Below, in pieces: positions 1-64,000 of a DNA stretch of 64,000 bases. The DNA is taken from NCBI GenBank assembly GCA_018819105.1, contig JAHJQV010000018.1, positions 111,787 to 175,786 on the forward strand. The letters run 5' to 3'. The DNA is from Gammaproteobacteria bacterium. Lineage in GTDB: Bacteria; Pseudomonadota; Gammaproteobacteria; Xanthomonadales; Wenzhouxiangellaceae. The translations under genes were made by a program, and so were the position numbers. Positions within the stretch are counted from its first letter, which is position 1, and each line of letters opens with the position of its first letter. Below the pieces are notes generated by a model. It did no database searches. It was not told where the DNA came from and saw nothing but the letters and a program-made list of their open reading frames with translations.

Positions 1-1
1 T

Positions 2-679
2 GCCCAAGGCACCAACACAGCGTTCAGCAATCTGTGGGCACTGCGTGATGCGGACGGCTGCAGCATGCATGACATCGTACAGGCACTGCCGGCAAGCGCC
101 AGCGTGACGGTGACCGGCCACAGTCTGGGTGGAACACTGACCCCGGTGATCGCCCTGCAGCTGGCTGAAGCCTTTCCACAGCTGTCCATACAGGCCAGCA
201 GCTTTGCCGGCATGACCCCTGGCAACAGCGCATTCGCTGCTTTGTTTGGATCCGGCACGAAACTGGAAGGATGCGTGCGGCGCGTGTTCAATACACTGGA
301 CACGGTTGCCTATGGTTGGGACAAAGTCTACGCCACGCATGACTTTTATACCCCGGCCCCCAAAGGTGGTGTGATCGTATCGGCCATGCTGCTCGCCACC
401 GCCGCCCGTTTGCAGCTTGGCGGTTATGACTTCACCGCTGTCGGCACACCGGTGCCATTGCAGGGCGAGGTACGCAAACCGGTGATACCGTGTGAACTGG
501 TGGCCTATGTGCTGGAAAATCTGCATCAGCACATGCCCGACACCTATCTGTCCCTGCTCGGTGCGCCACCACTGCCGTTTTCCATCGGGTTTGGCAGCAT
601 TCTTCGACCACGTGACAAAGCAGCTGATAAAACACCAGCTGCTGCACTGAGGCTGGATGTCGCCCATCTGCCGGCATAA
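2..679 (+). CDS. Lipase class 3 family protein, 5' end cut by the window
   Basis: Alpha/beta-hydrolase of the fungal-lipase-like (class 3) family, expected to cleave ester bonds of lipids. The frame is open from base 2, so the true start lies outside the window. The nucleophile elbow G-H-S-L-G-G is encoded near base 118. An N-T-L-D-T segment supplies the likely acid residue, and the H-Q-H-M-P-D-T-Y-L stretch near the C-terminus is the usual place for the catalytic His. No signal peptide can be judged because the N-terminus is missing. The last 30 or so codons and the downstream DNA recur in degraded form at 2508-2890, so the gene once had a tandem relative. The family call is strong. The substrate is unknown. 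Confidence 0.85.
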   Translation, partial: AQGTNTAFSNLWALRDADGCSMHDIVQALPASASVTVTGHSLGGTLTPVIALQLAEAFPQLSIQASSFAGMTPGNSAFAALFGSGTKLEGCVRRVFNTLDTVAYGWDKVYATHDFYTPAPKGGVIVSAMLLATAARLQLGGYDFTAVGTPVPLQGEVRKPVIPCELVAYVLENLHQHMPDTYLSLLGAPPLPFSIGFGSILRPRDKAADKTPAAALRLDVAHLPA

Positions 680-713
680 ACAACAACATCAAGTCATGCT
701 GATAAAGCAGGCG

Positions 714-881
714 CTAGGAGCCTGTCGGACTTAACACTGATCTACTGCAGAAAATCCGGATTGGGCCAGATTCTCCGATCTTCATCGTTGCATAGGCTCA
801 CTATTCGCCTCAAAAGATCGAAAAATCTGACTCCAACCGGCTTTCCTTCGCCACGATCGGTCAAATCCGACAGGCTCCTAG
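714..881. mobile_element. MITE-like 160-bp inverted-repeat element, copy 1, with CTAG duplication
   Basis: A non-coding element at 718-877 with terminal inverted repeats GAGCCTGTCGGA and TCCGACAGGCTC, flanked on both sides by CTAG (714-717 and 878-881), which looks like a 4-bp target duplication. A second copy of the same 160-bp length lies at 53915-54074 and differs at about 15 positions by eye, with no gaps. The related DNA at about 2639 lacks the element, giving an empty-site comparison. It sits between the lipase stop codon and its terminator. No transposase is encoded, so any movement would have to be driven in trans by an unidentified enzyme. Confidence 0.8.
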
Positions 882-890
882 ACCTGTGCT

Positions 891-924
891 TCCGGTCATC
901 GCCATCGGCGAGGCCGGATTTTTT
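891..924 (+). terminator. Rho-independent terminator of the lipase gene
   Basis: A GC-rich stem (TCCGG and TCGCC pairing with GGCGA and CCGGA around a short ATC loop) is followed directly by a T-run at 919-924. The mobile element separates it from the lipase stop codon. A diverged version occurs at 2649-2678 in the duplicated segment. Confidence 0.65.
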
Positions 925-1215
925 GTGCCGTGTCATTTGAACCGCAGCAGCAATTGGTTTCTGTATGGTTTGGCAGCTGCTGAGCGGTTGTTTCCGCAGC
1001 TGATCTAGCTGAAATTCGTGCCAACAATTCAGAACGGCACATGCCGAGGTTTGGCTTGTCTGGAATTACAGTTTTAGCACCGAAAATAACTATTTTTTGG
1101 TTTAACTGTCAGATCATCCATTGTTTGGTTCAGATATGACTTTTGATCAATGGCCAAACAAACGTTGCGATTGCAAAGCTACTATGTGGGTGTTCACTAC
1201 TTTACACAGAGTATG

Positions 1216-1252
1216 GGTGTCCAGGTCATTCGCTAGGTGTCCAGTTCATTCG
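1216..1252. repeat. Short tandem direct repeat, 17-bp units at 20-bp period
   Basis: GGTGTCCAGGTCATTCG (1216-1232) is followed by GGTGTCCAGTTCATTCG (1236-1252), with one mismatch. A small GC hairpin (GCCCGG/CCGGGC) follows at 1264-1280. Repeats of this kind occur near the ends of some insertion sequences, but no transposase is present. Its origin is unknown. Confidence 0.5.
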
Positions 1253-1434
1253 TGAGGGACCAGGCCCGGACGCGCCGGGCAAATCTTCCACACACCCGTC
1301 CAGGGTTCTTGGTGAAAATTCGTCCATGTCCGGCGTCGTGGAGGTTTTTGACTCGGCTGCATGCGGAACTGTGCAATAGTATGGTTTGACGGCCTGACGG
1401 CACCACATTCCGATTTCATACTGAGAGTTCTGCC

Positions 1435-2418
1435 ATGAACGATATTACCCTCGACGCAGAGGCAGCACGCGACACTGCTGCAGAGCATATGCTGACTGGC
1501 ATACCGAGAGTCCATTTCGATACGCCTGTGGATAAAGTGATTGAGGCGCTGCGCGGCTCGCACTACGAATGTGCCGATACGGTGTTTGTGACCGACAGCG
1601 CGGGAAAACTGTTGGGTCTGGTTCGAATCAATGATCTGTTTGCAGACGGCCAGCGTCACATAGGCGACATTATGGAACCTGAGCACGAGAGCGTCAGGCT
1701 CGATGCTGACCAGGAGCAAATCGCTGCGTTAGCAATGCGACTGAACATGATCGCTGTACCGGTCGTCGATAAAAATGAAAGATTGATTGGGGCGATACCA
1801 CCCGAAGCACTGTTCCGGATTCTCCGCGAAGAGCACATGGAGGATCTGCAACTTATCGCCGGCATTACAGCTCACGAGGAAGGTCCTTATGCTGCATTGG
1901 ATGCTAGTATTTGGAACCGTCTTTCACACCGATTGCCCTGGTTGGTCTTCGGACTTGTAGCGTCATCAGTGATTACCGTGGTGATGGTTCAGTTCGAACA
2001 TGCATTGTCCGCCAACGTGGCAGTAGCGTTTTTTGTACCCGCCCTGGTCTACATCGCTGGCGCCATCGGAAGCCAGGCGGTCTCGGTGAGTGTCCGCAGC
2101 CTGGCCGCTGATACTGTGGAGATCCTGCCGCTGTTGCGTGACGAATTGATCATCGGTGTAGGCATCGGAGCTGTCCTCGGCAGCTTGGCCGGTATCGCAG
2201 TATTGGCTGTGTTTGGCGATCAGCTACTGGCGATTGCCGTTGGTCTTGCTGTCCTGTCGGGCGGTACAATGTCAGCTGTGGTCGGGTTTGGTTTACCGTG
2301 GGTTTTTCACAAACTGGGTTCTGATCCCGCTATGGGCAGCGGGCCCATCTGCACGATCATCCAAGACGTTGCCAGCCTGTTCATATACTTCGGCCTGGTC
2401 AGCCTGCTGGTGTTCTGA
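1435..2418 (+). CDS. MgtE-like divalent cation transporter with CBS pair
   Basis: A 327-residue membrane protein. Residues about 20-140 form a tandem CBS pair, which in MgtE proteins senses cytosolic Mg2+ or nucleotides. Residues about 165-327 form five hydrophobic segments corresponding to the MgtE pore domain, including the conserved G-A-I-G-S-Q-A stretch and the D-P-A-M-G-S-G-P segment. Typical MgtE is about 450 residues because it has an N-terminal superhelical domain, which this protein lacks. It probably carries Mg2+ or a related ion across the inner membrane, but specificity cannot be read from sequence. The gene stands alone between two diverged copies of lipase-end DNA, suggesting that it arrived by insertion or recombination. 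Confidence 0.8.
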   Translation: MNDITLDAEAARDTAAEHMLTGIPRVHFDTPVDKVIEALRGSHYECADTVFVTDSAGKLLGLVRINDLFADGQRHIGDIMEPEHESVRLDADQEQIAALAMRLNMIAVPVVDKNERLIGAIPPEALFRILREEHMEDLQLIAGITAHEEGPYAALDASIWNRLSHRLPWLVFGLVASSVITVVMVQFEHALSANVAVAFFVPALVYIAGAIGSQAVSVSVRSLAADTVEILPLLRDELIIGVGIGAVLGSLAGIAVLAVFGDQLLAIAVGLAVLSGGTMSAVVGFGLPWVFHKLGSDPAMGSGPICTIIQDVASLFIYFGLVSLLVF

Positions 2419-2507
2419 AGTGATATCGATAAGCTTTGAGAATATGTCAAAGCCTGGCTGTCCATTGGCCTTTGTTGACCGAAAAAATTAAATGTATGGA
2501 TGCATGT

Positions 2508-2597
2508 GTTTTCATCGGGCTTGGTAGCATTCTGCGACCACGTGACCATGCCACCTCGACATCGGCCGATCTGTCGCTGGATGTCGCCCATCTCTAG
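2508..2597 (+). pseudogene. Remnant 3' end of a second lipase gene
   Basis: Only about 30 codons remain. The frame reads F-I-G-L-G-S-I-L-R-P-R-D then L-D-V-A-H-L before a TAG at 2595-2597. It aligns with the C-terminus of the lipase ending at 679 (F-S-I-G-F-G-S-I-L-R-P-R-D and L-D-V-A-H-L-P-A). The body of the gene is absent, apparently replaced by the segment carrying the MgtE-like gene. Synonymous drift between the copies argues for an old tandem duplication rather than a recent one. Confidence 0.7.
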
Positions 2598-2648
2598 GTA
2601 TGCGCACAGTCAAGCCATTCTGATAAAGCAGGCGCAATACCGGCATAT

Positions 2649-2678
2649 CCGGTCGTCGCACTGGCGAGATCGGTTTTT
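2649..2678 (+). terminator. Relic Rho-independent terminator
   Basis: An imperfect stem (CCGGTC-TCGC against GCGAGATCGG) is followed by TTTTT. It is the duplicated counterpart of the terminator at 891-924 and may now serve the MgtE-like gene. Confidence 0.5.
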
Positions 2679-3066
2679 CGTGCCGTGTCATTTGAACCGC
2701 AGCAGCAATTGGTTTCTGTGAGGCTTGGCCGCCGTAGCGGCAACTTGAGGTGTGGATGCCCTTTACTTTGCGGGAAGTTTCTGCAGGGCATAGCTGTTGC
2801 AGAGAGATTGTTTCTCTCAGAGAATCTAGCCGAACTTTGACCCAACAACTCAGATCGGCAGATGCCGATGTTTGTCATGCTTGAGAATTGACTTAATGGA
2901 TGTCGGAAGCCTGCAGTCTGGTGTACATGTCGAACTGTCCAATGGTTTATTCAGACCCTGCATCTGATTGACAGGCATGCCGTTCAGATTTTGTAACGCC
3001 ATAGAGTATGGGAGTCCTGTTCTTTGATTCAACGGACAGTGCGTCTTCCATAATTCACTAAGCTAA

Positions 3067-3478
3067 CTAGAGCTCATGAGCTTGAAGATATCTCTTTATG
3101 ATGTGATAACCGATTATTGATGTCAATGGGAAACTGATTGAATACCATATCAAGTCATCGAATTCCACTTCACAGCCTTGTACACTGAACTGATCACACA
3201 CAAAGCCCTGAAAAAATAGAACTGTAGCGAAGGGAACTGGCACACTCTGCAAAAAAAATTGGTGGGCTTGGTGTTAATAACGCCACACAAATTATGGTTG
3301 CTATCCAAACACTCCCCTTAATGTTCATTTTCTTTAGTAATTGTATTGGAAATGCAACAAGAAAGATTGAACCGAAACTCAGCATGATGTAATAAAATAA
3401 AACAATAATACCCATGTTTATTAACCTGCTTCTTGTTTTGACTTTCCTACTGCGACCCTCTTGACTGTGAAGCTCCAA
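3067..3478 (-). pseudogene. Possible frameshifted small membrane protein gene
   Basis: Two overlapping minus-strand frames (3194-3478 and 3067-3252) meet at a run of eight A on the plus strand (3251-3258). The upstream frame encodes two hydrophobic helices and reaches P-P-I-F-F at the run. The downstream frame continues with V-P-F-A-T-V-L-F-F and a further hydrophobic stretch. One extra T in the run would fuse them into about 137 residues with three or so membrane segments. The upstream frame opens with TTG, and an internal ATG about 21 codons in is an alternative. The DNA is clearly more AT-rich than its surroundings, which hints at transfer. The cause could be a real frameshift, slippage or an assembly error. 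I do not recognise the family. Confidence 0.35.
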
Positions 3479-3562
3479 TATTTACTTGTCTACGGTGCGA
3501 GCCACTTACCGATTTTTTCAACCATTCACCACTACGGTCTCTTTGGTTGTTCTGGAATCGCC

Positions 3563-3793
3563 TCAGCAGTGTGTTGAACAAACTTGACAGATTCCTGCCG
3601 CATTAAGCTGTAACGCTTGATACAAGTGTTTCAGCTCCCTCATCACCACAGCATTCGCATTCTCAATGGCTTCAGGCTTGTAACCTTCTGTCCCGCACAC
3701 ACTGCATCGAATAACGTATCGAGCGTATGCGCGTCGATTGATTTGATGCAGATAATAGGATTGTCCTTGCGCTTTTCGAGTGCTGTGTGACAT
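3563..3793 (-). CDS. Small protein with two CxxC pairs
   Basis: A 76-residue basic protein. C-S-V-C at about residues 30-33 and C-Q-V-C near the C-terminus could form one zinc site of the ribbon type. The start is supported by a strong ribosome binding site, GGGAGAAGG, just upstream of the ATG at 3793. The gene lies 39 bp downstream of tRNA-Ile2 on the same strand and could be read from the tRNA promoter. I do not recognise a family. A regulatory or nucleic-acid-binding role would be only a guess from the cysteines and charge. Confidence 0.55.
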   Translation of the reverse strand: MSHSTRKAQGQSYYLHQINRRAYARYVIRCSVCGTEGYKPEAIENANAVVMRELKHLYQALQLNAAGICQVCSTHC

Positions 3794-3832
3794 ACCTTCT
3801 CCCTTACAACTCTCGCAACATTGGTTGAGAGA

Positions 3833-3909
3833 TGGTGGGCCCTGTAGGACTTGAACCTACGACCAATCGATTATGAGTCGACTGCTCTAACCAACTGAGC
3901 TAAGGGCCC
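3833..3909 (-). tRNA. tRNA-Ile2 (anticodon CAT, lysidine-modified)
   Basis: On the minus strand the acceptor arm GGGCCCT pairs with AGGGCCC, followed by discriminator A and an encoded CCA (plus-strand TGG at 3833-3835). The D-arm TTAGCTCAGTTGG and T-arm GGTTCAAGTCC are standard. The anticodon is CAT. The body, especially CTTAGCTCAG and GACTCATAATCG, resembles the enterobacterial ileX type rather than the elongator methionine type. It would therefore read AUA after TilS converts the wobble C to lysidine. A separate CAT tRNA at 6158-6234 looks like the elongator Met species. Confidence 0.85.
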
Positions 3910-3980
3910 GCTGTGTGGCTTTGGCAACATTGTAAAGGAAACCACCGCCGATGTTGAGCCGCTGTCTTGACGCCGATGCG

Positions 3981-4520
3981 CTATTTCAGACTGCCCCACA
4001 TGCGCCCGCGCAGTGCCTGACGATGGAACACCAGATGCACGATGGTGGCGAGCACGTGCAAGCTGATCAGGCCGATCATCACCCGTGCGGTGATCTCGTG
4101 CACCTCTTCCAGCAGTTCATGGAAATCGTGCATTTCCGGGATCGGCGACGGGATGCTGATCAGGCCGAAAATCTCGATGGCGCGGCCACCGGTCCAGATC
4201 GTCAGTGGCCCGCTGATGAACATGACCGCAATGCCAGTCAGCAGCAGCACATGCACCAGTTTGCTAATGTGCTGCTTGATCGCCGCCTGTGGCATGGCCG
4301 GGGCAAAGCCACGCCCCATGCGCCAGAACACCCGAAACATGATCCATAGCCAGGCCAGCGCACCGACGCTGATGTGCAGATGCAGCCAGTACAGCTTTTC
4401 CTCGCCACGCGGCATGTCATGAAAGTACAAGCCAACCGCCAGCATGCCGATCACCACCGCAGCGGCAAACCAGTGATTGAGGCGTGAAATGCGGCCGTAG
4501 CCTGTCTGTGCGTTGTCCAT
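3981..4520 (-). CDS. Cytochrome b561 family protein
   Basis: A 179-residue, four-helix inner-membrane b-type cytochrome that moves electrons between quinol and other carriers. Likely haem-ligand histidines fall in helix-associated positions: H16 (N-H-W-F), H47/H49 (L-H-L-H), H141 (V-H-E-I) and H155 (L-H-V-L). The C-terminal H-R-Q-A-L-R-G-R-M-W-G stretch is typical of the CybB group, and the length is normal. It is a single gene, with tRNA-Ile2 downstream and about 255 bp of apparently non-coding DNA upstream. In E. coli a family member is reported as a superoxide:quinone oxidoreductase. I do not claim that activity here. Confidence 0.88.
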   Translation of the reverse strand: MDNAQTGYGRISRLNHWFAAAVVIGMLAVGLYFHDMPRGEEKLYWLHLHISVGALAWLWIMFRVFWRMGRGFAPAMPQAAIKQHISKLVHVLLLTGIAVMFISGPLTIWTGGRAIEIFGLISIPSPIPEMHDFHELLEEVHEITARVMIGLISLHVLATIVHLVFHRQALRGRMWGSLK

Positions 4521-4775
4521 GGTCTCTGTCCTGGCCGGCTGTTTATTAAGTGTACGATGATCATCAAGTCAGCAATCAGTCGACACACTGGTTAACGCGA
4601 TCAGTATGCCAGAAGAGCAATCCATTGATGCGAGGAGTTTGATCCGGCGGGCTAGCTGTCTGATAGGAGTAAATCTCTGTGCAGCACTGATCCTGAAGCA
4701 GACAGGTTCGCTGCGGGTTCATTGCCTCATTGGGTAGTTATCGAGTTCTGGTGACGAGAGCGCCCTGTCCAGTCA

Positions 4776-5666
4776 TTAATCCGTCGCATTGGCCTGCCGA
4801 CGTTCCCGGCGCTCACGTTCTTCCTCGCGGGCCGCATCGATGATGCCCATCAGGTGAACGAGATTGATGTCTTGATGCACCGGATCGTACTGTCCGGTCA
4901 TACTTGAATCGGGCTGCAGGCGACCTGCAGCGTAGCGCGCCCAGATCTCCTTGCCGTAGTCGGTTTCGAGCAGCTCAGGCACGATGCGGCCAAAATGGTG
5001 ACGCAGACGATCGACATCGCGCACCAGCAGCATTGCCGCTGAGTTGTTCGCTGATGCATTGACCGCCTGGGGCAAATCAATGATCACCGGACCCTGCTCG
5101 TCCACCAGGATGTTGAATTCTGAAAGATCGCCATGAATCAGTCCAGCGGCCAGCATACGCACCACCTCGCGGATGAGCTGAGCGTGGAAACACTGCGCCA
5201 TTGCCACGTCCAACACCACATCTCCCAGTCGCGGTGCGATGTGTCCATCGGCATCGGTGATCAATTCCATCAACAGAACGCCATCGACGAACGCTATCGG
5301 TTGGGGCACGCGCACGCCGGCAGCGGATAAGTTATACAGCGCGTCAACTTCGGCACTGACCCAGAGTTTTTCCTGCTCCTTCTGACCATAGCTGGTACGG
5401 CGTGACATGGCCCTGGCACGCCGGGTGTTGCGAACCTTGCGTCCTTCCTGATACAGCACATCCTGCTTGAAGCTGCGATTTTGAGACGCCTTGAACACTT
5501 TGGCACAGCGTCGCTCTCCACCAGCACGTACGACAAACACATCGGCCTCTTTGCCACTCTTGATCTCGCCAAGCACCTCGTCGATCAGGCCGTCTTCGAG
5601 CAATGATTGCAGTCGCAATGGCGTTTTCATCAGGACAGGCTTGGCAGATGCATCAGGATCGTCCAT
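4776..5666 (-). CDS. RIO-type serine/threonine protein kinase
   Basis: An atypical protein kinase of 296 residues. The RIO nucleotide loop S-G-K-E-A-D-V-F is at about 37-44, with the ATP-binding lysine in C-A-K-V-F-K at about 56. The catalytic loop H-G-D-L-S-E-F-N-I-L is at 178-187 (Asp180), and the metal-binding aspartate sits in I-I-D-L-P-Q (Asp197). Archaeal and eukaryotic RIO kinases act in ribosome maturation. The role of the bacterial members is not settled. The gene starts 53 bp beyond the end of the repeat array that trails tRNA-Met on the same strand, so the tRNA, repeats and kinase could share a transcript. The basic, low-complexity C-terminus is of unknown function. Confidence 0.88.
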   Translation of the reverse strand: MDDPDASAKPVLMKTPLRLQSLLEDGLIDEVLGEIKSGKEADVFVVRAGGERRCAKVFKASQNRSFKQDVLYQEGRKVRNTRRARAMSRRTSYGQKEQEKLWVSAEVDALYNLSAAGVRVPQPIAFVDGVLLMELITDADGHIAPRLGDVVLDVAMAQCFHAQLIREVVRMLAAGLIHGDLSEFNILVDEQGPVIIDLPQAVNASANNSAAMLLVRDVDRLRHHFGRIVPELLETDYGKEIWARYAAGRLQPDSSMTGQYDPVHQDINLVHLMGIIDAAREEERERRERRQANATD

Positions 5667-5719
5667 TGTAGGCGGAAGCCGGGGCCAATGTTTGTGTCAG
5701 CGCAGAGTTCTGTTGATGA

Positions 5720-6179
5720 CAGCGCACCAGGACGTGCGCTGACAGCCACGACCGCAGGGCGGTGGTTCTCAAAATAAATCGCGGAATTCAGCAGCGATCA
5801 AGATTGCCAGGCGAAGGAATGGTGGTGATGGGTGGACTTGACCGGTTCGTCGGGAACGAATCGGGTCGCACACAGTGCGCCCGCAGGGCAGCGCACCAGG
5901 ACGTGCGCTGACAGCCACGACCGCAGGGCGGTGGTTCTCAAAATAAATCGCGGAATTCAGCAGCGATCAAGATTGTTAGGTGAAGGAATGGTGGTGATGG
6001 GTGGATTTGACCGGTTCGTCGGGAACGAACCGGGTCGCACACAGTGCGCCCGCAGGGCAGCGCACCAGGACGTGCGATGACAGCCCCGACCGCAGGGCGG
6101 TGGTTCTCAAAATAAATCGCGGAATTCAGCAGCGATCAAGATTGTTAGGTGAAGGAATGGTGGTGATGGGTGGATTTGA
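5720..6179 (-). repeat. Tandem 169-bp repeats trailing tRNA-Met, each with the tRNA 3' tail
   Basis: Read on the minus strand, the array starts inside tRNA-Met. Units are 6179-6011, 6010-5842 and a partial 5841-5720. Each begins with the last 22 nt of the tRNA including CCA (6158-6179, 5989-6010 and 5820-5841, the last with one mismatch). Each junction has a hairpin CCGGTTCGT/ACGAACCGG (6011-6033; one G-T wobble at 5842-5864) and a second small stem GCGCAC/GTGCGC. Units are nearly identical. The layout matches the rtT repeats after tyrT in E. coli, known from the literature. The sequence itself is different as far as I can tell. No rRNA or protein family explains it. Confidence 0.85.
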
Positions 6180-6234
6180 ACCACCGACCTCAGCATTATG
6201 AGTGCCGCGCTCTAACCAACTGAGCTACATCACC
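6158..6234 (-). tRNA. tRNA-Met (elongator, anticodon CAT)
   Basis: On the minus strand the acceptor arm GGTGATG pairs with CATCACC, followed by discriminator A and an encoded CCA. The D-arm is TAGCTCAGTTGG, the anticodon loop CTCATAA and the T-arm GGTTCAAATCC. The first acceptor pair is a normal G-C, so it is not an initiator tRNA, and the body lacks the Ile2 signature of the gene at 3833-3909. Its 3' tail is repeated downstream in the 169-bp array. Confidence 0.88.
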
Positions 6235-6344
6235 GCTACCGGCGTGGCGCAGGAACATGCGCCGGACAAGACTGCGTATTTTGGCAACATTGCGCCCGCT
6301 TTGCAATACCGTGCGGCAGATGTGCCGCCGCATGGCCGCACCGT

Positions 6345-7142
6345 TCAGCTGCGCAGACCGACGCCTTTCTGCAGCAGGTACAGGCAGATTCCTCCCAGCA
6401 GCAGCACAAACACCACAATGATGGCAAAAGCCGGCAGCACTGGCACATCCGACACGCCCAGCATGCCGTAGCGGAAGGCGTTGACCATGTACAGGATCGG
6501 ATTGATGCTGGAAACCGTCTCCCAGAACGGCGGCAGCAGCGACACCGAATAGAACACGCCGCCCAGATAGGTCAGGGGGGTGAGGATGAAGGTGGGCACA
6601 ATGGTGATGTCGTCAAACTTCTGCGCATAAATGGCGTTGATCAGTCCGGCCAGCGAGAACACCATCGAGGTCAGCAGCACCACACTGATGGTGATCGCCC
6701 AGTTGTGCACCTGCAGATGGGTGAAGAACAGCGCCACCAGGGTCACCACGGCACCCACCAGCAGGCCGCGGAACATGGAGCCGGTGACATAGCCGGCCAG
6801 AATGACCCAGTTCGGCAGCGGCGAGATCAGCAGCTCCTCGATGTGGCGGCCAAATTTGGCTCCGAAAAACGACGACACGATGTTGCCATAGCTGTTCTGA
6901 ATCACCGACATCATGATCAGGCCCGGCACAATGAACTGCATGTAGTCGAAGCCGCCCATGTCGCCGATGCGCTTGCCGATGAGGCTGCCGAAAATGATGA
7001 AATACAGTGAGATGGTGATCGCCGGGGGCAACAGCGTTTGCGCCCAGATGCGCAGAATACGGTTGATCTCACGGCGGATGATGGTGCGATAGCCAACCAG
7101 ATTGACCTGGGCCATGCTCATTTCGCTGCTGCTGTGGTTCAT
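6345..7142 (-). CDS. yadH: ABC-2 type transporter permease (YadH-like)
   Basis: A 265-residue inner-membrane permease with about six hydrophobic helices and the ABC-2 family layout: a cytoplasmic N-terminal lead (R-R-E-I-N-R-I-L-R-I-W) followed by the pore. It is translationally coupled to the ATPase gene upstream on the same strand, because the ATPase stop and this ATG overlap by 4 bp (7139-7142). The length is close to E. coli YadH. Together the pair should form a half-size ABC exporter. The substrate of YadGH is not established, and homologs act on polysaccharides, lipids or drugs. Confidence 0.85.
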   Translation of the reverse strand: MNHSSSEMSMAQVNLVGYRTIIRREINRILRIWAQTLLPPAITISLYFIIFGSLIGKRIGDMGGFDYMQFIVPGLIMMSVIQNSYGNIVSSFFGAKFGRHIEELLISPLPNWVILAGYVTGSMFRGLLVGAVVTLVALFFTHLQVHNWAITISVVLLTSMVFSLAGLINAIYAQKFDDITIVPTFILTPLTYLGGVFYSVSLLPPFWETVSSINPILYMVNAFRYGMLGVSDVPVLPAFAIIVVFVLLLGGICLYLLQKGVGLRS

Positions 7143-8122
7143 GCGCCTGCTCCCGCCGATGCCGGTGCAGCGGCAGCACTGGTGTGACTGCCGCTGGTCT
7201 CGGTCTGCAGTTCACCCTTGTCCACCAGGCGCATGAACAGCTCTTCCAGCCGGTTGGATTTGTTGCGCATCGAATTCACCTGCACGCCCGCCTCCTGCAG
7301 CACGGCAAACAGGCTGTTGATGGATTTGCCTTTCGGAATGGACGCTTCCAGCGTGACTTCATCGCGCTGCTTAAAGCTCATGCCCTCGGCCTCGGGCAGC
7401 TGCTGCAGCGGGGCGCGCAGATCCAGCACGAAGGTTTCCACATCCAGCTTGGTCAACAGCGTCTTGACGTCGGTGTTCTCGATGATCTGGCCGTGATCAA
7501 TGATGGCGATGTTGCGGCACATCTCCTCGGCCTCTTCCAGATAGTGTGTGGTGAGGATGACGGTGGTGCCCTGCTCGTTGATCTGGCGCAGAAAACCCCA
7601 CATGGAACGGCGGATCTCGATGTCGACACCGGCGGTGGGCTCGTCCAGAATCAGCAGCTGCGGCTCGTTGACCATGGCGCGTGCGATCATCAGCCGGCGT
7701 TTCATGCCGCCGGACAGACTGCGCGAGATCTTGTCGTGCTTGTCCCACAGCGACAGCTGCTTCAGATAGCGCTCGGCGCGTTGCAGCGCCAGCGGTCGCG
7801 GAATGCCGTAATAACCGGCCTGCTGCACGACGATGTCTAGCGGCTTTTCGAACTGGTTGAAATTGATTTCCTGCGGCACCAGACCGATGCTGGCCATGGC
7901 CCGGGCACGGTCGCGGTACAGATCATGTCCACAGATCCTGACCTGTCCCGAACTGGCATTGACCAGCGAGCTGAGAATGCCGATCAGCGTTGACTTGCCG
8001 GCCCCATTGGGTCCGAGCAGGGCAAAGAAGTCACCGCTTTCCACCTGCAGGCTGACGCCACGCAAGGCCTGCACCTTGTTCTTGTAGGTTTTCTTCAGAT
8101 CGCGGATGTCTAGTGCAAGCAT
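7139..8122 (-). CDS. yadG: ABC transporter ATP-binding protein (YadG-like)
   Basis: The 327-residue nucleotide-binding subunit for the adjacent permease. Walker A G-P-N-G-A-G-K-S-T is at 37-45, signature L-S-G-G-M-K-R-R at 136-143 and Walker B L-L-I-L-D-E-P at 156-162 followed by the D-loop. The C-terminal 100 residues form the extension usual in the YadG/NodI group. The last 20 or so residues are Ala/Gly/Ser-rich and probably disordered. It is the first gene of a two-gene minus-strand operon. The 8123-8453 gap between it and the divergent peptidase gene carries a promoter for the latter. Confidence 0.88.
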   Translation of the reverse strand: MLALDIRDLKKTYKNKVQALRGVSLQVESGDFFALLGPNGAGKSTLIGILSSLVNASSGQVRICGHDLYRDRARAMASIGLVPQEINFNQFEKPLDIVVQQAGYYGIPRPLALQRAERYLKQLSLWDKHDKISRSLSGGMKRRLMIARAMVNEPQLLILDEPTAGVDIEIRRSMWGFLRQINEQGTTVILTTHYLEEAEEMCRNIAIIDHGQIIENTDVKTLLTKLDVETFVLDLRAPLQQLPEAEGMSFKQRDEVTLEASIPKGKSINSLFAVLQEAGVQVNSMRNKSNRLEELFMRLVDKGELQTETSGSHTSAAAAPASAGAGA

Positions 8123-8332
8123 GGATGGTCCTGTTGCCGGTGGTGGTGATGGTTGCGCTCATGGTGCCACAATCGACCCTGGCAAACATGACTGATGTCA
8201 CAGTGTGCGCAGCAGCTGACGTGTTAGGATTCATCGGAATCTGGGGTCAGCGGCGAGGGAATCAAAGCCGTTTGCGGCAACCCGCCATGATGCCGCGATG
8301 GCCGTCCTGGCATAAGCTGGAATTGTCCAGGG

Positions 8333-8361
8333 TTGACTTCATTTAGATATTTAGCTAAACT
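8333..8361 (+). promoter_or_regulatory. Candidate sigma-70 promoter for the peptidase-NatAB operon
   Basis: TTGACT (8333-8338), a 17-bp spacer and TAAACT (8356-8361), about 90 bp before the chosen ATG at 8454. The spacer end and -10 overlap a palindrome TTTAGCTAAA (8350-8359), which could be an operator. I see no other clear signal in the 8123-8453 gap. Confidence 0.5.
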
Positions 8362-8453
8362 TCTAATTGTCTGCCGGTCAACGCATCAAATCCAGCCCCG
8401 GCCAGATACTGAATCATCTGCCAGCAAGGCATGACATCAACGGAACAAGACCT

Positions 8454-9977
8454 ATGAATGCAACTGAAAGACTGCTGCCAGGATGGCTACCACTGCTCGC
8501 CTGCATCGGCCTGCTGAGTCTGCCTGTGGCGCCGACACTGGCGCAACAGACCGAGCTCGACAGCGGCAACCAGAGTATCAGCTTCACCGATTGCATCCTG
8601 CGGTTGCCGGGCACAACGCTCACCGCCAAGGCTCAATGCGGCAGCCTGCTGGTGGCTGAAAACCCGGCGCAGACACTGGGCTCTGGCGGCGATGATGTGC
8701 GCAGCCTCAGCTTGCGCGTTGCCCGGGTACCCGCCAGTGACCAGAAACAGCGGCTAGCTGATCCGATCTTCTTTTTTGCCGGTGGCCCCGGGCAGGCAGC
8801 CACGGAAGCGTGGCCGATTGTGGCCGGTGCGCTGCGCGAGGCGAACAAGCGCCGTGATGTGATTCTGGTCGACCAGCGCGGCACCGGCGGCTCCAACAAA
8901 CTGCAGTGCGATCTGGGCGAGGCCGAGTTCGTCACCGACATTGACCTGGCTCAGATCCGCCAGCAAACCCGTGAATGCCTGGCCGAGCTGGATGCCGATC
9001 CGCGTTATTACACCACCAGTGTTGCTGCTGGCGACATCGAGGCGGTGCGCCAGGCGCTGGGCCTTGCGCAGATCAATCTGATCGGGGTGTCGTATGGCAC
9101 GCGTGCCGCGCAGGTGTATCTGCGCAATTACCCCGAACAGGTGCGCAGCGTGGTGCTGGACAGTGTGGCCCCGCCGCAGGTGCTGCTAGGCACCGAGCAT
9201 GCGCCGATGCTGGATCTGGCGCTGGAGCGCATATTTGCCCGCTGCCGCGAACAAAGCGACTGCTTTGACCGCTTCGGCAATCCTGCCGAGCGCCTGCAGC
9301 GGTTGCGTGCCGAACTGGCCAGCGCCAGTCCATCGCTGACCCTGCGCATGCCCACCAGCGGCAAGCGTGAAACCATAGCCGTGACCAGCGACGTGCTGGC
9401 TGTGGCCGTGCGTCTGCTCAGCTATGCCAGTGAAACCCAGGCGCTGCTGCCGATTGTGCTGGAACAGGCCGACCTGGGCGACTGGCAGCCGCTCACAGCG
9501 CAGGCGCTGATGCAGGTGGGCAACCTGACCGACATGCTCGCACGTGGCATGGAAATGTCGGTGATCTGCAGTGAGGACGTGCCGTTTTATCCGGCCACGC
9601 TGGATCACAGCGACACCCTGCTGGGCAACACCCTGCTGGAGGTTATGCGCGCCCAGTGCGAGGTGTGGCCACGTGGCGAGGTGCCAGCCGATTTTCATCA
9701 ACCGCTGAACAACGACGAGGTGCCGGTGCTGCTGCTCTCCGGCGAGGTCGATCCGGTGACGCCACCGCGCTATGCCGAACAGGCCGCGAAGCAGTTTGCG
9801 CGCTCCGCACACTGGGTCATTCCCGGCCAGGGTCACAGCGTGCTGCGGCACGGCTGCGTGCCGGACAAACTGGCCGAGTTTCTTGACCAGCCCGAACCCG
9901 ACAGCATTGACGCCAGTTGCGTCGACGACATCAAAGCCAGTCCGTTTTTCCTGTCGCTGCTGGGGCCGTCACCATGA
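8454..9977 (+). CDS. Secreted alpha/beta hydrolase, S33 tripeptidyl-aminopeptidase type
   Basis: A 507-residue exported hydrolase predicted to release short peptides from N-termini. The ATG at 8454 is chosen because it opens a signal peptide (hydrophobic residues about 9-27, cleavage near T-L-A-Q-Q). The frame is open further upstream, but that would bury the signal. The nucleophile elbow G-V-S-Y-G-T places Ser at residue 213, the acid lies in S-G-E-V-D-P-V-T-P-P and the catalytic His in G-Q-G-H-S-V-L. The F-F-A-G-G-P-G-Q oxyanion segment and four cysteines are also visible. The C-terminal part is the TAP-like domain. The stop overlaps the next ATG (ATGA at 9974-9977), so it is coupled to a NatA-like ATPase. 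Confidence 0.85.
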   Translation: MNATERLLPGWLPLLACIGLLSLPVAPTLAQQTELDSGNQSISFTDCILRLPGTTLTAKAQCGSLLVAENPAQTLGSGGDDVRSLSLRVARVPASDQKQRLADPIFFFAGGPGQAATEAWPIVAGALREANKRRDVILVDQRGTGGSNKLQCDLGEAEFVTDIDLAQIRQQTRECLAELDADPRYYTTSVAAGDIEAVRQALGLAQINLIGVSYGTRAAQVYLRNYPEQVRSVVLDSVAPPQVLLGTEHAPMLDLALERIFARCREQSDCFDRFGNPAERLQRLRAELASASPSLTLRMPTSGKRETIAVTSDVLAVAVRLLSYASETQALLPIVLEQADLGDWQPLTAQALMQVGNLTDMLARGMEMSVICSEDVPFYPATLDHSDTLLGNTLLEVMRAQCEVWPRGEVPADFHQPLNNDEVPVLLLSGEVDPVTPPRYAEQAAKQFARSAHWVIPGQGHSVLRHGCVPDKLAEFLDQPEPDSIDASCVDDIKASPFFLSLLGPSP

Positions 9978-10708
9978 TCGTCACCGAGCATCTGCAGAAA
10001 TCCTTTGGCCCGGTAAAGGCCGTGCGCGACGTCTCGTTTGTGGCCGCCGATGGCCAGATCACCGGTCTGCTTGGCCCCAATGGTGCCGGCAAGACCACCA
10101 CGCTGCGCATGCTGTATTCGCTGCTGCCACCGGACGCCGGCAGCATTCGCATTGATGGCATCGACCCGCAGCGCGATGCGCTCAAGGTCAAGACCAGCCT
10201 TGGCGTGGTGCCGGATGCCCGCGGCCTGTATGCGCGGCTGAGCGCACGCGAAAACATCGCCTATTTCGGCAAACTGCATGGCATTGGCAAAGCCGCGCTG
10301 GAACAACGCATCGCCGACTTGAGCGATCAGCTTGATCTGCATGATTTCATCGACCGCCGCACGGAAGGCTTTTCCCAGGGCCAGCGGGTGCGCGTGGCGC
10401 TGGCGCGGGCACTGGTGCACCAGCCGAAAACGCTGCTGCTGGACGAACCCAGCAACGGCCTGGATGTGATGAGCACCCGGGCGTTGCGCGACATGCTGTT
10501 GCGGCTGCGCGCGGCTGGCCACTGCATCGTTCTTTCCACCCACATCATGCAGGAAGTCGCCGCCCTGTGTGATCGCATCGTCATCATTGCCGATGGCGTG
10601 GTCGCCGCCGATGGCACCGCCGACGAGCTGCGTCAGCAGGCTGGTACCAGCGAGCTGGAAGACGCCTTTGTGCAACTGATTGGCAGCGAGGAGGGCCTGC
10701 TGGCATGA
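9974..10708 (+). CDS. natA: ABC transporter ATP-binding protein (NatA-like)
   Basis: The 244-residue ATPase of an ABC-2 exporter. Walker A G-P-N-G-A-G-K-T-T is at 34-42, the signature-like F-S-Q-G-Q-R-V-R-V lies near 137 and Walker B is L-L-L-D-E-P-S-N-G-L-D. The ATG at 9974 gives the normal N-terminus and overlaps the peptidase stop. The 3' end overlaps the permease start by 4 bp. In Bacillus the NatAB pair exports Na+. In proteobacteria the substrate is not clear, and the upstream secreted peptidase may suggest peptide-related work. Confidence 0.82.
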   Translation: MIVTEHLQKSFGPVKAVRDVSFVAADGQITGLLGPNGAGKTTTLRMLYSLLPPDAGSIRIDGIDPQRDALKVKTSLGVVPDARGLYARLSARENIAYFGKLHGIGKAALEQRIADLSDQLDLHDFIDRRTEGFSQGQRVRVALARALVHQPKTLLLDEPSNGLDVMSTRALRDMLLRLRAAGHCIVLSTHIMQEVAALCDRIVIIADGVVAADGTADELRQQAGTSELEDAFVQLIGSEEGLLA

Positions 10709-11883
10709 ACCGACTGTTTACTGTGTTCGACAAGGAAATGCGCGACAGCCTGCGCGACCGCCGCACCGTGCTCAATGCACTGATCATGGGCCCGGTGCTG
10801 GGGCCGATTCTGTTTGTGGTGCTGTTTGGCTTCATCACCGGCAAGGAGATGGAAAAAGCCGAAGAGACGCTGGAGATCCCGGTGGTGAACGCCGAGCTGG
10901 CGCCCAACCTGGTGCAGTTTCTGCAACAAAACGGCATGCTGCTGGGCGCCGCCCCGGCCGATCCGGAACAGTCCATCGCCGAAGAGACCCACGATGTCAT
11001 CGTGCGCATCACTGCGGACTATCCGCAGCAGTGGCGCGATGGCGAACCGGCGGTGGTTGAGCTGCTGGCTGACCGCTCCCGGCGCGAAGTCGGCACCACG
11101 ATTGCACGCGTGCAGCGGCTGCTGAACGGCTATGGCAGCCAGATCGGCCAGCAGCGCATCCAGCTGCGCGGTGTCGATCCCAGCCTGATGCAGGCGGTGA
11201 TGATCAAGGAAATCGACCTGTCCACGCCGGAAAGCCGTGGCGCACTGATTCTGGCCATGCTGCCCTACTTTGTCATGATCGGACTGTTTGTCAGCGGCAT
11301 GTCGGTGGCGATTGACACCACCGCCGGGGAGAAGGAACGCAAGTCGCTGGAACCGCTGCTGATCAATCCGCTGCCGCGCTGGCAGATCATGGCCGGTAAG
11401 CTGCTGGCCACCACCGCGTTCACGCTGATCTCGCTGGCGCTGACACTGGTTGCGTTTGTCATCGGGGTTGGCTTTATTCCGGCGGCATCGCTGGATTTCC
11501 GCCTCAATCTGGACTGGGGCATGGCGCTGCAGTTCTGGCTGCTGACGGCACCGGTGGCGCTGATCGCCGCCGCCTTGCTGACCACCCTGGCAGCATTCGC
11601 CAAGAGCTTCCGTGAAGCGCAGTCCTACATGGGGCTGGTGGTGCTGATCCCGATGCTGCCAACGCTGTGGATGTTCATCAACCCGGTGAAACCGGAGCTG
11701 TGGATGATGACGGTGCCGCTACTGTCGCAAAGCCTGCTGATCAACGAAACCATCAGCGGCCACAACATGCCGCTGGACTGGAAGCTGCTCAGCGTGGCCA
11801 GCAGCGTGCTGTTTGGTGTAGCGCTGGCGCTGCTGGCGGCGAGCCTGTACCAGCGACCGAAGCTGATCTTCAGCAACAGCTGA
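10705..11883 (+). CDS. natB: ABC transporter permease (NatB-like)
   Basis: A 392-residue membrane subunit. One hydrophobic helix near residues 25-45 is followed by a soluble external domain of about 130 residues, then five or six helices from about 175 to 385. This is the ABC-2 NatB/YhaP layout. The E-K-E-R-K-S-L-E-P-L-L motif at about 207-217 is the conserved coupling segment of the family. It overlaps natA by 4 bp, forming a peptidase-ATPase-permease operon. Confidence 0.82.
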   Translation: MNRLFTVFDKEMRDSLRDRRTVLNALIMGPVLGPILFVVLFGFITGKEMEKAEETLEIPVVNAELAPNLVQFLQQNGMLLGAAPADPEQSIAEETHDVIVRITADYPQQWRDGEPAVVELLADRSRREVGTTIARVQRLLNGYGSQIGQQRIQLRGVDPSLMQAVMIKEIDLSTPESRGALILAMLPYFVMIGLFVSGMSVAIDTTAGEKERKSLEPLLINPLPRWQIMAGKLLATTAFTLISLALTLVAFVIGVGFIPAASLDFRLNLDWGMALQFWLLTAPVALIAAALLTTLAAFAKSFREAQSYMGLVVLIPMLPTLWMFINPVKPELWMMTVPLLSQSLLINETISGHNMPLDWKLLSVASSVLFGVALALLAASLYQRPKLIFSNS

Positions 11884-11949
11884 TGACGATCATTTAACGC
11901 CAGCGACCTTATGCTGCTGGCCGGTCACTGCAACCGGGACACATCAACA

Positions 11950-12144
11950 ATGAGCTCAAGACTGTGCATGATCCTGCTGCTGAGTTTGCTCACCAGCGCC
12001 TGTGCGTCGCGATCAACCTACGAGCACAGCCAGCTGTGGCGCTCACAGCAGTGCCGCAGCATCGTCGATGAAGCCCAGCGCAACGACTGCCTGCACCAGG
12101 CCGGCATCTCCTATGAGGACTACCGCGACGATGTGGACCGCTGA
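11950..12144 (+). CDS. Small predicted lipoprotein
   Basis: A 64-residue protein starting at the ATG at 11950. A short hydrophobic leader ends in the lipobox L-T-S-A-C, so Cys16 should be lipidated after signal peptidase II cleavage. The remaining 48 residues are hydrophilic, rich in Arg/Asp/Gln, with two further cysteines (Q-Q-C-R and N-D-C-L). It follows natB by 66 bp on the same strand and may belong to that operon. I do not recognise a family. Confidence 0.6.
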   Translation: MSSRLCMILLLSLLTSACASRSTYEHSQLWRSQQCRSIVDEAQRNDCLHQAGISYEDYRDDVDR

Positions 12145-12171
12145 TGGCCTGCTGCTGCTGGCCAGGCTGTC

Positions 12172-12948
12172 TCATTCATTGACGGTCTTGGGCGGCCAGG
12201 GAAAAAACGCGCTGGTGGTCTGCTGGTAGCGGCGGTAATCGTCGCCACGGCTTTTCAGCGCCTGCTGCTCGGTGTAGGGAATGCCGGTGACGCGATACAG
12301 AAACATGAACATCACCACCGTCCCCAGCAGCGCCACCCACCAGTGACCACTGCCGATGGCCAGAAGCGGGTAACTGCACCAGTGCAGCCACTCGAAGAAA
12401 TAATTCGGATGCCTGGAGTAGCGCCACAGACCCTCGCGACAGGTCTTGCCGCGGCTGTCGGACCGACGCTTGAACGCGGCCAACTGGCGATCGGCGAGGT
12501 TTTCACCGGCGATGGAAATCACCCACACCAGCAGCGCCAGCAGCACCCACAGCGACCAGCCGCTGGCATTGTTGGCGGTGGCCCAGAACACCCAGCCGAA
12601 CAGCCAGGCGATCAGCGCCTGGGCCTGAAAAAACCACAGCAGTTTCATCTGCTGCTGCGCGCCCCAGTGTTCCCGCATGGCCTGATAGCGGCCATCCTCC
12701 GGCTCGCCGGCCACGCGCACGGCCAGGTGCGAGGTGAGCCGCAGTGACCACACCCCGCCCATCAGCGCGGTCAGCCAGCGCAGCAGGTCGGAGCCGTCAC
12801 CGGCCACCGCGTAGCTAACTGCCAGCAGACCCAGCAGCGCCGACCACACCACATCGACCCAACCGGCATTGTTGCGGTACAGTTGCCAGTACCAGGTCAG
12901 CAGCATGACCAGCATGCAGACCGCAAGTAAACCCAGAGCTATGATCAT
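12172..12948 (-). CDS. DUF1295 membrane protein, steroid 5-alpha-reductase-like
   Basis: A 258-residue inner-membrane protein with about six helices. The conserved C-terminal block G-L-W-R-Y-S-R-H-P-N-Y-F-F-E-W is the signature of DUF1295/isoprenylcysteine-methyltransferase-like enzymes, and the E-N-L-A-D-R-Q-L stretch precedes it as usual. Relatives reduce or methylate lipid substrates. The substrate here is unknown. The gene ends 28 bp from the lipoprotein gene, with which it converges. Confidence 0.85.
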   Translation of the reverse strand: MIIALGLLAVCMLVMLLTWYWQLYRNNAGWVDVVWSALLGLLAVSYAVAGDGSDLLRWLTALMGGVWSLRLTSHLAVRVAGEPEDGRYQAMREHWGAQQQMKLLWFFQAQALIAWLFGWVFWATANNASGWSLWVLLALLVWVISIAGENLADRQLAAFKRRSDSRGKTCREGLWRYSRHPNYFFEWLHWCSYPLLAIGSGHWWVALLGTVVMFMFLYRVTGIPYTEQQALKSRGDDYRRYQQTTSAFFPWPPKTVNE

Positions 12949-13080
12949 GATCGCCTGTTGCTGCCAAAAATCTTAGTTCGCATTGCAACAGCATACAGAT
13001 TGAGTACCAGGCCGTGTGCTGCTGTCACATTTATCCAGCCAGCAGCAGACTTGTCCGCAAATTCCAAGGAGCAGATCAAT

Positions 13081-14136
13081 ATGTCCAGAATCATGCAACA
13101 CATTGTTTTCGCCATGACCGGCAGCATCATGCTCGGTGCCGTCAGCCCCTTGTCGGCGGCCGAATCCGGCACTGACAGCCTCAGCCACCAGCCGATCAAC
13201 ATCGAGGAATGGCAGGTACCCTGGCCCAACACCAGGCCGCGTGACCCGTTTGTCGCCCCCGACGGTCGGGTCTGGTTTGTCGGTCAGGGCGGCGACTACG
13301 CTGCCGTGTTCGATCCGGCCGACGCCTCGTTTGCGCGCATCGACATGCCGGACGGTGCCGGTCCGCACAATCTGATTGTCGATGCCAGCGGCATCATCTG
13401 GTATGCCGGCAACCAGGCCGCCCACATCGGTCGCATCGATCCTGACGCCGCCAGTGGGGAACAGATCCGGCAGTATCCGACACCGAAAGATCAGGCCAAA
13501 GACCCGCACACCCTGATCCAGGCCAGCGACGGTCGTATCTGGTTTACCGCACAATGGAGCAACAGCATCGGCGTGTTTGATCCTGCCACTGGCAGCGTCA
13601 ACATGCTGGATGTACCCACCGCACGCGCCCGCCCGTACGGCATTGATCTCGACAGCAACGGTCACCCCTGGGTGGTGCTTTTGGGCAGCAACAAGCTGGT
13701 GCACATCGATCCGGCCAGCATGCGGCTGCAGGAAATCGAGCTGCCGCGCGCCGACGCCCGCCCGCGCCGCATCGCCATCACCTCCGATGATCGCATCTGT
13801 TATGTCGATTATGCCGAGGGTTACCTGGGCTGCTACCAGCCCGGCCAGCAGCAATTCAGCGAGTGGCCAACGCCGGGCCGCAGCCACAGCGGTGCCGGTG
13901 CCAGCGGCCCCTATGCCATGGCGGTGGACAATCACGACCGGCTGTGGTTTGTCGAGACCTTTCCCGACCCCAACCGGTTTGTCGGTTTCGATCTTGCCAG
14001 TGCGTCGTTCATCAGCGTCACCGGCATTCCCAGTGGAGCCGGAGCGGTGCGCCACATGGTGTTCGACGCCGAGCGCAACGCCATCTGGTTCGGCACCGAC
14101 ACCAACATGCTGGGCCGGGCCGACCTGCCCGAATAA
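13081..14136 (+). CDS. Virginiamycin B lyase-like beta-propeller, secreted
   Basis: A 351-residue exported protein. The ATG at 13081 follows AAGGAG at about the right spacing and opens a signal peptide ending near P-L-S-A-A-E. The body is a seven-bladed propeller of Vgb/streptogramin-lyase type, with repeated D-G-R-V-W-F, D-G-R-I-W-F and N-A-I-W-F-G-T-D blades and an H-N-L-I-V-D segment. Vgb linearises streptogramin B antibiotics, but many relatives are simple sensors or structural proteins. The metal/catalytic His pair cannot be assigned with confidence, so enzymatic resistance is not claimed. Confidence 0.78.
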   Translation: MSRIMQHIVFAMTGSIMLGAVSPLSAAESGTDSLSHQPINIEEWQVPWPNTRPRDPFVAPDGRVWFVGQGGDYAAVFDPADASFARIDMPDGAGPHNLIVDASGIIWYAGNQAAHIGRIDPDAASGEQIRQYPTPKDQAKDPHTLIQASDGRIWFTAQWSNSIGVFDPATGSVNMLDVPTARARPYGIDLDSNGHPWVVLLGSNKLVHIDPASMRLQEIELPRADARPRRIAITSDDRICYVDYAEGYLGCYQPGQQQFSEWPTPGRSHSGAGASGPYAMAVDNHDRLWFVETFPDPNRFVGFDLASASFISVTGIPSGAGAVRHMVFDAERNAIWFGTDTNMLGRADLPE

Positions 14137-14200
14137 CAGGCGGTGCAAAAACCATCGGCAAGCTGTTGCCAGAGCGGTTGCGCAATTGCATAATGACAAT

Positions 14201-14503
14201 ATGAGCACGCTGCCCGACATCGAAGTCATCCACGACCCCGAGGATCTGCGCTATCTGATCCGCGTCGGTGAAACGCGCCATGAGGACAATGAGGTGGTGC
14301 TGCGCTATCACATGCGCGATGCCAGCACTATCGATTTCACCTCCACCTTCACCCCGCCCAGCCTGCGTGGTCAGGGACTGGCCCGCAAGGTGGTCGAGCA
14401 CGCACTCGACGCAGCCGAGGCCAGGGGGCTGACCATCATCCCGACCTGCTGGTACGTGGAAAAAATCGTCAAGGAACGTCACGCGGCGGCGCACCAGCCC
14501 TAA
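14201..14503 (+). CDS. Small GNAT-type N-acetyltransferase (YjdJ group)
   Basis: A 100-residue protein, the length typical of the minimal GNAT_YJDJ group. The acetyl-CoA loop R-G-Q-G-L-A-R-K-V is followed by the helix V-E-H-A-L-D-A-A-E-A-R-G and the I-I-P-T-C-W-Y-V strand that closes the site. The start at 14201 gives the usual N-terminus. It lies 64 bp after the propeller gene and about 100 bp before the sqdB-like gene, all on one strand. The acceptor is unknown. Confidence 0.82.
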   Translation: MSTLPDIEVIHDPEDLRYLIRVGETRHEDNEVVLRYHMRDASTIDFTSTFTPPSLRGQGLARKVVEHALDAAEARGLTIIPTCWYVEKIVKERHAAAHQP

Positions 14504-14601
14504 GCGACTGCACGGCTGGCTGGTGCACATCTGTTGCACTTTGATCTTCACGCAGTTGTTACAATATTCGATTGAACAAGGCTGAATCAGCAGGTAGCAA
14601 C

Positions 14602-15831
14602 GTGGCAAAACGTGTATTGGTACTGGGTGGAGATGGTTTCTGCGGCTGGCCCACGGCGCTGCGCCTGTCCGCCCAGGGCTATCAGGTGGACATCGTCGAC
14701 AACCTGTCGCGGCGCAACATCGACAACGAGCTGTGCTGTGATTCGCTGACACCGATCACACCGATTGCCACGCGCATCGCCACCTGGCGACAGCTCACCG
14801 ACGAGGACATCGGTTTTCACCGCATTGACATCGCCACCGAGCCGGATGCGCTGCTACGCTGCATCGAACAGACCCAGCCCGACGCCATCGTGCATTTTGC
14901 CGAGCAGCGGGCGGCACCTTACTCAATGAAATCGGCCTGGCACAAGCGCTACACGGTGGACAACAACGTCTCCGGCACCAACAACCTGCTGGCCGCCGTG
15001 ATCGAGTGTGGTCGCGACATCCACATCGTGCATCTGGGCACCATGGGCGTGTACGGCTATGGTCGCGTCGATGGCGCGGTGATCCCGGAAGGCTACCTGC
15101 CGGTGCAGATCGAAACCGAAGCCGGCTGGCAGAAAACCGACATCCTGCACCCGGCCGATCCCGGCAGCATCTACCACACCACCAAAACCATCGACCAGTT
15201 GCTGTTCTACTTCTACAACAAGAACGACAACCTGCGCATCACCGATCTGCACCAGGGTGTGGTGTGGGGTACGCAGACACCGGAAACCGCCCGCCACCCG
15301 GCGCTGATCAACCGATTTGACTACGACGGCGATTACGGCACCGTGCTGAACCGTTTTCTCATGCAGGCCGCCATCGGCCACCCGCTCACCGTGTACGGCA
15401 GTGGCGGCCAGACGCGCGCCTTCATCCACATACGCGACACCGTGCGCTGCATCCAGCTCGCCATTGAAAACCCACCGAAAAGCGGCGAACGTGTCGACAT
15501 CTTCAATCAGGTCACCGAAACCTGGACGGTGGCGGAGCTGGCACAGAAGGTCGCCGACATCGCTGGCGCAGAGATTCGTCATTACCAGAATCCGCGCAAG
15601 GAAGCCGCCCACAACCGGTTGGAAGTCGAGCGCGGCAAGTTCCAGCAACTGGGCCTGAACCCGACCACGCTGGATCAGGGTCTGCTGGAGGAAGTGGTGG
15701 ACATCGCCCGGCGCTACCGCGAGCGCTGCGACGACGCCCGCATCCTGCCCAGTTCGCGCTGGACCAGAAACCAGCAGCTGGATAGCGAAGGCAGCAGCGG
15801 GCAGACACCGCCCGCCAGCGCCGCCGGCTGA
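14602..15831 (+). CDS. UDP-sulfoquinovose synthase-like sugar-nucleotide epimerase (SQD1/SqdB family)
   Basis: A 409-residue extended short-chain dehydrogenase. SQD1/SqdB enzymes convert UDP-glucose and sulfite to UDP-sulfoquinovose. Markers are the NAD-binding G-G-D-G-F-C-G-W at 9-16, F-A-E-Q-R-A-A-P-Y-S-M, L-G-T-M-G-V-Y-G with Thr147, and the catalytic Y-H-T-T-K pair Tyr191/Lys195. These match Thr145/Tyr182/Lys186 described for the plant enzyme. R-F-D-Y-D and H-P-L-T-V-Y-G-S-G-G-Q-T-R are also typical. GTG at 14602 is the preferred start, with a TTG ten codons earlier as the alternative. The next gene, a glycosyltransferase, begins 27 bp after the stop. Sulfonated-sugar chemistry is inferred from homology. 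Confidence 0.82.
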   Translation: MAKRVLVLGGDGFCGWPTALRLSAQGYQVDIVDNLSRRNIDNELCCDSLTPITPIATRIATWRQLTDEDIGFHRIDIATEPDALLRCIEQTQPDAIVHFAEQRAAPYSMKSAWHKRYTVDNNVSGTNNLLAAVIECGRDIHIVHLGTMGVYGYGRVDGAVIPEGYLPVQIETEAGWQKTDILHPADPGSIYHTTKTIDQLLFYFYNKNDNLRITDLHQGVVWGTQTPETARHPALINRFDYDGDYGTVLNRFLMQAAIGHPLTVYGSGGQTRAFIHIRDTVRCIQLAIENPPKSGERVDIFNQVTETWTVAELAQKVADIAGAEIRHYQNPRKEAAHNRLEVERGKFQQLGLNPTTLDQGLLEEVVDIARRYRERCDDARILPSSRWTRNQQLDSEGSSGQTPPASAAG

Positions 15832-15857
15832 CTGCGGATTCACCGCGACCTTTGCCG

Positions 15858-16895
15858 ATGAACATTCTGCTGGGCGTACAAACCACCGGCAACGGTCATA
15901 TCGTGCGTTCATCGGCACTGCTGCGGGAACTGCGCCAGCGCGGCCATCAGGTACGCTGCCTGCTCAGCGGCCCATCCACCGCCGGGCGCTGGGACGTGGC
16001 GCAGTTCGAGCCCTATCAGGTTTGTACCGGACTGACTTTCAGCAGCCGTGCCGGCAAGCTCGATTACCTGCGCACCACGCTGGACAACAAGCCGGTACAG
16101 TTTCTGCGCGATGTCGCCGGCCTGGCCTGGCAGGATCTGGATCTGGTCATCAGCGACTACGAGCCGGTCACAGCATGGATGGCCAAACGCCGCGGCGTGC
16201 CCAGCATCGGCATCGGCCACCTGTATGCCTTTGTGCACGATGTGCCCAAGGCCGGGGCCGGCATCTCGCACTGGGTTACCAACGTGTTCGCACCGGTGCA
16301 GTACCCGATGGGCTCACACTGGCACCACTTCGATCAGGCCATCCTGCCGCCGACCGTGGCCGATGACATCCATGCCCTGCCGATCAGCACGGACGAGCAC
16401 GTGCTGGTGTATTTGCCATTCGAGGATCAGGCTGCCGTCATCGCCCTGCTGCAACAGTTTCCCGCACAGCGCTTTCGCGTCTATTCCGGTACCGAAGCCA
16501 GCGGCGAGCAGGGCAATGTGCGCCTGTGCCGGATCGGCCGCAAAGCGTTCATTGAAGACCTCGCCAGCAGCCAGGGTGTGATCTGCAATGCCGGCTTCTC
16601 ACTGGTGTCCGAAGCGCTGCATCTGGGCAAGAAGGTGCTGGTGAAACCGCTCACCGGCCAGGTCGAGCAGGAATCCAACGCGCTAGCGCTGGAGCAGCTG
16701 CAGCTGGGCCGCTGGATGCACAAACTGTGCGCCGACAGCGTGCGCGACTTCCTCGCCATGGCAGCCATTGCGCCGTGTGACTGGCCGCAGATCATGGCAC
16801 CGCTGGCCGACTGGATCGCCGCCGGCCACTGGGATCAACCGCAGGCGCTGTTGCAGCAACTGTGGCCAGCAAGACAGCTCAAAGCCAGCGCATGA
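15858..16895 (+). CDS. MJ1255/VC2487-type glycosyltransferase
   Basis: A 345-residue GT-B-like glycosyltransferase. The N-terminal motif T-G-N-G-H-I-V-R-S resembles the donor-side loop of MurG-like enzymes. The C-terminal half holds the G-F-S-L-V-S-E-A-L-H-L-G-K-K-V-L-V-K-P segment that binds the nucleotide sugar. It follows the SQD1-like gene closely and its stop overlaps the ubiA start (ATGA at 16892-16895), so the three are probably co-transcribed. A natural inference is that it transfers the sugar made by the upstream enzyme, perhaps to a lipid, but the acceptor cannot be read from sequence. Confidence 0.75.
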   Translation: MNILLGVQTTGNGHIVRSSALLRELRQRGHQVRCLLSGPSTAGRWDVAQFEPYQVCTGLTFSSRAGKLDYLRTTLDNKPVQFLRDVAGLAWQDLDLVISDYEPVTAWMAKRRGVPSIGIGHLYAFVHDVPKAGAGISHWVTNVFAPVQYPMGSHWHHFDQAILPPTVADDIHALPISTDEHVLVYLPFEDQAAVIALLQQFPAQRFRVYSGTEASGEQGNVRLCRIGRKAFIEDLASSQGVICNAGFSLVSEALHLGKKVLVKPLTGQVEQESNALALEQLQLGRWMHKLCADSVRDFLAMAAIAPCDWPQIMAPLADWIAAGHWDQPQALLQQLWPARQLKASA

Positions 16896-17752
16896 ACCGC
16901 TGGCTGCGGCTGATGCGCTTCGATCGACCGATCGGCATCTGGCTGCTGCTGTGGCCGACCGCCTGGGCACTGATCGTTGCCGGACAGGGTCGCCCGAGCG
17001 TGGCCAATCTGCTTATTTTTGCCGCCGGCGTGGTGGTCATGCGCGCCGCCGGTTGCGTCATCAACGACTACGCCGATCGCGACATCGATCCCCACGTGGA
17101 ACGCACCCGGCAGCGGCCGCTGGCTGCCGGTGAAATCAGCCCGCACCAGGCGCTGTGGCTGTTTGTCGGCCTGCTTGGCCTGGCCCTGCTGCTGGTGCTG
17201 CAGACCAATGCCCTGACGGTCAAACTGGCGCTGGTGGGAGCCGGGCTGGCGGCGCTGTATCCGTTCTGCAAACGCTACACCCATCTGCCGCAGGTGGTGC
17301 TGGGTGCGGCCTTCGGCTGGGCCGTGCCGATGGCATTCGCCGCCGAAACCGGACAGGTGCCGGCGATTGCCTGGCTGCTGTTTGCCATCAACCTGCTGTG
17401 GACAGTGATCTACGACACCGAATACGCCATGTCCGACCGCGAGGACGACCTGCTGATCGGCGTCAAATCCACCGCCATCCTGTTTGGCGAGCACGATCGC
17501 CGCGTGCTTGCCGCCATGCAGCTTGGCATGCTGGCGCTGCTGGTCTGGTTCGGGCTGTCGCAATGGCAGGCTGCACCGCTTGACGCCTGGCCCTGGTGGC
17601 TGGCAGTGCTGATCACCGTCGTGCTGTTTGTGCTGCAGCAGCGCAAGATCGCCGGCCGCGAACGCCAGGCCTGCTTTCAGGCCTTCCTCGACAACAATCG
17701 CGTTGGCGCCACGCTGGCGCTGGGCCTGCTGCTGAGTTTCTGGCTGCGCTGA
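16892..17752 (+). CDS. ubiA: 4-hydroxybenzoate polyprenyltransferase
   Basis: A 286-residue integral membrane prenyltransferase of ubiquinone synthesis, which joins the polyprenyl chain to 4-hydroxybenzoate. Both Asp-rich Mg2+/diphosphate motifs are present: N-D-Y-A-D-R-D-I-D at about 56-64 and D-T-E-Y-A-M-S-D-R-E-D-D near 178-189. About eight hydrophobic helices surround them. The ATG at 16892 overlaps the glycosyltransferase stop. No ubiC chorismate lyase gene is beside it, unlike in E. coli. Confidence 0.92.
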   Translation: MNRWLRLMRFDRPIGIWLLLWPTAWALIVAGQGRPSVANLLIFAAGVVVMRAAGCVINDYADRDIDPHVERTRQRPLAAGEISPHQALWLFVGLLGLALLLVLQTNALTVKLALVGAGLAALYPFCKRYTHLPQVVLGAAFGWAVPMAFAAETGQVPAIAWLLFAINLLWTVIYDTEYAMSDREDDLLIGVKSTAILFGEHDRRVLAAMQLGMLALLVWFGLSQWQAAPLDAWPWWLAVLITVVLFVLQQRKIAGRERQACFQAFLDNNRVGATLALGLLLSFWLR

Positions 17753-17865
17753 TCAGCGAATTTCTTCCTCTATGCTACAGATTGTCTATCAAATCCAGCA
17801 ACATCTCGCGATGAGATCAACTTAAGGCGAACCATCTGCCTTGCAACTGTCGATCAAGCCTACCT

Positions 17866-19074
17866 TTATTGCGGGCTGTCATACCAGGCGCGAACGGTGC
17901 TGTTCAGCGTGGTCATGTCCAACTGGTAGATGCCGAGGCTGCCTCGCAGCAAGGTAAAGTTGTGCAGGCTGCCGGCTTCGAATTGCTGCCAGTATTCTTC
18001 CCCGCGGTGCTGGCTCATGTCGATGGCGGGTAGCTCCTGGTTCAGCGCCTGGTAGTAAGCGCCGGCGCTGGCTTCGTAAGTGGCGTTGATGGTTTCGGCG
18101 TCCACCGCGTTGTAACGCAGCATGGCCGGATACAGCGCGGCCAGCATGGCCGCCAGCAACATGGTGCCGACGGCAGCGCGTTCCAGCTTCGGTGCGCCGC
18201 GTCCGCTGATGACAATCAGCACCAGTGCCGGCATGGCCAGCACTAAAAAAGGCAGCTTTGGTACCGACTGCAGTGCCTGGTAGGGTGCCAGCATGAAATG
18301 ATCCACGGCAAAATAACCACCAAACACAAACAGCAGCACCACCTGCAGGCCCAGCCCCTTGTGGCTGCCGAGCTGGAATTCTCCGTTGTCGCTGGTGGCC
18401 AGCTCCGCCATGTTGGCCACCTCAATCCCGCGCGCTTGCAGCAGTTGCATCAGCGGTGCGTCATGAATGCGTCGGGCGTTGCTTTTGCCGGTGCCGAACA
18501 GCTCACGCAGGCCCATGCGGTGGTCTGTGCCATGCGGATTGAACCAGACATAGGGATTGATGCGGATTTCGTCCTTGCCGGTGGTCAGCACCAGGCGGTA
18601 GAAACGCAGACCCTGCGAGGTTCTGCGGGTGTGCTTGGGAGCCTCCAGTCGTGCACTGTCTATGTCGCGCCAGCGCAGCTGCCAGTCACCGCCGGTCTGT
18701 TTGAAGATCGACCAGCCCAGCCAGCCGGGCATGCTGGCGTGGATGCCATCAATGCCCACGCGCAAGCGGGCATGGCTTTGCTGCCACATCATGTTGAACG
18801 ACAGCAGCAAGCCGGCCAGCAGGCCCACACCCAGCAAACGGTCGGGCAGTGAGCCGGTGTAGGCACTGACGGCGGCAGAGGTGAATTTCTGCAGCACCTC
18901 AGACCTGGTGTGCTGTTCATTAGCGGCGCTGGCGATCAGCATCCAGGCCAAGCCAATCAGCAACAGCCACAGCAGCGCCTGAATGAAAATGAGCACACGC
19001 GTGTGGCTGGCACGCAGCAGCGACAGGGCCATGCGCAGTTCCACCGCGCTGTGCCGGGATGCAGTTGTTTTCAC
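17866..19074 (-). CDS. Membrane protein of unknown function
   Basis: 402 residues with an N-terminal helix at about 27-49, a second near 80-95, a soluble middle domain of about 150 residues, a cluster of three helices at about 245-325 and a soluble C-terminal tail of about 80 residues. The middle part contains W-R-D-I-D-S-A-R-L-E-A, a pattern seen in bacterial PH-like domains, followed by basic residues. I do not recognise a named family. It is a single gene, convergent with ubiA and separated from comF by about 130 bp. Confidence 0.7.
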   Translation of the reverse strand: MKTTASRHSAVELRMALSLLRASHTRVLIFIQALLWLLLIGLAWMLIASAANEQHTRSEVLQKFTSAAVSAYTGSLPDRLLGVGLLAGLLLSFNMMWQQSHARLRVGIDGIHASMPGWLGWSIFKQTGGDWQLRWRDIDSARLEAPKHTRRTSQGLRFYRLVLTTGKDEIRINPYVWFNPHGTDHRMGLRELFGTGKSNARRIHDAPLMQLLQARGIEVANMAELATSDNGEFQLGSHKGLGLQVVLLFVFGGYFAVDHFMLAPYQALQSVPKLPFLVLAMPALVLIVISGRGAPKLERAAVGTMLLAAMLAALYPAMLRYNAVDAETINATYEASAGAYYQALNQELPAIDMSQHRGEEYWQQFEAGSLHNFTLLRGSLGIYQLDMTTLNSTVRAWYDSPQ

Positions 19075-19207
19075 CGATGGTTTCTCCCTGAATTCTGGTG
19101 ATGCCGATAGCGATAAACATTGCTTACGACAGCAGGATGCGGTGCCATCCTCCAGGCACTGCGTTCACATGGTTATCACATTGTAGCAGCTTCGGCCGCT
19201 GCCGCCA

Positions 19208-19963
19208 TCAATCGATTCTGCTGGCGCGTGCCAGCACCCAGACATCCACGCGCTGACATCCTGCGCGTTTCAGCAATCTGGCACAGGCCTCCACCGTGCT
19301 GCCCGAGGTCATCACATCGTCGATCAGACAGACGTGTGCCGGCACCTCGCCGTGGACACTGAAAGCGGCTCGCAGGTTGCGTCGTCTGGCGGCCAGATCC
19401 AGCCCGGCCTGCGGTCGCGTGCGACGAATTCGTGCCAGCAGCGATGGCCGCAGATTCAGCTGCATGTCCCGGCGCTGCAGGCAACGCTGCAAATCTCGTG
19501 CAATCAGATGGGATTGATTGAATCCCCGCCGCAACAGCCGCCATCGATGCAGCGGCACCGGCACCAGCGCCTGCGGTAGAGCTAAATCACCGGCAGCGAT
19601 GGCATCGGCAATGTGTGCGCCTGCGGTCTCGGCCAGCACCCTGCCAGCCACCTGCTGACGCTGGTACTTGAACGCCGTAAGCATGCCCTGCACCGGCTGC
19701 GCATACAGCCAGATCGCAAACACCTGATCAAACGAAGGCAGTTTCTGCTGACAGCGACCGCACAACGCCGCCATCACCGCCAGTGGCTCGGCACAACGCT
19801 GGCACTGCTGTTGCAGCAGTGGCAGCTCGTCGGCGCAGGCGCGGCACAGATCTCGCGGCTGATCCGAACGCTGCTGGCACACGACACAACGCCATGGATG
19901 CAGCAGACTGAGCGCCTGCTGCAACCAGCCACCTGAAGCTTGATGAGGCTTTGCTGTGGGCAT
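19208..19963 (-). CDS. comF: ComF family phosphoribosyltransferase-like protein
   Basis: 251 residues. The N-terminus carries a double zinc-ribbon (C-V-V-C, C-R-A-C, C-Q-R-C and C-G-R-C pairs at about 27-72), as in ComF/GntX. The C-terminal half is a type I phosphoribosyltransferase fold with the PRPP loop V-C-L-I-D-D-V-M-T-S-G-S-T at about 212-224. ComF is needed for uptake of single-stranded DNA in naturally competent bacteria, and GntX has a related role in using DNA as food. Its place next to the biotin genes is a recurrent gammaproteobacterial arrangement. Confidence 0.88.
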   Translation of the reverse strand: MPTAKPHQASGGWLQQALSLLHPWRCVVCQQRSDQPRDLCRACADELPLLQQQCQRCAEPLAVMAALCGRCQQKLPSFDQVFAIWLYAQPVQGMLTAFKYQRQQVAGRVLAETAGAHIADAIAAGDLALPQALVPVPLHRWRLLRRGFNQSHLIARDLQRCLQRRDMQLNLRPSLLARIRRTRPQAGLDLAARRRNLRAAFSVHGEVPAHVCLIDDVMTSGSTVEACARLLKRAGCQRVDVWVLARASRID

Positions 19964-20052
19964 GGGCTGCCGTTTTCGCTCCCGCTTTGGCGCAGCATCG
20001 GCTGCGGTACCGATCTATAATGCCTGCTGAACTTCACCTTGGCAAAACATCC

Positions 20053-21384
20053 ATGAACGCCAGCCTGCAACAAGCCAGCAGCGCTCTTCAGCGTGGCAAT
20101 CTGGGTCGTGCCGGCAGTTTGCTGGAACAACTCAGACTGACCGCCACCAGCGATCCAAAAATGTGGCTGCTGTCAGCCAGCTATCACCACCAGACCGGTG
20201 ACCGCGCCAGCGCCATTCAGGATCTGCGCACCGCCAGCGCCATGGCGCTGGACGACGCGCAGACGCGACAACAGATACTGCTGGCGTACATGAATCTGCA
20301 GGCCTGGGATCAGGCCATGGCGCTGTTGCAGCAGATCGACCCGCAACAGCGCCAGCATCCACTCGAGTACGCCCGCTGTCTGTGGGGGCTGGGTGAGTAT
20401 GCGCTTAGCCTTGAGCGCTGGCAGCACTACGCCCGCGCACTGCCCGAGGTGGCGGAGGTGCAGTACCGGCTGTGGCAGTGTCTGGAGCGCCTGGGCATGA
20501 CTGCTGCCGCCGATCAGCAACGTGGCACCTGCCGGGCCTGGATCGGCCAGCATGTTGGCATCAGCATGATGGAACTGGCGCATCTGGTGGCCGCACAGCA
20601 ATACGCTGAGGGCTGGAATCTGCTGCAACGTGGCTTTGCCCATCACGGCAAGGATGCCCAGCCGCTGATCAACGCAGCCGTCTGCCTTGGCGCATGGCCG
20701 GATGCGGCCGAGAGCCAGCCGGCCACGCTGGACACCGGGCGCATGCGCGATCAGCTCAACCAGAACGGTGAGGCTTTGTTATCCGGTCAGCGCTGGTTGT
20801 GGCAGCAGCGACCACAGGACATCCATGGCAATTCCACGCGCATGCTGCAGGCTGCCATTGAGGCAGTGCCGGCTGAGTTGCTTGGCAGCGGGCTGGTGCT
20901 TGAGTTCGGGGTGTTTCATGGCCGTAGTATCCGCATCATCGCCACCGCCCCGGCCATCCAGTCGCAGGGCTGCCACGTGCATGGTTTCGACAGCTTTGCC
21001 GGCCTGCCGGAAGACTGGAACCATGAAGCTGCCGGCAGCTACAGCACCCAGGGTCGCCAGCCGGAGGTGCCCGACAATGTGAGTTTGCACGCGGGCTGGT
21101 TCAGCGCCTCGCTGGATGCCTTTCTGCATGAACATCCCGAACCGGTGGCGCTGGTGCATCTGGACTGTGATCTGTACAGCTCAACCCGGGACGTGTTGCA
21201 AGGCTTGAAAGATCGCTTGCAAGCCGGCACGGTGCTGGTGTTTGACGAGTTGCTCGCCTATCCTGGTTATGAGCAGCACGAACTGCGCGCGTGGCAGGAA
21301 TGCATGCGTGACTGGCCCGGCAGTTTCCGCGTTATCGGCGCTTCGTTCATGGGGCGCGCGGTGGCGTTACAGCTCACGGCCTGA
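20053..21384 (+). CDS. TPR-containing TylF-like class I methyltransferase
   Basis: A 443-residue fusion. The first 200 residues form TPR-like helical repeats. The C-terminal half (about 270-443) resembles macrocin O-methyltransferase (TylF): [10 protein letters not shown] as the SAM loop, [21 protein letters not shown] and V-F-D-E-L-L. The D-C-D and D-E positions fit a metal-dependent site. The ATG at 20053 is chosen because an upstream in-frame ATG at 20020 overlaps a TATAAT box (20016-20021), which probably belongs to the promoter. It diverges from comF and precedes bioB. The acceptor is unknown. Confidence 0.75.
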
Positions 21385-21402
21385 CAACATTCTGCTGCAA
21401 TC

Positions 21403-21435
21403 TCGTCAACCTGATAAACTGGCTGAAGTTGACCA
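21403..21435 (+). promoter_or_regulatory. Candidate BirA operator upstream of bioB
   Basis: The half-sites TCGTCAACC (21403-21411) and AGTTGACCA (21427-21435) are inverted, with a 15-bp spacer. They fit the known biotin-repressor layout TTGTnAACC-N14/15-GGTTnACAA with two arm mismatches. It lies about 45-75 bp before the bioB start. It would act only if the genome's BirA has the DNA-binding domain, which cannot be seen here. Confidence 0.5.
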
Positions 21436-21479
21436 CATTCGCTGTGGTTGTCGATTTCACCCACAACAGCATGATCATT

Positions 21480-22517
21480 ATGTCAGCCAATCCTGATTCC
21501 ATCACGTCCGGCGCGCATGAGCGCATCGCCATCAGACCGCCGGTTGCCAGCAACAAGCCCAAAGCAGCAGCCGATGGCCTGCGCCACGACTGGCAGCTCG
21601 ACGACATCCGCGCGCTGTACACGCAGCCGTTCAATGATCTGCTGTGGCAGGCGCAGCAGCTGCATCGACAGCACTTTGACCCCAATGCGGTGCAGATCAG
21701 CACACTGCTCAGCATCAAGACCGGCGGTTGCCCGGAGGACTGCAAGTACTGTCCGCAGAGTGTGCATTACAACACCGGACTGGGACGCGAAAAGCTACTC
21801 GACAAGCAGCATGTGGTGGACGCAGCCAGGGCCGCCAGGGCGGCCGGTGCCAGTCGCTTCTGCATGGGCGCAGCCTGGCGTCAGCCCACCGACCGCAACA
21901 TCGACAAGGTCATCGAACTGGTGCAGGCGGTGCGCGATGAAGGACTGGAAACCTGCATCACGCTGGGCATGCTCAAGGCCGAGCAGGCGCAGAAGCTGAA
22001 AGCCGCCGGGCTGGACTACTACAACCACAATCTGGATTCCTCGCCGGAATACTACCGCGAGGTGATCTCCACCCGCAGTTATCAGGAGCGTCTGGACACG
22101 CTGGAAAATGTGCGTCAGGCTGGTCTGAAGACCTGTTGTGGAGGCATCATCGGCATGGGCGAAAGCCGCGATGACCGGCTCGGTCTGCTGCAACAACTGG
22201 CCAATCTGCCGGAACATCCGCAAAGCGTTCCGATCAACCTGCTGGTTCAGGTCGAAGGCACCCCGCTGCACGGCGTCGATGCGCTCGACGAACTGGAGTT
22301 CGTGCGCACCATCGCCACCGCGCGCATCCTCATGCCCAAATCCATGGTGCGGCTGTCGGCCGGGCGTGAGAACATGAGCGATGCCACCCAGGCGTTGTGC
22401 TTTCTCGCCGGCGCCAACTCGATCTTTTACGGTGAACAACTGCTGACCACATCCAATCCGGCCACCCAGGCTGATCAGCAGCTGTTCCAGCGTCTGGGCC
22501 TGCAGCCCATGGCGTAA
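21480..22517 (+). CDS. bioB: Biotin synthase
   Basis: A radical-SAM enzyme that inserts sulfur into dethiobiotin, the last step of biotin synthesis. The [4Fe-4S] motif C-P-E-D-C-K-Y-C places Cys84, Cys88 and Cys91. Family blocks such as [27 protein letters not shown] and the [2Fe-2S]-region motifs are intact. With the ATG at 21480 it has 345 residues and about 30 more N-terminal residues than E. coli BioB. ATG 21471 is an alternative start. It is the first of the bioB-F-H-C run. Confidence 0.95.
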
Positions 22518-22531
22518 CCCGCCAACTGCTC

Positions 22532-23731
22532 ATGATGGCGTCGGCGATGACAGCACAGCTTGACTGGTCCGCGACGATTCAGCAGCGCCAGCAGCGGCTG
22601 CGCGCGCAGCACCTTTGTCGGCAAACCCAGGCTTACCGGGTGGTCGGTGATGTGCTGCTGCACGATGACCGCAGCGGCCAGACGCTGATCCATTTCAGCG
22701 GCAACGATTATCTTGGACTGAGCCAGCATCCGGCATTGCAGGCCGCGCTCGCCAGCGCGGCTGCGGCCGGCAGCGGCAGTGGCGCCTCGCGTCTGGTCAG
22801 CGGCAGCCGCCCTGAGCACGATGCGCTGGAACAGGCGCTGGCGGAGCGCTTCGAGCGCGATGCGGCATTGTGTTTCAGCAGTGGTTTCGTGGCCAATGTC
22901 AGCGTGCTGCAGGCGCTGGCGCAACGCGAAGATGTGCTGTTGCTGGACAAGCTATGTCACGCCTCATTGATCGATGGTGCCCGACTCGCTGCTGCCGGAT
23001 GCCGACGTTATCGCCACAACGATGTTGCGCATTGTCGCCAACTGCTGCTGCAATCGGCACGCACGGGCATGCGCGTGCTGGCCAGCGATGGCGTTTTCTC
23101 CATGGACGGCGACCAGGCCCCGGTGCAGCAACTGGCTGCGCTGGCTGCAGCCAACCGGGCGTTACTCATCATCGACGACGCCCATGGCATCGGCGTGCTT
23201 GGTGAGCACGGTCTTGGTCTGCTCGAACAGCAGGGCCTTGGTCAGCAACAGGTGCCGCTGCTGATCGGCACCTTTGGCAAGTCGTTCGGTCTGGCAGGTG
23301 CCTTCATCACCGGCCAGGCGGATCTGATCGATCACCTGCGCAATGTCTGCCGTGGTCTCATCTACACCACCGCCGCGCCACCGCCGCTGGTGCATGCGCA
23401 ACGGGTTTCGCTGCGTGTGCAGGCAGAAGAAGGCTGGCGACGTGAGCGCCTGCGCGAGAACATCGACTGGTTTGTTGCCCATGCCAACGTTGCCGGTGTG
23501 CCGCTGCTGCCCTCACACAGCGCCATCCAGCCGGTGCTGATCGGTGACAACCAGCTGGCCCTGCAGGCACAGGAAGCGCTGCGCCAGCAGGGACTGCTGG
23601 TGGTGGCGATACGCCCACCCACGGTGCCCCAGGGCACCGCCCGCCTGCGCATCACGCTTTCGGCATTGCACAGCAAGCGACAGCTGCAGCAACTGATCGA
23701 TGCACTGAGCCAGCTGGAGCTGCCAGCATGA
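22532..23731 (+). CDS. bioF: 8-amino-7-oxononanoate synthase
   Basis: A PLP-dependent alpha-oxoamine synthase joining pimeloyl-thioester and alanine to give KAPA. F-S-G-N-D-Y-L-G-L is near the N-terminus, D-D-A-H-G-I-G-V-L-G carries the cofactor-contact Asp/His, and the Schiff-base lysine is in G-T-F-G-K-S-F-G (about Lys250). It has 399 residues from ATG 22532. A second ATG at 22547 gives 394 and fits the family equally well. The 3' end overlaps bioH by 4 bp, so translation is coupled. Confidence 0.94.
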   Translation: MMASAMTAQLDWSATIQQRQQRLRAQHLCRQTQAYRVVGDVLLHDDRSGQTLIHFSGNDYLGLSQHPALQAALASAAAAGSGSGASRLVSGSRPEHDALEQALAERFERDAALCFSSGFVANVSVLQALAQREDVLLLDKLCHASLIDGARLAAAGCRRYRHNDVAHCRQLLLQSARTGMRVLASDGVFSMDGDQAPVQQLAALAAANRALLIIDDAHGIGVLGEHGLGLLEQQGLGQQQVPLLIGTFGKSFGLAGAFITGQADLIDHLRNVCRGLIYTTAAPPPLVHAQRVSLRVQAEEGWRRERLRENIDWFVAHANVAGVPLLPSHSAIQPVLIGDNQLALQAQEALRQQGLLVVAIRPPTVPQGTARLRITLSALHSKRQLQQLIDALSQLELPA

Positions 23732-24498
23732 TCAAGCTCCATGCGCCAACGCAACACAACGCTGCGCTGCCGGATCTGGTGTTGCTGCACGGCTGGTGCA
23801 TGAGCTCACGCATCTGGGATCAGCTGTTGCCCCGGCTCAGGGACTGCTGCAATCCCTGGTGTGTCGATCTGCCCAATCACGGTGACAGCCCGGCCGGACC
23901 GTGGCCGCCACAACCGTCGCTTATCGTCGATGCGATTGCAGCAACGGTGCCGGCCGATGCCGTCTGGCTGGGCTGGTCAGTGGCCGGACTGCTGATTCTG
24001 GAAGCGGCTGCGACCTGCGACCTGCGTGGTCTGATCCTGCTGGCAGCCAATCCCAAATTCGTCCGGACCAGCCACTGGCCGGGCATGCCGGAAGCCGATT
24101 TCAGCGAATTTCGTCAGCGTTTTATCGCCGACCCCGAGACCGCACTGACCGGGTTTCAAAAACTGCAGTTCGGCCAGCGTGCCCTGTCCAGCCAGGCGCA
24201 ACAGACACTGCAGACCGCGCTGACACATCCGGACACTGAACGACTTCCCGGCCTGCAGCAGGCGCTGGCGTTTCTGCATGCTGGCGATGCACGTCACCGG
24301 CTCGGCCAGATCGACTGTCCAGCCCTGATTCTGGGCGGCACCGGTGATCGGCTGATCCCTGCCGAGGCGCTGAGCCAGACCGCCAGCATGCTGCCGCAGT
24401 CCAGCTTGACGCTGTTGCCTGAGGTCGGCCATGCGCTGATGCTGGAGCAGCCCGCTGCGGTCAGCGAGGCCATTTGCGGGTTTGCGCATGCGCTTTGA
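23728..24498 (+). CDS. bioH: Pimeloyl-ACP methyl ester esterase
   Basis: A 256-residue alpha/beta hydrolase that removes the methyl cap from pimeloyl-ACP methyl ester, ending BioC-primed fatty chain growth. The elbow G-W-S-V-A-G contains the nucleophile, D-R-L-I-P the acid and G-H-A-L-M-L-E-Q-P the His. L-L-H-G-W-C-M-S-S forms the oxyanion region. Overlaps with bioF (4 bp) and bioC (11 bp) show a tight operon. The fourth residue of the elbow is Val rather than the Leu of E. coli, a minor difference. Confidence 0.9.
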   Translation: MIKLHAPTQHNAALPDLVLLHGWCMSSRIWDQLLPRLRDCCNPWCVDLPNHGDSPAGPWPPQPSLIVDAIAATVPADAVWLGWSVAGLLILEAAATCDLRGLILLAANPKFVRTSHWPGMPEADFSEFRQRFIADPETALTGFQKLQFGQRALSSQAQQTLQTALTHPDTERLPGLQQALAFLHAGDARHRLGQIDCPALILGGTGDRLIPAEALSQTASMLPQSSLTLLPEVGHALMLEQPAAVSEAICGFAHAL

Positions 24499-25357
24499 TC
24501 GTCAACGCGTCGCCAGCGCCTTCGGTCGTGCCGCCGTCGACTATGAGCAGCATGCCTGGCTGCAGCGCGAAGTGCGGGCCAGACTGTATGAACGCCTGGA
24601 GCACTTCTCGCTGTCGCCACAGGTCATCGTCGATCTGGGCTGCGGCAGTGGTCACGGCAGCGCTGAACTCAAACGCGCTTACCCCCGGGCCTGTGTTATC
24701 GGGATGGATCTGGCTGCCGGCATGTGTGTGCAAACCCGCAAGCTGTCACGCTGGCGACGCCCGCTGCATGCACTGCAGGCCGATGCCATGCGCCTGCCGC
24801 TGGCGGCTGCCAGTGTTGACCTGATGGTGAGTAACCTGACACTGCAATGGCTGGATGACCTGCCCGCTTTCCTGCAGAGGGTCCGACGCGTGCTCAAGCC
24901 CGGTGGCCTGCTGCTGTTTTCCACCTTCGGTCCGGACACCCTGCAGGAGCTGCGCCAGGCCTGGGCCAGTGTGGGTGAGCAGGCCAGGGTCAGCGAATTC
25001 ATTGACCAGCACGTGATTGGCGACTGGCTGGTCAACGCCGGCTTCAGCGATCCGGTGATGGACTGTGACCGCATCACCGCCAATTATGCGGATGTGTCCA
25101 GCCTGATGCATGAGTTGAAACGCATCGGTGCCGCCAATGCCCGCAGTGACCGTCCCAGACAGTTCACTCCCCGCGGCAAACTGCTGGCCATGCAGCAGGC
25201 CTACCGTGAGCGCTTCAGTCAGGACAGCAACATCCAGGCCAGCTGGGAGGTGGTGTATGCCACCGCCATCGGCCCACCGCCCGGTCAACCGATCCGCACT
25301 GGCAGCGGTGAGCAGGTGAGCTTTTCGGTAGATCATCTTTTATCTCGCAAACCATGA
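24488..25357 (+). CDS. bioC: Malonyl-ACP O-methyltransferase
   Basis: A SAM-dependent methyltransferase of 289 residues that methylates malonyl-ACP to start pimeloyl synthesis. The N-terminal A-S-A-F-G-R-A-A-V-D-Y-E-Q-H-A matches the BioC start, so ATG 24488 is preferred over the TTG two codons earlier. The SAM motif V-I-V-D-L-G-C-G-S-G is at about 48-57, with L-M-V-S-N-L-T-L-Q-W and G-G-L-L-L-F-S-T-F-G-P-D-T as further family markers. It overlaps the end of bioH by 11 bp. Confidence 0.93.
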   Translation: MRFDRQRVASAFGRAAVDYEQHAWLQREVRARLYERLEHFSLSPQVIVDLGCGSGHGSAELKRAYPRACVIGMDLAAGMCVQTRKLSRWRRPLHALQADAMRLPLAAASVDLMVSNLTLQWLDDLPAFLQRVRRVLKPGGLLLFSTFGPDTLQELRQAWASVGEQARVSEFIDQHVIGDWLVNAGFSDPVMDCDRITANYADVSSLMHELKRIGAANARSDRPRQFTPRGKLLAMQQAYRERFSQDSNIQASWEVVYATAIGPPPGQPIRTGSGEQVSFSVDHLLSRKP

Positions 25358-25491
25358 TCGGGGAGAGTGTCTGTATGCTCCCTTTTGATCATTGCCTGGA
25401 ATTTCTCTGTACGTCAGAAACTGCTATGATCTGATAGCCGCCTGCAACCGAGACATGGTGGGTACTCGTCAAGGGCAACAGAGATGACTTT

Positions 25492-26037
25492 ATGAATGAC
25501 TTTGCAACATACCTCTACCGCTTGTATTTGCATGGGCTAACCGGAGCCATGATTGCTGTGCCATTCATGTTTGCTCACTACATCGAACAGCAGTATCTTC
25601 TGCTCGGCCTGAACATTGTGCTTGTCGCCGGCTTTCACATTACCGTGGTGCGGGGCTATCAGTGGATCAATGAACCTGGATGCAATCTCCATGAACAGCA
25701 GCGTCGCAGTGTATTGATTGCCGCACCAGCCATGGCGATGACCTTTGCCCTTGCCGCAAGCAACCCCGGAGCCGCCGGAATGATGTTGGGCGTGGGCCTG
25801 ATCGTGGGCAGTGCTCCGCGCGCCGTGATCACTGCATTGTATGGAGTGGCCACCCTGCTGATAACACTGTGTCTAATGCTCACATCAGCCCGCTACTCGG
25901 TGCCGTCGGCAATGCTGGCGATGCTGCCGATGTTTATGCTGTTGGGACTGCTCGATCGTGGACACTTGTATCAATTGATGCATACCGCCTCTGACTCTGC
26001 ATCCATTCAACGGATGGCCTGCAAGACGCTTGACTGA
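25492..26037 (+). CDS. Hydrophobic membrane protein of unknown function between bioC and bioD
   Basis: A 181-residue protein with about five or six hydrophobic helices and a short C-terminal tail of some 25 soluble residues (D-S-A-S-I-Q-R-M-A). The layout resembles the membrane sensor half of signalling proteins such as diguanylate cyclases that has lost its output domain, but no motif proves that. Codon use and base composition are somewhat less GC-rich than bioC and bioD. Its 3' end overlaps the TTG start of bioD by 8 bp, so bioD translation may depend on it. About 135 bp of non-coding DNA separates it from bioC. Confidence 0.6.
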   Translation: MNDFATYLYRLYLHGLTGAMIAVPFMFAHYIEQQYLLLGLNIVLVAGFHITVVRGYQWINEPGCNLHEQQRRSVLIAAPAMAMTFALAASNPGAAGMMLGVGLIVGSAPRAVITALYGVATLLITLCLMLTSARYSVPSAMLAMLPMFMLLGLLDRGHLYQLMHTASDSASIQRMACKTLD

Positions 26038-26680
26038 GTTCTATTTCATCACCGGCACCGACACCGAAATCGGTAAAACCTGGTGCACGGTCAAACTTGC
26101 CCGGCAGTGGGTGGCCGCCGGCCAGCGCGTGGCCTGCTGCAAACCGCTGGCCTCGGGTGCCGCTGCAGATCCTGCGCGACCGGAGCTTGGTCTGATCAAC
26201 GACGATGTGGAACAGCTGCACGCCGCCGCCAGCGTGACGCTGCCGCGCGAGATCATCAGTCCCTACCGGTTCGCGCCGGCGATTGCCCCGCACATTGCAG
26301 CCAAACAGGCCGGGGTGCAGATTGATCTGGCCCGCATCGAACAGGCCTTGCAGCAGGCTGCCAAAGACGCTGACATCGTGCTGATCGAAGGCTTTGGTGG
26401 CTGGCTGGCACCGGTGGCCATGACCGCTGACGACGTGCTCTGGCAATCCGACATCGCCAGACTGGTCGATGCCAGCGTGATTCTGGTCGTCGGCATGCGT
26501 CTGGGCTGCATCAACCACAGTCTGCTCTCAGCCCGCCAGATTCTGGCCGATGGCCTGCGCCTGCATGGCTGGATCGCCAACCACATCGATCCGGACATGG
26601 CCTGCCACGCGGAAAACCTGCGCACGCTGCAGGCGTTGCTGCCTGCTGAAATGATGACTGAAATAGGCCATTCTTCTTAA
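26030..26680 (+). CDS. bioD: Dethiobiotin synthetase
   Basis: A 216-residue ATPase that closes the ureido ring of biotin using CO2. The P-loop G-T-D-T-E-I-G-K-T-W lies at 9-18 from the TTG start at 26030, matching the normal BioD N-terminus, and no in-frame ATG exists nearby. C-C-K-P-L-A-S-G and L-I-E-G-F-G-G-W are the DAPA and metal-site blocks. It overlaps the preceding membrane gene by 8 bp. Confidence 0.92.
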   Translation: MTEFYFITGTDTEIGKTWCTVKLARQWVAAGQRVACCKPLASGAAADPARPELGLINDDVEQLHAAASVTLPREIISPYRFAPAIAPHIAAKQAGVQIDLARIEQALQQAAKDADIVLIEGFGGWLAPVAMTADDVLWQSDIARLVDASVILVVGMRLGCINHSLLSARQILADGLRLHGWIANHIDPDMACHAENLRTLQALLPAEMMTEIGHSS

Positions 26681-26689
26681 ATATGACAC

Positions 26690-26714
26690 TATATTGTTAT
26701 ATAATGACAATATA
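26690..26714. promoter_or_regulatory. AT-rich dyad overlapping the -10 box of the satD-like gene
   Basis: TATATTGT (26690-26697) and ACAATATA (26707-26714) form a perfect inverted repeat around a TATAAT hexamer (26700-26705). A protein binding the dyad would block the promoter. The gene that follows encodes a C-terminal helix-turn-helix, so autoregulation is plausible. Confidence 0.5.
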
Positions 26715-26762
26715 ACATTTATATGCTATATTTATCCATGTTGCCTTCGACATGTCCTAATC

Positions 26763-27419
26763 ATGATTGCCACCGTTGTATTGTGTGATATCAGGGATTC
26801 CCGAAAAATCAAAGATCGTGAACGTTTCAGTAAGCAACTGCGCGATTGTTTGGCTGATTTGAATCAAAATGAGCATGCGCTCGTCAGTCGTTTTGCCATA
26901 CAGGCTGGTATAGATGAGTTTGCCGGGATTGTTGCCACAGCTGAATGTGGCAAAGTCATATCCAGGCTTTGGTTTGATCTCAGTCCATATGCAGTGCGTT
27001 GTTCAGTGGTTACCGGTATGCTGGATATTCGCGGAGAATCTGATCAAGCTGATCAGTTGCCGGCAGTTTATGATTTTGACGGCCCTGCCTTTCATCTGGC
27101 GGCGGATCAGCTTGAGCGAATGCAGCATACAGAACAATTGTTTTGCTATCAAAACAGGAATCTGACGGTATGGGAGACTGATTTGATCAGCGCACTGGGG
27201 GATCAGCTGTATGCTCAAATGCTGAACTGGACACAACGCCAGCAAGAGATCATCTTGCGTTATGGTGTGGATGGAACTCAGGCCGCAGTGGCTGACAGCC
27301 TGGGTGTCAGCCAGTCAGTGATCAGCCGCAGCCTTGCCGCCCTTGATTACAAGCGTTTTAACCGCGCTCTGGAAAAGTGGCAGGCTTGTTTTGCAAAGCT
27401 GCCGGAGACAATGCCTTGA
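26763..27419 (+). CDS. SatD family protein with C-terminal HTH
   Basis: 218 residues from ATG 26763. The N-terminal I-A-T-V-V-L-C-D-I-R-D-S-R-K-I block and the mid-section F-A-I-Q-A-G-I-D-E-F-A-G match the SatD family, named for a gene of the acid-tolerance operon of streptococci. The C-terminus has Q-A-A-V-A-D-S-L-G-V-S-Q-S-V-I-S-R-S, a clear helix-turn-helix. Base composition is lower in GC than the flanking genes. The stop is overlapped by the TTG of the next gene, a membrane protein that forms a conserved pair with SatD in other bacteria as far as I recall. Target DNA and signal are unknown. Confidence 0.72.
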   Translation: MIATVVLCDIRDSRKIKDRERFSKQLRDCLADLNQNEHALVSRFAIQAGIDEFAGIVATAECGKVISRLWFDLSPYAVRCSVVTGMLDIRGESDQADQLPAVYDFDGPAFHLAADQLERMQHTEQLFCYQNRNLTVWETDLISALGDQLYAQMLNWTQRQQEIILRYGVDGTQAAVADSLGVSQSVISRSLAALDYKRFNRALEKWQACFAKLPETMP

Positions 27420-27823
27420 CAGACCATGCAGCACTGCACCAGCTGGTGTTAACGCTGTCGATCTGGGTTGTTGCCTACTTGCTTGCCGTCATTGGCAGTG
27501 GTCAGGTGGTGAGGCTTTTGATTTACCTCGCCAGAATTGAGCCCGAACCGGGCAATGACCGTGCCGGTCGAGTCATCGGTAAAATTGAGGATGTGCTGGT
27601 AGTAACCTTTGTTGCAGCAGGAGCGTACACCGCACTGGCTTTGATTTTCGCTGCCAAAAGCATTGCCCGGGTGGATCATGACAAGCCTGAGCGGGCCAGC
27701 TACTACATTCTTGGCACCCTGGGAAACTTCACCTGGGCTCTACTGGTGGCCCTGGCAGCGAAGCTGCTATTGCTCTATCTGGGCATCTCATTGCCGCTCA
27801 ATACGATCACGCAACACGGCTGA
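27416..27823 (+). CDS. Small membrane protein partnered with the SatD-like gene
   Basis: 135 residues from a TTG at 27416 that overlaps the upstream stop (TTGA), a coupled arrangement. There are three hydrophobic helices (about 10-32, 55-78 and 98-122) joined by short charged loops. No catalytic motif is visible. An upstream GTG at 27377 would extend it by 13 codons into satD, which seems less likely. It ends with a 36-bp overlap with the convergent phosphatase gene. Confidence 0.6.
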   Translation: MTDHAALHQLVLTLSIWVVAYLLAVIGSGQVVRLLIYLARIEPEPGNDRAGRVIGKIEDVLVVTFVAAGAYTALALIFAAKSIARVDHDKPERASYYILGTLGNFTWALLVALAAKLLLLYLGISLPLNTITQHG

Positions 27824-28639
27824 CCTGTCCGCGTCAGGCAGCGCCCGCAGCCAGTGCCCATATTGCGGGTTGGGCAGCACGATCCACTGTCGCCCCCAGT
27901 AGTCGCCATACTGCGCGGCCAGCGTATTGCGCTGCTGGTGGCTGCTGTAATCCAGTTGAATGAAGTCATTGTAGTCATCCCCCAGCAACAACAGCACGCG
28001 ATGTCCGGCTGCCACCGCCAGCCGGCGACTGGTCTTGTCTGAGCCCCAGTCCGGCTGCTCGTTGCGCACCATGACCTGCTCTGCAGTGGCGGCCGGATCC
28101 AGATGCGATCGAATGTTGGCCAGAGTGGCTGCTTGCTGTTCCCGGTTGGTGACGTAATAGGGCTGGATACCGTTGTTTTTCAGATACTGGATGAATGCTC
28201 TGGCACCGGGAATCGCCTGCGCCTGAGCTTCTGCCACCCAGTCGCGCCACTGCCCGGCATCAAATTCCAGCCCCTGGGCAATCATGCGCGCCTGAAATGG
28301 CGAGTTGTCCAGCAGGGTTTCATCCACGTCCATGATCACCGCTGCTGGCAGCTGCTGAAAACCCGGCTGCGCAGCCTGCTCGGGCAAGGCGGTCCAGCTG
28401 GCATCGGCCAGTGCTGCCGGCAGCTGACTGGCCGCCAGTCGAAAAGCCTGGCTGGCGCTCATGCGGTATTCCACTGCGGTCTGCGTCCAGAGCACGCTGT
28501 TAAGATTCGCGTGGTTACTGGCCGGGTTTGCCGGCGACAGCGGCACTGGCCGGCTGGCACAGGCATTGAGCAGCACAAGCACCACGCAAAGCAGTGTCAG
28601 CGTGAGGCGGTTTGGCTGTGGCGATGGTGACTTTGGCAT
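27788..28639 (-). CDS. HAD acid phosphatase, lipoprotein e(P4) family
   Basis: A 283-residue class C-type acid phosphatase expected at the outer membrane. The signal ends in L-L-N-A-C, making Cys27 the lipid anchor. The HAD motif I-M-D-V-D-E-T-L-L-D-N supplies the nucleophile Asp and its partner, T-N-R is motif II and G-D-D-Y-N-D-F is motif IV. Haemophilus e(P4) dephosphorylates nicotinamide mononucleotide and helps haem uptake. Either job is only possible here. The 3' end overlaps the convergent gene by 36 bp. Confidence 0.87.
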   Translation of the reverse strand: MPKSPSPQPNRLTLTLLCVVLVLLNACASRPVPLSPANPASNHANLNSVLWTQTAVEYRMSASQAFRLAASQLPAALADASWTALPEQAAQPGFQQLPAAVIMDVDETLLDNSPFQARMIAQGLEFDAGQWRDWVAEAQAQAIPGARAFIQYLKNNGIQPYYVTNREQQAATLANIRSHLDPAATAEQVMVRNEQPDWGSDKTSRRLAVAAGHRVLLLLGDDYNDFIQLDYSSHQQRNTLAAQYGDYWGRQWIVLPNPQYGHWLRALPDADRSAVLRDRIERQ

Positions 28640-28789
28640 GGCTGGTCCTGTTGCAAGGTTGCTGGTTTATCGGAATGGCTTGGCACTGGTAGCCCGTCGC
28701 GACTGCCCGCAGCGCCTGACTGCGTTGTGCATGGCAAGCAAATTCCGGCGGTTTACATTCATCATTATCCCGGATAATAGAACGGGTCT

Positions 28790-30244
28790 TTACAGATAGG
28801 GCGCTGCCAGCCAGGCGGCGGCATTGCGCAGTTGCTGCCAGCTGGACCATTGCTGCAGCTGCTCAAGCGACTGGCGTCGGGCCGTGCCCAGCAACTGTTC
28901 TGATTGCTGCTGCAGCTGGCTGACAAAGGCCTGGTCATACACCTCCACACCCAGTTCATAATTCAGCCGCAGACTGCGTTCGTCAATGTTGGCGCTGCCG
29001 AGCAACGCATAGGCGTCGTCGATCAGCAGCCACTTGCCGTGCATGAACGGGGGCGGCAACAGATGAATCTGGATGCCCGCTTCAAGCAGACCCGGCCACA
29101 GGGCCCGACCGGCCCAGTCGGCGATGGCGATGTTGCTGCGATCAGGCAGCAGCAGGCGCACCCGGACACCGGACAGGGCTGCGGTTTTCAGCGCCGAAGC
29201 AATTTCATCGGCAGGAATGAAATAGGGCGTCATAAGGATGATGTCCCGCTGCGCCGCACGCATGGCCCCCAGCAGGGTCATGCGCAGGCGGTCAAGGTCC
29301 TGGTCCGGGCCATCGGGAATCAGTCGCGCCAGAGTTGGTGACTTGTGTCCGGCAGCGGCTGTGTGCTCCGATGTTGCTGTCACCGGGGTCAAAGACTCAC
29401 CGGTGACAAACCGCCAGTCGCGTGCAAACAGCTCGGTCAGCTGGCGCAGCAGACCGCCTTGAATGCAGAACTGCACATCTCGCGCAGTGCGTTTGCCGGC
29501 AGCCAGCACGTGCCGATCTCCGATGTTCATGCCGCCGAAAAATCCCTGCTCGGCATCAATCAGCAACATCTTGCGGTGATTTCGCAGGTTGCTGTACATG
29601 GTGAATGGAAACAGTCGCAAAGGCAGAAAGCGGGCACACGGCACCTGCTGCCGCCGCAACAGGCGGCTGGCCCGCGGCCAGGCATACAGCTCACCGACAC
29701 CGTCAATCAGCACGCGCACCTGCACGCCACGCTGCTGCGCCGCTGCCAGCGCGGCAATGAAATCGCTGCCGGCGGCATCGGTGTCGAAGATGTAGGTGGA
29801 CAGCCAGACCTGCTGCCGCGCAGCCGCGATGGCCGCCAGCATGGCCGGGTAGGCCTGCTCACCGTTGTGGTAGGCGGTGATGTGATGATTGCTGGTCAAT
29901 GCCCGGCGGCTGCTGTGTCGACCGAGTTCTTCAAGCGGTCGCAGCGGCATGGGCAGGTCGATGTCGGCGCTGACCGGATCGTCCACCGGCTCCCAGGCGG
30001 ATGCTGCGACTGACTGCAGCGGCGCACGCAGCAGGCGCGCGCGCCGCTGCACCCGGTTGATGCCCAGCCAGCCATAAATCACCACACCCAGCAAAGGCAG
30101 CAACAAGACGATCGCGACCCAGCCCAGCGATGCGGCCGGATGATCCCGTTTGGTCAACAGTATGTGCAGCACCGCCCACAATGCCAGCGCCGCAGACAGA
30201 CACTTGAGTGGCCAAGGCTGATCCGACCAGGTCAGAGGATTCAT
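28790..30244 (-). CDS. cls: Cardiolipin synthase (phospholipase D type)
   Basis: 484 residues. Two N-terminal helices anchor it in the inner membrane, followed by two PLD domains. The first HKD motif is H-R-K-M-L-L-I-D (His223, Lys225, Asp230). The second, H-G-K-W-L-L-I-D, is near residue 400, followed by G-S-A-N-I-D-E-R-S. The enzyme joins two phosphatidyl groups to make cardiolipin. Its ATG overlaps the zapE stop by 4 bp, so it is translated after zapE. Confidence 0.9.
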   Translation of the reverse strand: MNPLTWSDQPWPLKCLSAALALWAVLHILLTKRDHPAASLGWVAIVLLLPLLGVVIYGWLGINRVQRRARLLRAPLQSVAASAWEPVDDPVSADIDLPMPLRPLEELGRHSSRRALTSNHHITAYHNGEQAYPAMLAAIAAARQQVWLSTYIFDTDAAGSDFIAALAAAQQRGVQVRVLIDGVGELYAWPRASRLLRRQQVPCARFLPLRLFPFTMYSNLRNHRKMLLIDAEQGFFGGMNIGDRHVLAAGKRTARDVQFCIQGGLLRQLTELFARDWRFVTGESLTPVTATSEHTAAAGHKSPTLARLIPDGPDQDLDRLRMTLLGAMRAAQRDIILMTPYFIPADEIASALKTAALSGVRVRLLLPDRSNIAIADWAGRALWPGLLEAGIQIHLLPPPFMHGKWLLIDDAYALLGSANIDERSLRLNYELGVEVYDQAFVSQLQQQSEQLLGTARRQSLEQLQQWSSWQQLRNAAAWLAAPYL

Positions 30245-31383
30245 ACCGGCTGGTGGGCTGCAGCCAGGTATTCGCTGCTTTGCATTTCCTGCAAGCGGCT
30301 GCGCGTGCGGCGAAATTCAAATGCCAGCCGCCGGCCCGTGTAGATGGCGTCCATGGCAGCCGCTGCGGTCATGACCAGTTTGACCTTCTGATCGTAGAAG
30401 GCATCCACCAGGTCAATGAAACGCCGCACCACATCCACCTCGTCGTCGTCCATCACCGGCAGACCGGACACAAACACACTGGAAAATTCTGCCGCCAGCT
30501 CCAGATAATCCCGGCTGCTGCGCGGCTCGCGGCACAAGGTGGCAAACTCGATCCATACCTCGCTGTGAGCACAAAATACCGTGGCCAGCGGACGGCGGTT
30601 GATCTGCAGCACGACGGACTCACGCACCTGGCCTGCGGCCATGCTGCAAAAGCGCTGTTGCATCTGGACGCGGTTGGCGGCCGTGTCCGGATACAGATAG
30701 AGGGGCATCTGCTGCAGTTGCCGCAGGCGGTAATCGCGCTCACCGGTCAGCTCCAGCACCTCACAGTGCTGTTGCAGCAGTGCGATGCTGGGCAGAAACC
30801 TGGCCCGCTGCAAGCCGTCCTGGTAAAGCTGTGACGGCGGCACGTTGGAGGTGGTCACCAGCATCACCTCGCGCTCGAACAGGCGCTGCAGAATGCCGCC
30901 CAGCAGCATGGCATTGCCGATGTCGTTGACGAAAAATTCGTCCAGGCACAGCACCGAGGCGGTGCCCAGCAGCTCATCGGCCACCTGCGGCAACGGGTCA
31001 CGACCGGCACCCAGCGCCTGCAGTCGCTGATTCACCTGGTTCATGAAATGATGGTAATGCATGCGTTTGCCCATGCCTGCCGGCAGGCAGTCAAAGAACA
31101 GATCCATAAGCCAGGTCTTGCCACGACCGACCCCGCCCCAGAGATACAATCCGCGTTGGCTGCCGCCTGACTCCGTTTCAGCTGACACCGCGACTGCTGT
31201 GTGCCGCTGCGTAAGCTTGTGCCACCAGCGCTGTAGCGCACCGCCAGCTGCAGCCGACTGCAACAAGCTGTCGTGGCGACGCTGCAGCGCATCCACCACC
31301 TGCTGTTGTTGCCGATCCGGCTGAATCTGCTGGTCTGCCAGGCGTTGCTGATACAACCCTGCAGGCGTCAGGCTTTGTTGCAT
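30241..31383 (-). CDS. zapE: Cell division protein ZapE (AFG1-like ATPase)
   Basis: A 380-residue ATPase of the LACE1/AFG1 family that in E. coli modulates the FtsZ ring. Walker A G-G-V-G-R-G-K-T-W is at 83-91, M-H-Y-H-H-F-M follows at 108-114 and Walker B L-C-L-D-E-F-F-V lies near 143-150. The T-T-S-N-V-P-P-S-Q-L-Y segment is a family mark. It is coupled to the cardiolipin synthase gene downstream, which could link division and membrane lipid, though that is inference. Confidence 0.9.
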   Translation of the reverse strand: MQQSLTPAGLYQQRLADQQIQPDRQQQQVVDALQRRHDSLLQSAAAGGALQRWWHKLTQRHTAVAVSAETESGGSQRGLYLWGGVGRGKTWLMDLFFDCLPAGMGKRMHYHHFMNQVNQRLQALGAGRDPLPQVADELLGTASVLCLDEFFVNDIGNAMLLGGILQRLFEREVMLVTTSNVPPSQLYQDGLQRARFLPSIALLQQHCEVLELTGERDYRLRQLQQMPLYLYPDTAANRVQMQQRFCSMAAGQVRESVVLQINRRPLATVFCAHSEVWIEFATLCREPRSSRDYLELAAEFSSVFVSGLPVMDDDEVDVVRRFIDLVDAFYDQKVKLVMTAAAAMDAIYTGRRLAFEFRRTRSRLQEMQSSEYLAAAHQPV

Positions 31384-31400
31384 GTCGGATCGGTGCGGGA

Positions 31401-32078
31401 TTACTCAGGAGCCGGCAACTTGTCCCGCAGGGTGTTCTTGAGCAGGCCACGCAGATCCATCAGCCGGCGATGAAAAAAATGTCCGGCCTCGGGCATCACC
31501 AGCAGTTGCGGTTGCGGGTCCAGCTGCGCCACCCAACTGCGTACATCCGCGGCATTGACCACGTCATCGTCCTCACCCTGGATGATCAACCAGTGGCAAC
31601 CTGGAACCTGCAGTTCGGTGAACGGCATACGTCCGACCGGTGGCGCGATGCTGATCAGCTGGCGCGGCTCCAGTATCCCGGCCGCACGACTGGTGATCCA
31701 GGCACCGAAGGAAAAGCCGGCCAGCCACAGTTCCTTGTCCGGATGTCCGGCACGCGCCCATGCCGCCAGCGCCAGCAGGTCCTGCAGTTCGCCTTCGCCT
31801 TCGGCATAGCTGCCTTCGCTGTCACCGACACCGCGATAATTGAACCGCAGCGTGACCAGCCCCAGTTCGCGCAGGGCGCGCTCGATGATGGTGACCACCT
31901 TGTTGCGCATGGTGCCGCCGTGTTCGGGGTGCGGATGGCAGATGATGGCCAGGGCCGGCTGTTGCTCGGCCGGCGGGGGATAATCCACCAGACATTCCAG
32001 CATGCCATCCGGCCCGGGCACTTTGAGCTCTGCTGCCTGTGCGGGAAAAGCGGGTGTCTGCTTGTGCTTGTCAGTCAT
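31401..32078 (-). CDS. Alpha/beta hydrolase (COG2945 type)
   Basis: 225 residues from the ATG at 32078. The frame extends upstream but without a better start. H-P-H-P-E-H-G-G-T-M and N-Y-R-G-V-G-D-S-E-G are characteristic of the COG2945 group, with the nucleophile elbow G-F-S-F-G-A, acid in G-E-D-D-D-V-V and His in A-G-H-F-F-H. No signal peptide is seen, so it is cytoplasmic. The substrate is unknown. It ends 17 bp before the zapE start and may be the first gene of that operon. Confidence 0.85.
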   Translation of the reverse strand: MTDKHKQTPAFPAQAAELKVPGPDGMLECLVDYPPPAEQQPALAIICHPHPEHGGTMRNKVVTIIERALRELGLVTLRFNYRGVGDSEGSYAEGEGELQDLLALAAWARAGHPDKELWLAGFSFGAWITSRAAGILEPRQLISIAPPVGRMPFTELQVPGCHWLIIQGEDDDVVNAADVRSWVAQLDPQPQLLVMPEAGHFFHRRLMDLRGLLKNTLRDKLPAPE

Positions 32079-32142
32079 GGCTGTGCACCTGCCCGTGGCG
32101 GATTGCTGACCGGATAAGACCCATGATGATAACCTATCTGCC

Positions 32143-32778
32143 ATGAACCATCTTGCCCATTTGCTGCTGGCCGGCGATGACCCCGAACTGCAACTGGGGG
32201 CGCTGCTGGGCGATCATGTACGCGGCGATGTGGCAGCCTGCGGCTACAGCAGGGGCGTTTGCGATGGCATCGTGCTGCATCGCAAGGTGGATCTGTGGAC
32301 CGATCAGCACGCCCTGATGAGCGTGGCCAGGTCATTGTTTCAGGCACCGCTGCGTCGCTATGCCGGCATCATGCTGGATGTCTACTTCGACCATCTGCTG
32401 AGCCGGTCATGGACCGCACACTGCGACCTCAGTCTGCAAGCGTTCAATCAGCGCACACTAAAGCTGCTGCAACGGCAGCATGCCAGGCTGCCGGCCTCGC
32501 TGCAGCGTTTTCATCATTATGCCCGCAGCACCAATGTGCTTGCTCGCTATGCTGAGCCGGCCATGCTGCAGCGAGTCTTCGTCGGCATTGGCCAGCGCCT
32601 GACGCGCGCCAATCCACTGCCACAGGCCCTGCCGACTCTGCAGCAGCACGATGCCACTCTGCAACAGCTGTTCAGCGCATTCTGGCCCCAGCTGCAAACC
32701 CAGTGCGCGGATTTTCTGCATGCCCGGTGTGCTGAGCATGCCTTGATCACAGCAGCTGCAAGCTCACAAAAGCTGTAG
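32143..32778 (+). CDS. acpH: Acyl carrier protein phosphodiesterase
   Basis: A 211-residue protein with the AcpH fold of the HD-like group: M-N-H-L-A-H-L-L-L at the N-terminus, G-D-H-V-R-G-D, H-R-K-V-D-L-W-T-D and M-L-D-V-Y-F-D-H-L-L-S-R at the Mn-binding positions. It removes the 4'-phosphopantetheine arm from acyl carrier protein. It diverges from the hydrolase gene with 64 bp between, and its 3' end overlaps the convergent DJ-1-like gene by 15 bp. Confidence 0.85.
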   Translation: MNHLAHLLLAGDDPELQLGALLGDHVRGDVAACGYSRGVCDGIVLHRKVDLWTDQHALMSVARSLFQAPLRRYAGIMLDVYFDHLLSRSWTAHCDLSLQAFNQRTLKLLQRQHARLPASLQRFHHYARSTNVLARYAEPAMLQRVFVGIGQRLTRANPLPQALPTLQQHDATLQQLFSAFWPQLQTQCADFLHARCAEHALITAAASSQKL

Positions 32779-33441
32779 CAATGCTCTGGCCACACTGCCC
32801 GATGATGCCGGGTTCTGGCCGGTAATCAGATGGCCATCGACCACGCAGTGATCACTCCAGTCTGCAGCCTTGCAGAACACCGCGCCCTGGTGGGTTAGCG
32901 CGTCCTCCAGCAGGTAAGGCACCTGGTCGGCCAAACCCACGGCCTGCTCTTCGCTGTTGCTGAACGCGGTGACCCGCCGCCCGGCGGTGAGCGGTCGGCC
33001 ATCTTCGGCACCGGCATTCAACAACACCGCCGGACCATGACACACCGCTGCCACCGGTTTACCGGCGGCATGCATGGACTCGATGATGTGGATGGAATGT
33101 GCATGCTCGCGCAGATCCCACAGCGGACCGTGACCACCTGGATAGAACACGGCATCGTGGTCGCCCGGATCAATGTCGCTGAGCGGCAGCGTGGTCGCCA
33201 GTCGCTGCATGGCCTCGGCATCCTGCAGGAAGCGCTGACAGTTACTGGTCATCTGCTGATCGTCACAACTGGCCGGATCCACCGGTGCCAGGCCACCCAG
33301 CGGTGAGCACAGCGTGAGCCGATGGCCCGCCTCCAGCAGTGTGTAATAGGGTGTTGCCAGTTCTTCCAGCCAGAAGCCGGTTGGCTTATCGCTGTCGCCG
33401 AACACGGCCTGAGAGGTGAGCACGATAAGAATGTCTGCCAT
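32764..33441 (-). CDS. DJ-1/PfpI family protein (type 1 glutamine amidotransferase-like)
   Basis: 225 residues. The nucleophile cysteine sits in A-V-C-H-G-P-A, and Y-P-G-G-H-G-P-L-W-D-L is the conserved strand ahead of it. An N-terminal G-F-W-L-E-E-L-A-T-P-Y marks the Hsp31-like class, whose members act as glyoxalases, deglycases or chaperones. Which of these applies is unclear. It diverges from the phosphatase gene across about 70 bp. Confidence 0.85.
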   Translation of the reverse strand: MADILIVLTSQAVFGDSDKPTGFWLEELATPYYTLLEAGHRLTLCSPLGGLAPVDPASCDDQQMTSNCQRFLQDAEAMQRLATTLPLSDIDPGDHDAVFYPGGHGPLWDLREHAHSIHIIESMHAAGKPVAAVCHGPAVLLNAGAEDGRPLTAGRRVTAFSNSEEQAVGLADQVPYLLEDALTHQGAVFCKAADWSDHCVVDGHLITGQNPASSGSVARALLQLL

Positions 33442-33512
33442 GAGATTTTTTTACCAATGGGTGTATTGATCGGGTAGGATGAACTGTTTGTTACAAGATC
33501 AGGACAAAGCTT

Positions 33513-34244
33513 TTGATCTCAAGATCACCAGTGCGTTTGCAGCACGCCGGATGCACTGCCACAGGCCTGGTACGCAGCAACAATGAAGACGCCTGGCTCG
33601 GTGATGCCGAGCTTGGTTTGTTTGTTGTGGCCGATGGCATGGGTGGGTATCAGTCAGGTGAAGTGGCCAGTGCCATGACCGTGCAGACCCTGCGCGAGCG
33701 CGTGGCTGCGGGCGATGATCTGATCACTGCGGCCAGCGCCGCACAAAGCCGACTGATCCAGGCTGCTGGCCAGGGCGAGGGCAGCGCCAGCATGGGGACG
33801 ACGATGGTGGCGCTGCACCTGGATGGGCTTGGTTTCGAACTCGCCTGGGTCGGTGATTCCAGAGCCTATCGCTGGCATGATGGCAGACTGGAACAGCTCA
33901 GCCGCGACCATTCCTACGTGCAAAGCCTGGTTGATCGGCACATCATCACGGCGCGGCAGGCGGAACAGCATCCGCAACGCAATCTGCTCAGCCGCTGTCT
34001 CAGCGGTGGTCAATTCGAGGCACCGGAAGTTGATCTCATCCATGGCCAGTTGTCAGCCGATGACCTGTTGCTGCTGTGCAGCGATGGTCTCAGCAACGAA
34101 CTCAGCAACATTGAGCTGGCCCAGGTGCTGCATGATCATGCCGGCAGCCCGTTGGGCACACTGGCACAGCAGCTGGTCGATGCGGCGGTGAGCAGCGGCG
34201 GTCGCGACAACATCACCGTCCTGCTGGTCAAAGCCGTGGTCTGA
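33513..34244 (+). CDS. PP2C-type serine/threonine protein phosphatase
   Basis: 243 residues from a TTG at 33513, the only start that keeps the family N-terminus (V-R-S-N-N-E-D-A). An AGGA lies at a workable spacing. Metal sites are D-G-M-G-G near the N-terminus, G-D-S-R in the middle and the C-terminal S-D-G and G-G-R-D-N blocks. This is the Stp1 type found with type VI secretion or Hanks kinases. No kinase or secretion genes are next to it here, although an unlinked RIO kinase lies 28 kb away. Confidence 0.88.
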   Translation: MISRSPVRLQHAGCTATGLVRSNNEDAWLGDAELGLFVVADGMGGYQSGEVASAMTVQTLRERVAAGDDLITAASAAQSRLIQAAGQGEGSASMGTTMVALHLDGLGFELAWVGDSRAYRWHDGRLEQLSRDHSYVQSLVDRHIITARQAEQHPQRNLLSRCLSGGQFEAPEVDLIHGQLSADDLLLLCSDGLSNELSNIELAQVLHDHAGSPLGTLAQQLVDAAVSSGGRDNITVLLVKAVV

Positions 34245-34255
34245 ACACTGTGCCG

Positions 34256-35152
34256 TCAAGCTTCCAGTGACATCGACTGCTGCTGTTCGAGCAGACTGCT
34301 CAAGGCGCTGGGCTGATACTGTTTCTTGATGGTGATGGCAAAAAACTGCTCAAAAACATTTGGCAGCTGGGTGTATTCACACAGTTCCCCGCGCGCAATC
34401 TCATCACGGACCACCACTTTTGGCATCACTGCCAGCGCCCCGGAATCACGCGCCAGCAGCCTGAGCATGGCCATGTCATCCACTTCCGCCAGCACGTCCG
34501 GCTCAAACTGCCATTGACTGCACAAAGCATCAAACGCCGAGCGCACCTCACTCTTGCTGCTCGGCAGCAGCCAGCGAAAGCTGCTGTAGTCGTGCGGAAA
34601 CTGTTTGCCATGCAGCGCGCCGGCGGCAGGTCCGATCACGGATACCGGCTGACGTGCCAGCAATTGGCTCAGCCACAGCTCATCCACCGATGACAGCACA
34701 TTGACATTGGACAGCACGATGTCGAGCGCATGCGTGGACAGACGATTCAGCAGGTCATCCAGCCGCGCCGATTGCAGTTCCAGAGTGATGTTGGCCTGCG
34801 GCAGCAGCGGTGCCAGAAAGCTGTCGGCAAAATTTCTCGACAAGGTCGATACCACGCCGATGCGCAGTCGCTGGCGCTGGCTCTGCAGACCGTCGCGCAG
34901 AAACGTTTCCAGTTCTTCGCCCTGACGGAAAATCCCGTTGGCATAGCGCAGCACAATCTGGCCGGTTTCAGTCAGCACCAGACGACGTCCGGTGCGATTG
35001 AACAGGCCGTGGCCGGTCATTTCCTCCAGTTGCCGGATCTGCATGGACAAGGCCGATTGGGAAACATGCAAACGGGTCGCGGTACGGGTCAGATTGCCGT
35101 CCCGGGCGACACACCAGAAGTAATAGAGATGATGATAGTTGAGCCTGGACAT
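34256..35152 (-). CDS. LysR family transcriptional regulator
   Basis: 298 residues. The N-terminal winged HTH spans about 1-60 (L-H-V-S-Q-S-A-L-S-M-Q-I is the recognition region) and a periplasmic-binding-like effector domain follows. It is divergent from dabB-dabA, with a perfect dyad in the 100-bp gap, the standard LysR arrangement. It probably controls the bicarbonate-uptake pair, as a LysR gene beside DAB operons does in some carbon-concentrating bacteria. Its effector is unknown. Confidence 0.85.
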   Translation of the reverse strand: MSRLNYHHLYYFWCVARDGNLTRTATRLHVSQSALSMQIRQLEEMTGHGLFNRTGRRLVLTETGQIVLRYANGIFRQGEELETFLRDGLQSQRQRLRIGVVSTLSRNFADSFLAPLLPQANITLELQSARLDDLLNRLSTHALDIVLSNVNVLSSVDELWLSQLLARQPVSVIGPAAGALHGKQFPHDYSSFRWLLPSSKSEVRSAFDALCSQWQFEPDVLAEVDDMAMLRLLARDSGALAVMPKVVVRDEIARGELCEYTQLPNVFEQFFAITIKKQYQPSALSSLLEQQQSMSLEA

Positions 35153-35181
35153 GGTTCTATAAATATGAATTAAAGTATTCA

Positions 35182-35208
35182 GATAATATATTTTACATAT
35201 ATATTATC
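35182..35208. promoter_or_regulatory. Perfect AT-rich dyad, candidate LysR operator
   Basis: GATAATATAT (35182-35191) and ATATATTATC (35199-35208) are exact inverted repeats around a 7-bp spacer. They sit between the LysR start and the dabB start and contain several T-N11-A matches. Control of both divergent genes is the obvious inference. Confidence 0.6.
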
Positions 35209-35252
35209 GCTGTGCATACTGTGCCGCAAGTTTCCATACACAGCGGACAAAG

Positions 35253-36866
35253 ATGCACACACACCTGCAATGGCTTTTGTTACTGATGCCACTCGGCCAC
35301 TTTCTTGCGGCCATGCTCACTGCCGCTCAACGTTCGGCTGAGCAGGCCTGGCGGGTGGCAGAGTTCGCTTGCTGGCTGGCGCTGCTGGCTGTGCTAACGG
35401 TTACTGCCACGCTGGTGTTTCAGCCCTGGCTGGACCCGCACGCGACACTGCCGACACTGTTGCGCCACGCTGGCGGTGATTTGCCGGTGCGGCTGGACAT
35501 GCTGAGTCTGGCCATGGCCAATCTGATCGCTATCCTCGGTCTGGTGGTAACGCGTTTCTCACGCCAGTACCTGCACGGCGAGCCGGGCAGTCTGTCATTC
35601 CAGCGCTGGTTGTCCAGCACGCTCGGCTGCGTCGCCATCACCATCACCAGTGACCACCTGCTGCTGCTGCTGGCCGGCTGGGTATGCACCAGCCTGTGCC
35701 TGCATCAGCTGCTGCTGTTTTATCCGGATCGACCACGCGCCCGCCTTGCCGCGCAGAAAAAGTTCATCGCCAGCCGTCTGGGCGAACTGTGTCTGCTGGG
35801 TGCCTTCGTGCTGCTGTATCTGCAGCACGACAGCTTCATCATCTCCAGCATCCTGGCCAGCTTTGCCGATGGCGGCAGCACTGTCGCCGGCTGGCAGACC
35901 CAACTGGCGGCGCTGCTGATTGTGCTCGCCGCGCTGCTCAAGTGCGCCCAGTTGCCCTTGCACGGCTGGCTCATGCAGGTGATGGAAGCGCCCACACCGG
36001 TGTCCGCCCTGCTGCATGCCGGCATCATCAACCTTGGCGGCTTTTTGCTACTGCTGCTGGCACCGGTGGTGGAACAGTCGGTTGCTGCGCTGTGGTTGCT
36101 GCTGGTGGTTGCCGGCATCACCACACTGGTGGCCAGCCTGAGCATGATGACGCGGATCAGCATCAAGGTCATGCTGGCCTGGTCGACCTGCGCACAAATG
36201 GGCTTTATGCTGGTCGAATGCGCGCTGGGACTGTATGAACTGGCGCTGCTGCATCTGCTCGCCCACTCCATCTACAAGGCCAATGCCTTTCTCAATGCCG
36301 GCAACGCGGTGCAGGATTATCTCCGGCACCGCCTGGCCAACGATCCCGCCCACGCCGCACGTCAGCAGCCAGTCAGCTGGTTGCGGGCATTGCTGCCTGC
36401 AGTGAGCATCCTGCTGCTGCTGGTCGCGGCGCTGGAATGGTGGCAACCACAGCAACATCATCCGGCAATGCTGCTGATGCTGGGTTTTGCGCTCAGCTGC
36501 TGCCTGCTGGAAGCCCAGGCCGCGCAGGGCCGCACAGCCTTGCTGCTGTATCTGTCCTGTGCCCTGCTGCCGCTGTTGTATTTTGTCTGGCAGGCAGGCT
36601 TTGTCATGCTGCTGCCGCCTCACAGCCCGGTGATCGGCGACGGCATGGCTGCGATCAGCTGGATGCTGTTGTTGCTGCTGCTGTTTTTTGCTGCCTTTCT
36701 GGCCTTGCGCTGCCGCCCGCAGCAGCGCGCGGTGCAATGCCTGTTTCTGTATCTGTATGGCGGTCTGTTTGTTGACGAATGGATGACGCGCCTGACCCTG
36801 CGACTGTGGCCCAGGCAGCGCCAGCGCGCTGCAAGTCATCTGGCCACCGATCGGGTGCGCTCATGA
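35253..36866 (+). CDS. dabB: DabB, membrane subunit of DAB inorganic-carbon uptake
   Basis: A 537-residue proton-conducting membrane protein of the NuoL/MrpA type with about 13 hydrophobic helices. It has the conserved M-E-A-P-T-P-V-S-A-L-L-H-A-G segment and a lysine-bearing helix after it. NuoL genes normally sit in the nuo cluster. Here the partner is dabA, overlapping by 4 bp (36863-36866), so it is a DabB. The complex is thought to use cation flow to drive one-way hydration of CO2 to bicarbonate in the cytoplasm. Confidence 0.87.
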   Translation: MHTHLQWLLLLMPLGHFLAAMLTAAQRSAEQAWRVAEFACWLALLAVLTVTATLVFQPWLDPHATLPTLLRHAGGDLPVRLDMLSLAMANLIAILGLVVTRFSRQYLHGEPGSLSFQRWLSSTLGCVAITITSDHLLLLLAGWVCTSLCLHQLLLFYPDRPRARLAAQKKFIASRLGELCLLGAFVLLYLQHDSFIISSILASFADGGSTVAGWQTQLAALLIVLAALLKCAQLPLHGWLMQVMEAPTPVSALLHAGIINLGGFLLLLLAPVVEQSVAALWLLLVVAGITTLVASLSMMTRISIKVMLAWSTCAQMGFMLVECALGLYELALLHLLAHSIYKANAFLNAGNAVQDYLRHRLANDPAHAARQQPVSWLRALLPAVSILLLLVAALEWWQPQQHHPAMLLMLGFALSCCLLEAQAAQGRTALLLYLSCALLPLLYFVWQAGFVMLLPPHSPVIGDGMAAISWMLLLLLLFFAAFLALRCRPQQRAVQCLFLYLYGGLFVDEWMTRLTLRLWPRQRQRAASHLATDRVRS

Positions 36867-39298
36867 ACATGGCGGCGACCAGCACCGGTTTGCTGCAGGA
36901 AGACCAGCGTTTGTGCGTGACGGCCGCCTGCGACCGCATTGCGCCAAACTGGCCATTGGATCAGCTGATCGCGGTCAATCCGTTCTGGGAACTGCGCCAA
37001 CAACCGATGGAACAGGCCAGCGCCCGACTGGCCACTCTGGCCGGCATCGATATGACCATGTCCGGAGAGTATTATCTGCAGTGCTGGCAGGACGGTGTGA
37101 TCGGCAAACGCCATCTGCAGCAGGCCGCTGCAGAACATCAGCTGGCGCTGTCGCTGGATGAACTGCTGGCGAAACTGCAGCGCCCGCACCGCATCAACCG
37201 CGTACGCCTGTTCTGTGATCTGCTCGACGGCCAGCAGCAGACCAATGCGGCATCGTGGCAGCCGGAAATCGTGCATCAGATCAGCCAGTTCTGCGCCGCT
37301 CGTTTCAACAGCCCGGAGATGCTCGACTACCGCCGTGGTGATCTCTACCAGAGCTGGTTACGCATGGTGCGACACGATGCCGGCATTGGCATTGTTATGG
37401 GCGCGCGCGGACTGGCGCGCCGCTTCCGTGCACTGCCCGACCAGGATGAGGCGCTGTTGACGCTGGCGCTGGAACAGCTGCAAGTGCCTGATGAACAGCT
37501 CACCGACTACTGTCACGCCCTGCTGTTGTCGGTGAATGGCTGGGCTTCGTGGCTGGCTTATCGTCGCTGGCAGCAGCGGCTGCAGGACTCGACCGCTACG
37601 GCAGACGATGAGATGCGCCAATTGCTGGCCATTCGCCTGGCCTGGGAGTTGGTCTTGTACCAGCATTACGGCGATCAGCACTGGCAGCGCGTGTGGCAGC
37701 AATCGCTGCAGCAATGGAGCATGCTGCAGGCCGCCAATCACTCTGCCCAGGCTCCACTGTGGTTGTGGCAGCGGGCGCTGGAGCTGGCCTATCAGGAACG
37801 CATGCACAATCTGTTGCTGCATCAGCGGCGCTGGCAATTGCCGGCACCCAAGCTGCAGGCCGTGTTTTGCATTGATGTCCGCTCAGAACCCTATCGGCGC
37901 GCTCTGGAAGGCCAGGACGATGCCATCCAGACTTTTGGCTTTGCCGGATTTTTCGGTCTGCCGCTGGCCTACCATGCAGCCGGCAGCGACTACCAACGGC
38001 CGCAACTGCCCGGCCTGCTGGCCCCCTCCATCACCGTCACCGAAGCCCACGATGACGACGAGGCCACGCGCGCCCAGCAGCAGCGACAACGCCGCAATGA
38101 TCTGCGTGCAAGCTGGTTGCGACTGCAGAAAACCGCGCCCGCCAGCTTTCATCTGATTGAGTCCTTCGGCTTGCTGAATCTGTATCCGATGCTGCGCTCC
38201 AGCCTGTCGCCTGCTGCCAACCAGCACAGCGTCAACCAGCATCACCGCGACACCTCTGGCTATCAGCTCAGTGATCAGTACGGCCGGCTGTCCGTACAGG
38301 CGCAGGCGGAACTGGCGGCTCAGGTGTTGCGCAACATACAGCTCACCAAAGGTTTTGCCCCGCTTGTGCTGCTGGTCGGACATGGCAGCTGCTCCAGCAA
38401 CAACCCGCATGCAGCGGCTCTGGATTGTGGTGCCTGCGGTGGCCAGACCGGGGAGCTGAATGTGCGTGTACTGGCCGGCATGCTGAACAACGATGATGTG
38501 CGCTGGCTGTTGCGCGATCAGGGTCTGGACATCCCTGAATACTGCCGGTTTGTCGCCGCCATGCACAACACCACCACCGATGAGCTGAGCTGTCTGCTGG
38601 ATGCCGACAGCGGCCTGGACACCGCCCAGCAGCAGCAACTCAAGGCGTGGCTGGATGCCGCCTCCGAGCAGGCCAGGCGCGCACGGGCAGAGCAGCTGCC
38701 TGGCGTTGATCCAGCCTCTCCCAGGCTGTTGCAACAATTGCAGCACCGCAGTCGTGACTGGTCGCAGACACGTCCGGAATGGGGCCTGGCCAACAACGCC
38801 GCGTTCATTGCCGCGCCACGCATGCACACCCGTGGCATGGACCTGCATGGCCGCTGTTTTCTGCATGACTACCAGTGGCGCCACGATGCCGATTTCCAGA
38901 CCCTGGAACTGATTCTCACGGCACCGGTGATGGTCGCCAACTGGATCAACCTGCAGTACTACGCCTCGGTCACCGACAACCAGCACTATGGCAGCGGCAG
39001 CAAACTGCTGCACAACGTGGTTGGTGGTCATCTGGGTGTGTTTGAAGGCAATGGTGGCGATCTGCGCATCGGATTGCCCATGCAGTCATTGCATGACGGC
39101 GAGCACTGGATGCATCAGCCGCTGCGCCTGAGTGTCTACGTGCAGGCACCGGAGCAGGCCATCAGCAACATCATCGCGCGACACGAACCGCTGCGGGATC
39201 TGCTGGACAACGACTGGCTGTACCTGTTCCGTCTCAGTGAAGACAACCGTGCTCTGTATCGCTATTCACCCCAGCAGTGGCAGGAGCAGATTCCGTGA
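36863..39298 (+). CDS. dabA: DabA, catalytic subunit of DAB inorganic-carbon uptake (DUF2309)
   Basis: An 811-residue soluble protein related to beta-carbonic anhydrases. The zinc residues line up with those reported for the Halothiobacillus protein (Cys351, Asp353, His524, Cys539): here Cys336 and Asp338 in V-F-C-I-D-V-R-S-E, His507 in V-G-H-G-S-C and Cys522 in L-D-C-G-A-C-G-G. All four are present, so activity is expected. The ATG at 36863 gives the normal start. With dabB it would supply bicarbonate for carboxylases. No carboxysome or Rubisco genes are in the window. Confidence 0.92.
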   Translation: MNMAATSTGLLQEDQRLCVTAACDRIAPNWPLDQLIAVNPFWELRQQPMEQASARLATLAGIDMTMSGEYYLQCWQDGVIGKRHLQQAAAEHQLALSLDELLAKLQRPHRINRVRLFCDLLDGQQQTNAASWQPEIVHQISQFCAARFNSPEMLDYRRGDLYQSWLRMVRHDAGIGIVMGARGLARRFRALPDQDEALLTLALEQLQVPDEQLTDYCHALLLSVNGWASWLAYRRWQQRLQDSTATADDEMRQLLAIRLAWELVLYQHYGDQHWQRVWQQSLQQWSMLQAANHSAQAPLWLWQRALELAYQERMHNLLLHQRRWQLPAPKLQAVFCIDVRSEPYRRALEGQDDAIQTFGFAGFFGLPLAYHAAGSDYQRPQLPGLLAPSITVTEAHDDDEATRAQQQRQRRNDLRASWLRLQKTAPASFHLIESFGLLNLYPMLRSSLSPAANQHSVNQHHRDTSGYQLSDQYGRLSVQAQAELAAQVLRNIQLTKGFAPLVLLVGHGSCSSNNPHAAALDCGACGGQTGELNVRVLAGMLNNDDVRWLLRDQGLDIPEYCRFVAAMHNTTTDELSCLLDADSGLDTAQQQQLKAWLDAASEQARRARAEQLPGVDPASPRLLQQLQHRSRDWSQTRPEWGLANNAAFIAAPRMHTRGMDLHGRCFLHDYQWRHDADFQTLELILTAPVMVANWINLQYYASVTDNQHYGSGSKLLHNVVGGHLGVFEGNGGDLRIGLPMQSLHDGEHWMHQPLRLSVYVQAPEQAISNIIARHEPLRDLLDNDWLYLFRLSEDNRALYRYSPQQWQEQIP

Positions 39299-39361
39299 GC
39301 CGCAGCGACTGCCAGCGTCAACACGCCCTTTTTTAACATCAATGACAGGAGTAGACAGATC

Positions 39362-39730
39362 ATGAACAGCAACAAGAATCATGCCCAACGCGCCCTGCAG
39401 GCAGACCACCACCTGGTCACCGGTCCGGCACAGGTGTTGTTGGAGACCAGTCATGGCTGTGCCGTGCTGTCGCAGCTCAGCGCCACGTCCCCTGGCATGC
39501 AGGTACCGGCTGCACAGCGCCTGAATGCAGCCAATCAGCAAGACCGCGCCGACTATCATGAGGTGGTGGCCCGGCACCCGTGGTTACCGCAACTGGAGCA
39601 GCAGCTGGCACAGTCTTTCGCCGAGCACGGTCGTATGGGTGATCAGTTCTACGCGCTGCAGGATGTGCTGGAACCGCTGCAGGAAAGCCGGTCACTTGCC
39701 GATGCAGAAACTGCTGAAGATGGCGCCTAA
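39362..39730 (+). CDS. Unknown protein downstream of dabA
   Basis: A 122-residue soluble protein, rich in Gln, Ala and His, with no signal peptide or membrane segment. An AGGAG precedes the ATG by about 10 bp. It starts 63 bp after dabA on the same strand and is probably read from the same promoter. Its last 39 bp overlap the convergent mnmE gene. No family is recognised. An accessory role in the DAB complex would be a guess from position. Confidence 0.6.
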   Translation: MNSNKNHAQRALQADHHLVTGPAQVLLETSHGCAVLSQLSATSPGMQVPAAQRLNAANQQDRADYHEVVARHPWLPQLEQQLAQSFAEHGRMGDQFYALQDVLEPLQESRSLADAETAEDGA

Positions 39731-41080
39731 GAGATCATCGTTGTGATAGGCACCGGTGATTTCCGACAGCGCATGCTGAGCAGCCAGCAGCTCCTCAGCG
39801 GCCAGCTCACCGCTGCCCTGCAGCAGGCATTCTCCGGCCTGCTGCAGGTTTTCCCCAACATGCTGCAATGCAGCCACGTGTCTGGGTCTGGCCGCCATGA
39901 CCTGGCCGGCCTGATCGCTCCAGGCCGGATCGGCCAGACCCAGCTTGTTCAGAATCGCGTGCTCGAGTTGCTCCAGCCCGGCCCCGGTTCTAGCTGACAG
40001 GGACAGTACCCCCGCACTGTCTCCTGCATTCTGGATCTGGTCCTCGTTGGCCAGATCCAGCTTGTTCGCAACTCGTATGACCGTACACTCAGGCGGCAGC
40101 TCATGATCTGCGCCGAAGCCATTCTCGCTGCTGCTGGTCTGCAGGGTTCTGATGTCTTCCACCCACAGCACCAGATCGGCACCAGCCAGTTCCAGCCTGG
40201 CCCGGCGCATGCCTTCTCGTTCCACCGGGTCAGTGCTGTCGCGCAGACCAGCCGTGTCGACAATTTCGATGCCGACGCCGTCAATTTCCAGCCGCTCACG
40301 CAAGACATCGCGGGTGGTCCCGGGGATGTCGGTCACGATCGCCGCATCCCTTTTCAGCAGGGCATTCAACAGACTGGATTTGCCCGCGTTTGGCGGCCCG
40401 AGTATGGCCAGTCTGGCACCCTGCAGCAGACGCACACCACGCCCGGCCTGTTGCAGCAGCTCAGCGGTTTGCTGCTGCAGTGACTGCAATCGCTGCTGCA
40501 GTCGGGTGTCGGCAATAAAATCGATGTCCTCATCGGGAAAGTCCAGCGCAGCCTCCACCCACACCCGCAACTCGATCAGCTGCTGCTGCAGTGACTGCAC
40601 CGGATCGCGCAAGCCCCCCTGCAGGCTGCGCTGGGCGGCTTTTACCGCTGCCGTGGAGCTGGCGTTGATCAGATCGGCCACGGCTTCGGCCTGGGTCAAA
40701 TCCATTTTGTCGTTGAGGAAGGCGCGTTCACTGAATTCCCCTGGCCGTGCCAACCGCACCGTCTGGCCGTTGCCATGTTCCAGCAGCGCCTGCTGCAGAC
40801 ATTGCAGAATGACCATGCCGCCATGCGCATGCAGTTCCATGACATCCTCACCGGTGAACGAGTGCGGGGCGGGGAAATACAACAGCAGACCCTGATCAAT
40901 GACCTCGCCGGAGGCATCCCGAAACCTGCGCAGGCTGGCGCATCGGGGTGGCGGGGGTGGACCGGCCATGGCCGCACACACACTGACAGCAAGCGGACCG
41001 GAAACGCGCAGCACACCAATGCCGCCGGAACCCGGCGGGGTGGCAATGGCACAGATGGTGTCGCTGTGGGCGGTGCTCAT
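39692..41080 (-). CDS. mnmE: tRNA modification GTPase MnmE
   Basis: 462 residues. With MnmG it makes 5-carboxymethylaminomethyl-uridine at tRNA wobble positions. It has an N-terminal folate-binding domain (T-I-C-A-I-A-T-P-P-G-S-G-G), a helical domain, and an inserted G domain with G-P-P-N-A-G-K-S-S, D-I-P-G-T-T-R-D and D-T-A-G-L-R-D. The C-terminus F-C-I-G-K includes the essential cysteine. Its 3' end overlaps the gene after dabA by 39 bp. Confidence 0.95.
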   Translation of the reverse strand: MSTAHSDTICAIATPPGSGGIGVLRVSGPLAVSVCAAMAGPPPPPRCASLRRFRDASGEVIDQGLLLYFPAPHSFTGEDVMELHAHGGMVILQCLQQALLEHGNGQTVRLARPGEFSERAFLNDKMDLTQAEAVADLINASSTAAVKAAQRSLQGGLRDPVQSLQQQLIELRVWVEAALDFPDEDIDFIADTRLQQRLQSLQQQTAELLQQAGRGVRLLQGARLAILGPPNAGKSSLLNALLKRDAAIVTDIPGTTRDVLRERLEIDGVGIEIVDTAGLRDSTDPVEREGMRRARLELAGADLVLWVEDIRTLQTSSSENGFGADHELPPECTVIRVANKLDLANEDQIQNAGDSAGVLSLSARTGAGLEQLEHAILNKLGLADPAWSDQAGQVMAARPRHVAALQHVGENLQQAGECLLQGSGELAAEELLAAQHALSEITGAYHNDDLLGAIFSSFCIGK

Positions 41081-41143
41081 TATGCAGCGGCTTTGTCGTT
41101 CAGCATGCTACAGCACTGCCCGATTCGCACGCGGTGGCTGGAC

Positions 41144-42892
41144 TCAGCTGGCGCGTTCGATGCGGCGGGTGATGACCCATTGCTGTGCCAGCGAGATGCT
41201 TGCATTGGTGGCCCAGTACAACACCAGACCGGCCGGAAAAAACGCGAACATGATGGAAAACACGATCGGCAACGAACTCATGATCTTGCGTTGCATCGGA
41301 TCCATGCCCACCATCGGAGTCAGCCGCTGTGTGGCAATCATGGCGGCACCATTGATGATCGGCAGGATAAACCAGGGATCCGGACTGGACAGATCCTGAA
41401 TCCAGCCAAAAAATGGTGCCTGTCGCAATTCCACCGATTCCAGCAGTACCCAGTACAGGGCGATAAAAATCGGTATCTGCACCAGCACCGGCAGACAGCC
41501 ACCGAGCGGGTTGACCTTTTCCGTGCGGTACAGCTCCATCATCGCCTGGCTCATTTTCTGCCGGTCGTCGCCATAGCGTTCTTTCAGTTTTTCCACCCGT
41601 GGTTGCAGTTTGCGCATGCGCGCCATGGAGCGGTACTGTGCTTCGGTGAGTTTGAAAAACGCCAGCTTGATCAGTACGGTGAGTATGACGATGGACCAGC
41701 CCCAGTTGCCGACGAAGCTGTGAATCTTGTCCAGCGCCCAGAACAGCGGTTTGGAAAAGATGGTAAACATGCCATAGTCGATGGTCAGTTCCAGCCCCGG
41801 TGCCAGTCCATTCAGGCGGTCGTGGACTTTGGGACCAACAAACAGCTGCAGCGGAAAGCTCTGCTCGCCGCCTGCTGGTACGATAACCGCTGGGCTTTGG
41901 GTGCGGATCAGATAGCGCTCATTGCCGGGGGTGCCGGTGATGGTCGTCTGCAGGCGCTCGTTGCTTGCGGCCGGCGGGATGAAGGCGCTGAGAAAGTAGT
42001 GCTCGCTGAGGCCGATCCAGCTGTTGGTGCTCTGTGCCGACAGCGGCTTGTCATCAAACTGATCAAACTTGAGCTTGTCAAAGTGATCGGCTTCGGTGCG
42101 GTAGCTGGCTCCCTTGAAGCTGTAACGTGAGGTGTTGGCCAGGCCACCCCCGGCCTCTGCTGGCTCGCTGCGCTGCAGCTGTGCATAGCGAAACCCCTGC
42201 CAGTTGCTGCTGCTGTTGTTGCGCAGAGTCTGTAGCATGTCGATGCGGTAGCTGTCGCGCCGGAAGGTGTAGATTTTTTCCGCGCTGATGCCGTCTTCAC
42301 TCCAGCGCAGTCTGACCTCAAGCTGATCCTGGTTGTCCAGTAGCCGGTAGTTGCGTTGTTCACTGCTGAAGGTCTGCAAATGCGTCGGTGCCGGCTGCTC
42401 GGCCGACAGCAGCCCGGTTTGCGCCACATAAAACTCACCCGGTGCATTGTTCATCAGATGCACCTTGATCTCGGGTGTTTTGGCCTTGACCGGATAGTTC
42501 AGCAGGCGCGCACTGACGATGTTGCCACCCTGCGGATCAATGGCGATTTCCAGCACATCGGTGACCACGGTGATCAGTGCCTTGTCGGCACGACCTGCCG
42601 CGCTGGTGTCGCTGCCGGGCAGCACCGCCTCGGGCATGCTGGAGGCATCCGGCAACTCAGCGGATTCAGCCGACTGGGCCGCAGCCGCAGCCGCAGCACT
42701 GGCATCTGGCAGTTCGGTGTTCGCGGTGGGAACATCACCGGCATTGCCTTTGTCTTCCGCTGTGCTCTGGCTGTTTCCGCGCTTGGGCGAATCCATGTTG
42801 CCGGTGCTGGCGTAGTCCTGCTGCCACTGGGTCCAGAGCATAAAGGCCACCACGGCCAGGGCGATGAGCAGAATGTTTCTGGTGTCAGGCAT
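41144..42892 (-). CDS. yidC: Membrane protein insertase YidC
   Basis: 582 residues. An N-terminal signal-anchor helix (about 5-20), a low-complexity Ala/Ser-rich linker, a large periplasmic beta domain and the five-helix insertase core from about 375 onward. The Q-Y-R-S-M-A-R-M-R-K-L-Q-P coiled region precedes the core. The conserved arginine of the hydrophilic groove should lie in this core. It inserts inner-membrane proteins alone or with SecYEG. Only 45 bp separate it from rnpA, so the usual yidD between them is missing. Confidence 0.94.
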   Translation of the reverse strand: MPDTRNILLIALAVVAFMLWTQWQQDYASTGNMDSPKRGNSQSTAEDKGNAGDVPTANTELPDASAAAAAAAQSAESAELPDASSMPEAVLPGSDTSAAGRADKALITVVTDVLEIAIDPQGGNIVSARLLNYPVKAKTPEIKVHLMNNAPGEFYVAQTGLLSAEQPAPTHLQTFSSEQRNYRLLDNQDQLEVRLRWSEDGISAEKIYTFRRDSYRIDMLQTLRNNSSSNWQGFRYAQLQRSEPAEAGGGLANTSRYSFKGASYRTEADHFDKLKFDQFDDKPLSAQSTNSWIGLSEHYFLSAFIPPAASNERLQTTITGTPGNERYLIRTQSPAVIVPAGGEQSFPLQLFVGPKVHDRLNGLAPGLELTIDYGMFTIFSKPLFWALDKIHSFVGNWGWSIVILTVLIKLAFFKLTEAQYRSMARMRKLQPRVEKLKERYGDDRQKMSQAMMELYRTEKVNPLGGCLPVLVQIPIFIALYWVLLESVELRQAPFFGWIQDLSSPDPWFILPIINGAAMIATQRLTPMVGMDPMQRKIMSSLPIVFSIMFAFFPAGLVLYWATNASISLAQQWVITRRIERAS

Positions 42893-42937
42893 CAGTGCGT
42901 TTCCATCATTTCGGGTGCGTGTCTGCTGTCTTTCATG

Positions 42938-43423
42938 TCAATTCTGCGCGTTGCCGGCCGGCCGGGACTGAACTTCCGCGCGCGTGCCTGTGCGACTGGC
43001 GCCACTGCGCTGGCTGATTTCCACCAGTTGCTGCAGCAGCCGCTGCAGCGAGCTTCTCAACACGGCCTTGTCGGCGATTGCTGCCGCCGGTCTGGCCAGC
43101 ACGACAATGTCCAGCCGAACTGGCGGTGGGTCGTCGTCGTTGCACAGTTTAGCCTGTTGCAAAGCGCCAAAGTTGCGAAATACTTCCCTCGCCTGACGTT
43201 TGATACGATTGCGCTGGGTGGCCTTGCGCACGTGCTTCTTGGCGATCGCCAGCCCCAGTCGGCTTGCGCTGCTGCACGACGGTACGGCAGTGACATCGGC
43301 CTCGTTTTGCGCGACAGCCAGCAGGCGGAAATGTCTGTCACTGACACTGATTGGATTGCCGTTGAACACGGCGTGATAGTCTGTCGGCAGCAGCAGTCTG
43401 GAATGCGGTCTGAATCGGTTCAT
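42938..43423 (-). CDS. rnpA: Ribonuclease P protein component
   Basis: 161 residues from the ATG at 43423 (N-terminus M-N-R-F-R-P-H-S-R-L-L). An upstream ATG at 43483 is in frame but gives an atypical lead. The RNR motif region R-L-G-L-A-I-A-K-K-H-V and R-N-R-I-K-R-Q-A-R-E-V-F-R is intact. The protein binds the catalytic RNA to mature tRNA 5' ends. It is longer than most RnpA (about 120 residues) because of an internal loop and a C-terminal tail. The spacing from rpmH, about 200 bp, is unusually wide. Confidence 0.9.
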   Translation of the reverse strand: MNRFRPHSRLLLPTDYHAVFNGNPISVSDRHFRLLAVAQNEADVTAVPSCSSASRLGLAIAKKHVRKATQRNRIKRQAREVFRNFGALQQAKLCNDDDPPPVRLDIVVLARPAAAIADKAVLRSSLQRLLQQLVEISQRSGASRTGTRAEVQSRPAGNAQN

Positions 43424-43624
43424 CCTGCCGTTTCCGTGCGCGCCTGCTACGGTCTGTGTGTCGATGCCACAAATCGGAGCCATGGCCGGGTGAGGTCATC
43501 AGCTCCACACCCCGGGTCTGCCTCTGACTCCGCACTCTGGTCGGCCTGCACATCTGCCGGCAGTGCAGCAGCAGAAGCGGCACGACCGCCACAATTACTG
43601 AGGCGGTTTCGGTTGTGCGATGCT

Positions 43625-43759
43625 TCAGGCAGACAGACGCTTGCGACCGCGACGGCGGCGGGCATTGATGATGGCGCGCCCACCCGGGGTGGCCATGCGG
43701 GCACGAAAACCGTGCCGGCGGGCACGTTTGATTCTGCTGGGCTGAAATGTACGTTTCAT
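43625..43759 (-). CDS. rpmH: 50S ribosomal protein L34
   Basis: A 44-residue basic protein. The frame begins M-K-R-T-F-Q-P-S, continues through [13 protein letters not shown] and ends R-G-R-K-R-L-S-A, the complete L34 pattern. It is the first gene of the rpmH-rnpA-yidC-mnmE direction and lies next to the origin, facing away from dnaA. Confidence 0.96.
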
Positions 43760-43872
43760 CGATCCAATCTCCTGAAGCTGATGTGACCTGCTGGGCTGGC
43801 CTGCCGCATACTCGCAATGCTTGCGGCTGGCGCTGACGGTCGCATCATGAACAATGCAAAAAACAGCCAGAT

Positions 43873-43901
43873 AGTATAAGCGAAGCCGGGCTTAAATCCA
43901 A
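43873..43901 (-). promoter_or_regulatory. Candidate rpmH promoter
   Basis: On the minus strand TTGGAT (plus 43896-43901) and TATACT (plus 43873-43878) are separated by 17 bp, about 115 bp upstream of rpmH. The rest of the 43760-44100 gap holds one DnaA box and no gene. Confidence 0.5.
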
Positions 43902-43990
43902 TCTTTCCTCATCGACTGCTAGGCAGCTGCTGATGCACCAGTGCCAGGGGTCTCCAGCAGCGACGCTTCAGCGTTATCATGACAATGAAG

Positions 43991-43999
43991 TTATCCACA
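43991..43999 (+). promoter_or_regulatory. DnaA box upstream of dnaA
   Basis: TTATCCACA, an exact consensus box, about 100 bp before the dnaA start. It is probably for dnaA autoregulation or part of a bipartite origin. Confidence 0.75.
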
Positions 44000-44100
44000 G
44001 GCCAGACAAGATGCGTTATGATCTACAGCTTGATTTTCAGGCGGCAAAACCACTCCGACATGTCAGACCATCATAACCGCTTCAGCTTGCAACACAGGTC

Positions 44101-45417
44101 ATGAGCAATCAGGATCAAAGCCTCTGGCAGCAATGTCTCAGCCGCCTGGAACGTCAGTATCCGCTGGATGAAATCAACACCTGGTTGCGGCCGCTGCGGC
44201 TGACCCGCAGTGACGACAGGATGTTGCTGAGCGCACCCAATCACATCGTCTGTGACCGCGTGCGGGAACTCTACCTGCCCACCATCGAGGCCATCCTGGA
44301 CCAACTCAGCGGCGAACCCGGCAAACCACTGGAGTTGGCTGAATCCAGCGCCACACCGCGGGCTGCCGAGCGACCTCGCAATAACATCAATGCTCTGTCC
44401 AGCGGGCTGTACCCGAACTACACCTTTAACAAGTTTGTGCAGGGCAAAAGCAATGAAATCGCGCTGGGTGCGGCCTTGCAGGTGGCGCAGAACCCAGGCC
44501 GGGTGTACAACCCGCTGACACTGTACGGCAGCACCGGACTGGGCAAAACCCATCTGCTGCATGCCGCCGGACACCTGATCAAGCAGCACAATCCGAAAGC
44601 GGTGGTGGTGTATCTGACCTCGGAGCAGTTTGTCTCGCAGCTGGTCAATGCGCTGAGTTCGAAGAACATCAACCAGTTCAAGAACCAGTACCGCCAGGTC
44701 GATACGCTGCTGATTGATGACATCCAGTTCATCGCCGGCAAGGATCGTTCGCAGGAAGAGTTTTTTCATACCTTCAATGCACTGGTGGATCTGCAGCAGC
44801 AGATCATCCTGACCTGTGATCGTTACCCGAAGGAAATCAGCAACCTGGAAGAACGCATCCAGTCGCGGCTGGGCTGGGGACTGGCTGTTTCGATCGAACC
44901 GCCGGATTATGAAACCCGGGTCGCCATTTTGCTGCAGAAAGCGCGTGACAAGAACTGGCAGCTGAGCAACGATGTGGCTGAACTTCTGGCCAGCAAGGTG
45001 CGCTCATCGGTACGCGATCTGGAAGGCGCACTCAACACCCTGTGTGCCAACGCTCATTTCAAAGGTGTGGAAATCAGTGTCGATTTCGCCCGCGAAACAC
45101 TGCGTGACCTGCTATCGATCCACGATCGCATGATTACTGTGGACATGATCAAGAAAAAAGTGGTGGAGTTCTACCACCTGCGTGAAAGTGACATGGTGTC
45201 GAAAAAGCGCTCGCGCTCGATTGCCCGGCCGCGGCAACTGGCCATGTCTCTGAGCAAAGAACTGACCGATCTGAGCCTGCCCGATATCGGGCAGGCCTTC
45301 GGTGGTCGCGATCACACCACGGTCATGCACGCCTGTCGCAAGATCGAGCAGCTCATGCGCGAGGATCCGCAGCTGGCTGAAGACCGTCGCTTGCTCACGC
45401 GCAGCCTGACCGGATAG
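44101..45417 (+). CDS. dnaA: Chromosomal replication initiator DnaA
   Basis: 438 residues. Domain I is N-terminal (W-Q-Q-C-L-S-R-L-E), then a short linker, then the AAA+ domain with Walker A G-S-T-G-L-G-K-T-H and Walker B L-L-I-D-D-I-Q-F. The C-terminal DNA-binding domain ends with G-G-R-D-H-T-T-V-M-H-A-C-R-K-I, which reads the DnaA box. The linker is short compared with E. coli (467 residues). It binds boxes on both sides of its own gene and melts the origin. Confidence 0.97.
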   Translation: MSNQDQSLWQQCLSRLERQYPLDEINTWLRPLRLTRSDDRMLLSAPNHIVCDRVRELYLPTIEAILDQLSGEPGKPLELAESSATPRAAERPRNNINALSSGLYPNYTFNKFVQGKSNEIALGAALQVAQNPGRVYNPLTLYGSTGLGKTHLLHAAGHLIKQHNPKAVVVYLTSEQFVSQLVNALSSKNINQFKNQYRQVDTLLIDDIQFIAGKDRSQEEFFHTFNALVDLQQQIILTCDRYPKEISNLEERIQSRLGWGLAVSIEPPDYETRVAILLQKARDKNWQLSNDVAELLASKVRSSVRDLEGALNTLCANAHFKGVEISVDFARETLRDLLSIHDRMITVDMIKKKVVEFYHLRESDMVSKKRSRSIARPRQLAMSLSKELTDLSLPDIGQAFGGRDHTTVMHACRKIEQLMREDPQLAEDRRLLTRSLTG

Positions 45418-45718
45418 TGAGACCATACCGCGGCAAGCTGTTATCAGCCGGACCCGGCCAAAGACTGCGGCCAGAGATTGCGGCCAGCATTGTGCAAAGC
45501 TGTGTATAAGCAGGTATGATTTGTGGATAACTTGTTACAGCGGGAAATCCAGGGAGTTATCCACACCCTGTACACAGCTTACCAGGCACTTGTCAGTCCG
45601 CTTGTTATTTATTTAAATTATTGATTTTAATATAATTATTGAGCTTATCACCGAATATCGACCTGCTCTACTACTACAACAGTTTTATATATATACCGTT
45701 TATAACTGAGGATCAGCA
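45418..45718. other. Probable replication origin (oriC) between dnaA and dnaN
   Basis: The 301-bp gap has three good DnaA boxes, TGTGTATAA (45501-45509), TGTGGATAA (45522-45530) and TTATCCACA (45557-45565), then an AT-rich stretch from about 45603 to 45716 that would be the unwinding element. The layout matches experimentally mapped dnaA-dnaN origins in related bacteria. GC skew, which would confirm it, was not computed. Confidence 0.8.
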
Positions 45719-46840
45719 ATGAAACTTATCATGCAGAGAGAAGCACTGTTGCAACCACTGAGCAAAGTGGTCGGTGTGGTGGAACGACGCCAGACGATCC
45801 CGGTACTGGCCAATTTTCTGCTGCAAGCCGAAGATGGTGTCTTGTCCTGCACCGGCACCGATATGGAGATGGTACTGCGGGCAACACAAACCGCCGAGGT
45901 GGCCAGTCCCGGTTCAGTGACAGCACCGGCGAGAAAGCTGGTTGATATCTGTCGGGCATTGCCTGACGGCTGCAGCCTGAACATCAGTGTCAGCGATGAT
46001 CAGTTGCGCATCGACACCGGCAAATCGCACTTTTCCCTCAGTACCCTGCCGGTCGATGAATACCCGGACATGGAGAAAGCCGAGGAACTGCAGAACTTCA
46101 CCGTGGTGGAAAAGCACCTGCACGAGTTGCTCAACGGCGTCGCTTTCGCCATGGCCAATCAGGACGTGCGCTACTATCTGAATGGCCTGTTGCTGGAAAT
46201 CCATGAGCAGCGGCTGCGCGCAGTGGCCACCGATGGTCATCGTCTGGCACTGGCCGATCACAACGATCTGCAGGCCGAAGCCGATGTCTCGCCAAGCAGT
46301 GATGAGGACATGCGCGTGATCGTGCCGCGCAAGGCCGTCATGGAGCTGTTGCGTCTGCTTGAGGACAGCGATGAGCGCATCACCATCGGCTTCGGCCGCA
46401 ATCACATGCAGGTGCAAATGCCCGGTCTGATCATGACCAGCAAGCTGATCGATGGCCGTTTCCCGGAATACCAGGCGGTGATACCGCCGGCCAACGATCA
46501 TCAGGTCAAGGTGGACAAACAGACCCTGCGTACTGCCCTGCACCGCGCCGCCATTTTGTCCAACGAAAAATTCCGCGGCGTGCGACTGGAGTTCACACCT
46601 GGCAAGATCCGCATCATCGCGCACAATCCCCAGCATGAAGAGGCGGTCGAGGACATCGATGCCGAGCATCAGATCGAATCATTGTCGATCGGATTTAACG
46701 TGACATACCTGATGGATGCCCTGGCGGTGATCAAGACCGCTGATGTGCTGCTGCTGCTGCGCGATGCCAACAGCTCCTGCCTGATCCGTGAGCCGGATTC
46801 GGATGAATGCCAGCATGTCATCATGCCGCTCAAGCTCTGA
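45719..46840 (+). CDS. dnaN: DNA polymerase III beta sliding clamp
   Basis: 373 residues, three repeated clamp domains, the usual length (E. coli 366). The N-terminal M-K-L-I-M-Q-R-E-A-L-L-Q-P-L and the C-terminal hydrophobic pocket strand ending V-I-M-P-L-K-L are canonical. The ring tethers polymerases to DNA. A GAGGATC just upstream serves as the ribosome site. Nearly 200 bp of apparently non-coding DNA separate it from recF, wider than usual. Confidence 0.97.
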   Translation: MKLIMQREALLQPLSKVVGVVERRQTIPVLANFLLQAEDGVLSCTGTDMEMVLRATQTAEVASPGSVTAPARKLVDICRALPDGCSLNISVSDDQLRIDTGKSHFSLSTLPVDEYPDMEKAEELQNFTVVEKHLHELLNGVAFAMANQDVRYYLNGLLLEIHEQRLRAVATDGHRLALADHNDLQAEADVSPSSDEDMRVIVPRKAVMELLRLLEDSDERITIGFGRNHMQVQMPGLIMTSKLIDGRFPEYQAVIPPANDHQVKVDKQTLRTALHRAAILSNEKFRGVRLEFTPGKIRIIAHNPQHEEAVEDIDAEHQIESLSIGFNVTYLMDALAVIKTADVLLLLRDANSSCLIREPDSDECQHVIMPLKL

Positions 46841-47036
46841 TAGCCTGTATACGGACTGTTCTTGATGATCTGCGCCAGCCAGTGCAGGTGCACCGGCGGG
46901 CATACCGCAATGGCAAATGTTCTGCTACCGGACTGGCTATGGCTATCAGCAGAAAGCCTACCAGCGTAAATGTGCTTGATCACAGACCGATGGCAATGTC
47001 CAACAGCTGTAATCGCCAGCACAGACCGGGGCTTGA

Positions 47037-48182
47037 TTGACGCAGGTGACCACCATTGATGATCAACCCGCAGCCCGGCTAAGACTGCACCGGTTGCAGA
47101 TCAGTCGGGTCAGAAACATCGACAGTGCAGACCTTGCGCTCGGTGCCGGCATGAATGTCTTCCACGGCAGCAACGGCGCCGGCAAAACCAGCATTCTGGA
47201 AGCCATTTACATTCTTGCCCAGGGCAAGACTTTCCGTCACGGCCGTTCAGAAAACTGGATCCAGCACGGTTCAGATCAGGCCACGGTGATCATCGAATAC
47301 TCGCGACAGACGGCAAATGATGTGCTGACTGCTGACGAACGCAACCAGACGATACATCGTCTTGGGCTGATTCGCGGTCGCCAGGACTGGCAGGCCAAAC
47401 ACGACGGCGAACCATTGCAGGCCTATGCACAACTCTCCAGCCTGTTGCCGGTGGTGCTGTTTCAGCCCTATATTCACCAGCTGGTCGAAGCCGGTCCTGA
47501 GCATCGTCGACAGTTTCTGGACTGGGGCGTGTTTCACGTGGAACCGGACTATTTGCAGGTCTGGCGTCGCTATCAGAAGGGCCTGAAACAGCGCAATGCC
47601 TGTCTGAAAAACCATGCTGAAGCCTCGGTGATTGCGGCGATTGATCCCGTGCTGGCTGCCGCGGCAGTCAAACTGCATACACAACGCCAGAATTTTTTTA
47701 CCCGACTGCAACAGCATTATCAGCGCATCCAGCAGCAACTGGCACCTGACTTCGCCAGCATCGAGCTGGCCTATGAACCGGGCTTTGACGATCCGCTCAG
47801 CCTGCAACAGGACTGGCAACAGGCACTGCAAATGGATCGTCAGCGAGGCTATACGCTGCTCGGTCCGCATCGCGCCGACATCAGCTTGCGCAGCAGTGAT
47901 CGTGGCGCACGTGGCTGGCTGTCGCGCGGACAGCAAAAAATGGTGGCGCTGGCCCTGTTGCTGGCGAAACTGGCGGTCTGGCAACAGGACACAGGCAAGG
48001 GTGCGGTGCTGTTGCTGGACGATGTGCAATCCGAACTCGACGAATATCATCTTCAGCAGTTGCTGGGTTGGTTGATTGCGCAGCGCCAGCAGGTATTGAT
48101 CAGTGGCACCAGCCCGATACTGGGCAGTGACATCCCGGCACACATGTTCCACGTGGAACGTGGGCAGATCACAAGGCAGTAG
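47037..48182 (+). CDS. recF: DNA replication and repair protein RecF
   Basis: A 381-residue ABC-type ATPase that loads RecA at gaps with RecOR. Walker A G-S-N-G-A-G-K-T-S is near residue 45, the signature-like S-R-G-Q-Q-K near 301, and Walker B L-L-L-D-D-V-Q-S-E-L-D near 324. The start is non-ATG, TTG at 47037 or GTG at 47046. Two parS-type sequences are embedded in the coding region. Confidence 0.95.
   Translation: MTQVTTIDDQPAARLRLHRLQISRVRNIDSADLALGAGMNVFHGSNGAGKTSILEAIYILAQGKTFRHGRSENWIQHGSDQATVIIEYSRQTANDVLTADERNQTIHRLGLIRGRQDWQAKHDGEPLQAYAQLSSLLPVVLFQPYIHQLVEAGPEHRRQFLDWGVFHVEPDYLQVWRRYQKGLKQRNACLKNHAEASVIAAIDPVLAAAAVKLHTQRQNFFTRLQQHYQRIQQQLAPDFASIELAYEPGFDDPLSLQQDWQQALQMDRQRGYTLLGPHRADISLRSSDRGARGWLSRGQQKMVALALLLAKLAVWQQDTGKGAVLLLDDVQSELDEYHLQQLLGWLIAQRQQVLISGTSPILGSDIPAHMFHVERGQITRQ
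47530..47545. promoter_or_regulatory. parS-like site inside recF
   Basis: TGTTTCACGTGGAACC matches the ParB-binding consensus TGTTNCACGTGNAACA except for the last base. It overlaps the codons for the conserved V-F-H-V-E-P stretch of RecF, so protein constraint may explain part of the match. Confidence 0.5.
48145..48160. promoter_or_regulatory. parS site at the 3' end of recF
   Basis: TGTTCCACGTGGAACG, one base off the perfect palindrome, lies within the last codons of recF. ParB/Spo0J binds such sites near the origin to segregate chromosomes. Confidence 0.8.
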
Positions 48183-48224
48183 TCCATCCTGCCGGGATGG
48201 ACTGATGATGAACGGGCATTCGCA

Positions 48225-48240
48225 TGTTCCACGTGGAACA
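48225..48240. promoter_or_regulatory. parS site in the recF-gyrB gap
   Basis: TGTTCCACGTGGAACA is a perfect 16-bp palindromic parS, 80 bp from the previous site. The remaining recF-gyrB gap (48183-48339) holds no gene. Confidence 0.9.
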
Positions 48241-48309
48241 TCGCTCAAAGGTTCTCTGGCCAGACCAAACCGATCGGTCACCCGGCAATCAGTTATAATG
48301 ACGTGTTGA

Positions 48310-50733
<2,424 letters not shown>

Positions 50734-50796
50734 TTTATCGGAAATATTGTTTCAAATCAAAAATTTGAAGGGTTTAGACTCGGAATGTAGCTTGCC

Positions 50797-52932
50797 TCAG
50801 CCCTTTGCGGGCTGATCCAGCAGGGCAATGTCGGCAAACAGGTTGCACAGCTGGCGCAGCTTGTGCAATAGGGTCAGCCGATTGTGCCGCACGTCGGCAT
50901 CCTCGGTCATCACCATGACCTGATCAAAAAACCCATCCACCGGCTGCTGCAGTGTGGCCAGTTGTGCCAGTGCCGCAGGGTAATCGCCCGCCGCCACGGC
51001 GCTGCTGACTTCCGCGTTGACCTGCTCAAAACGGTTAAACAAGACCTCTTCCTCGGTGGCCTCGAACAGCGAGGTATCGATGTCAGAGCTTACGACAGTG
51101 TGCCCGCCGGCCTTGTTGAACAGGTTCACCACACGCTTGTTGGCCGCAGCAAGACTGGCGGCCGCCTCCGGCTTGGCATCGGCAAAAGACTGCAAGGCCT
51201 GGGTGCGATGATGCATGTCGAGCAGATCATGGTTGCTAATGGCGGCCACGGCGCGGAAGCTCAGTACAGCAATGCCCTGTTGCTCAAGCCAGGATTGCAA
51301 TCGATCCAGAATGAACTGTTTCGCCTCGGCGATAACAGCCGGCGTTACGGTGATCTGAGACTGCAGTATGTTTGCCGATTCCTGCAACATGGCATCGAGA
51401 TTCAGTCGCAATTCGCACTCCAGTAGCGTGCGCACCAGACCCAGCGCAGCGCGACGCAAGGCAAACGGGTCCTTGTTGCCATCGGGTTTTTTGCCGGCGG
51501 CGAAAATGCCCAGAAGGCGATCACATTTTTCGGCAATGGCCAGACATTGACCGGGCAGACTGGCAGCAATGCTGTCGCCGGCACCACGCGGCTGGTAATG
51601 CTGTTCGATGGCAGCGGCCACGGCATCAGGCTCAGCGGATGCCAATGCGTAATGACGACCCATAATGCCCTGTAGCTCAGGAAACTCACCAACCATGTCG
51701 GTGCTCAGATCACACAGGGCCAGTTCGGCGGCGCGAGCGCAGGTGGCTGTATCGGCCTGCAGCTGTTGCGCCAGCCAGCTGGCCAGGGCACGCATGCGTC
51801 GCGCCTTGTCACCAACGCTGCCCAGTTGCTGCTGGAAACTGATCTGATCCAGCCGTGGGGCATAGGCGGCCAATGGCTGCTGCCGATCCTTGTTCCAGAA
51901 AAACGCGGCATCGCTGAGCCGTGGCTCGATGACGCGTTGATAACCGGCAATGACCTGCCCGGGATCGCTGCTGGCCAGATTGGCCACGGCAATGAACTGA
52001 GCGGCCAGATGATTGTGCTGGTCATACAGCGGAAAGAACTTCTGATGACTGCGCATGCTCAGGCTGAGTACTTCATCGGGCAGCTGCAGATAGTCAGGAT
52101 CAAAGGCACAAGCCAGCGCCACCGGCCACTCATTGAGCTCGCATACCTCATCCAGCAAGGCCTCGTATTCGGCCCTGGAAGCACTGGTTTCGCTGTGAGG
52201 CTGCAGCTCAATTTGCTTGCAGATCGCTGCAATTTGTTGCTCGATGAGCGCTTTTCGCGCCACGGGATCGACCAGCACAAAGGCCTGGTGCAGCTGTTCG
52301 ACATAGCTGTCGGCCGAGTTAACGGACAATTTCTGCGCTGCATGCACGCGGTGGCCACAGCTGTGTCTGCCGGCTTGTAAATGCGCCAGCTGCAGTGGCA
52401 ACACATCCTGGCCATGCAGCGCCAGCAGCCAGTGCAGCGGACGCAGAAAGCGCAAGTCATAAGCGCCCCAGCGCATGGTTTTCGGCATCGGCAGCTGTTT
52501 CAGCACATCCGGCAGGGCTTCCTGCAATAGTTCATTGAGACTGCGACCGGGCAGTTGCTGTTCATGCATCAGCCAGGCGCCCTGATCGGTCTCCAATTGC
52601 TTGAGTTCAGCGACGGTGACACCCACCGAACGGGCAAACCCCTCGGCGGCTTTGGTGGCGCTGCCATCGGCTGCGAACGCAGCAGTGAGGGCGGGACCGC
52701 GCCGGGTGATGTGCTGCTCCGGTTGCTGCGCGCGTACGCCGGTGACCGCTACAGCCAGCCGTCTTGGGGTGTGGTAACTGCGCCAGCTTGCGGCTGTATC
52801 GAGCAACTCGGATTGCTGCAACAACTCTGCCACAGCCGCAGCCAGGCTCTGCGCCATGGCCGCGACACTGCCGGCCGGCAATTCCTCACAACCCAGTTCC
52901 AGCAGCAGGGTCTGTGTTGATGTCTGCTTCAT
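50797..52932 (-). CDS. glyS: Glycine-tRNA ligase beta subunit
   Basis: 711 residues, slightly longer than E. coli GlyS (689). The N-terminal [20 protein letters not shown] and R-S-H-Q-K-F-F blocks are family signatures, and the C-terminal part binds the anticodon. It forms the alpha2beta2 enzyme with GlyQ. Its ATG overlaps the glyQ stop by 4 bp. It converges with gyrB across 63 bp. Confidence 0.95.
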
Positions 52933-53840
52933 GCGGCGTCCTGTTTGGTGGCTTGGTGCTGGTCCAGCTCGGGAAAGCCCAGCGCCTCGCGCCGGTCATG
53001 GTATTGCTGTGCACAGGCCTGTGCCAGCTTGCGAATGCGCAGGATATACGCCTGCCGCTCGGTGACGGAAATGGCGTGGCGGGCATCCAGCAGGTTGAAG
53101 GCGTGCGAAGCCAGCAAAACCTGTTCGTAGGCGGGCAGCGGCAACTGCTGCGCGATCATGGCCTGACATTCGGTTTCGGCCTCCTGAAAATGCCGAAACA
53201 GCACCTCACAGTTGGCGTGTTCGAAATTGTAGGTGGACTGCTCCACCTCATTCTGATGAAACACATCGCCGTAGCTTACGCGCCGGTGAGCTGTGGTGGT
53301 CCATTCAAGATCGTAAACGTTGTCAACATTTTGAAGGTACATTGCCAGACGTTCAAGACCGTAAGTGATTTCACCCAGAACCGGACGACATTCCAGACCA
53401 CCGGCCTGCTGAAAATAGGTGAACTGGGTCACTTCCATACCGTTGAGCCACACCTCCCAACCCAGGCCCCATGCTCCCAGCGTGGGCGATTCCCAGTTGT
53501 CCTCAACAAAGCGGATGTCATGCACCGACTGGTCAATGCCAACAGCCGCCAGCGAATCCAGATACAGTTGCTGGATGTTGTCCGGTGATGGCTTCAGCGC
53601 CACCTGAAACTGATAATAATGCTGCAGGCGGTTGGGGTTGTTGCCATAGCGGCCATCGGTGGGACGACGGCAGGGCTGCACGTACGCCGCCGACCACGGT
53701 TCGGGGCCGATCGAACGCAGAAAAGTGGCCGGATGAAACGTGCCGGCACCCATCGGCATGTCCATCGGCTGGATGATCACACAACCCTGATCGCTCCAGA
53801 ATTGCTGCAATTGAAATATCAGTTGCTGGAAAGTCAGCAT
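52929..53840 (-). CDS. glyQ: Glycine-tRNA ligase alpha subunit
   Basis: 303 residues from the ATG at 53840. The longer frame adds eight residues without support. It is the catalytic class II subunit with [24 protein letters not shown] and [18 protein letters not shown]. It charges tRNA-Gly with glycine. It is first in the glyQS operon. Confidence 0.96.
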
Positions 53841-53914
53841 GCTCAGGTCACCTGTGCAAGACAATCGCCCATTATACTGATAGCGGCAACGGGATTGCCC
53901 GATTCAGGGCTCAG

Positions 53915-54074
53915 GAGCCTGTTGGACATACCACAGATCTACTGCAGATAATCCGCATTGGACCAGATTCTCCGATCTTCATCGTTAAATGGGCTCACTA
54001 TTCGCCTCAAAAGATCGAAAAATCCGACTCCAACCGGCTTTCCTTCGCCACGATCGATCTACTCCGACAAGCTC
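53915..54074. mobile_element. MITE-like 160-bp inverted-repeat element, copy 2
   Basis: Same length and orientation as copy 1 at 718-877. The ends GAGCCTGTTGGA and TCCGACAAGCTC are less perfectly paired (10 of 12), and the flanks TCAG and ATGG show no duplication, so this copy looks older or rearranged. It lies between glyQ and the divergent carboxypeptidase gene and could carry or disturb their promoters. About half of the 53841-54128 gap is this element. Confidence 0.8.
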
Positions 54075-54128
54075 ATGGAACAGGTTCATCAGCGTGGTCA
54101 TCGGCATACCGTTACAATACGGCGGGTG

Positions 54129-55799
54129 ATGATTCCCCGGCACCTTACATCCGTTTTCGCCGCCTGCATGACAGTCCTGCTGGCTGTTGCGCTGTTCAGC
54201 AACGCCGCTGCGGCACAGCCGGCAACGGGTCTGGTGGCCGATGTCTACACCCGCGACCCGGTGCAGATCAGCATGCTGCGCAGCCGGTTCGATGTCTGGG
54301 GTCTGGATCGAAACAACAACAGCGTTGTGGTGTATCTGCCAGACGGCAACACCGGTGTGCTGGACACACTCGCTCTGCGCTGGGCCATCAGTCCAAGCCG
54401 TACACAGGCCTTGTATACACCACGTGCAGCCAGCGGAGATGTCGGCAGCATTGCCGGGTTCCCCTGTTATCGCACGGTGGAGCAAACCTTTGCTGATCTG
54501 GTGGTGCTGGCCGACGCCAACCCCGAGGTGGCCGTCTGGATCGACATCGGTGACAGCTGGGAGAAACAGCAGGGGCTGGGCGGCTTTGATGTCCATGCCC
54601 TGGTGCTGGGCCGACAGGACATTGTGCCGCTGGCAGACTTTGTCATCATTGCCGCCATGCATGCGCGCGAATACGCCACCGCCGAACTGGCCACGCGCTT
54701 CGCCGAGCAACTGGTCACAGGCTACAACGTCGATGCCGACAGCACCTGGCTGCTGGATCATTATCGCGTACACATCATTCCGCAGCTGAACCCGGACGGG
54801 CGCAAAATTGCCGAGGTGTCCAGCTCGCGTTTCAAGCGCAAGAATCAGAATGACAACTTCTGCAGCACCGGGATTCCGGTGGACAACGGCATCGATCTGA
54901 ATCGCAACAGTTCGGTGCTGTGGAACTTCGGTTCCGGCAGCAGCGGCAGCGAATGTGCCCAGACTTTCAGAGGTCCGCAGCCGTCGTCGGAGCCGGAAAC
55001 CCAGGCCATCGAATCCTACATTGATCAGATATTTCCCGATGCCCGGCCGGGCAACCCGCAAGACCTGAACATCGCCGCGCCGACGGACACACCGGGTCTG
55101 TTCATCTCCATCCACAGCTTTAGTGAACTGGTGCTGTTTCCATGGGAGGCCAGTGCACAAAACAGCGGCAACCACGAGGGATTGCGCACGCTGGCCCGCA
55201 AACTTGCCTTCTTCAACGGCTATGAACCCTGTCAGGATTGCCTCGGCACCGCTGCCGGCACCACCCCCGATTATGCCTTCGGCGAGCGTGGCGTGGCCGC
55301 TTACACGTTTGAGATAGGCACCAGCTTTTTTGAGTCCTGCGACACGTTTGAGAGCACGGTTTTGCAGGACAATCTGCAGGCACTGAATTACGCCCTGAAG
55401 GCAGCACGGCGACCTTATCAGGAAGCGGCCGGTCCGGAAATCACCGGGCTTGCCATCGAACCCAGCGCAAACGGCGTGCTGGTCACCGCCATCGCCGATG
55501 ACAGCCGCCGCTCGAATCTTAACGCCGATGGTGAACCGGCCGATCCCCAGCACGCCATCGTATCGGCGCAACTCAGCGTCAACAGCCCGCCGTTTGCCAG
55601 CGCTGCACTGTTGCCGATGAGCGCCAGCGACGGCAGCTTCGACAGCAGCAGCGAGGCAATTCAGACGCTGTTGCCATACGCTGAACTGCAGCGCGCCCGA
55701 AACACCATTTACCTGATCGCTACCGACAGCACTGGACAATCCGGTGTACCCAGTGCAATCTTCATCTCAGACACGCTATTCACGGACGATTTCGAATGA
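54129..55799 (+). CDS. Secreted zinc carboxypeptidase (M14) with D-D-F-E tail
   Basis: 556 residues from ATG 54129, which opens a signal peptide ending near N-A-A-A-A-Q. The M14 zinc site is H-A-R-E (His178, Glu181) and His329 in I-H-S-F-S-E-L-V-L-F-P-W. The general-base Glu395 is in Y-T-F-E-I-G-T-S-F-F. N-P-D-G-R and D-L-N-R-N-S are the substrate-binding loops. A C-terminal domain of about 130 residues ends L-F-T-D-D-F-E. It should cleave C-terminal residues of peptides outside the cytoplasm. Its stop overlaps the next gene by 4 bp. Confidence 0.87.
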   Translation: MIPRHLTSVFAACMTVLLAVALFSNAAAAQPATGLVADVYTRDPVQISMLRSRFDVWGLDRNNNSVVVYLPDGNTGVLDTLALRWAISPSRTQALYTPRAASGDVGSIAGFPCYRTVEQTFADLVVLADANPEVAVWIDIGDSWEKQQGLGGFDVHALVLGRQDIVPLADFVIIAAMHAREYATAELATRFAEQLVTGYNVDADSTWLLDHYRVHIIPQLNPDGRKIAEVSSSRFKRKNQNDNFCSTGIPVDNGIDLNRNSSVLWNFGSGSSGSECAQTFRGPQPSSEPETQAIESYIDQIFPDARPGNPQDLNIAAPTDTPGLFISIHSFSELVLFPWEASAQNSGNHEGLRTLARKLAFFNGYEPCQDCLGTAAGTTPDYAFGERGVAAYTFEIGTSFFESCDTFESTVLQDNLQALNYALKAARRPYQEAAGPEITGLAIEPSANGVLVTAIADDSRRSNLNADGEPADPQHAIVSAQLSVNSPPFASAALLPMSASDGSFDSSSEAIQTLLPYAELQRARNTIYLIATDSTGQSGVPSAIFISDTLFTDDFE

Positions 55800-57154
55800 A
55801 CCAGCCCCCTCTATATCACCAGCGCCAGCTGCTGCTGGCCGCATTGCTGATGCTCAGTGGCGTGGCCGCCTGGGCCTGTTTCACGCCCGACCGCGCCGCC
55901 ATCCTGGCGCTGGAGCACCCGGACGCGGATTTTGTCAACGCCGCCGTGCACGCCCACCACCCGAACCCTATTCCCTACTTCGGGCCACAACAGGCCACAC
56001 CCTGTGTCAACGGCTTTGCCGATGTGTTTCCGTGTCGCAATGTCACCTTGCTGTCGCACATAGAGTTGCCGGAGATCGGCAGTGGTTCCGGCAGCGACAG
56101 CTGGGGCTGGACCGATGCGCAAACCGGTATCGAATATGCCATCATCGGTCGATCCAACGGGGTGGCCTTTGTCAGCCTGGCAGACCCGGTCAATCCGGTG
56201 TACCTGGGCAATCTACCGCGACCGGCCGGGGTCAATACTTCGGTCTGGGCCGACATCAAGGTGTATCAGGATCATGCTTTCATGGTGGCCGACAGCGTCA
56301 ACAATTATGGCATGCAGGTGCTGGATCTGAGCGTTCTGCGCGATGTCAGCAACCCGCCGGTGACCTTCAGTGCCACCGCGGTGTACAACGAATTTGACAG
56401 TGCCCACAACATTGTCATCAACACCGACACCGGATTTGCCTATGCCGTTGGCGGCAACAGCTGCAGTGGCGGTCTGCACATGGTGGACATCAAAACCCCG
56501 GCACAACCGGTGTTCGCCGGCTGCTTCAGCAGCGACGGCTACACCCACGACGCCCACTGTGTGGTCTACGATGGGCCCGATCTGGAGCACGTCGGCAAGG
56601 AAATCTGCCTCAACAGCAACGAGGACACATTGACCATCGTCGATGTCAGCGACAAGGACAATCTGGTGCAGATATCGCGCACGGCCTACCCCAATTTCGG
56701 CTACACCCACCAGGGCTGGCTGACCGAAGACCACAGTCATTTTCTGATTGATGATGAGCTGGATGAATCCGGCCAGAATCTGACTGGCACGCGCACCATC
56801 ACCATGGATGTCAGCGATCTGGATAACCCGACGCTGGCCGGAGAGCATTTCGCCGCAGGTGCCGCCATCGATCACAACCAGTACATCAGGGGCAACCACA
56901 CCTATCAGGCCAATTACCGGCGCGGCCTGCGCATTCTGCGCATCAGCGATCCCAGCACCGGTGAGCTGGTCGAGGAAGCCTACTTTGATACCTATCCGGA
57001 GGCCGATGGCAACAGCTTCAGCGGTGCCTGGAACGTGTATCCGTTTTTTTCCAGCGGCAATGTGCTGATCAGTGATTTCAACCGCGGCTTTTTCCTGGTG
57101 CGGCCAGAACTTGAAATCGTACACATCGATGGTTTCGAAAGCGGTCTGCGCTGA
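55796..57154 (+). CDS. Choice-of-anchor B family secreted protein
   Basis: 452 residues with a signal peptide (about 12-27, A-A-L-L-M-L-S-G-V-A-A-W-A). The body has LVIVD-like beta-propeller repeats such as G-V-A-F-V-S-L-A-D-P-V-N-P-V-Y and G-L-H-M-V-D-I-K-T-P-A-Q-P-V-F, and matches the domain called choice-of-anchor B, defined by appearing before many kinds of C-terminal sorting signals. Here the tail is I-V-H-I-D-G-F-E-S-G-L-R, resembling the tail of the upstream peptidase. Co-translation (4-bp overlap) suggests the two act together at the surface. Confidence 0.78.
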   Translation: MNQPPLYHQRQLLLAALLMLSGVAAWACFTPDRAAILALEHPDADFVNAAVHAHHPNPIPYFGPQQATPCVNGFADVFPCRNVTLLSHIELPEIGSGSGSDSWGWTDAQTGIEYAIIGRSNGVAFVSLADPVNPVYLGNLPRPAGVNTSVWADIKVYQDHAFMVADSVNNYGMQVLDLSVLRDVSNPPVTFSATAVYNEFDSAHNIVINTDTGFAYAVGGNSCSGGLHMVDIKTPAQPVFAGCFSSDGYTHDAHCVVYDGPDLEHVGKEICLNSNEDTLTIVDVSDKDNLVQISRTAYPNFGYTHQGWLTEDHSHFLIDDELDESGQNLTGTRTITMDVSDLDNPTLAGEHFAAGAAIDHNQYIRGNHTYQANYRRGLRILRISDPSTGELVEEAYFDTYPEADGNSFSGAWNVYPFFSSGNVLISDFNRGFFLVRPELEIVHIDGFESGLR

Positions 57155-57196
57155 CGCACCGCTGTGCCGACAGGCGTGGCGAGCAGAGACAAGCGA

Positions 57197-57955
57197 GTGA
57201 GCAACGAAGTCGGAGAAGACAAGGACAACATCTATCGCGAAGCGCAGGATGAGGTCAGCGATTTTCAGTTCGACCAGCGCGTGGTGCGTGTGTTTCCGGA
57301 CATGATCCAGCGCTCGGTGCCAGGTTATCGGCTGGTGCTGGAACTGCTGGCACTGGCTGCACAGCAGTTCACCCAACCGGCCAGCAATGTGTATGATCTG
57401 GGCTGCTCGCTGGGTGCAGCAACGCTGGCCATGCGTCGACACATCGCCCATGCCGACTGTCGCATCATCGCCGTGGACAATTCGCCTGACATGGTGCAGC
57501 GCGCGCGTGAGCAGATTGATCGGGACAACTCCATCGTGGCGGTGGAGGTTATCGCCGCCGATGTGCAGGGCATCGACATCAGCCAGGCCAGTCTGGTGGT
57601 ACTCAATTTCACCCTGCAATTCATCCCGCCTGAACAGCGTCTGGCACTGCTGCAAAAAATCCATGACGGCATGCTGCCCGGCGCAGTGCTGCTGATTGCC
57701 GAAAAAATCCGTTTTGCCGATCAGCATAACCAGCAATTGCTGGATACCTGGCATCAGGACTTCAAGCGCAGTCAGGGTTACTCCGATCTGGAGATTGCGC
57801 AAAAACGCCAGGCGCTGGAAAACGTCATGCAGCCGGATACGCTGGAAACACATCGGCAGCGTCTGCAGCAGGTGGGCTTCGGTCAGATCTGTCAGTGGTT
57901 CCAGGCGCTGAACTTTGCCGCAGTGCTGGCACGCAAGGCAGCAACCCATGTATGA
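57197..57955 (+). CDS. cmoA: Carboxy-S-adenosyl-L-methionine synthase
   Basis: 252 residues from GTG 57197. The frame is open upstream, but this start gives the family N-terminus. It makes carboxy-SAM from SAM and prephenate for tRNA wobble modification. Y-D-L-G-C-S-L-G-A-A-T is the SAM loop, D-N-S-P-D-M-V-Q-R-A the acidic strand and N-F-T-L-Q-F-I the next motif. F-P-D-M-I-Q-R-S-V-P-G-Y is a CmoA mark. Its stop overlaps the cmoB start by 4 bp. Confidence 0.94.
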   Translation: MSNEVGEDKDNIYREAQDEVSDFQFDQRVVRVFPDMIQRSVPGYRLVLELLALAAQQFTQPASNVYDLGCSLGAATLAMRRHIAHADCRIIAVDNSPDMVQRAREQIDRDNSIVAVEVIAADVQGIDISQASLVVLNFTLQFIPPEQRLALLQKIHDGMLPGAVLLIAEKIRFADQHNQQLLDTWHQDFKRSQGYSDLEIAQKRQALENVMQPDTLETHRQRLQQVGFGQICQWFQALNFAAVLARKAATHV

Positions 57956-58959
57956 GCGACAAGCCTGCTGACATCGATACCCTGCATCCCGGGCTGAGCG
58001 ACTGGTTACAGCACACGCTGAGTTGCGACGATGTCGCGCGTGAGAAACTGCTCGCATTGCTGCAGCAACGTTGGCAGCAGCACAATCATGGCGACATGCC
58101 GCGCTGGCAGCAGGCAATCCAGACCCTGAGCAGGTGTCGCGGCAAAGCGCAGCGCTGGCGTGTGGATGATGATCTGCTGGTGCTGGGCAAAGCGGCAAGC
58201 TCGGCCGGGCAGCAAATGCTGTTGGAGCAGGCCCTGCGTGAGCTGATGCCCTGGCGCAAGGGTCCGCTGCGTCTGCACGGCGTCGACATCGACACCGAAT
58301 GGCGATCCGACTGGAAATGGCAGCGATTGCAAGCGCATCTGCCCAAGCTGAGTGGCCACAAGGTACTGGATGTGGGTGCTGGCAATGGCTATTTCGGTTA
58401 TCGCTTGCTTGCCGCCGGTGCCGCCGGGGTGCTGGCAGTGGATCCGACCTGGCTGTTTGTCATGCAGCATCAGGCCATGCAGACTGCGGCCGGTGCCGCC
58501 GACAACTGGGTCTTGCCGCTGCGGCTGGAGGATCTGCCCGACAGCGTCGGTGGCTTCGATATGGTGATGTCACTGGGTGTGCTGTATCACCGTCGCGACC
58601 CGCTGGCGCATCTGCACAGGCTCAAGCAGCATCTGCGTCCCGGTGGACTGCTGGTGCTGGAAACCTTTGTGTTGCCACCCGGCGATGACCTGGAAATCAG
58701 CCCCAGACGCTATGCCCGCATGGGCAATGTTCATCGCATCCCGCAACCACCTTTGTTGCGACAGTGGCTGCAGGACACCGGCTTCAGCAACGTCCGCATG
58801 GTCGACATCAACCGTACCAGTGTGCAGGAGCAGCGCCGCACAGACTGGATGCAATTCGAATCACTGGCCGAAGCATTGGATCAGTACAATCACGCATTGA
58901 CCGTGGAGGGGCTGCCTGCGCCTAGACGGGCGATCATGCTGGCGCGTCAGAACAGCTGA
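57952..58959 (+). CDS. cmoB: tRNA U34 carboxymethyltransferase
   Basis: 335 residues from ATG 57952. It transfers the carboxymethyl group from carboxy-SAM to 5-hydroxyuridine-34 in tRNAs reading split codon boxes. W-R-K-G-P-L-R-L-H-G, I-D-T-E-W-R-S-D-W-K-W, V-L-D-V-G-A-G-N-G-Y-F-G-Y-R and M-S-L-G-V-L-Y-H-R-R-D-P are CmoB signatures. It is translationally coupled to cmoA. Confidence 0.95.
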   Translation: MSDKPADIDTLHPGLSDWLQHTLSCDDVAREKLLALLQQRWQQHNHGDMPRWQQAIQTLSRCRGKAQRWRVDDDLLVLGKAASSAGQQMLLEQALRELMPWRKGPLRLHGVDIDTEWRSDWKWQRLQAHLPKLSGHKVLDVGAGNGYFGYRLLAAGAAGVLAVDPTWLFVMQHQAMQTAAGAADNWVLPLRLEDLPDSVGGFDMVMSLGVLYHRRDPLAHLHRLKQHLRPGGLLVLETFVLPPGDDLEISPRRYARMGNVHRIPQPPLLRQWLQDTGFSNVRMVDINRTSVQEQRRTDWMQFESLAEALDQYNHALTVEGLPAPRRAIMLARQNS

Positions 58960-59246
58960 GCAGAAATGGCAATCAATTTATCGTCACTGCACCAAGCCGC
59001 GAGAGTGAATTTGTATTGCGAAGCAAGCAACCAGCATGAAGATGTTGTCAGTGACAACACAACTGACATTTGTGCAGAATTGATGATAAAAACAGCAACA
59101 GAAATTCACCCACAATGATGAACGAAATGTCACAGAATAAAGTATAGAAATTAACGCATACATAACAAAACGGCTGCTAGTGTAAAGCCGCATTCAGCAT
59201 GAGGCTGACTGCATCAATAACAAATCATTCATGGAGGAATGAAACA

Positions 59247-59696
59247 ATGAAATCCAACTTCAAACTCATCATCTCGATTCTCGCAGCTGCTCTGCTTATG
59301 CAGATATTCACAACAGCGTCAGCCAGTGATGGTCCTTCTGACCAGGAGCTCTATAACCGACTGCCTGAAGTAAGCAGTGCAGACAAAGGCAGTAACACCA
59401 GAACGGGTGGTGCATACATGGATTGCATAGTGGACACCATTAACTATGACATCACCGGCAATCCGTGCTGGAGTTTCGGTACTGAGACTTTTGCATCTGC
59501 ATTTTTTACGATCCATAATTTGCCCAGTAATTACACGATCATATGGTCTGACAGCCGTTGCTCACAATCGAGCTTCGTCTGTGTGATACCAATAAGAATG
59601 TTCCGTACCTTGCAGGTGTCAGCGATTGTACTGAACAATGATGCGGGAACGTTCACCAATGTCTCTGCAACAGCGACGTATGAAGGCCTGTTCTGA
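59247..59696 (+). CDS. Small secreted protein with four cysteines, unknown
   Basis: 149 residues. A GGAGG sits 8-10 bp before the ATG at 59247. A signal peptide spans about 1-27 (I-I-S-I-L-A-A-A-L-L-M-Q, cleavage near A-S-A-S). The mature part is polar, with four Cys (in M-D-C-I, N-P-C-W, S-R-C-S and F-V-C-V) that could form two disulfides, and beta-rich Thr/Ser/Asn stretches near the end. The DNA is visibly less GC-rich than cmoB. A terminator follows at 59805. I do not recognise a family. Confidence 0.65.
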   Translation: MKSNFKLIISILAAALLMQIFTTASASDGPSDQELYNRLPEVSSADKGSNTRTGGAYMDCIVDTINYDITGNPCWSFGTETFASAFFTIHNLPSNYTIIWSDSRCSQSSFVCVIPIRMFRTLQVSAIVLNNDAGTFTNVSATATYEGLF

Positions 59697-59804
59697 ACAA
59701 TGCATCACTTAAACGTCAACTTTATCCACTCAATGGACATGGAAAGCTGACATTGCCGATAAAACATATTGCCAAGACTGATAGTGAATGGATAAGACTT
59801 CAAG

Positions 59805-59830
59805 TCCGAGCCTCTGGCTCGGATTTGTTT
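59805..59830 (+). terminator. Rho-independent terminator
   Basis: A perfect 8-bp stem TCCGAGCC/GGCTCGGA with a 3-nt loop is followed by TTTGTTT. It ends the transcript of the 149-residue secreted protein. From here to 60292 I see no gene I can support. Confidence 0.75.
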
Positions 59831-60292
59831 ATTGGTAAATCCAAGGATATTATCGGGTAAGGATTGTTTACCATTGAGCGTGAATCGGTCCTGATCGATA
59901 ATATCGAATCTGTCGTGAGCAGTTGATAATCAAGGAGCCCAGGATGTACGAAAAACCTGAGTTGCTCCATACTTAAATAGCTGAAAGAAAATAATATAGC
60001 GATACAATGCTGATCTATACTCAAAGTACAACTATGACCATGTCGCTGAAGCGAATCATCTTCAAAGCACCATACTGAAAGCCATCGGCTTGGCATTACT
60101 TTTTTGGCGTACTGACTGATCATGTCATTGCAGAACGAAGCTACAATCAAGTCATATGAGTTATCGCTTAGAGTCCCTGACTCGGTCACAGATGACTTGA
60201 TAAGCAGGCGCAAATGGTTATGATGGAGATGTGTCCTACGGAAGGACATAAGCAGGGGAAATGCTGTTTTAACAATAAAAATGGATAGTGAT

Positions 60293-60430
60293 ATGAAAAA
60301 CTCAAACAGTAAACTGATCTTCGCGGTAGTTGGTGTCATCGCACTCGCCGCATCCTCCGTCGCAACCGCTCAGTGCACCGCACCGGACTGGTGGCCTGAC
60401 TGGCTACCCTACTACTGCCAGATGAACTGA
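60293..60430 (+). CDS. 45-residue Trp-rich secreted peptide
   Basis: The reading frame encodes a clear signal peptide (K-N-S-N-S-K then a hydrophobic run L-I-F-A-V-V-G-V-I-A-L-A-A, cleavage after A-T-A) and a 19-residue mature peptide QCTAPDWWPDWLPYYCQMN. Two cysteines could close a 15-residue loop holding W-W-P-D-W and W-L-P-Y-Y. An in-frame ATG at 60281 would add four residues. The purine-rich GGATAG upstream is a modest ribosome site. A perfect hairpin follows 13 bp after the stop. Its function is unknown. An antimicrobial or signalling peptide is one possibility. Confidence 0.55.
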   Translation: MKNSNSKLIFAVVGVIALAASSVATAQCTAPDWWPDWLPYYCQMN

Positions 60431-60442
60431 TCGGCTGAAACG

Positions 60443-60467
60443 CAGCGCCATGCTCTGCATGGCGCTG
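60443..60467 (+). terminator. Hairpin after the 45-residue peptide gene
   Basis: CAGCGCCATG and CATGGCGCTG form a perfect 10-bp stem around a 5-nt loop. No T-run follows, so it may be a stabilising hairpin or a weak terminator. The remaining 60468-60639 gap holds nothing I recognise. Confidence 0.55.
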
Positions 60468-60639
60468 TTCAACCAGCCAAAGCCATTTTCCCATGGCTAC
60501 GATGTTTGAATCGTCATGAACTCAATCAATGTGATGGCAAAGCACAGTGTTGGGCGATGGCCATGAATTGTTTCGGGGCTGATTGACCGGGCAGGTCGTT
60601 GACCAGCAGGGGATGGTTCGTAGTACCATTGCGGTCATC

Positions 60640-61293
60640 ATGATGGATCGCGCCGCCATACTGCAACAACACCGCGAGGAGTTGGCCAACGCCATCACTC
60701 ACGGTGCCGGTGCCGTGCTGTCATTGCTTGCCGGCAGCGTGCTGCTGGTGGTCACTGCCATGGGTGGTGACCGCACTGAAATCGTCAGTGTGGCAGTGTT
60801 CGTCGCTGCGCTGGTCTTGCTGTATACCTTTTCCATGCTGTATCACGCCGAACGCAAGCCTGGGCGCAAGCGGCGTTACAAGATACTGGATCATTGCGCC
60901 ATCTTTCTGCTGATTGCCGGCAGCTACACCCCATTCACGCTGGTGGCCTTGCAGGGGGCCTGGGGCTGGTCGCTGTTTGCCGTGGTCTGGAGTCTGGCCG
61001 TGATCGGCATCGTGTTCAAACTGTTTTTTACCGGGCGATTCAAGCTGTTGTCCACCAGCATTTATGTGGCCATGGGCTGGCTTGCCGTCGTCGCCATCGT
61101 GCCAATGGTGAAAACCCTGAGTCTGCCGGTGCTGCTGTGGCTGTTGGCCGGTGGTCTGCTGTACACCTCGGGCACACTGTTCTACCATCGCCATGCACTG
61201 CCTTATGCACATGCCATCTGGCATGGATTTGTGCTGGGTGGCAGCATCTGTCACTTCGTCGCGGTGAGTTTGCAGGTGCTGGGCTCTGCCTGA
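60640..61293 (+). CDS. trhA: Hemolysin III family protein (TrhA-like)
   Basis: 217 residues with seven hydrophobic helices. H-R-E-E-L-A-N-A-I-T-H-G-A-G, M-L-Y-H and the C-terminal L-F-Y-H-R-H and I-W-H-G-F-V-L-G-G-S-I-C-H-F carry the conserved metal-binding histidines of the PAQR/hemolysin III superfamily. Despite the name, the bacterial proteins are linked to membrane-energetics homeostasis rather than toxicity. ATG 60640 is followed at once by a second ATG (60643). Neither has a strong ribosome site, so the start is uncertain by a few residues. Confidence 0.85.
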   Translation: MMDRAAILQQHREELANAITHGAGAVLSLLAGSVLLVVTAMGGDRTEIVSVAVFVAALVLLYTFSMLYHAERKPGRKRRYKILDHCAIFLLIAGSYTPFTLVALQGAWGWSLFAVVWSLAVIGIVFKLFFTGRFKLLSTSIYVAMGWLAVVAIVPMVKTLSLPVLLWLLAGGLLYTSGTLFYHRHALPYAHAIWHGFVLGGSICHFVAVSLQVLGSA

Positions 61294-61341
61294 TCCGCTG
61301 AGGTGGTGCATGAAGTTACCGTCTGCGAGAGACAGGTTTGA

Positions 61342-61374
61342 GATGACTCGCTTGCTGCGCTCACTCCGGATGAC
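61342..61374. repeat. Imperfect palindrome in the trhA-thrA gap
   Basis: GATGACTCGC and the GCTCACTCCGGATGAC arm pair imperfectly. It resembles the short dispersed palindromes found between genes in many proteobacteria. I see only one copy in this window. It may act as a bidirectional terminator between two convergent genes. Confidence 0.35.
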
Positions 61375-61417
61375 AGCAAATATGGAGACGTCCCGGGATA
61401 CCTGTCTGCAGCGGTGA

Positions 61418-63994
61418 TCAGATCGATGCGCCAAGACTTTGCGCAATACGCAGCAGATCGGCAAACACCCCGGCAGCGGTGACCTCCGGACCGGCACCGG
61501 GCCCGCGGATGATCAGCGGATTGTCGTGATAGCGCTCGGTGGTGAAGGCGATGACGTTGTCGGTCAGCGCCAGTTGGGCAAACGGATGGTCAGCGACGAC
61601 GGCCTGCAGGCTGACGCTGGCGGTGGCGGCAACAGTCTGATCGGCTGCGCCATTCGAGGTTGCTGACGCGCCGCAATCCAGTCGTGCCAGATAGCGCAGC
61701 TTTTGCTGCCGCGAGTGGGCCTGCTGCAAGCGCGCGGCCATGCCGGCATCAAGCTGCTGCAGATTGTGCATGAATTCATCCACCGGTCCTACCAGCAGTT
61801 CGCTGCCAACCAGTGCCTCCACCTCAACCTCGGGCAGGCTGATGTCCAGACCCATTTCCCGCGCCAGAATCACCAGCTTGCGAGCCACATCCATGCCGGA
61901 CAGGTCATCACGCGGATCGGGCTCGGTGTACCCGGCAGCCTGTGCCTCGCGGATGAGATCAGAAAATGCCACGCCGGGCTGAAAGCGGTTGAACAGCCAG
62001 GCCAGGGTTCCCGACAGCAGCCCTTCGATGCGCAGAATGCGATCGCCGCTGTCGATCAGATCACGCAGGGTCTGGATCACCGGCAGGCCAGCACCGACGG
62101 TGGCCTCATAACGCCAGCGTGCCTTGCCGGTCTGACAGCTTTGCCGCAGTCGCTGATAACGTTTAAGGTCACCGCTGCCGGCCTGCTTGTTGGGAGTGAT
62201 GACGTGAATGCCGGCGCGCAACCAGTCGTGGTATCTTGCCGCCACCACATCGCTGGCCGAGCAGTCGATGATCACCGCATGCGGCAGATGCTCGGCATTG
62301 ACCTGATCGGTGAACGCCTGCCATTGCAGCGCCTGGCCCGGGTCTGCCAGCAGTGCGGACCAGTCGGGGTCAGCAGTTGCGTCTGCATTCATGCCGTCAT
62401 GCTGCAGGCCGTTGTCGAGCAGCAACATCTGCCGGCTGTTGGCCACGGCGCGCAGACGCAGATCAATGTGGGCGGTGTTCAGCAAGCGCGTGCGCGCGGC
62501 AGCGAGCTGTCGCAGCAGCGCCTGGCCCACCTGACCGGGACCGATCAGACCCACCGACAGAGTCTGATCGGACAGATAAAAACCGGCATGCATGGCGCGC
62601 AGCGCGCGCACCGACTGTTGGGCATCCACCGCCACCGAGACATTGCGTTCGGAGCTGCCCTGCGCGATTGCCCGCACATTGACCCCGGCTCTGCCCAGCG
62701 CCGCAAACAGGCGACCGGCGACACCGGTCTGACCGGCCATGCCGTCACCGACTGCGGCAAGCACATGGATGTTGTCACTGCAATGAATGCCGAGCAACTG
62801 GCCCATCTCCAGTTCGGTACGGAACGCTTGCTGCAACTGTGCTCGGGCCCGCTGCGCATCGGCCTGCGGCAACACAAAGCAGATGGAGTGCTCGGACGAT
62901 CCCTGCGAGATCATGGTCACCGACAGACCGGCGCGGTGCAGTGCCTGAAACACGCGTTCGGCGGTGCCGGGCACACCGAGCATGCCGGCACCTTCGAGAT
63001 TGATCAGCGCCAGATCACTGATGCTGGTGATGCCCTTCACCACCGGCTGCGGCTGGCCGCTGGCGTCAATGCGGGTGCCTGGCAGATCAGGTTTGAAGGT
63101 GTTGCGGATGAAGATCGGAATGTCGCGCGCAATCACTGCGGTCATGGTTTCCGGATGCACCACACTGGCACCGAAATAGGCCAGCTCGAAGGCTTCCCGA
63201 TAAGACAGCGACGGCATCACCTGCGCCTGTGGCACCTTGCGAGGATCGGCCGACATCAGCCCGTCCACGTCGGTCCAGATGTGCAGCTCATGCGCCTGCA
63301 GCAGGGCGGCGAAGACACTGGCGCTGTAGTCGCTGCCATTGCGCCCCAGCGTGCTGATCAGCCCGTCGCTGTCACGGCAGACAAAGCCGGTGATGACCAG
63401 GCGGGTGTCATTGTCGACGGCGCGGTCCGGCATCTGGGCCGACCACCAGGCCTGCAGCCGTGCGGCGCTGCTGGTCATGTCGACGGTAGGGCGCAGCCCG
63501 GCTGTGCTGTCGGCTGCGGTCAGCACCAGCACTTCGCGCGCATCCAGCATTGTTACAGCCAGTTGCTGGCGACGAAACCAGGCGGTGAGCAGTTCGGCGG
63601 CACAGACTTCGCCCAGCCCGGACACCAGTTGCACCGCTGCCGGCGGTGCCGTGCCCAGCAGTTGCAGACCTTCCAGCAGGTGTTGCAAACGTGTGAAGCG
63701 TTGCTGCATTGAGGCGTGGATGGCGGCATCGCCACCGAGCTGCTGCAGACATTGCAGATGCCGGTCGCGCAGTGCCTGCAGCTGTTGTGGCCATTGCCGG
63801 TCGCCTGCCGCTGCGGCATTGATCAGCTGCAGCAAACCATCGGTGACCCCGCCCATGGCCGAGACGACGATGGCCTGATGCGGCTGAGTCAGGCTGGATA
63901 GCAGCTCACCGACATGCGCGAAAGCGGCCGCATCAAGCAGGCTGCTGCCACCAAACTTGTGCACCACCAGCGCCTGCGGGTAGCGGCTGTCCAT
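61418..63994 (-). CDS. thrA: Bifunctional aspartate kinase/homoserine dehydrogenase
   Basis: An 858-residue fusion catalysing the first and third steps toward threonine and methionine. The N-terminal kinase has K-F-G-G-S-S and the A-M-G-G-V-T-D block. The central ACT pair (about 320-470) binds the feedback amino acid. The dehydrogenase follows with V-G-L-I-G-P-G-Q-V-G-Q-A-L-L as the nucleotide fold, then N-K-Q-A and G-L-S-G-T-L-A-W. It could be the ThrA or MetL type, and ThrA is favoured by the intact ACT region. The start lies 6 bp from the window edge, so the upstream leader and any attenuator are not visible. Confidence 0.93.
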   Translation of the reverse strand: MDSRYPQALVVHKFGGSSLLDAAAFAHVGELLSSLTQPHQAIVVSAMGGVTDGLLQLINAAAAGDRQWPQQLQALRDRHLQCLQQLGGDAAIHASMQQRFTRLQHLLEGLQLLGTAPPAAVQLVSGLGEVCAAELLTAWFRRQQLAVTMLDAREVLVLTAADSTAGLRPTVDMTSSAARLQAWWSAQMPDRAVDNDTRLVITGFVCRDSDGLISTLGRNGSDYSASVFAALLQAHELHIWTDVDGLMSADPRKVPQAQVMPSLSYREAFELAYFGASVVHPETMTAVIARDIPIFIRNTFKPDLPGTRIDASGQPQPVVKGITSISDLALINLEGAGMLGVPGTAERVFQALHRAGLSVTMISQGSSEHSICFVLPQADAQRARAQLQQAFRTELEMGQLLGIHCSDNIHVLAAVGDGMAGQTGVAGRLFAALGRAGVNVRAIAQGSSERNVSVAVDAQQSVRALRAMHAGFYLSDQTLSVGLIGPGQVGQALLRQLAAARTRLLNTAHIDLRLRAVANSRQMLLLDNGLQHDGMNADATADPDWSALLADPGQALQWQAFTDQVNAEHLPHAVIIDCSASDVVAARYHDWLRAGIHVITPNKQAGSGDLKRYQRLRQSCQTGKARWRYEATVGAGLPVIQTLRDLIDSGDRILRIEGLLSGTLAWLFNRFQPGVAFSDLIREAQAAGYTEPDPRDDLSGMDVARKLVILAREMGLDISLPEVEVEALVGSELLVGPVDEFMHNLQQLDAGMAARLQQAHSRQQKLRYLARLDCGASATSNGAADQTVAATASVSLQAVVADHPFAQLALTDNVIAFTTERYHDNPLIIRGPGAGPEVTAAGVFADLLRIAQSLGASI

Positions 63995-64000
63995 GTCACT

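Follow-up and report, generated by a model that had tools for sequence, protein, structure and literature searches.

A tRNA-linked repeat array with an apparently inverted core downstream of a gammaproteobacterial tRNA-Met gene

tRNA-linked repeats (TLRs) have been known since 1978. Escherichia coli K-12 carries 22 of them at ten loci, including the rtT repeats behind tyrT and rrA, rrB and rrF behind 5S genes, and in all of them the final 18–19 bp repeat exactly the 3′ end of the tRNA or rRNA that precedes them (Stenum 2021, PMC8144298). The same work lists TLRs as having no known function, an earlier role of rtT in starvation recovery or the stringent response having been retracted, and proposes that the tail copy serves as an RNase E signal or guide (PMC8144298). 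The RNAs of the rRNA operons, RrA, RrB and RrF, are made by read-through of the first terminator and subsequent processing; they bind Hfq, and they bind CsrA through GGA loops, for rrB in vitro (PMC8144298). Two RtT-family RNAs adjoining tRNA genes are visible on Northern blots in Actinobacillus (PMC4986893), and rtT-like BIME attenuators occur in enterobacteria (PMC2965389).

The DNA analysed here is a window of 64,000 nucleotides from a gammaproteobacterial genome (G000). On its minus strand, an elongator-type tRNA-Met(CAU) gene (6158–6234; ARAGORN; Rfam RF00005, 75.9 bits) heads a tandem array that Tandem Repeats Finder placed at 5720–6179 with a period of 169, 97% matches, a score of 871 and 2.7 copies, a number that may be collapsed in this draft genome; the next-best, and only other, tandem repeat in the window scores 52. 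The original 3′ tail of the tRNA, TCAAATCCACCCATCACCACCA (22 nt; 6158–6179, minus), recurs at +169 and +338 on the tRNA strand. Unit 1 (5989–6157, minus; 169 bp, from the Tandem Repeats Finder period) begins at 6157, the base right after the tRNA CCA, and closes with a tail copy identical at 22/22 positions (5989–6010, minus). Unit 2 (5820–5988, minus; 169 bp) is also complete and closes with a copy identical at 21/22 (A to G; 5820–5841, minus), and unit 3 (5720–5819, minus; delimited, like unit 2, by Tandem Repeats Finder and extraction) is truncated, holding only the leader and hairpin 2 and no further tail. The 147 bp between the tails are non-coding. A sequence-only reading of the locus had described a tRNA-Met followed by 2.7 minus-strand units of 169 bp, on which ARAGORN, Rfam and Tandem Repeats Finder agree, and a strong hairpin at the unit junction, which is present at 6011–6033 and 5842–5864; the exact 22-nt tail that it gave to each unit is found in the first copy and misses one base in the second. 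As it had also pointed out, any transcript of the array would by sequence carry three CCA tails, the original and two copies.

By our estimate, each tRNA would have about 0.0025 random matches to its 19-mer tail within 2 kb, allowing up to four mismatches. Because of this low expectation, and because an array stands at the equivalent tRNA in a congener (G001), chance recurrence of the tail is excluded. The array lies directly behind a tRNA, its tails match at 22/22 and 21/22 positions where TLRs show identity over 18–19 bp, its two complete units and one truncated unit follow at 169 bp within the one to five units at about 130–200 bp spacing typical of TLRs, and it contains a core homologous, though inverted, to that of other TLRs. 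On these sequence features it is a TLR locus and thus belongs to an already known class of element; the suggestion that it might represent an unrecognised class does not survive, since E. coli TLRs with the same hallmark of tail identity over 18–19 bp had already been described. A likeness to E. coli tyrT-rtT had been claimed as well, and this is correct in kind, both being TLRs. The RtT model (RF00391), which matches a tRNA-Tyr unit of genome G004 with 60.7 bits, gave no match to the window or G001 units even at E<=5, and an Rfam scan of the whole window returned tRNAs alone.

Tail arrays were sought at other tRNAs by scanning tRNA loci of G000, G004 and other fetched loci for further copies of the last 19–20 nt of the tRNA concerned, order and class coverage being a sample under strict filters. 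Such a search of related genomes had been put forward as a check, and it recovered arrays at many tRNAs in several genomes: G000 has them at Met, Phe and Pro tRNAs, G004 at those for Gln, Arg, Tyr, initiator-Met and Ser, G049 at Gln, G092 at Gln and Met, and G464 at Met. Order-wide, tRNAs for Gln, Met, Arg and Ser carried arrays, and in E. coli the same scan found them at tRNA-Tyr, -Arg and -Pro. The case in which every relative lacks an array at tRNA-Met, which the sequence-only reading had named as refuting it, is contradicted by G001, G092 and G464. Searched across the order, the Rfam RtT model matched 39/300 genomes, and 26 of 30 fetched loci contain a tRNA-Tyr or tRNA-Ser with a further copy of its own tail at 144–203 nt; the model favours Ser and Tyr tRNAs because it includes the tail. 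The tRNA-Glu locus of G004 has a core but no recognisable copy of the Glu tail. One locus at a tRNA-Arg (L060) was rejected as a TLR, the tail scan having picked up a whole-gene duplication. The results of that scan at tRNAs also led us to give up the notion of the unit as a dispersed element found in this genus alone. Many contig ends of G004 (C3, C5, C6, C10, C11, C14 and C19) fall inside TLR arrays, and array copy numbers are probably underestimated in short-read assemblies.

The core common to these loci was described by a covariance model (R2) built from eight cores, taken from five G004 loci and one G049 locus, and therefore free of window, G001 and E. coli sequences. With E-values that are to be read as rough, R2 matches E. 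coli rrB (39.8 bits, E=3.7e-7), the G001 core (E=6.3e-6) and both complete units of the window, at 5997–6082 (+) in unit 1 (48.0 bits, E=2.5e-8) and at 5828–5913 (+) in unit 2 (42.2 bits, E=4.1e-7), which shows that the window core is homologous to a core shared by many TLRs, that of E. coli rrB included. The shared core is an RNA structure with two strongly covarying stem-loops. Across 50 distinct cores, 95% of cells are paired, a percentage inflated by fitting the alignment to the model, and the covariation score is 0.50, compared with 0.147 ± 0.009 in shuffled and at most 0.059 in slid controls; the double changes do not arise from fitting alone. The stems vary and nearly all loops keep GGA, typically as CA(N)GGA(N)G with C-G closure, which agrees with the established recognition element of CsrA/RsmA (PMC8144298). 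Among 46 tail-repeat units, the tRNA strand carries 41 GGA-loop hairpins (shuffles, 21 ± 4) and the opposite strand 16 (shuffles, 25 ± 5). A GU-versus-AC count, with one near-constant G-U column excluded, gave 17 versus 14, too even to tell which strand is transcribed. GGA-loop hairpins are missing from many TLRs of Ser and Tyr tRNAs, E. coli rtT among them, and CsrA binding can therefore not be claimed for every TLR. Complementarity of GAACCACCG to the tRNA T-arm was considered as antisense pairing and set aside, as this sequence adjoins a general TLR box, GATGAGAACC, found at tRNAs with other T-arms. The genome of the window encodes csrA (PF02599 at G000:C30:141-284). In a separate observation, csrA lies just upstream of a tRNA-Ser(GCU) gene, behind which stands a TLR core bearing CsrA-type loops, both in G000:C30 (L200) and in G004:C10 (L179); the csrA–tRNA-Ser neighbourhood is ancient, so that this may be a coincidence, but a feedback is conceivable.

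The orientation of the core sets the window array apart. Full scoring with R2 gave 48.0 and 42.2 bits on the + strand and at most 2.3 bits on the minus strand, which is the strand of the tRNA. Hairpin 1 of the core, CCGGTTCGT-CGGGA-ACGAACCGG in unit 1 (6011–6033, +), has its loop GGA on the + strand only and recurs in the fold of unit 2 (5842–5864, +). Hairpin 2 reads GCGCAC-CAGGAC-GTGCGA in unit 1 (6060–6077, +; sequence comparison) and GCGCAC-CAGGAC-GTGCGC in unit 2 (5891–5908, +; sequence comparison and fold), and it is also present by sequence in truncated unit 3 (5722–5739, +). Among 51 core matches tallied, 34 follow a tRNA at no more than 500 nt on the same strand and four do so on the opposite strand; these four all come from this genus, namely the window Met units, the G001 Met array and the G000 Phe array. 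Outside the inverted arrays, all 34 tRNA-adjacent cores tested are on the tRNA strand, among distant relatives also at the tRNA-Met of G464, and for nearly all loci the first core lies 47–86 nt from the tRNA end. By this comparison of sequences, the window core is turned around relative to ordinary TLRs. The GGA loops thus do not lie on the tRNA-transcribed strand, as a CsrA-type TLR would have them, but on the + strand, with the tRNA on the minus strand. The tRNA-Phe array of the same genome (L189, 217–740), whose units measure 208 and 214 bp, likewise has an inverted core and antisense GGA loops. In the window, the fold is stronger on the + strand (z −2.85) than on the minus strand (z −1.79). 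Between G000 and G001 the + strand GGA is kept while the surrounding loop bases differ, which involves few changes and is not significant; given this retention, the + strand could be in use.

One genome of the same genus, G001, was compared. It has an array at the equivalent tRNA-Met, in which the tail recurs at +175 and is followed by a truncated second unit; the last unit is thus truncated in both genomes. Relative to the window, the leader has diverged and the core is 87% identical. Hairpin 2 reads GCGTAC-AGGGAT-GTACGC in G001, a compensatory change with respect to GCGCAC/GTGCGC in the window. These results suggest that the TLR array has been inherited within this genus.

The surroundings of the array are not shared. 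In the window, the genes neighbouring the array are on the minus strand, and a RIO kinase gene (4776–5666; RIO1 by Pfam, E=1.4e-38) starts 53 bp beyond the array end. The sequence-only reading had emphasised this adjacency, which is real in the window and absent elsewhere: a cytochrome b561 gene follows the array in G001, and 0/80 RIO-kinase loci from other genera had a tail array on their flanks, so that a linkage between the array and the kinase gene was abandoned. A frame of 29 codons starting with GTG, also noted earlier, does exist, but the aligned frame in G001 starts with GTA and runs past the stop; with neither the GTG start nor the stop retained there, it was dismissed as coding. A second tRNA with a CAT anticodon lies 2.3 kb off at 3833–3909 (minus) and has no tail repeats; it is probably a tRNA-Ile2 whose anticodon carries lysidine, or else a further tRNA-Met.

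From the architecture, class, core homology, inversion and congener conservation described above, we consider it likely that the window holds a genuine TLR array at an elongator tRNA-Met in which the core has been flipped, the tail copies are predicted 3′-processing signals and the link to CsrA has been lost. The mechanism, drawn by analogy from RrB and rtT, would begin with the tRNA-Met transcript reading through into the array. The stretch from tRNA-Met to the RIO kinase gene showed no terminator-like site, and because an intrinsic terminator was not found in the array, read-through is probable; in many other TLRs the tRNA is directly followed by an intrinsic terminator. A simple, insensitive scan of 5300–6700 found no promoter-like site on either strand and missed the necessary promoter of the tRNA itself. 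The tail copies with their CCA would then be cut like tRNA 3′ ends, giving trailer pieces of about 169 nt; a part for the tails in processing, already raised in the sequence-only reading, agrees with the proposal of Stenum 2021 (PMC8144298), and the annotated 3′ end of E. coli RttR coincides with the CCA of a tail copy. In ordinary TLRs, the two GGA stem-loops of the core are predicted to bind CsrA/RsmA, thereby coupling CsrA availability to tRNA and rRNA synthesis. In the window, where the inversion places the loops on the other strand, RNA from the tRNA strand should not be a CsrA ligand, and the CsrA function may have been either lost or moved to a putative + strand RNA. Recombination between the tails would maintain and homogenise the array, which is probably a derived and partly relaxed TLR.

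The second of these outcomes corresponds to an antisense CsrA sponge, a + strand RNA that would combine four to five GGA stem-loops, two from each complete unit, with antisense copies of the tRNA-Met tail. Such an RNA fits the + strand position of the GGA loops, which both species and the Phe array show, the strong + strand fold and the csrA gene in the genome, but the insensitive scan of 5300–6700 offered no promoter-like site for it, the neighbouring genes are on the minus strand and every other tRNA-adjacent core tested uses the tRNA strand; we regard it as quite improbable. It is doubtful, too, that the array is a neutral tandem duplication, in which unequal exchange between tails multiplied a functionless trailer whose copies gene conversion homogenises. 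Such a history would produce copies that are 97% alike within the genome beside leaders that differ between genomes, and it would accommodate the truncated last unit in both species, the inverted cores and the absence of the closing helix; it does not account for the compensatory hairpin change between species or for homology of the core to conserved, strongly covarying TLR cores.

Two further explanations place the repeats at the level of DNA. tRNA 3′ ends are classic attB sites, and repeats 22 nt long would suit tail copies left by small elements integrating there. The window tails, however, do not bound a recombinase or phage-related element, the 147 bp between them are non-coding and structurally conserved, the arrays stop inside a unit instead of at a tail, homologous cores occur at tRNAs with differing tails, and no phage record gave a match; an origin as att remnants is extremely improbable. 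The core might instead be a mobile, REP/BIME-like DNA repeat that came to lie next to tRNA genes, its orientation being immaterial. TLR-type cores do occur dispersed away from tRNAs, in G000:C18 (L265–L267) and in G199 (L270–L273), where they sit inside REP-like GTAGGAGC...GCTCCTAC sequence, and the enterobacterial BIME attenuators resemble rtT (PMC2965389); from these dispersed copies, the core may have a role at the DNA level. Yet the orientation bias of 34 to 0, the constant distance of 47–86 nt to the first core, the conserved loop on covarying stems and the enrichment of sense-strand GGA loops (41 versus 21 ± 4) argue for selection at the RNA level, and an orientation-blind mobile repeat appears improbable to us.

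Beyond the genuine but inverted array that we favour for this locus, we put forward tentatively that gammaproteobacterial TLRs form a general system in which transcription of tRNA and rRNA releases predicted CsrA/RsmA decoys, the tail acts as a processing signal and the core is a module attachable to almost any tRNA, with the flip at Met and Phe here disconnecting CsrA or shifting the decoy to the antisense strand. The comparison links E. coli rrB to a covarying GGA core at many tRNAs order-wide, nearly always on the tRNA strand, and makes the CsrA hypothesis for TLRs directly testable over many loci. The window array is a natural control for the role of TLRs, with equal tails and spacing and with loops on the wrong strand. 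A different arrangement was observed upstream of tRNA-Ser(UGA) in G000:C37 (L264) and G001:C147 (L268), where the initial 36 nt of the tRNA are copied without change, three times at a 192-bp period in G000 and once in G001. Each copy has a sense GGA core inserted at anticodon-loop position 36/37, where the tRNA copy breaks off, and in G000 a TACAAT box precedes two of the three copies and the real gene. By sequence, these repeats resemble a 5′-half counterpart of TLRs.

Set against the known systems, the window array shares with the E. coli TLRs, in the part of Rudd 1999 relayed by PMC8144298, a position directly behind the tRNA, tail identity over 18–22 bp and one to five units of about 130–180 bp, and it differs in its elongator Met tRNA, its lineage, its inverted core and a terminator not found after the tRNA. 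With rtT/RttR behind E. coli tyrT-tyrV (RF00391) it has in common a similar period (178 versus 169), tail copies ending in CCA and a unit rich in hairpins. It differs from rtT/RttR in the missing RF00391 match, the absence of a conserved ORF and the absence of the closing helix between anti-tail and tail: against 200 shuffled tails the window and G001 units rank 154, 93 and 130, whereas the helix is significant (rank 10 or better of 200) in 26 of the 46 tail-repeat units. To RrA, RrB and RrF the window is related through a core homologous by R2 (rrB 39.8 bits, window 48.0 bits) with two GGA stem-loops, but rrB has its loops on the transcript, flanked by two terminators, and the window loops are on the opposite strand. 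TLRs also resemble the CsrA-sequestering RNAs of the CsrB/RsmX type in their repeated, C-G closed A(N)GGA stem-loops, and a TLR of G004 gives a sub-threshold match to the rsmX model (36.3 bits, E=0.0036). Unlike those RNAs, TLRs are not free-standing but tied to tRNA transcription, and in the window the loops lie off the tRNA strand.
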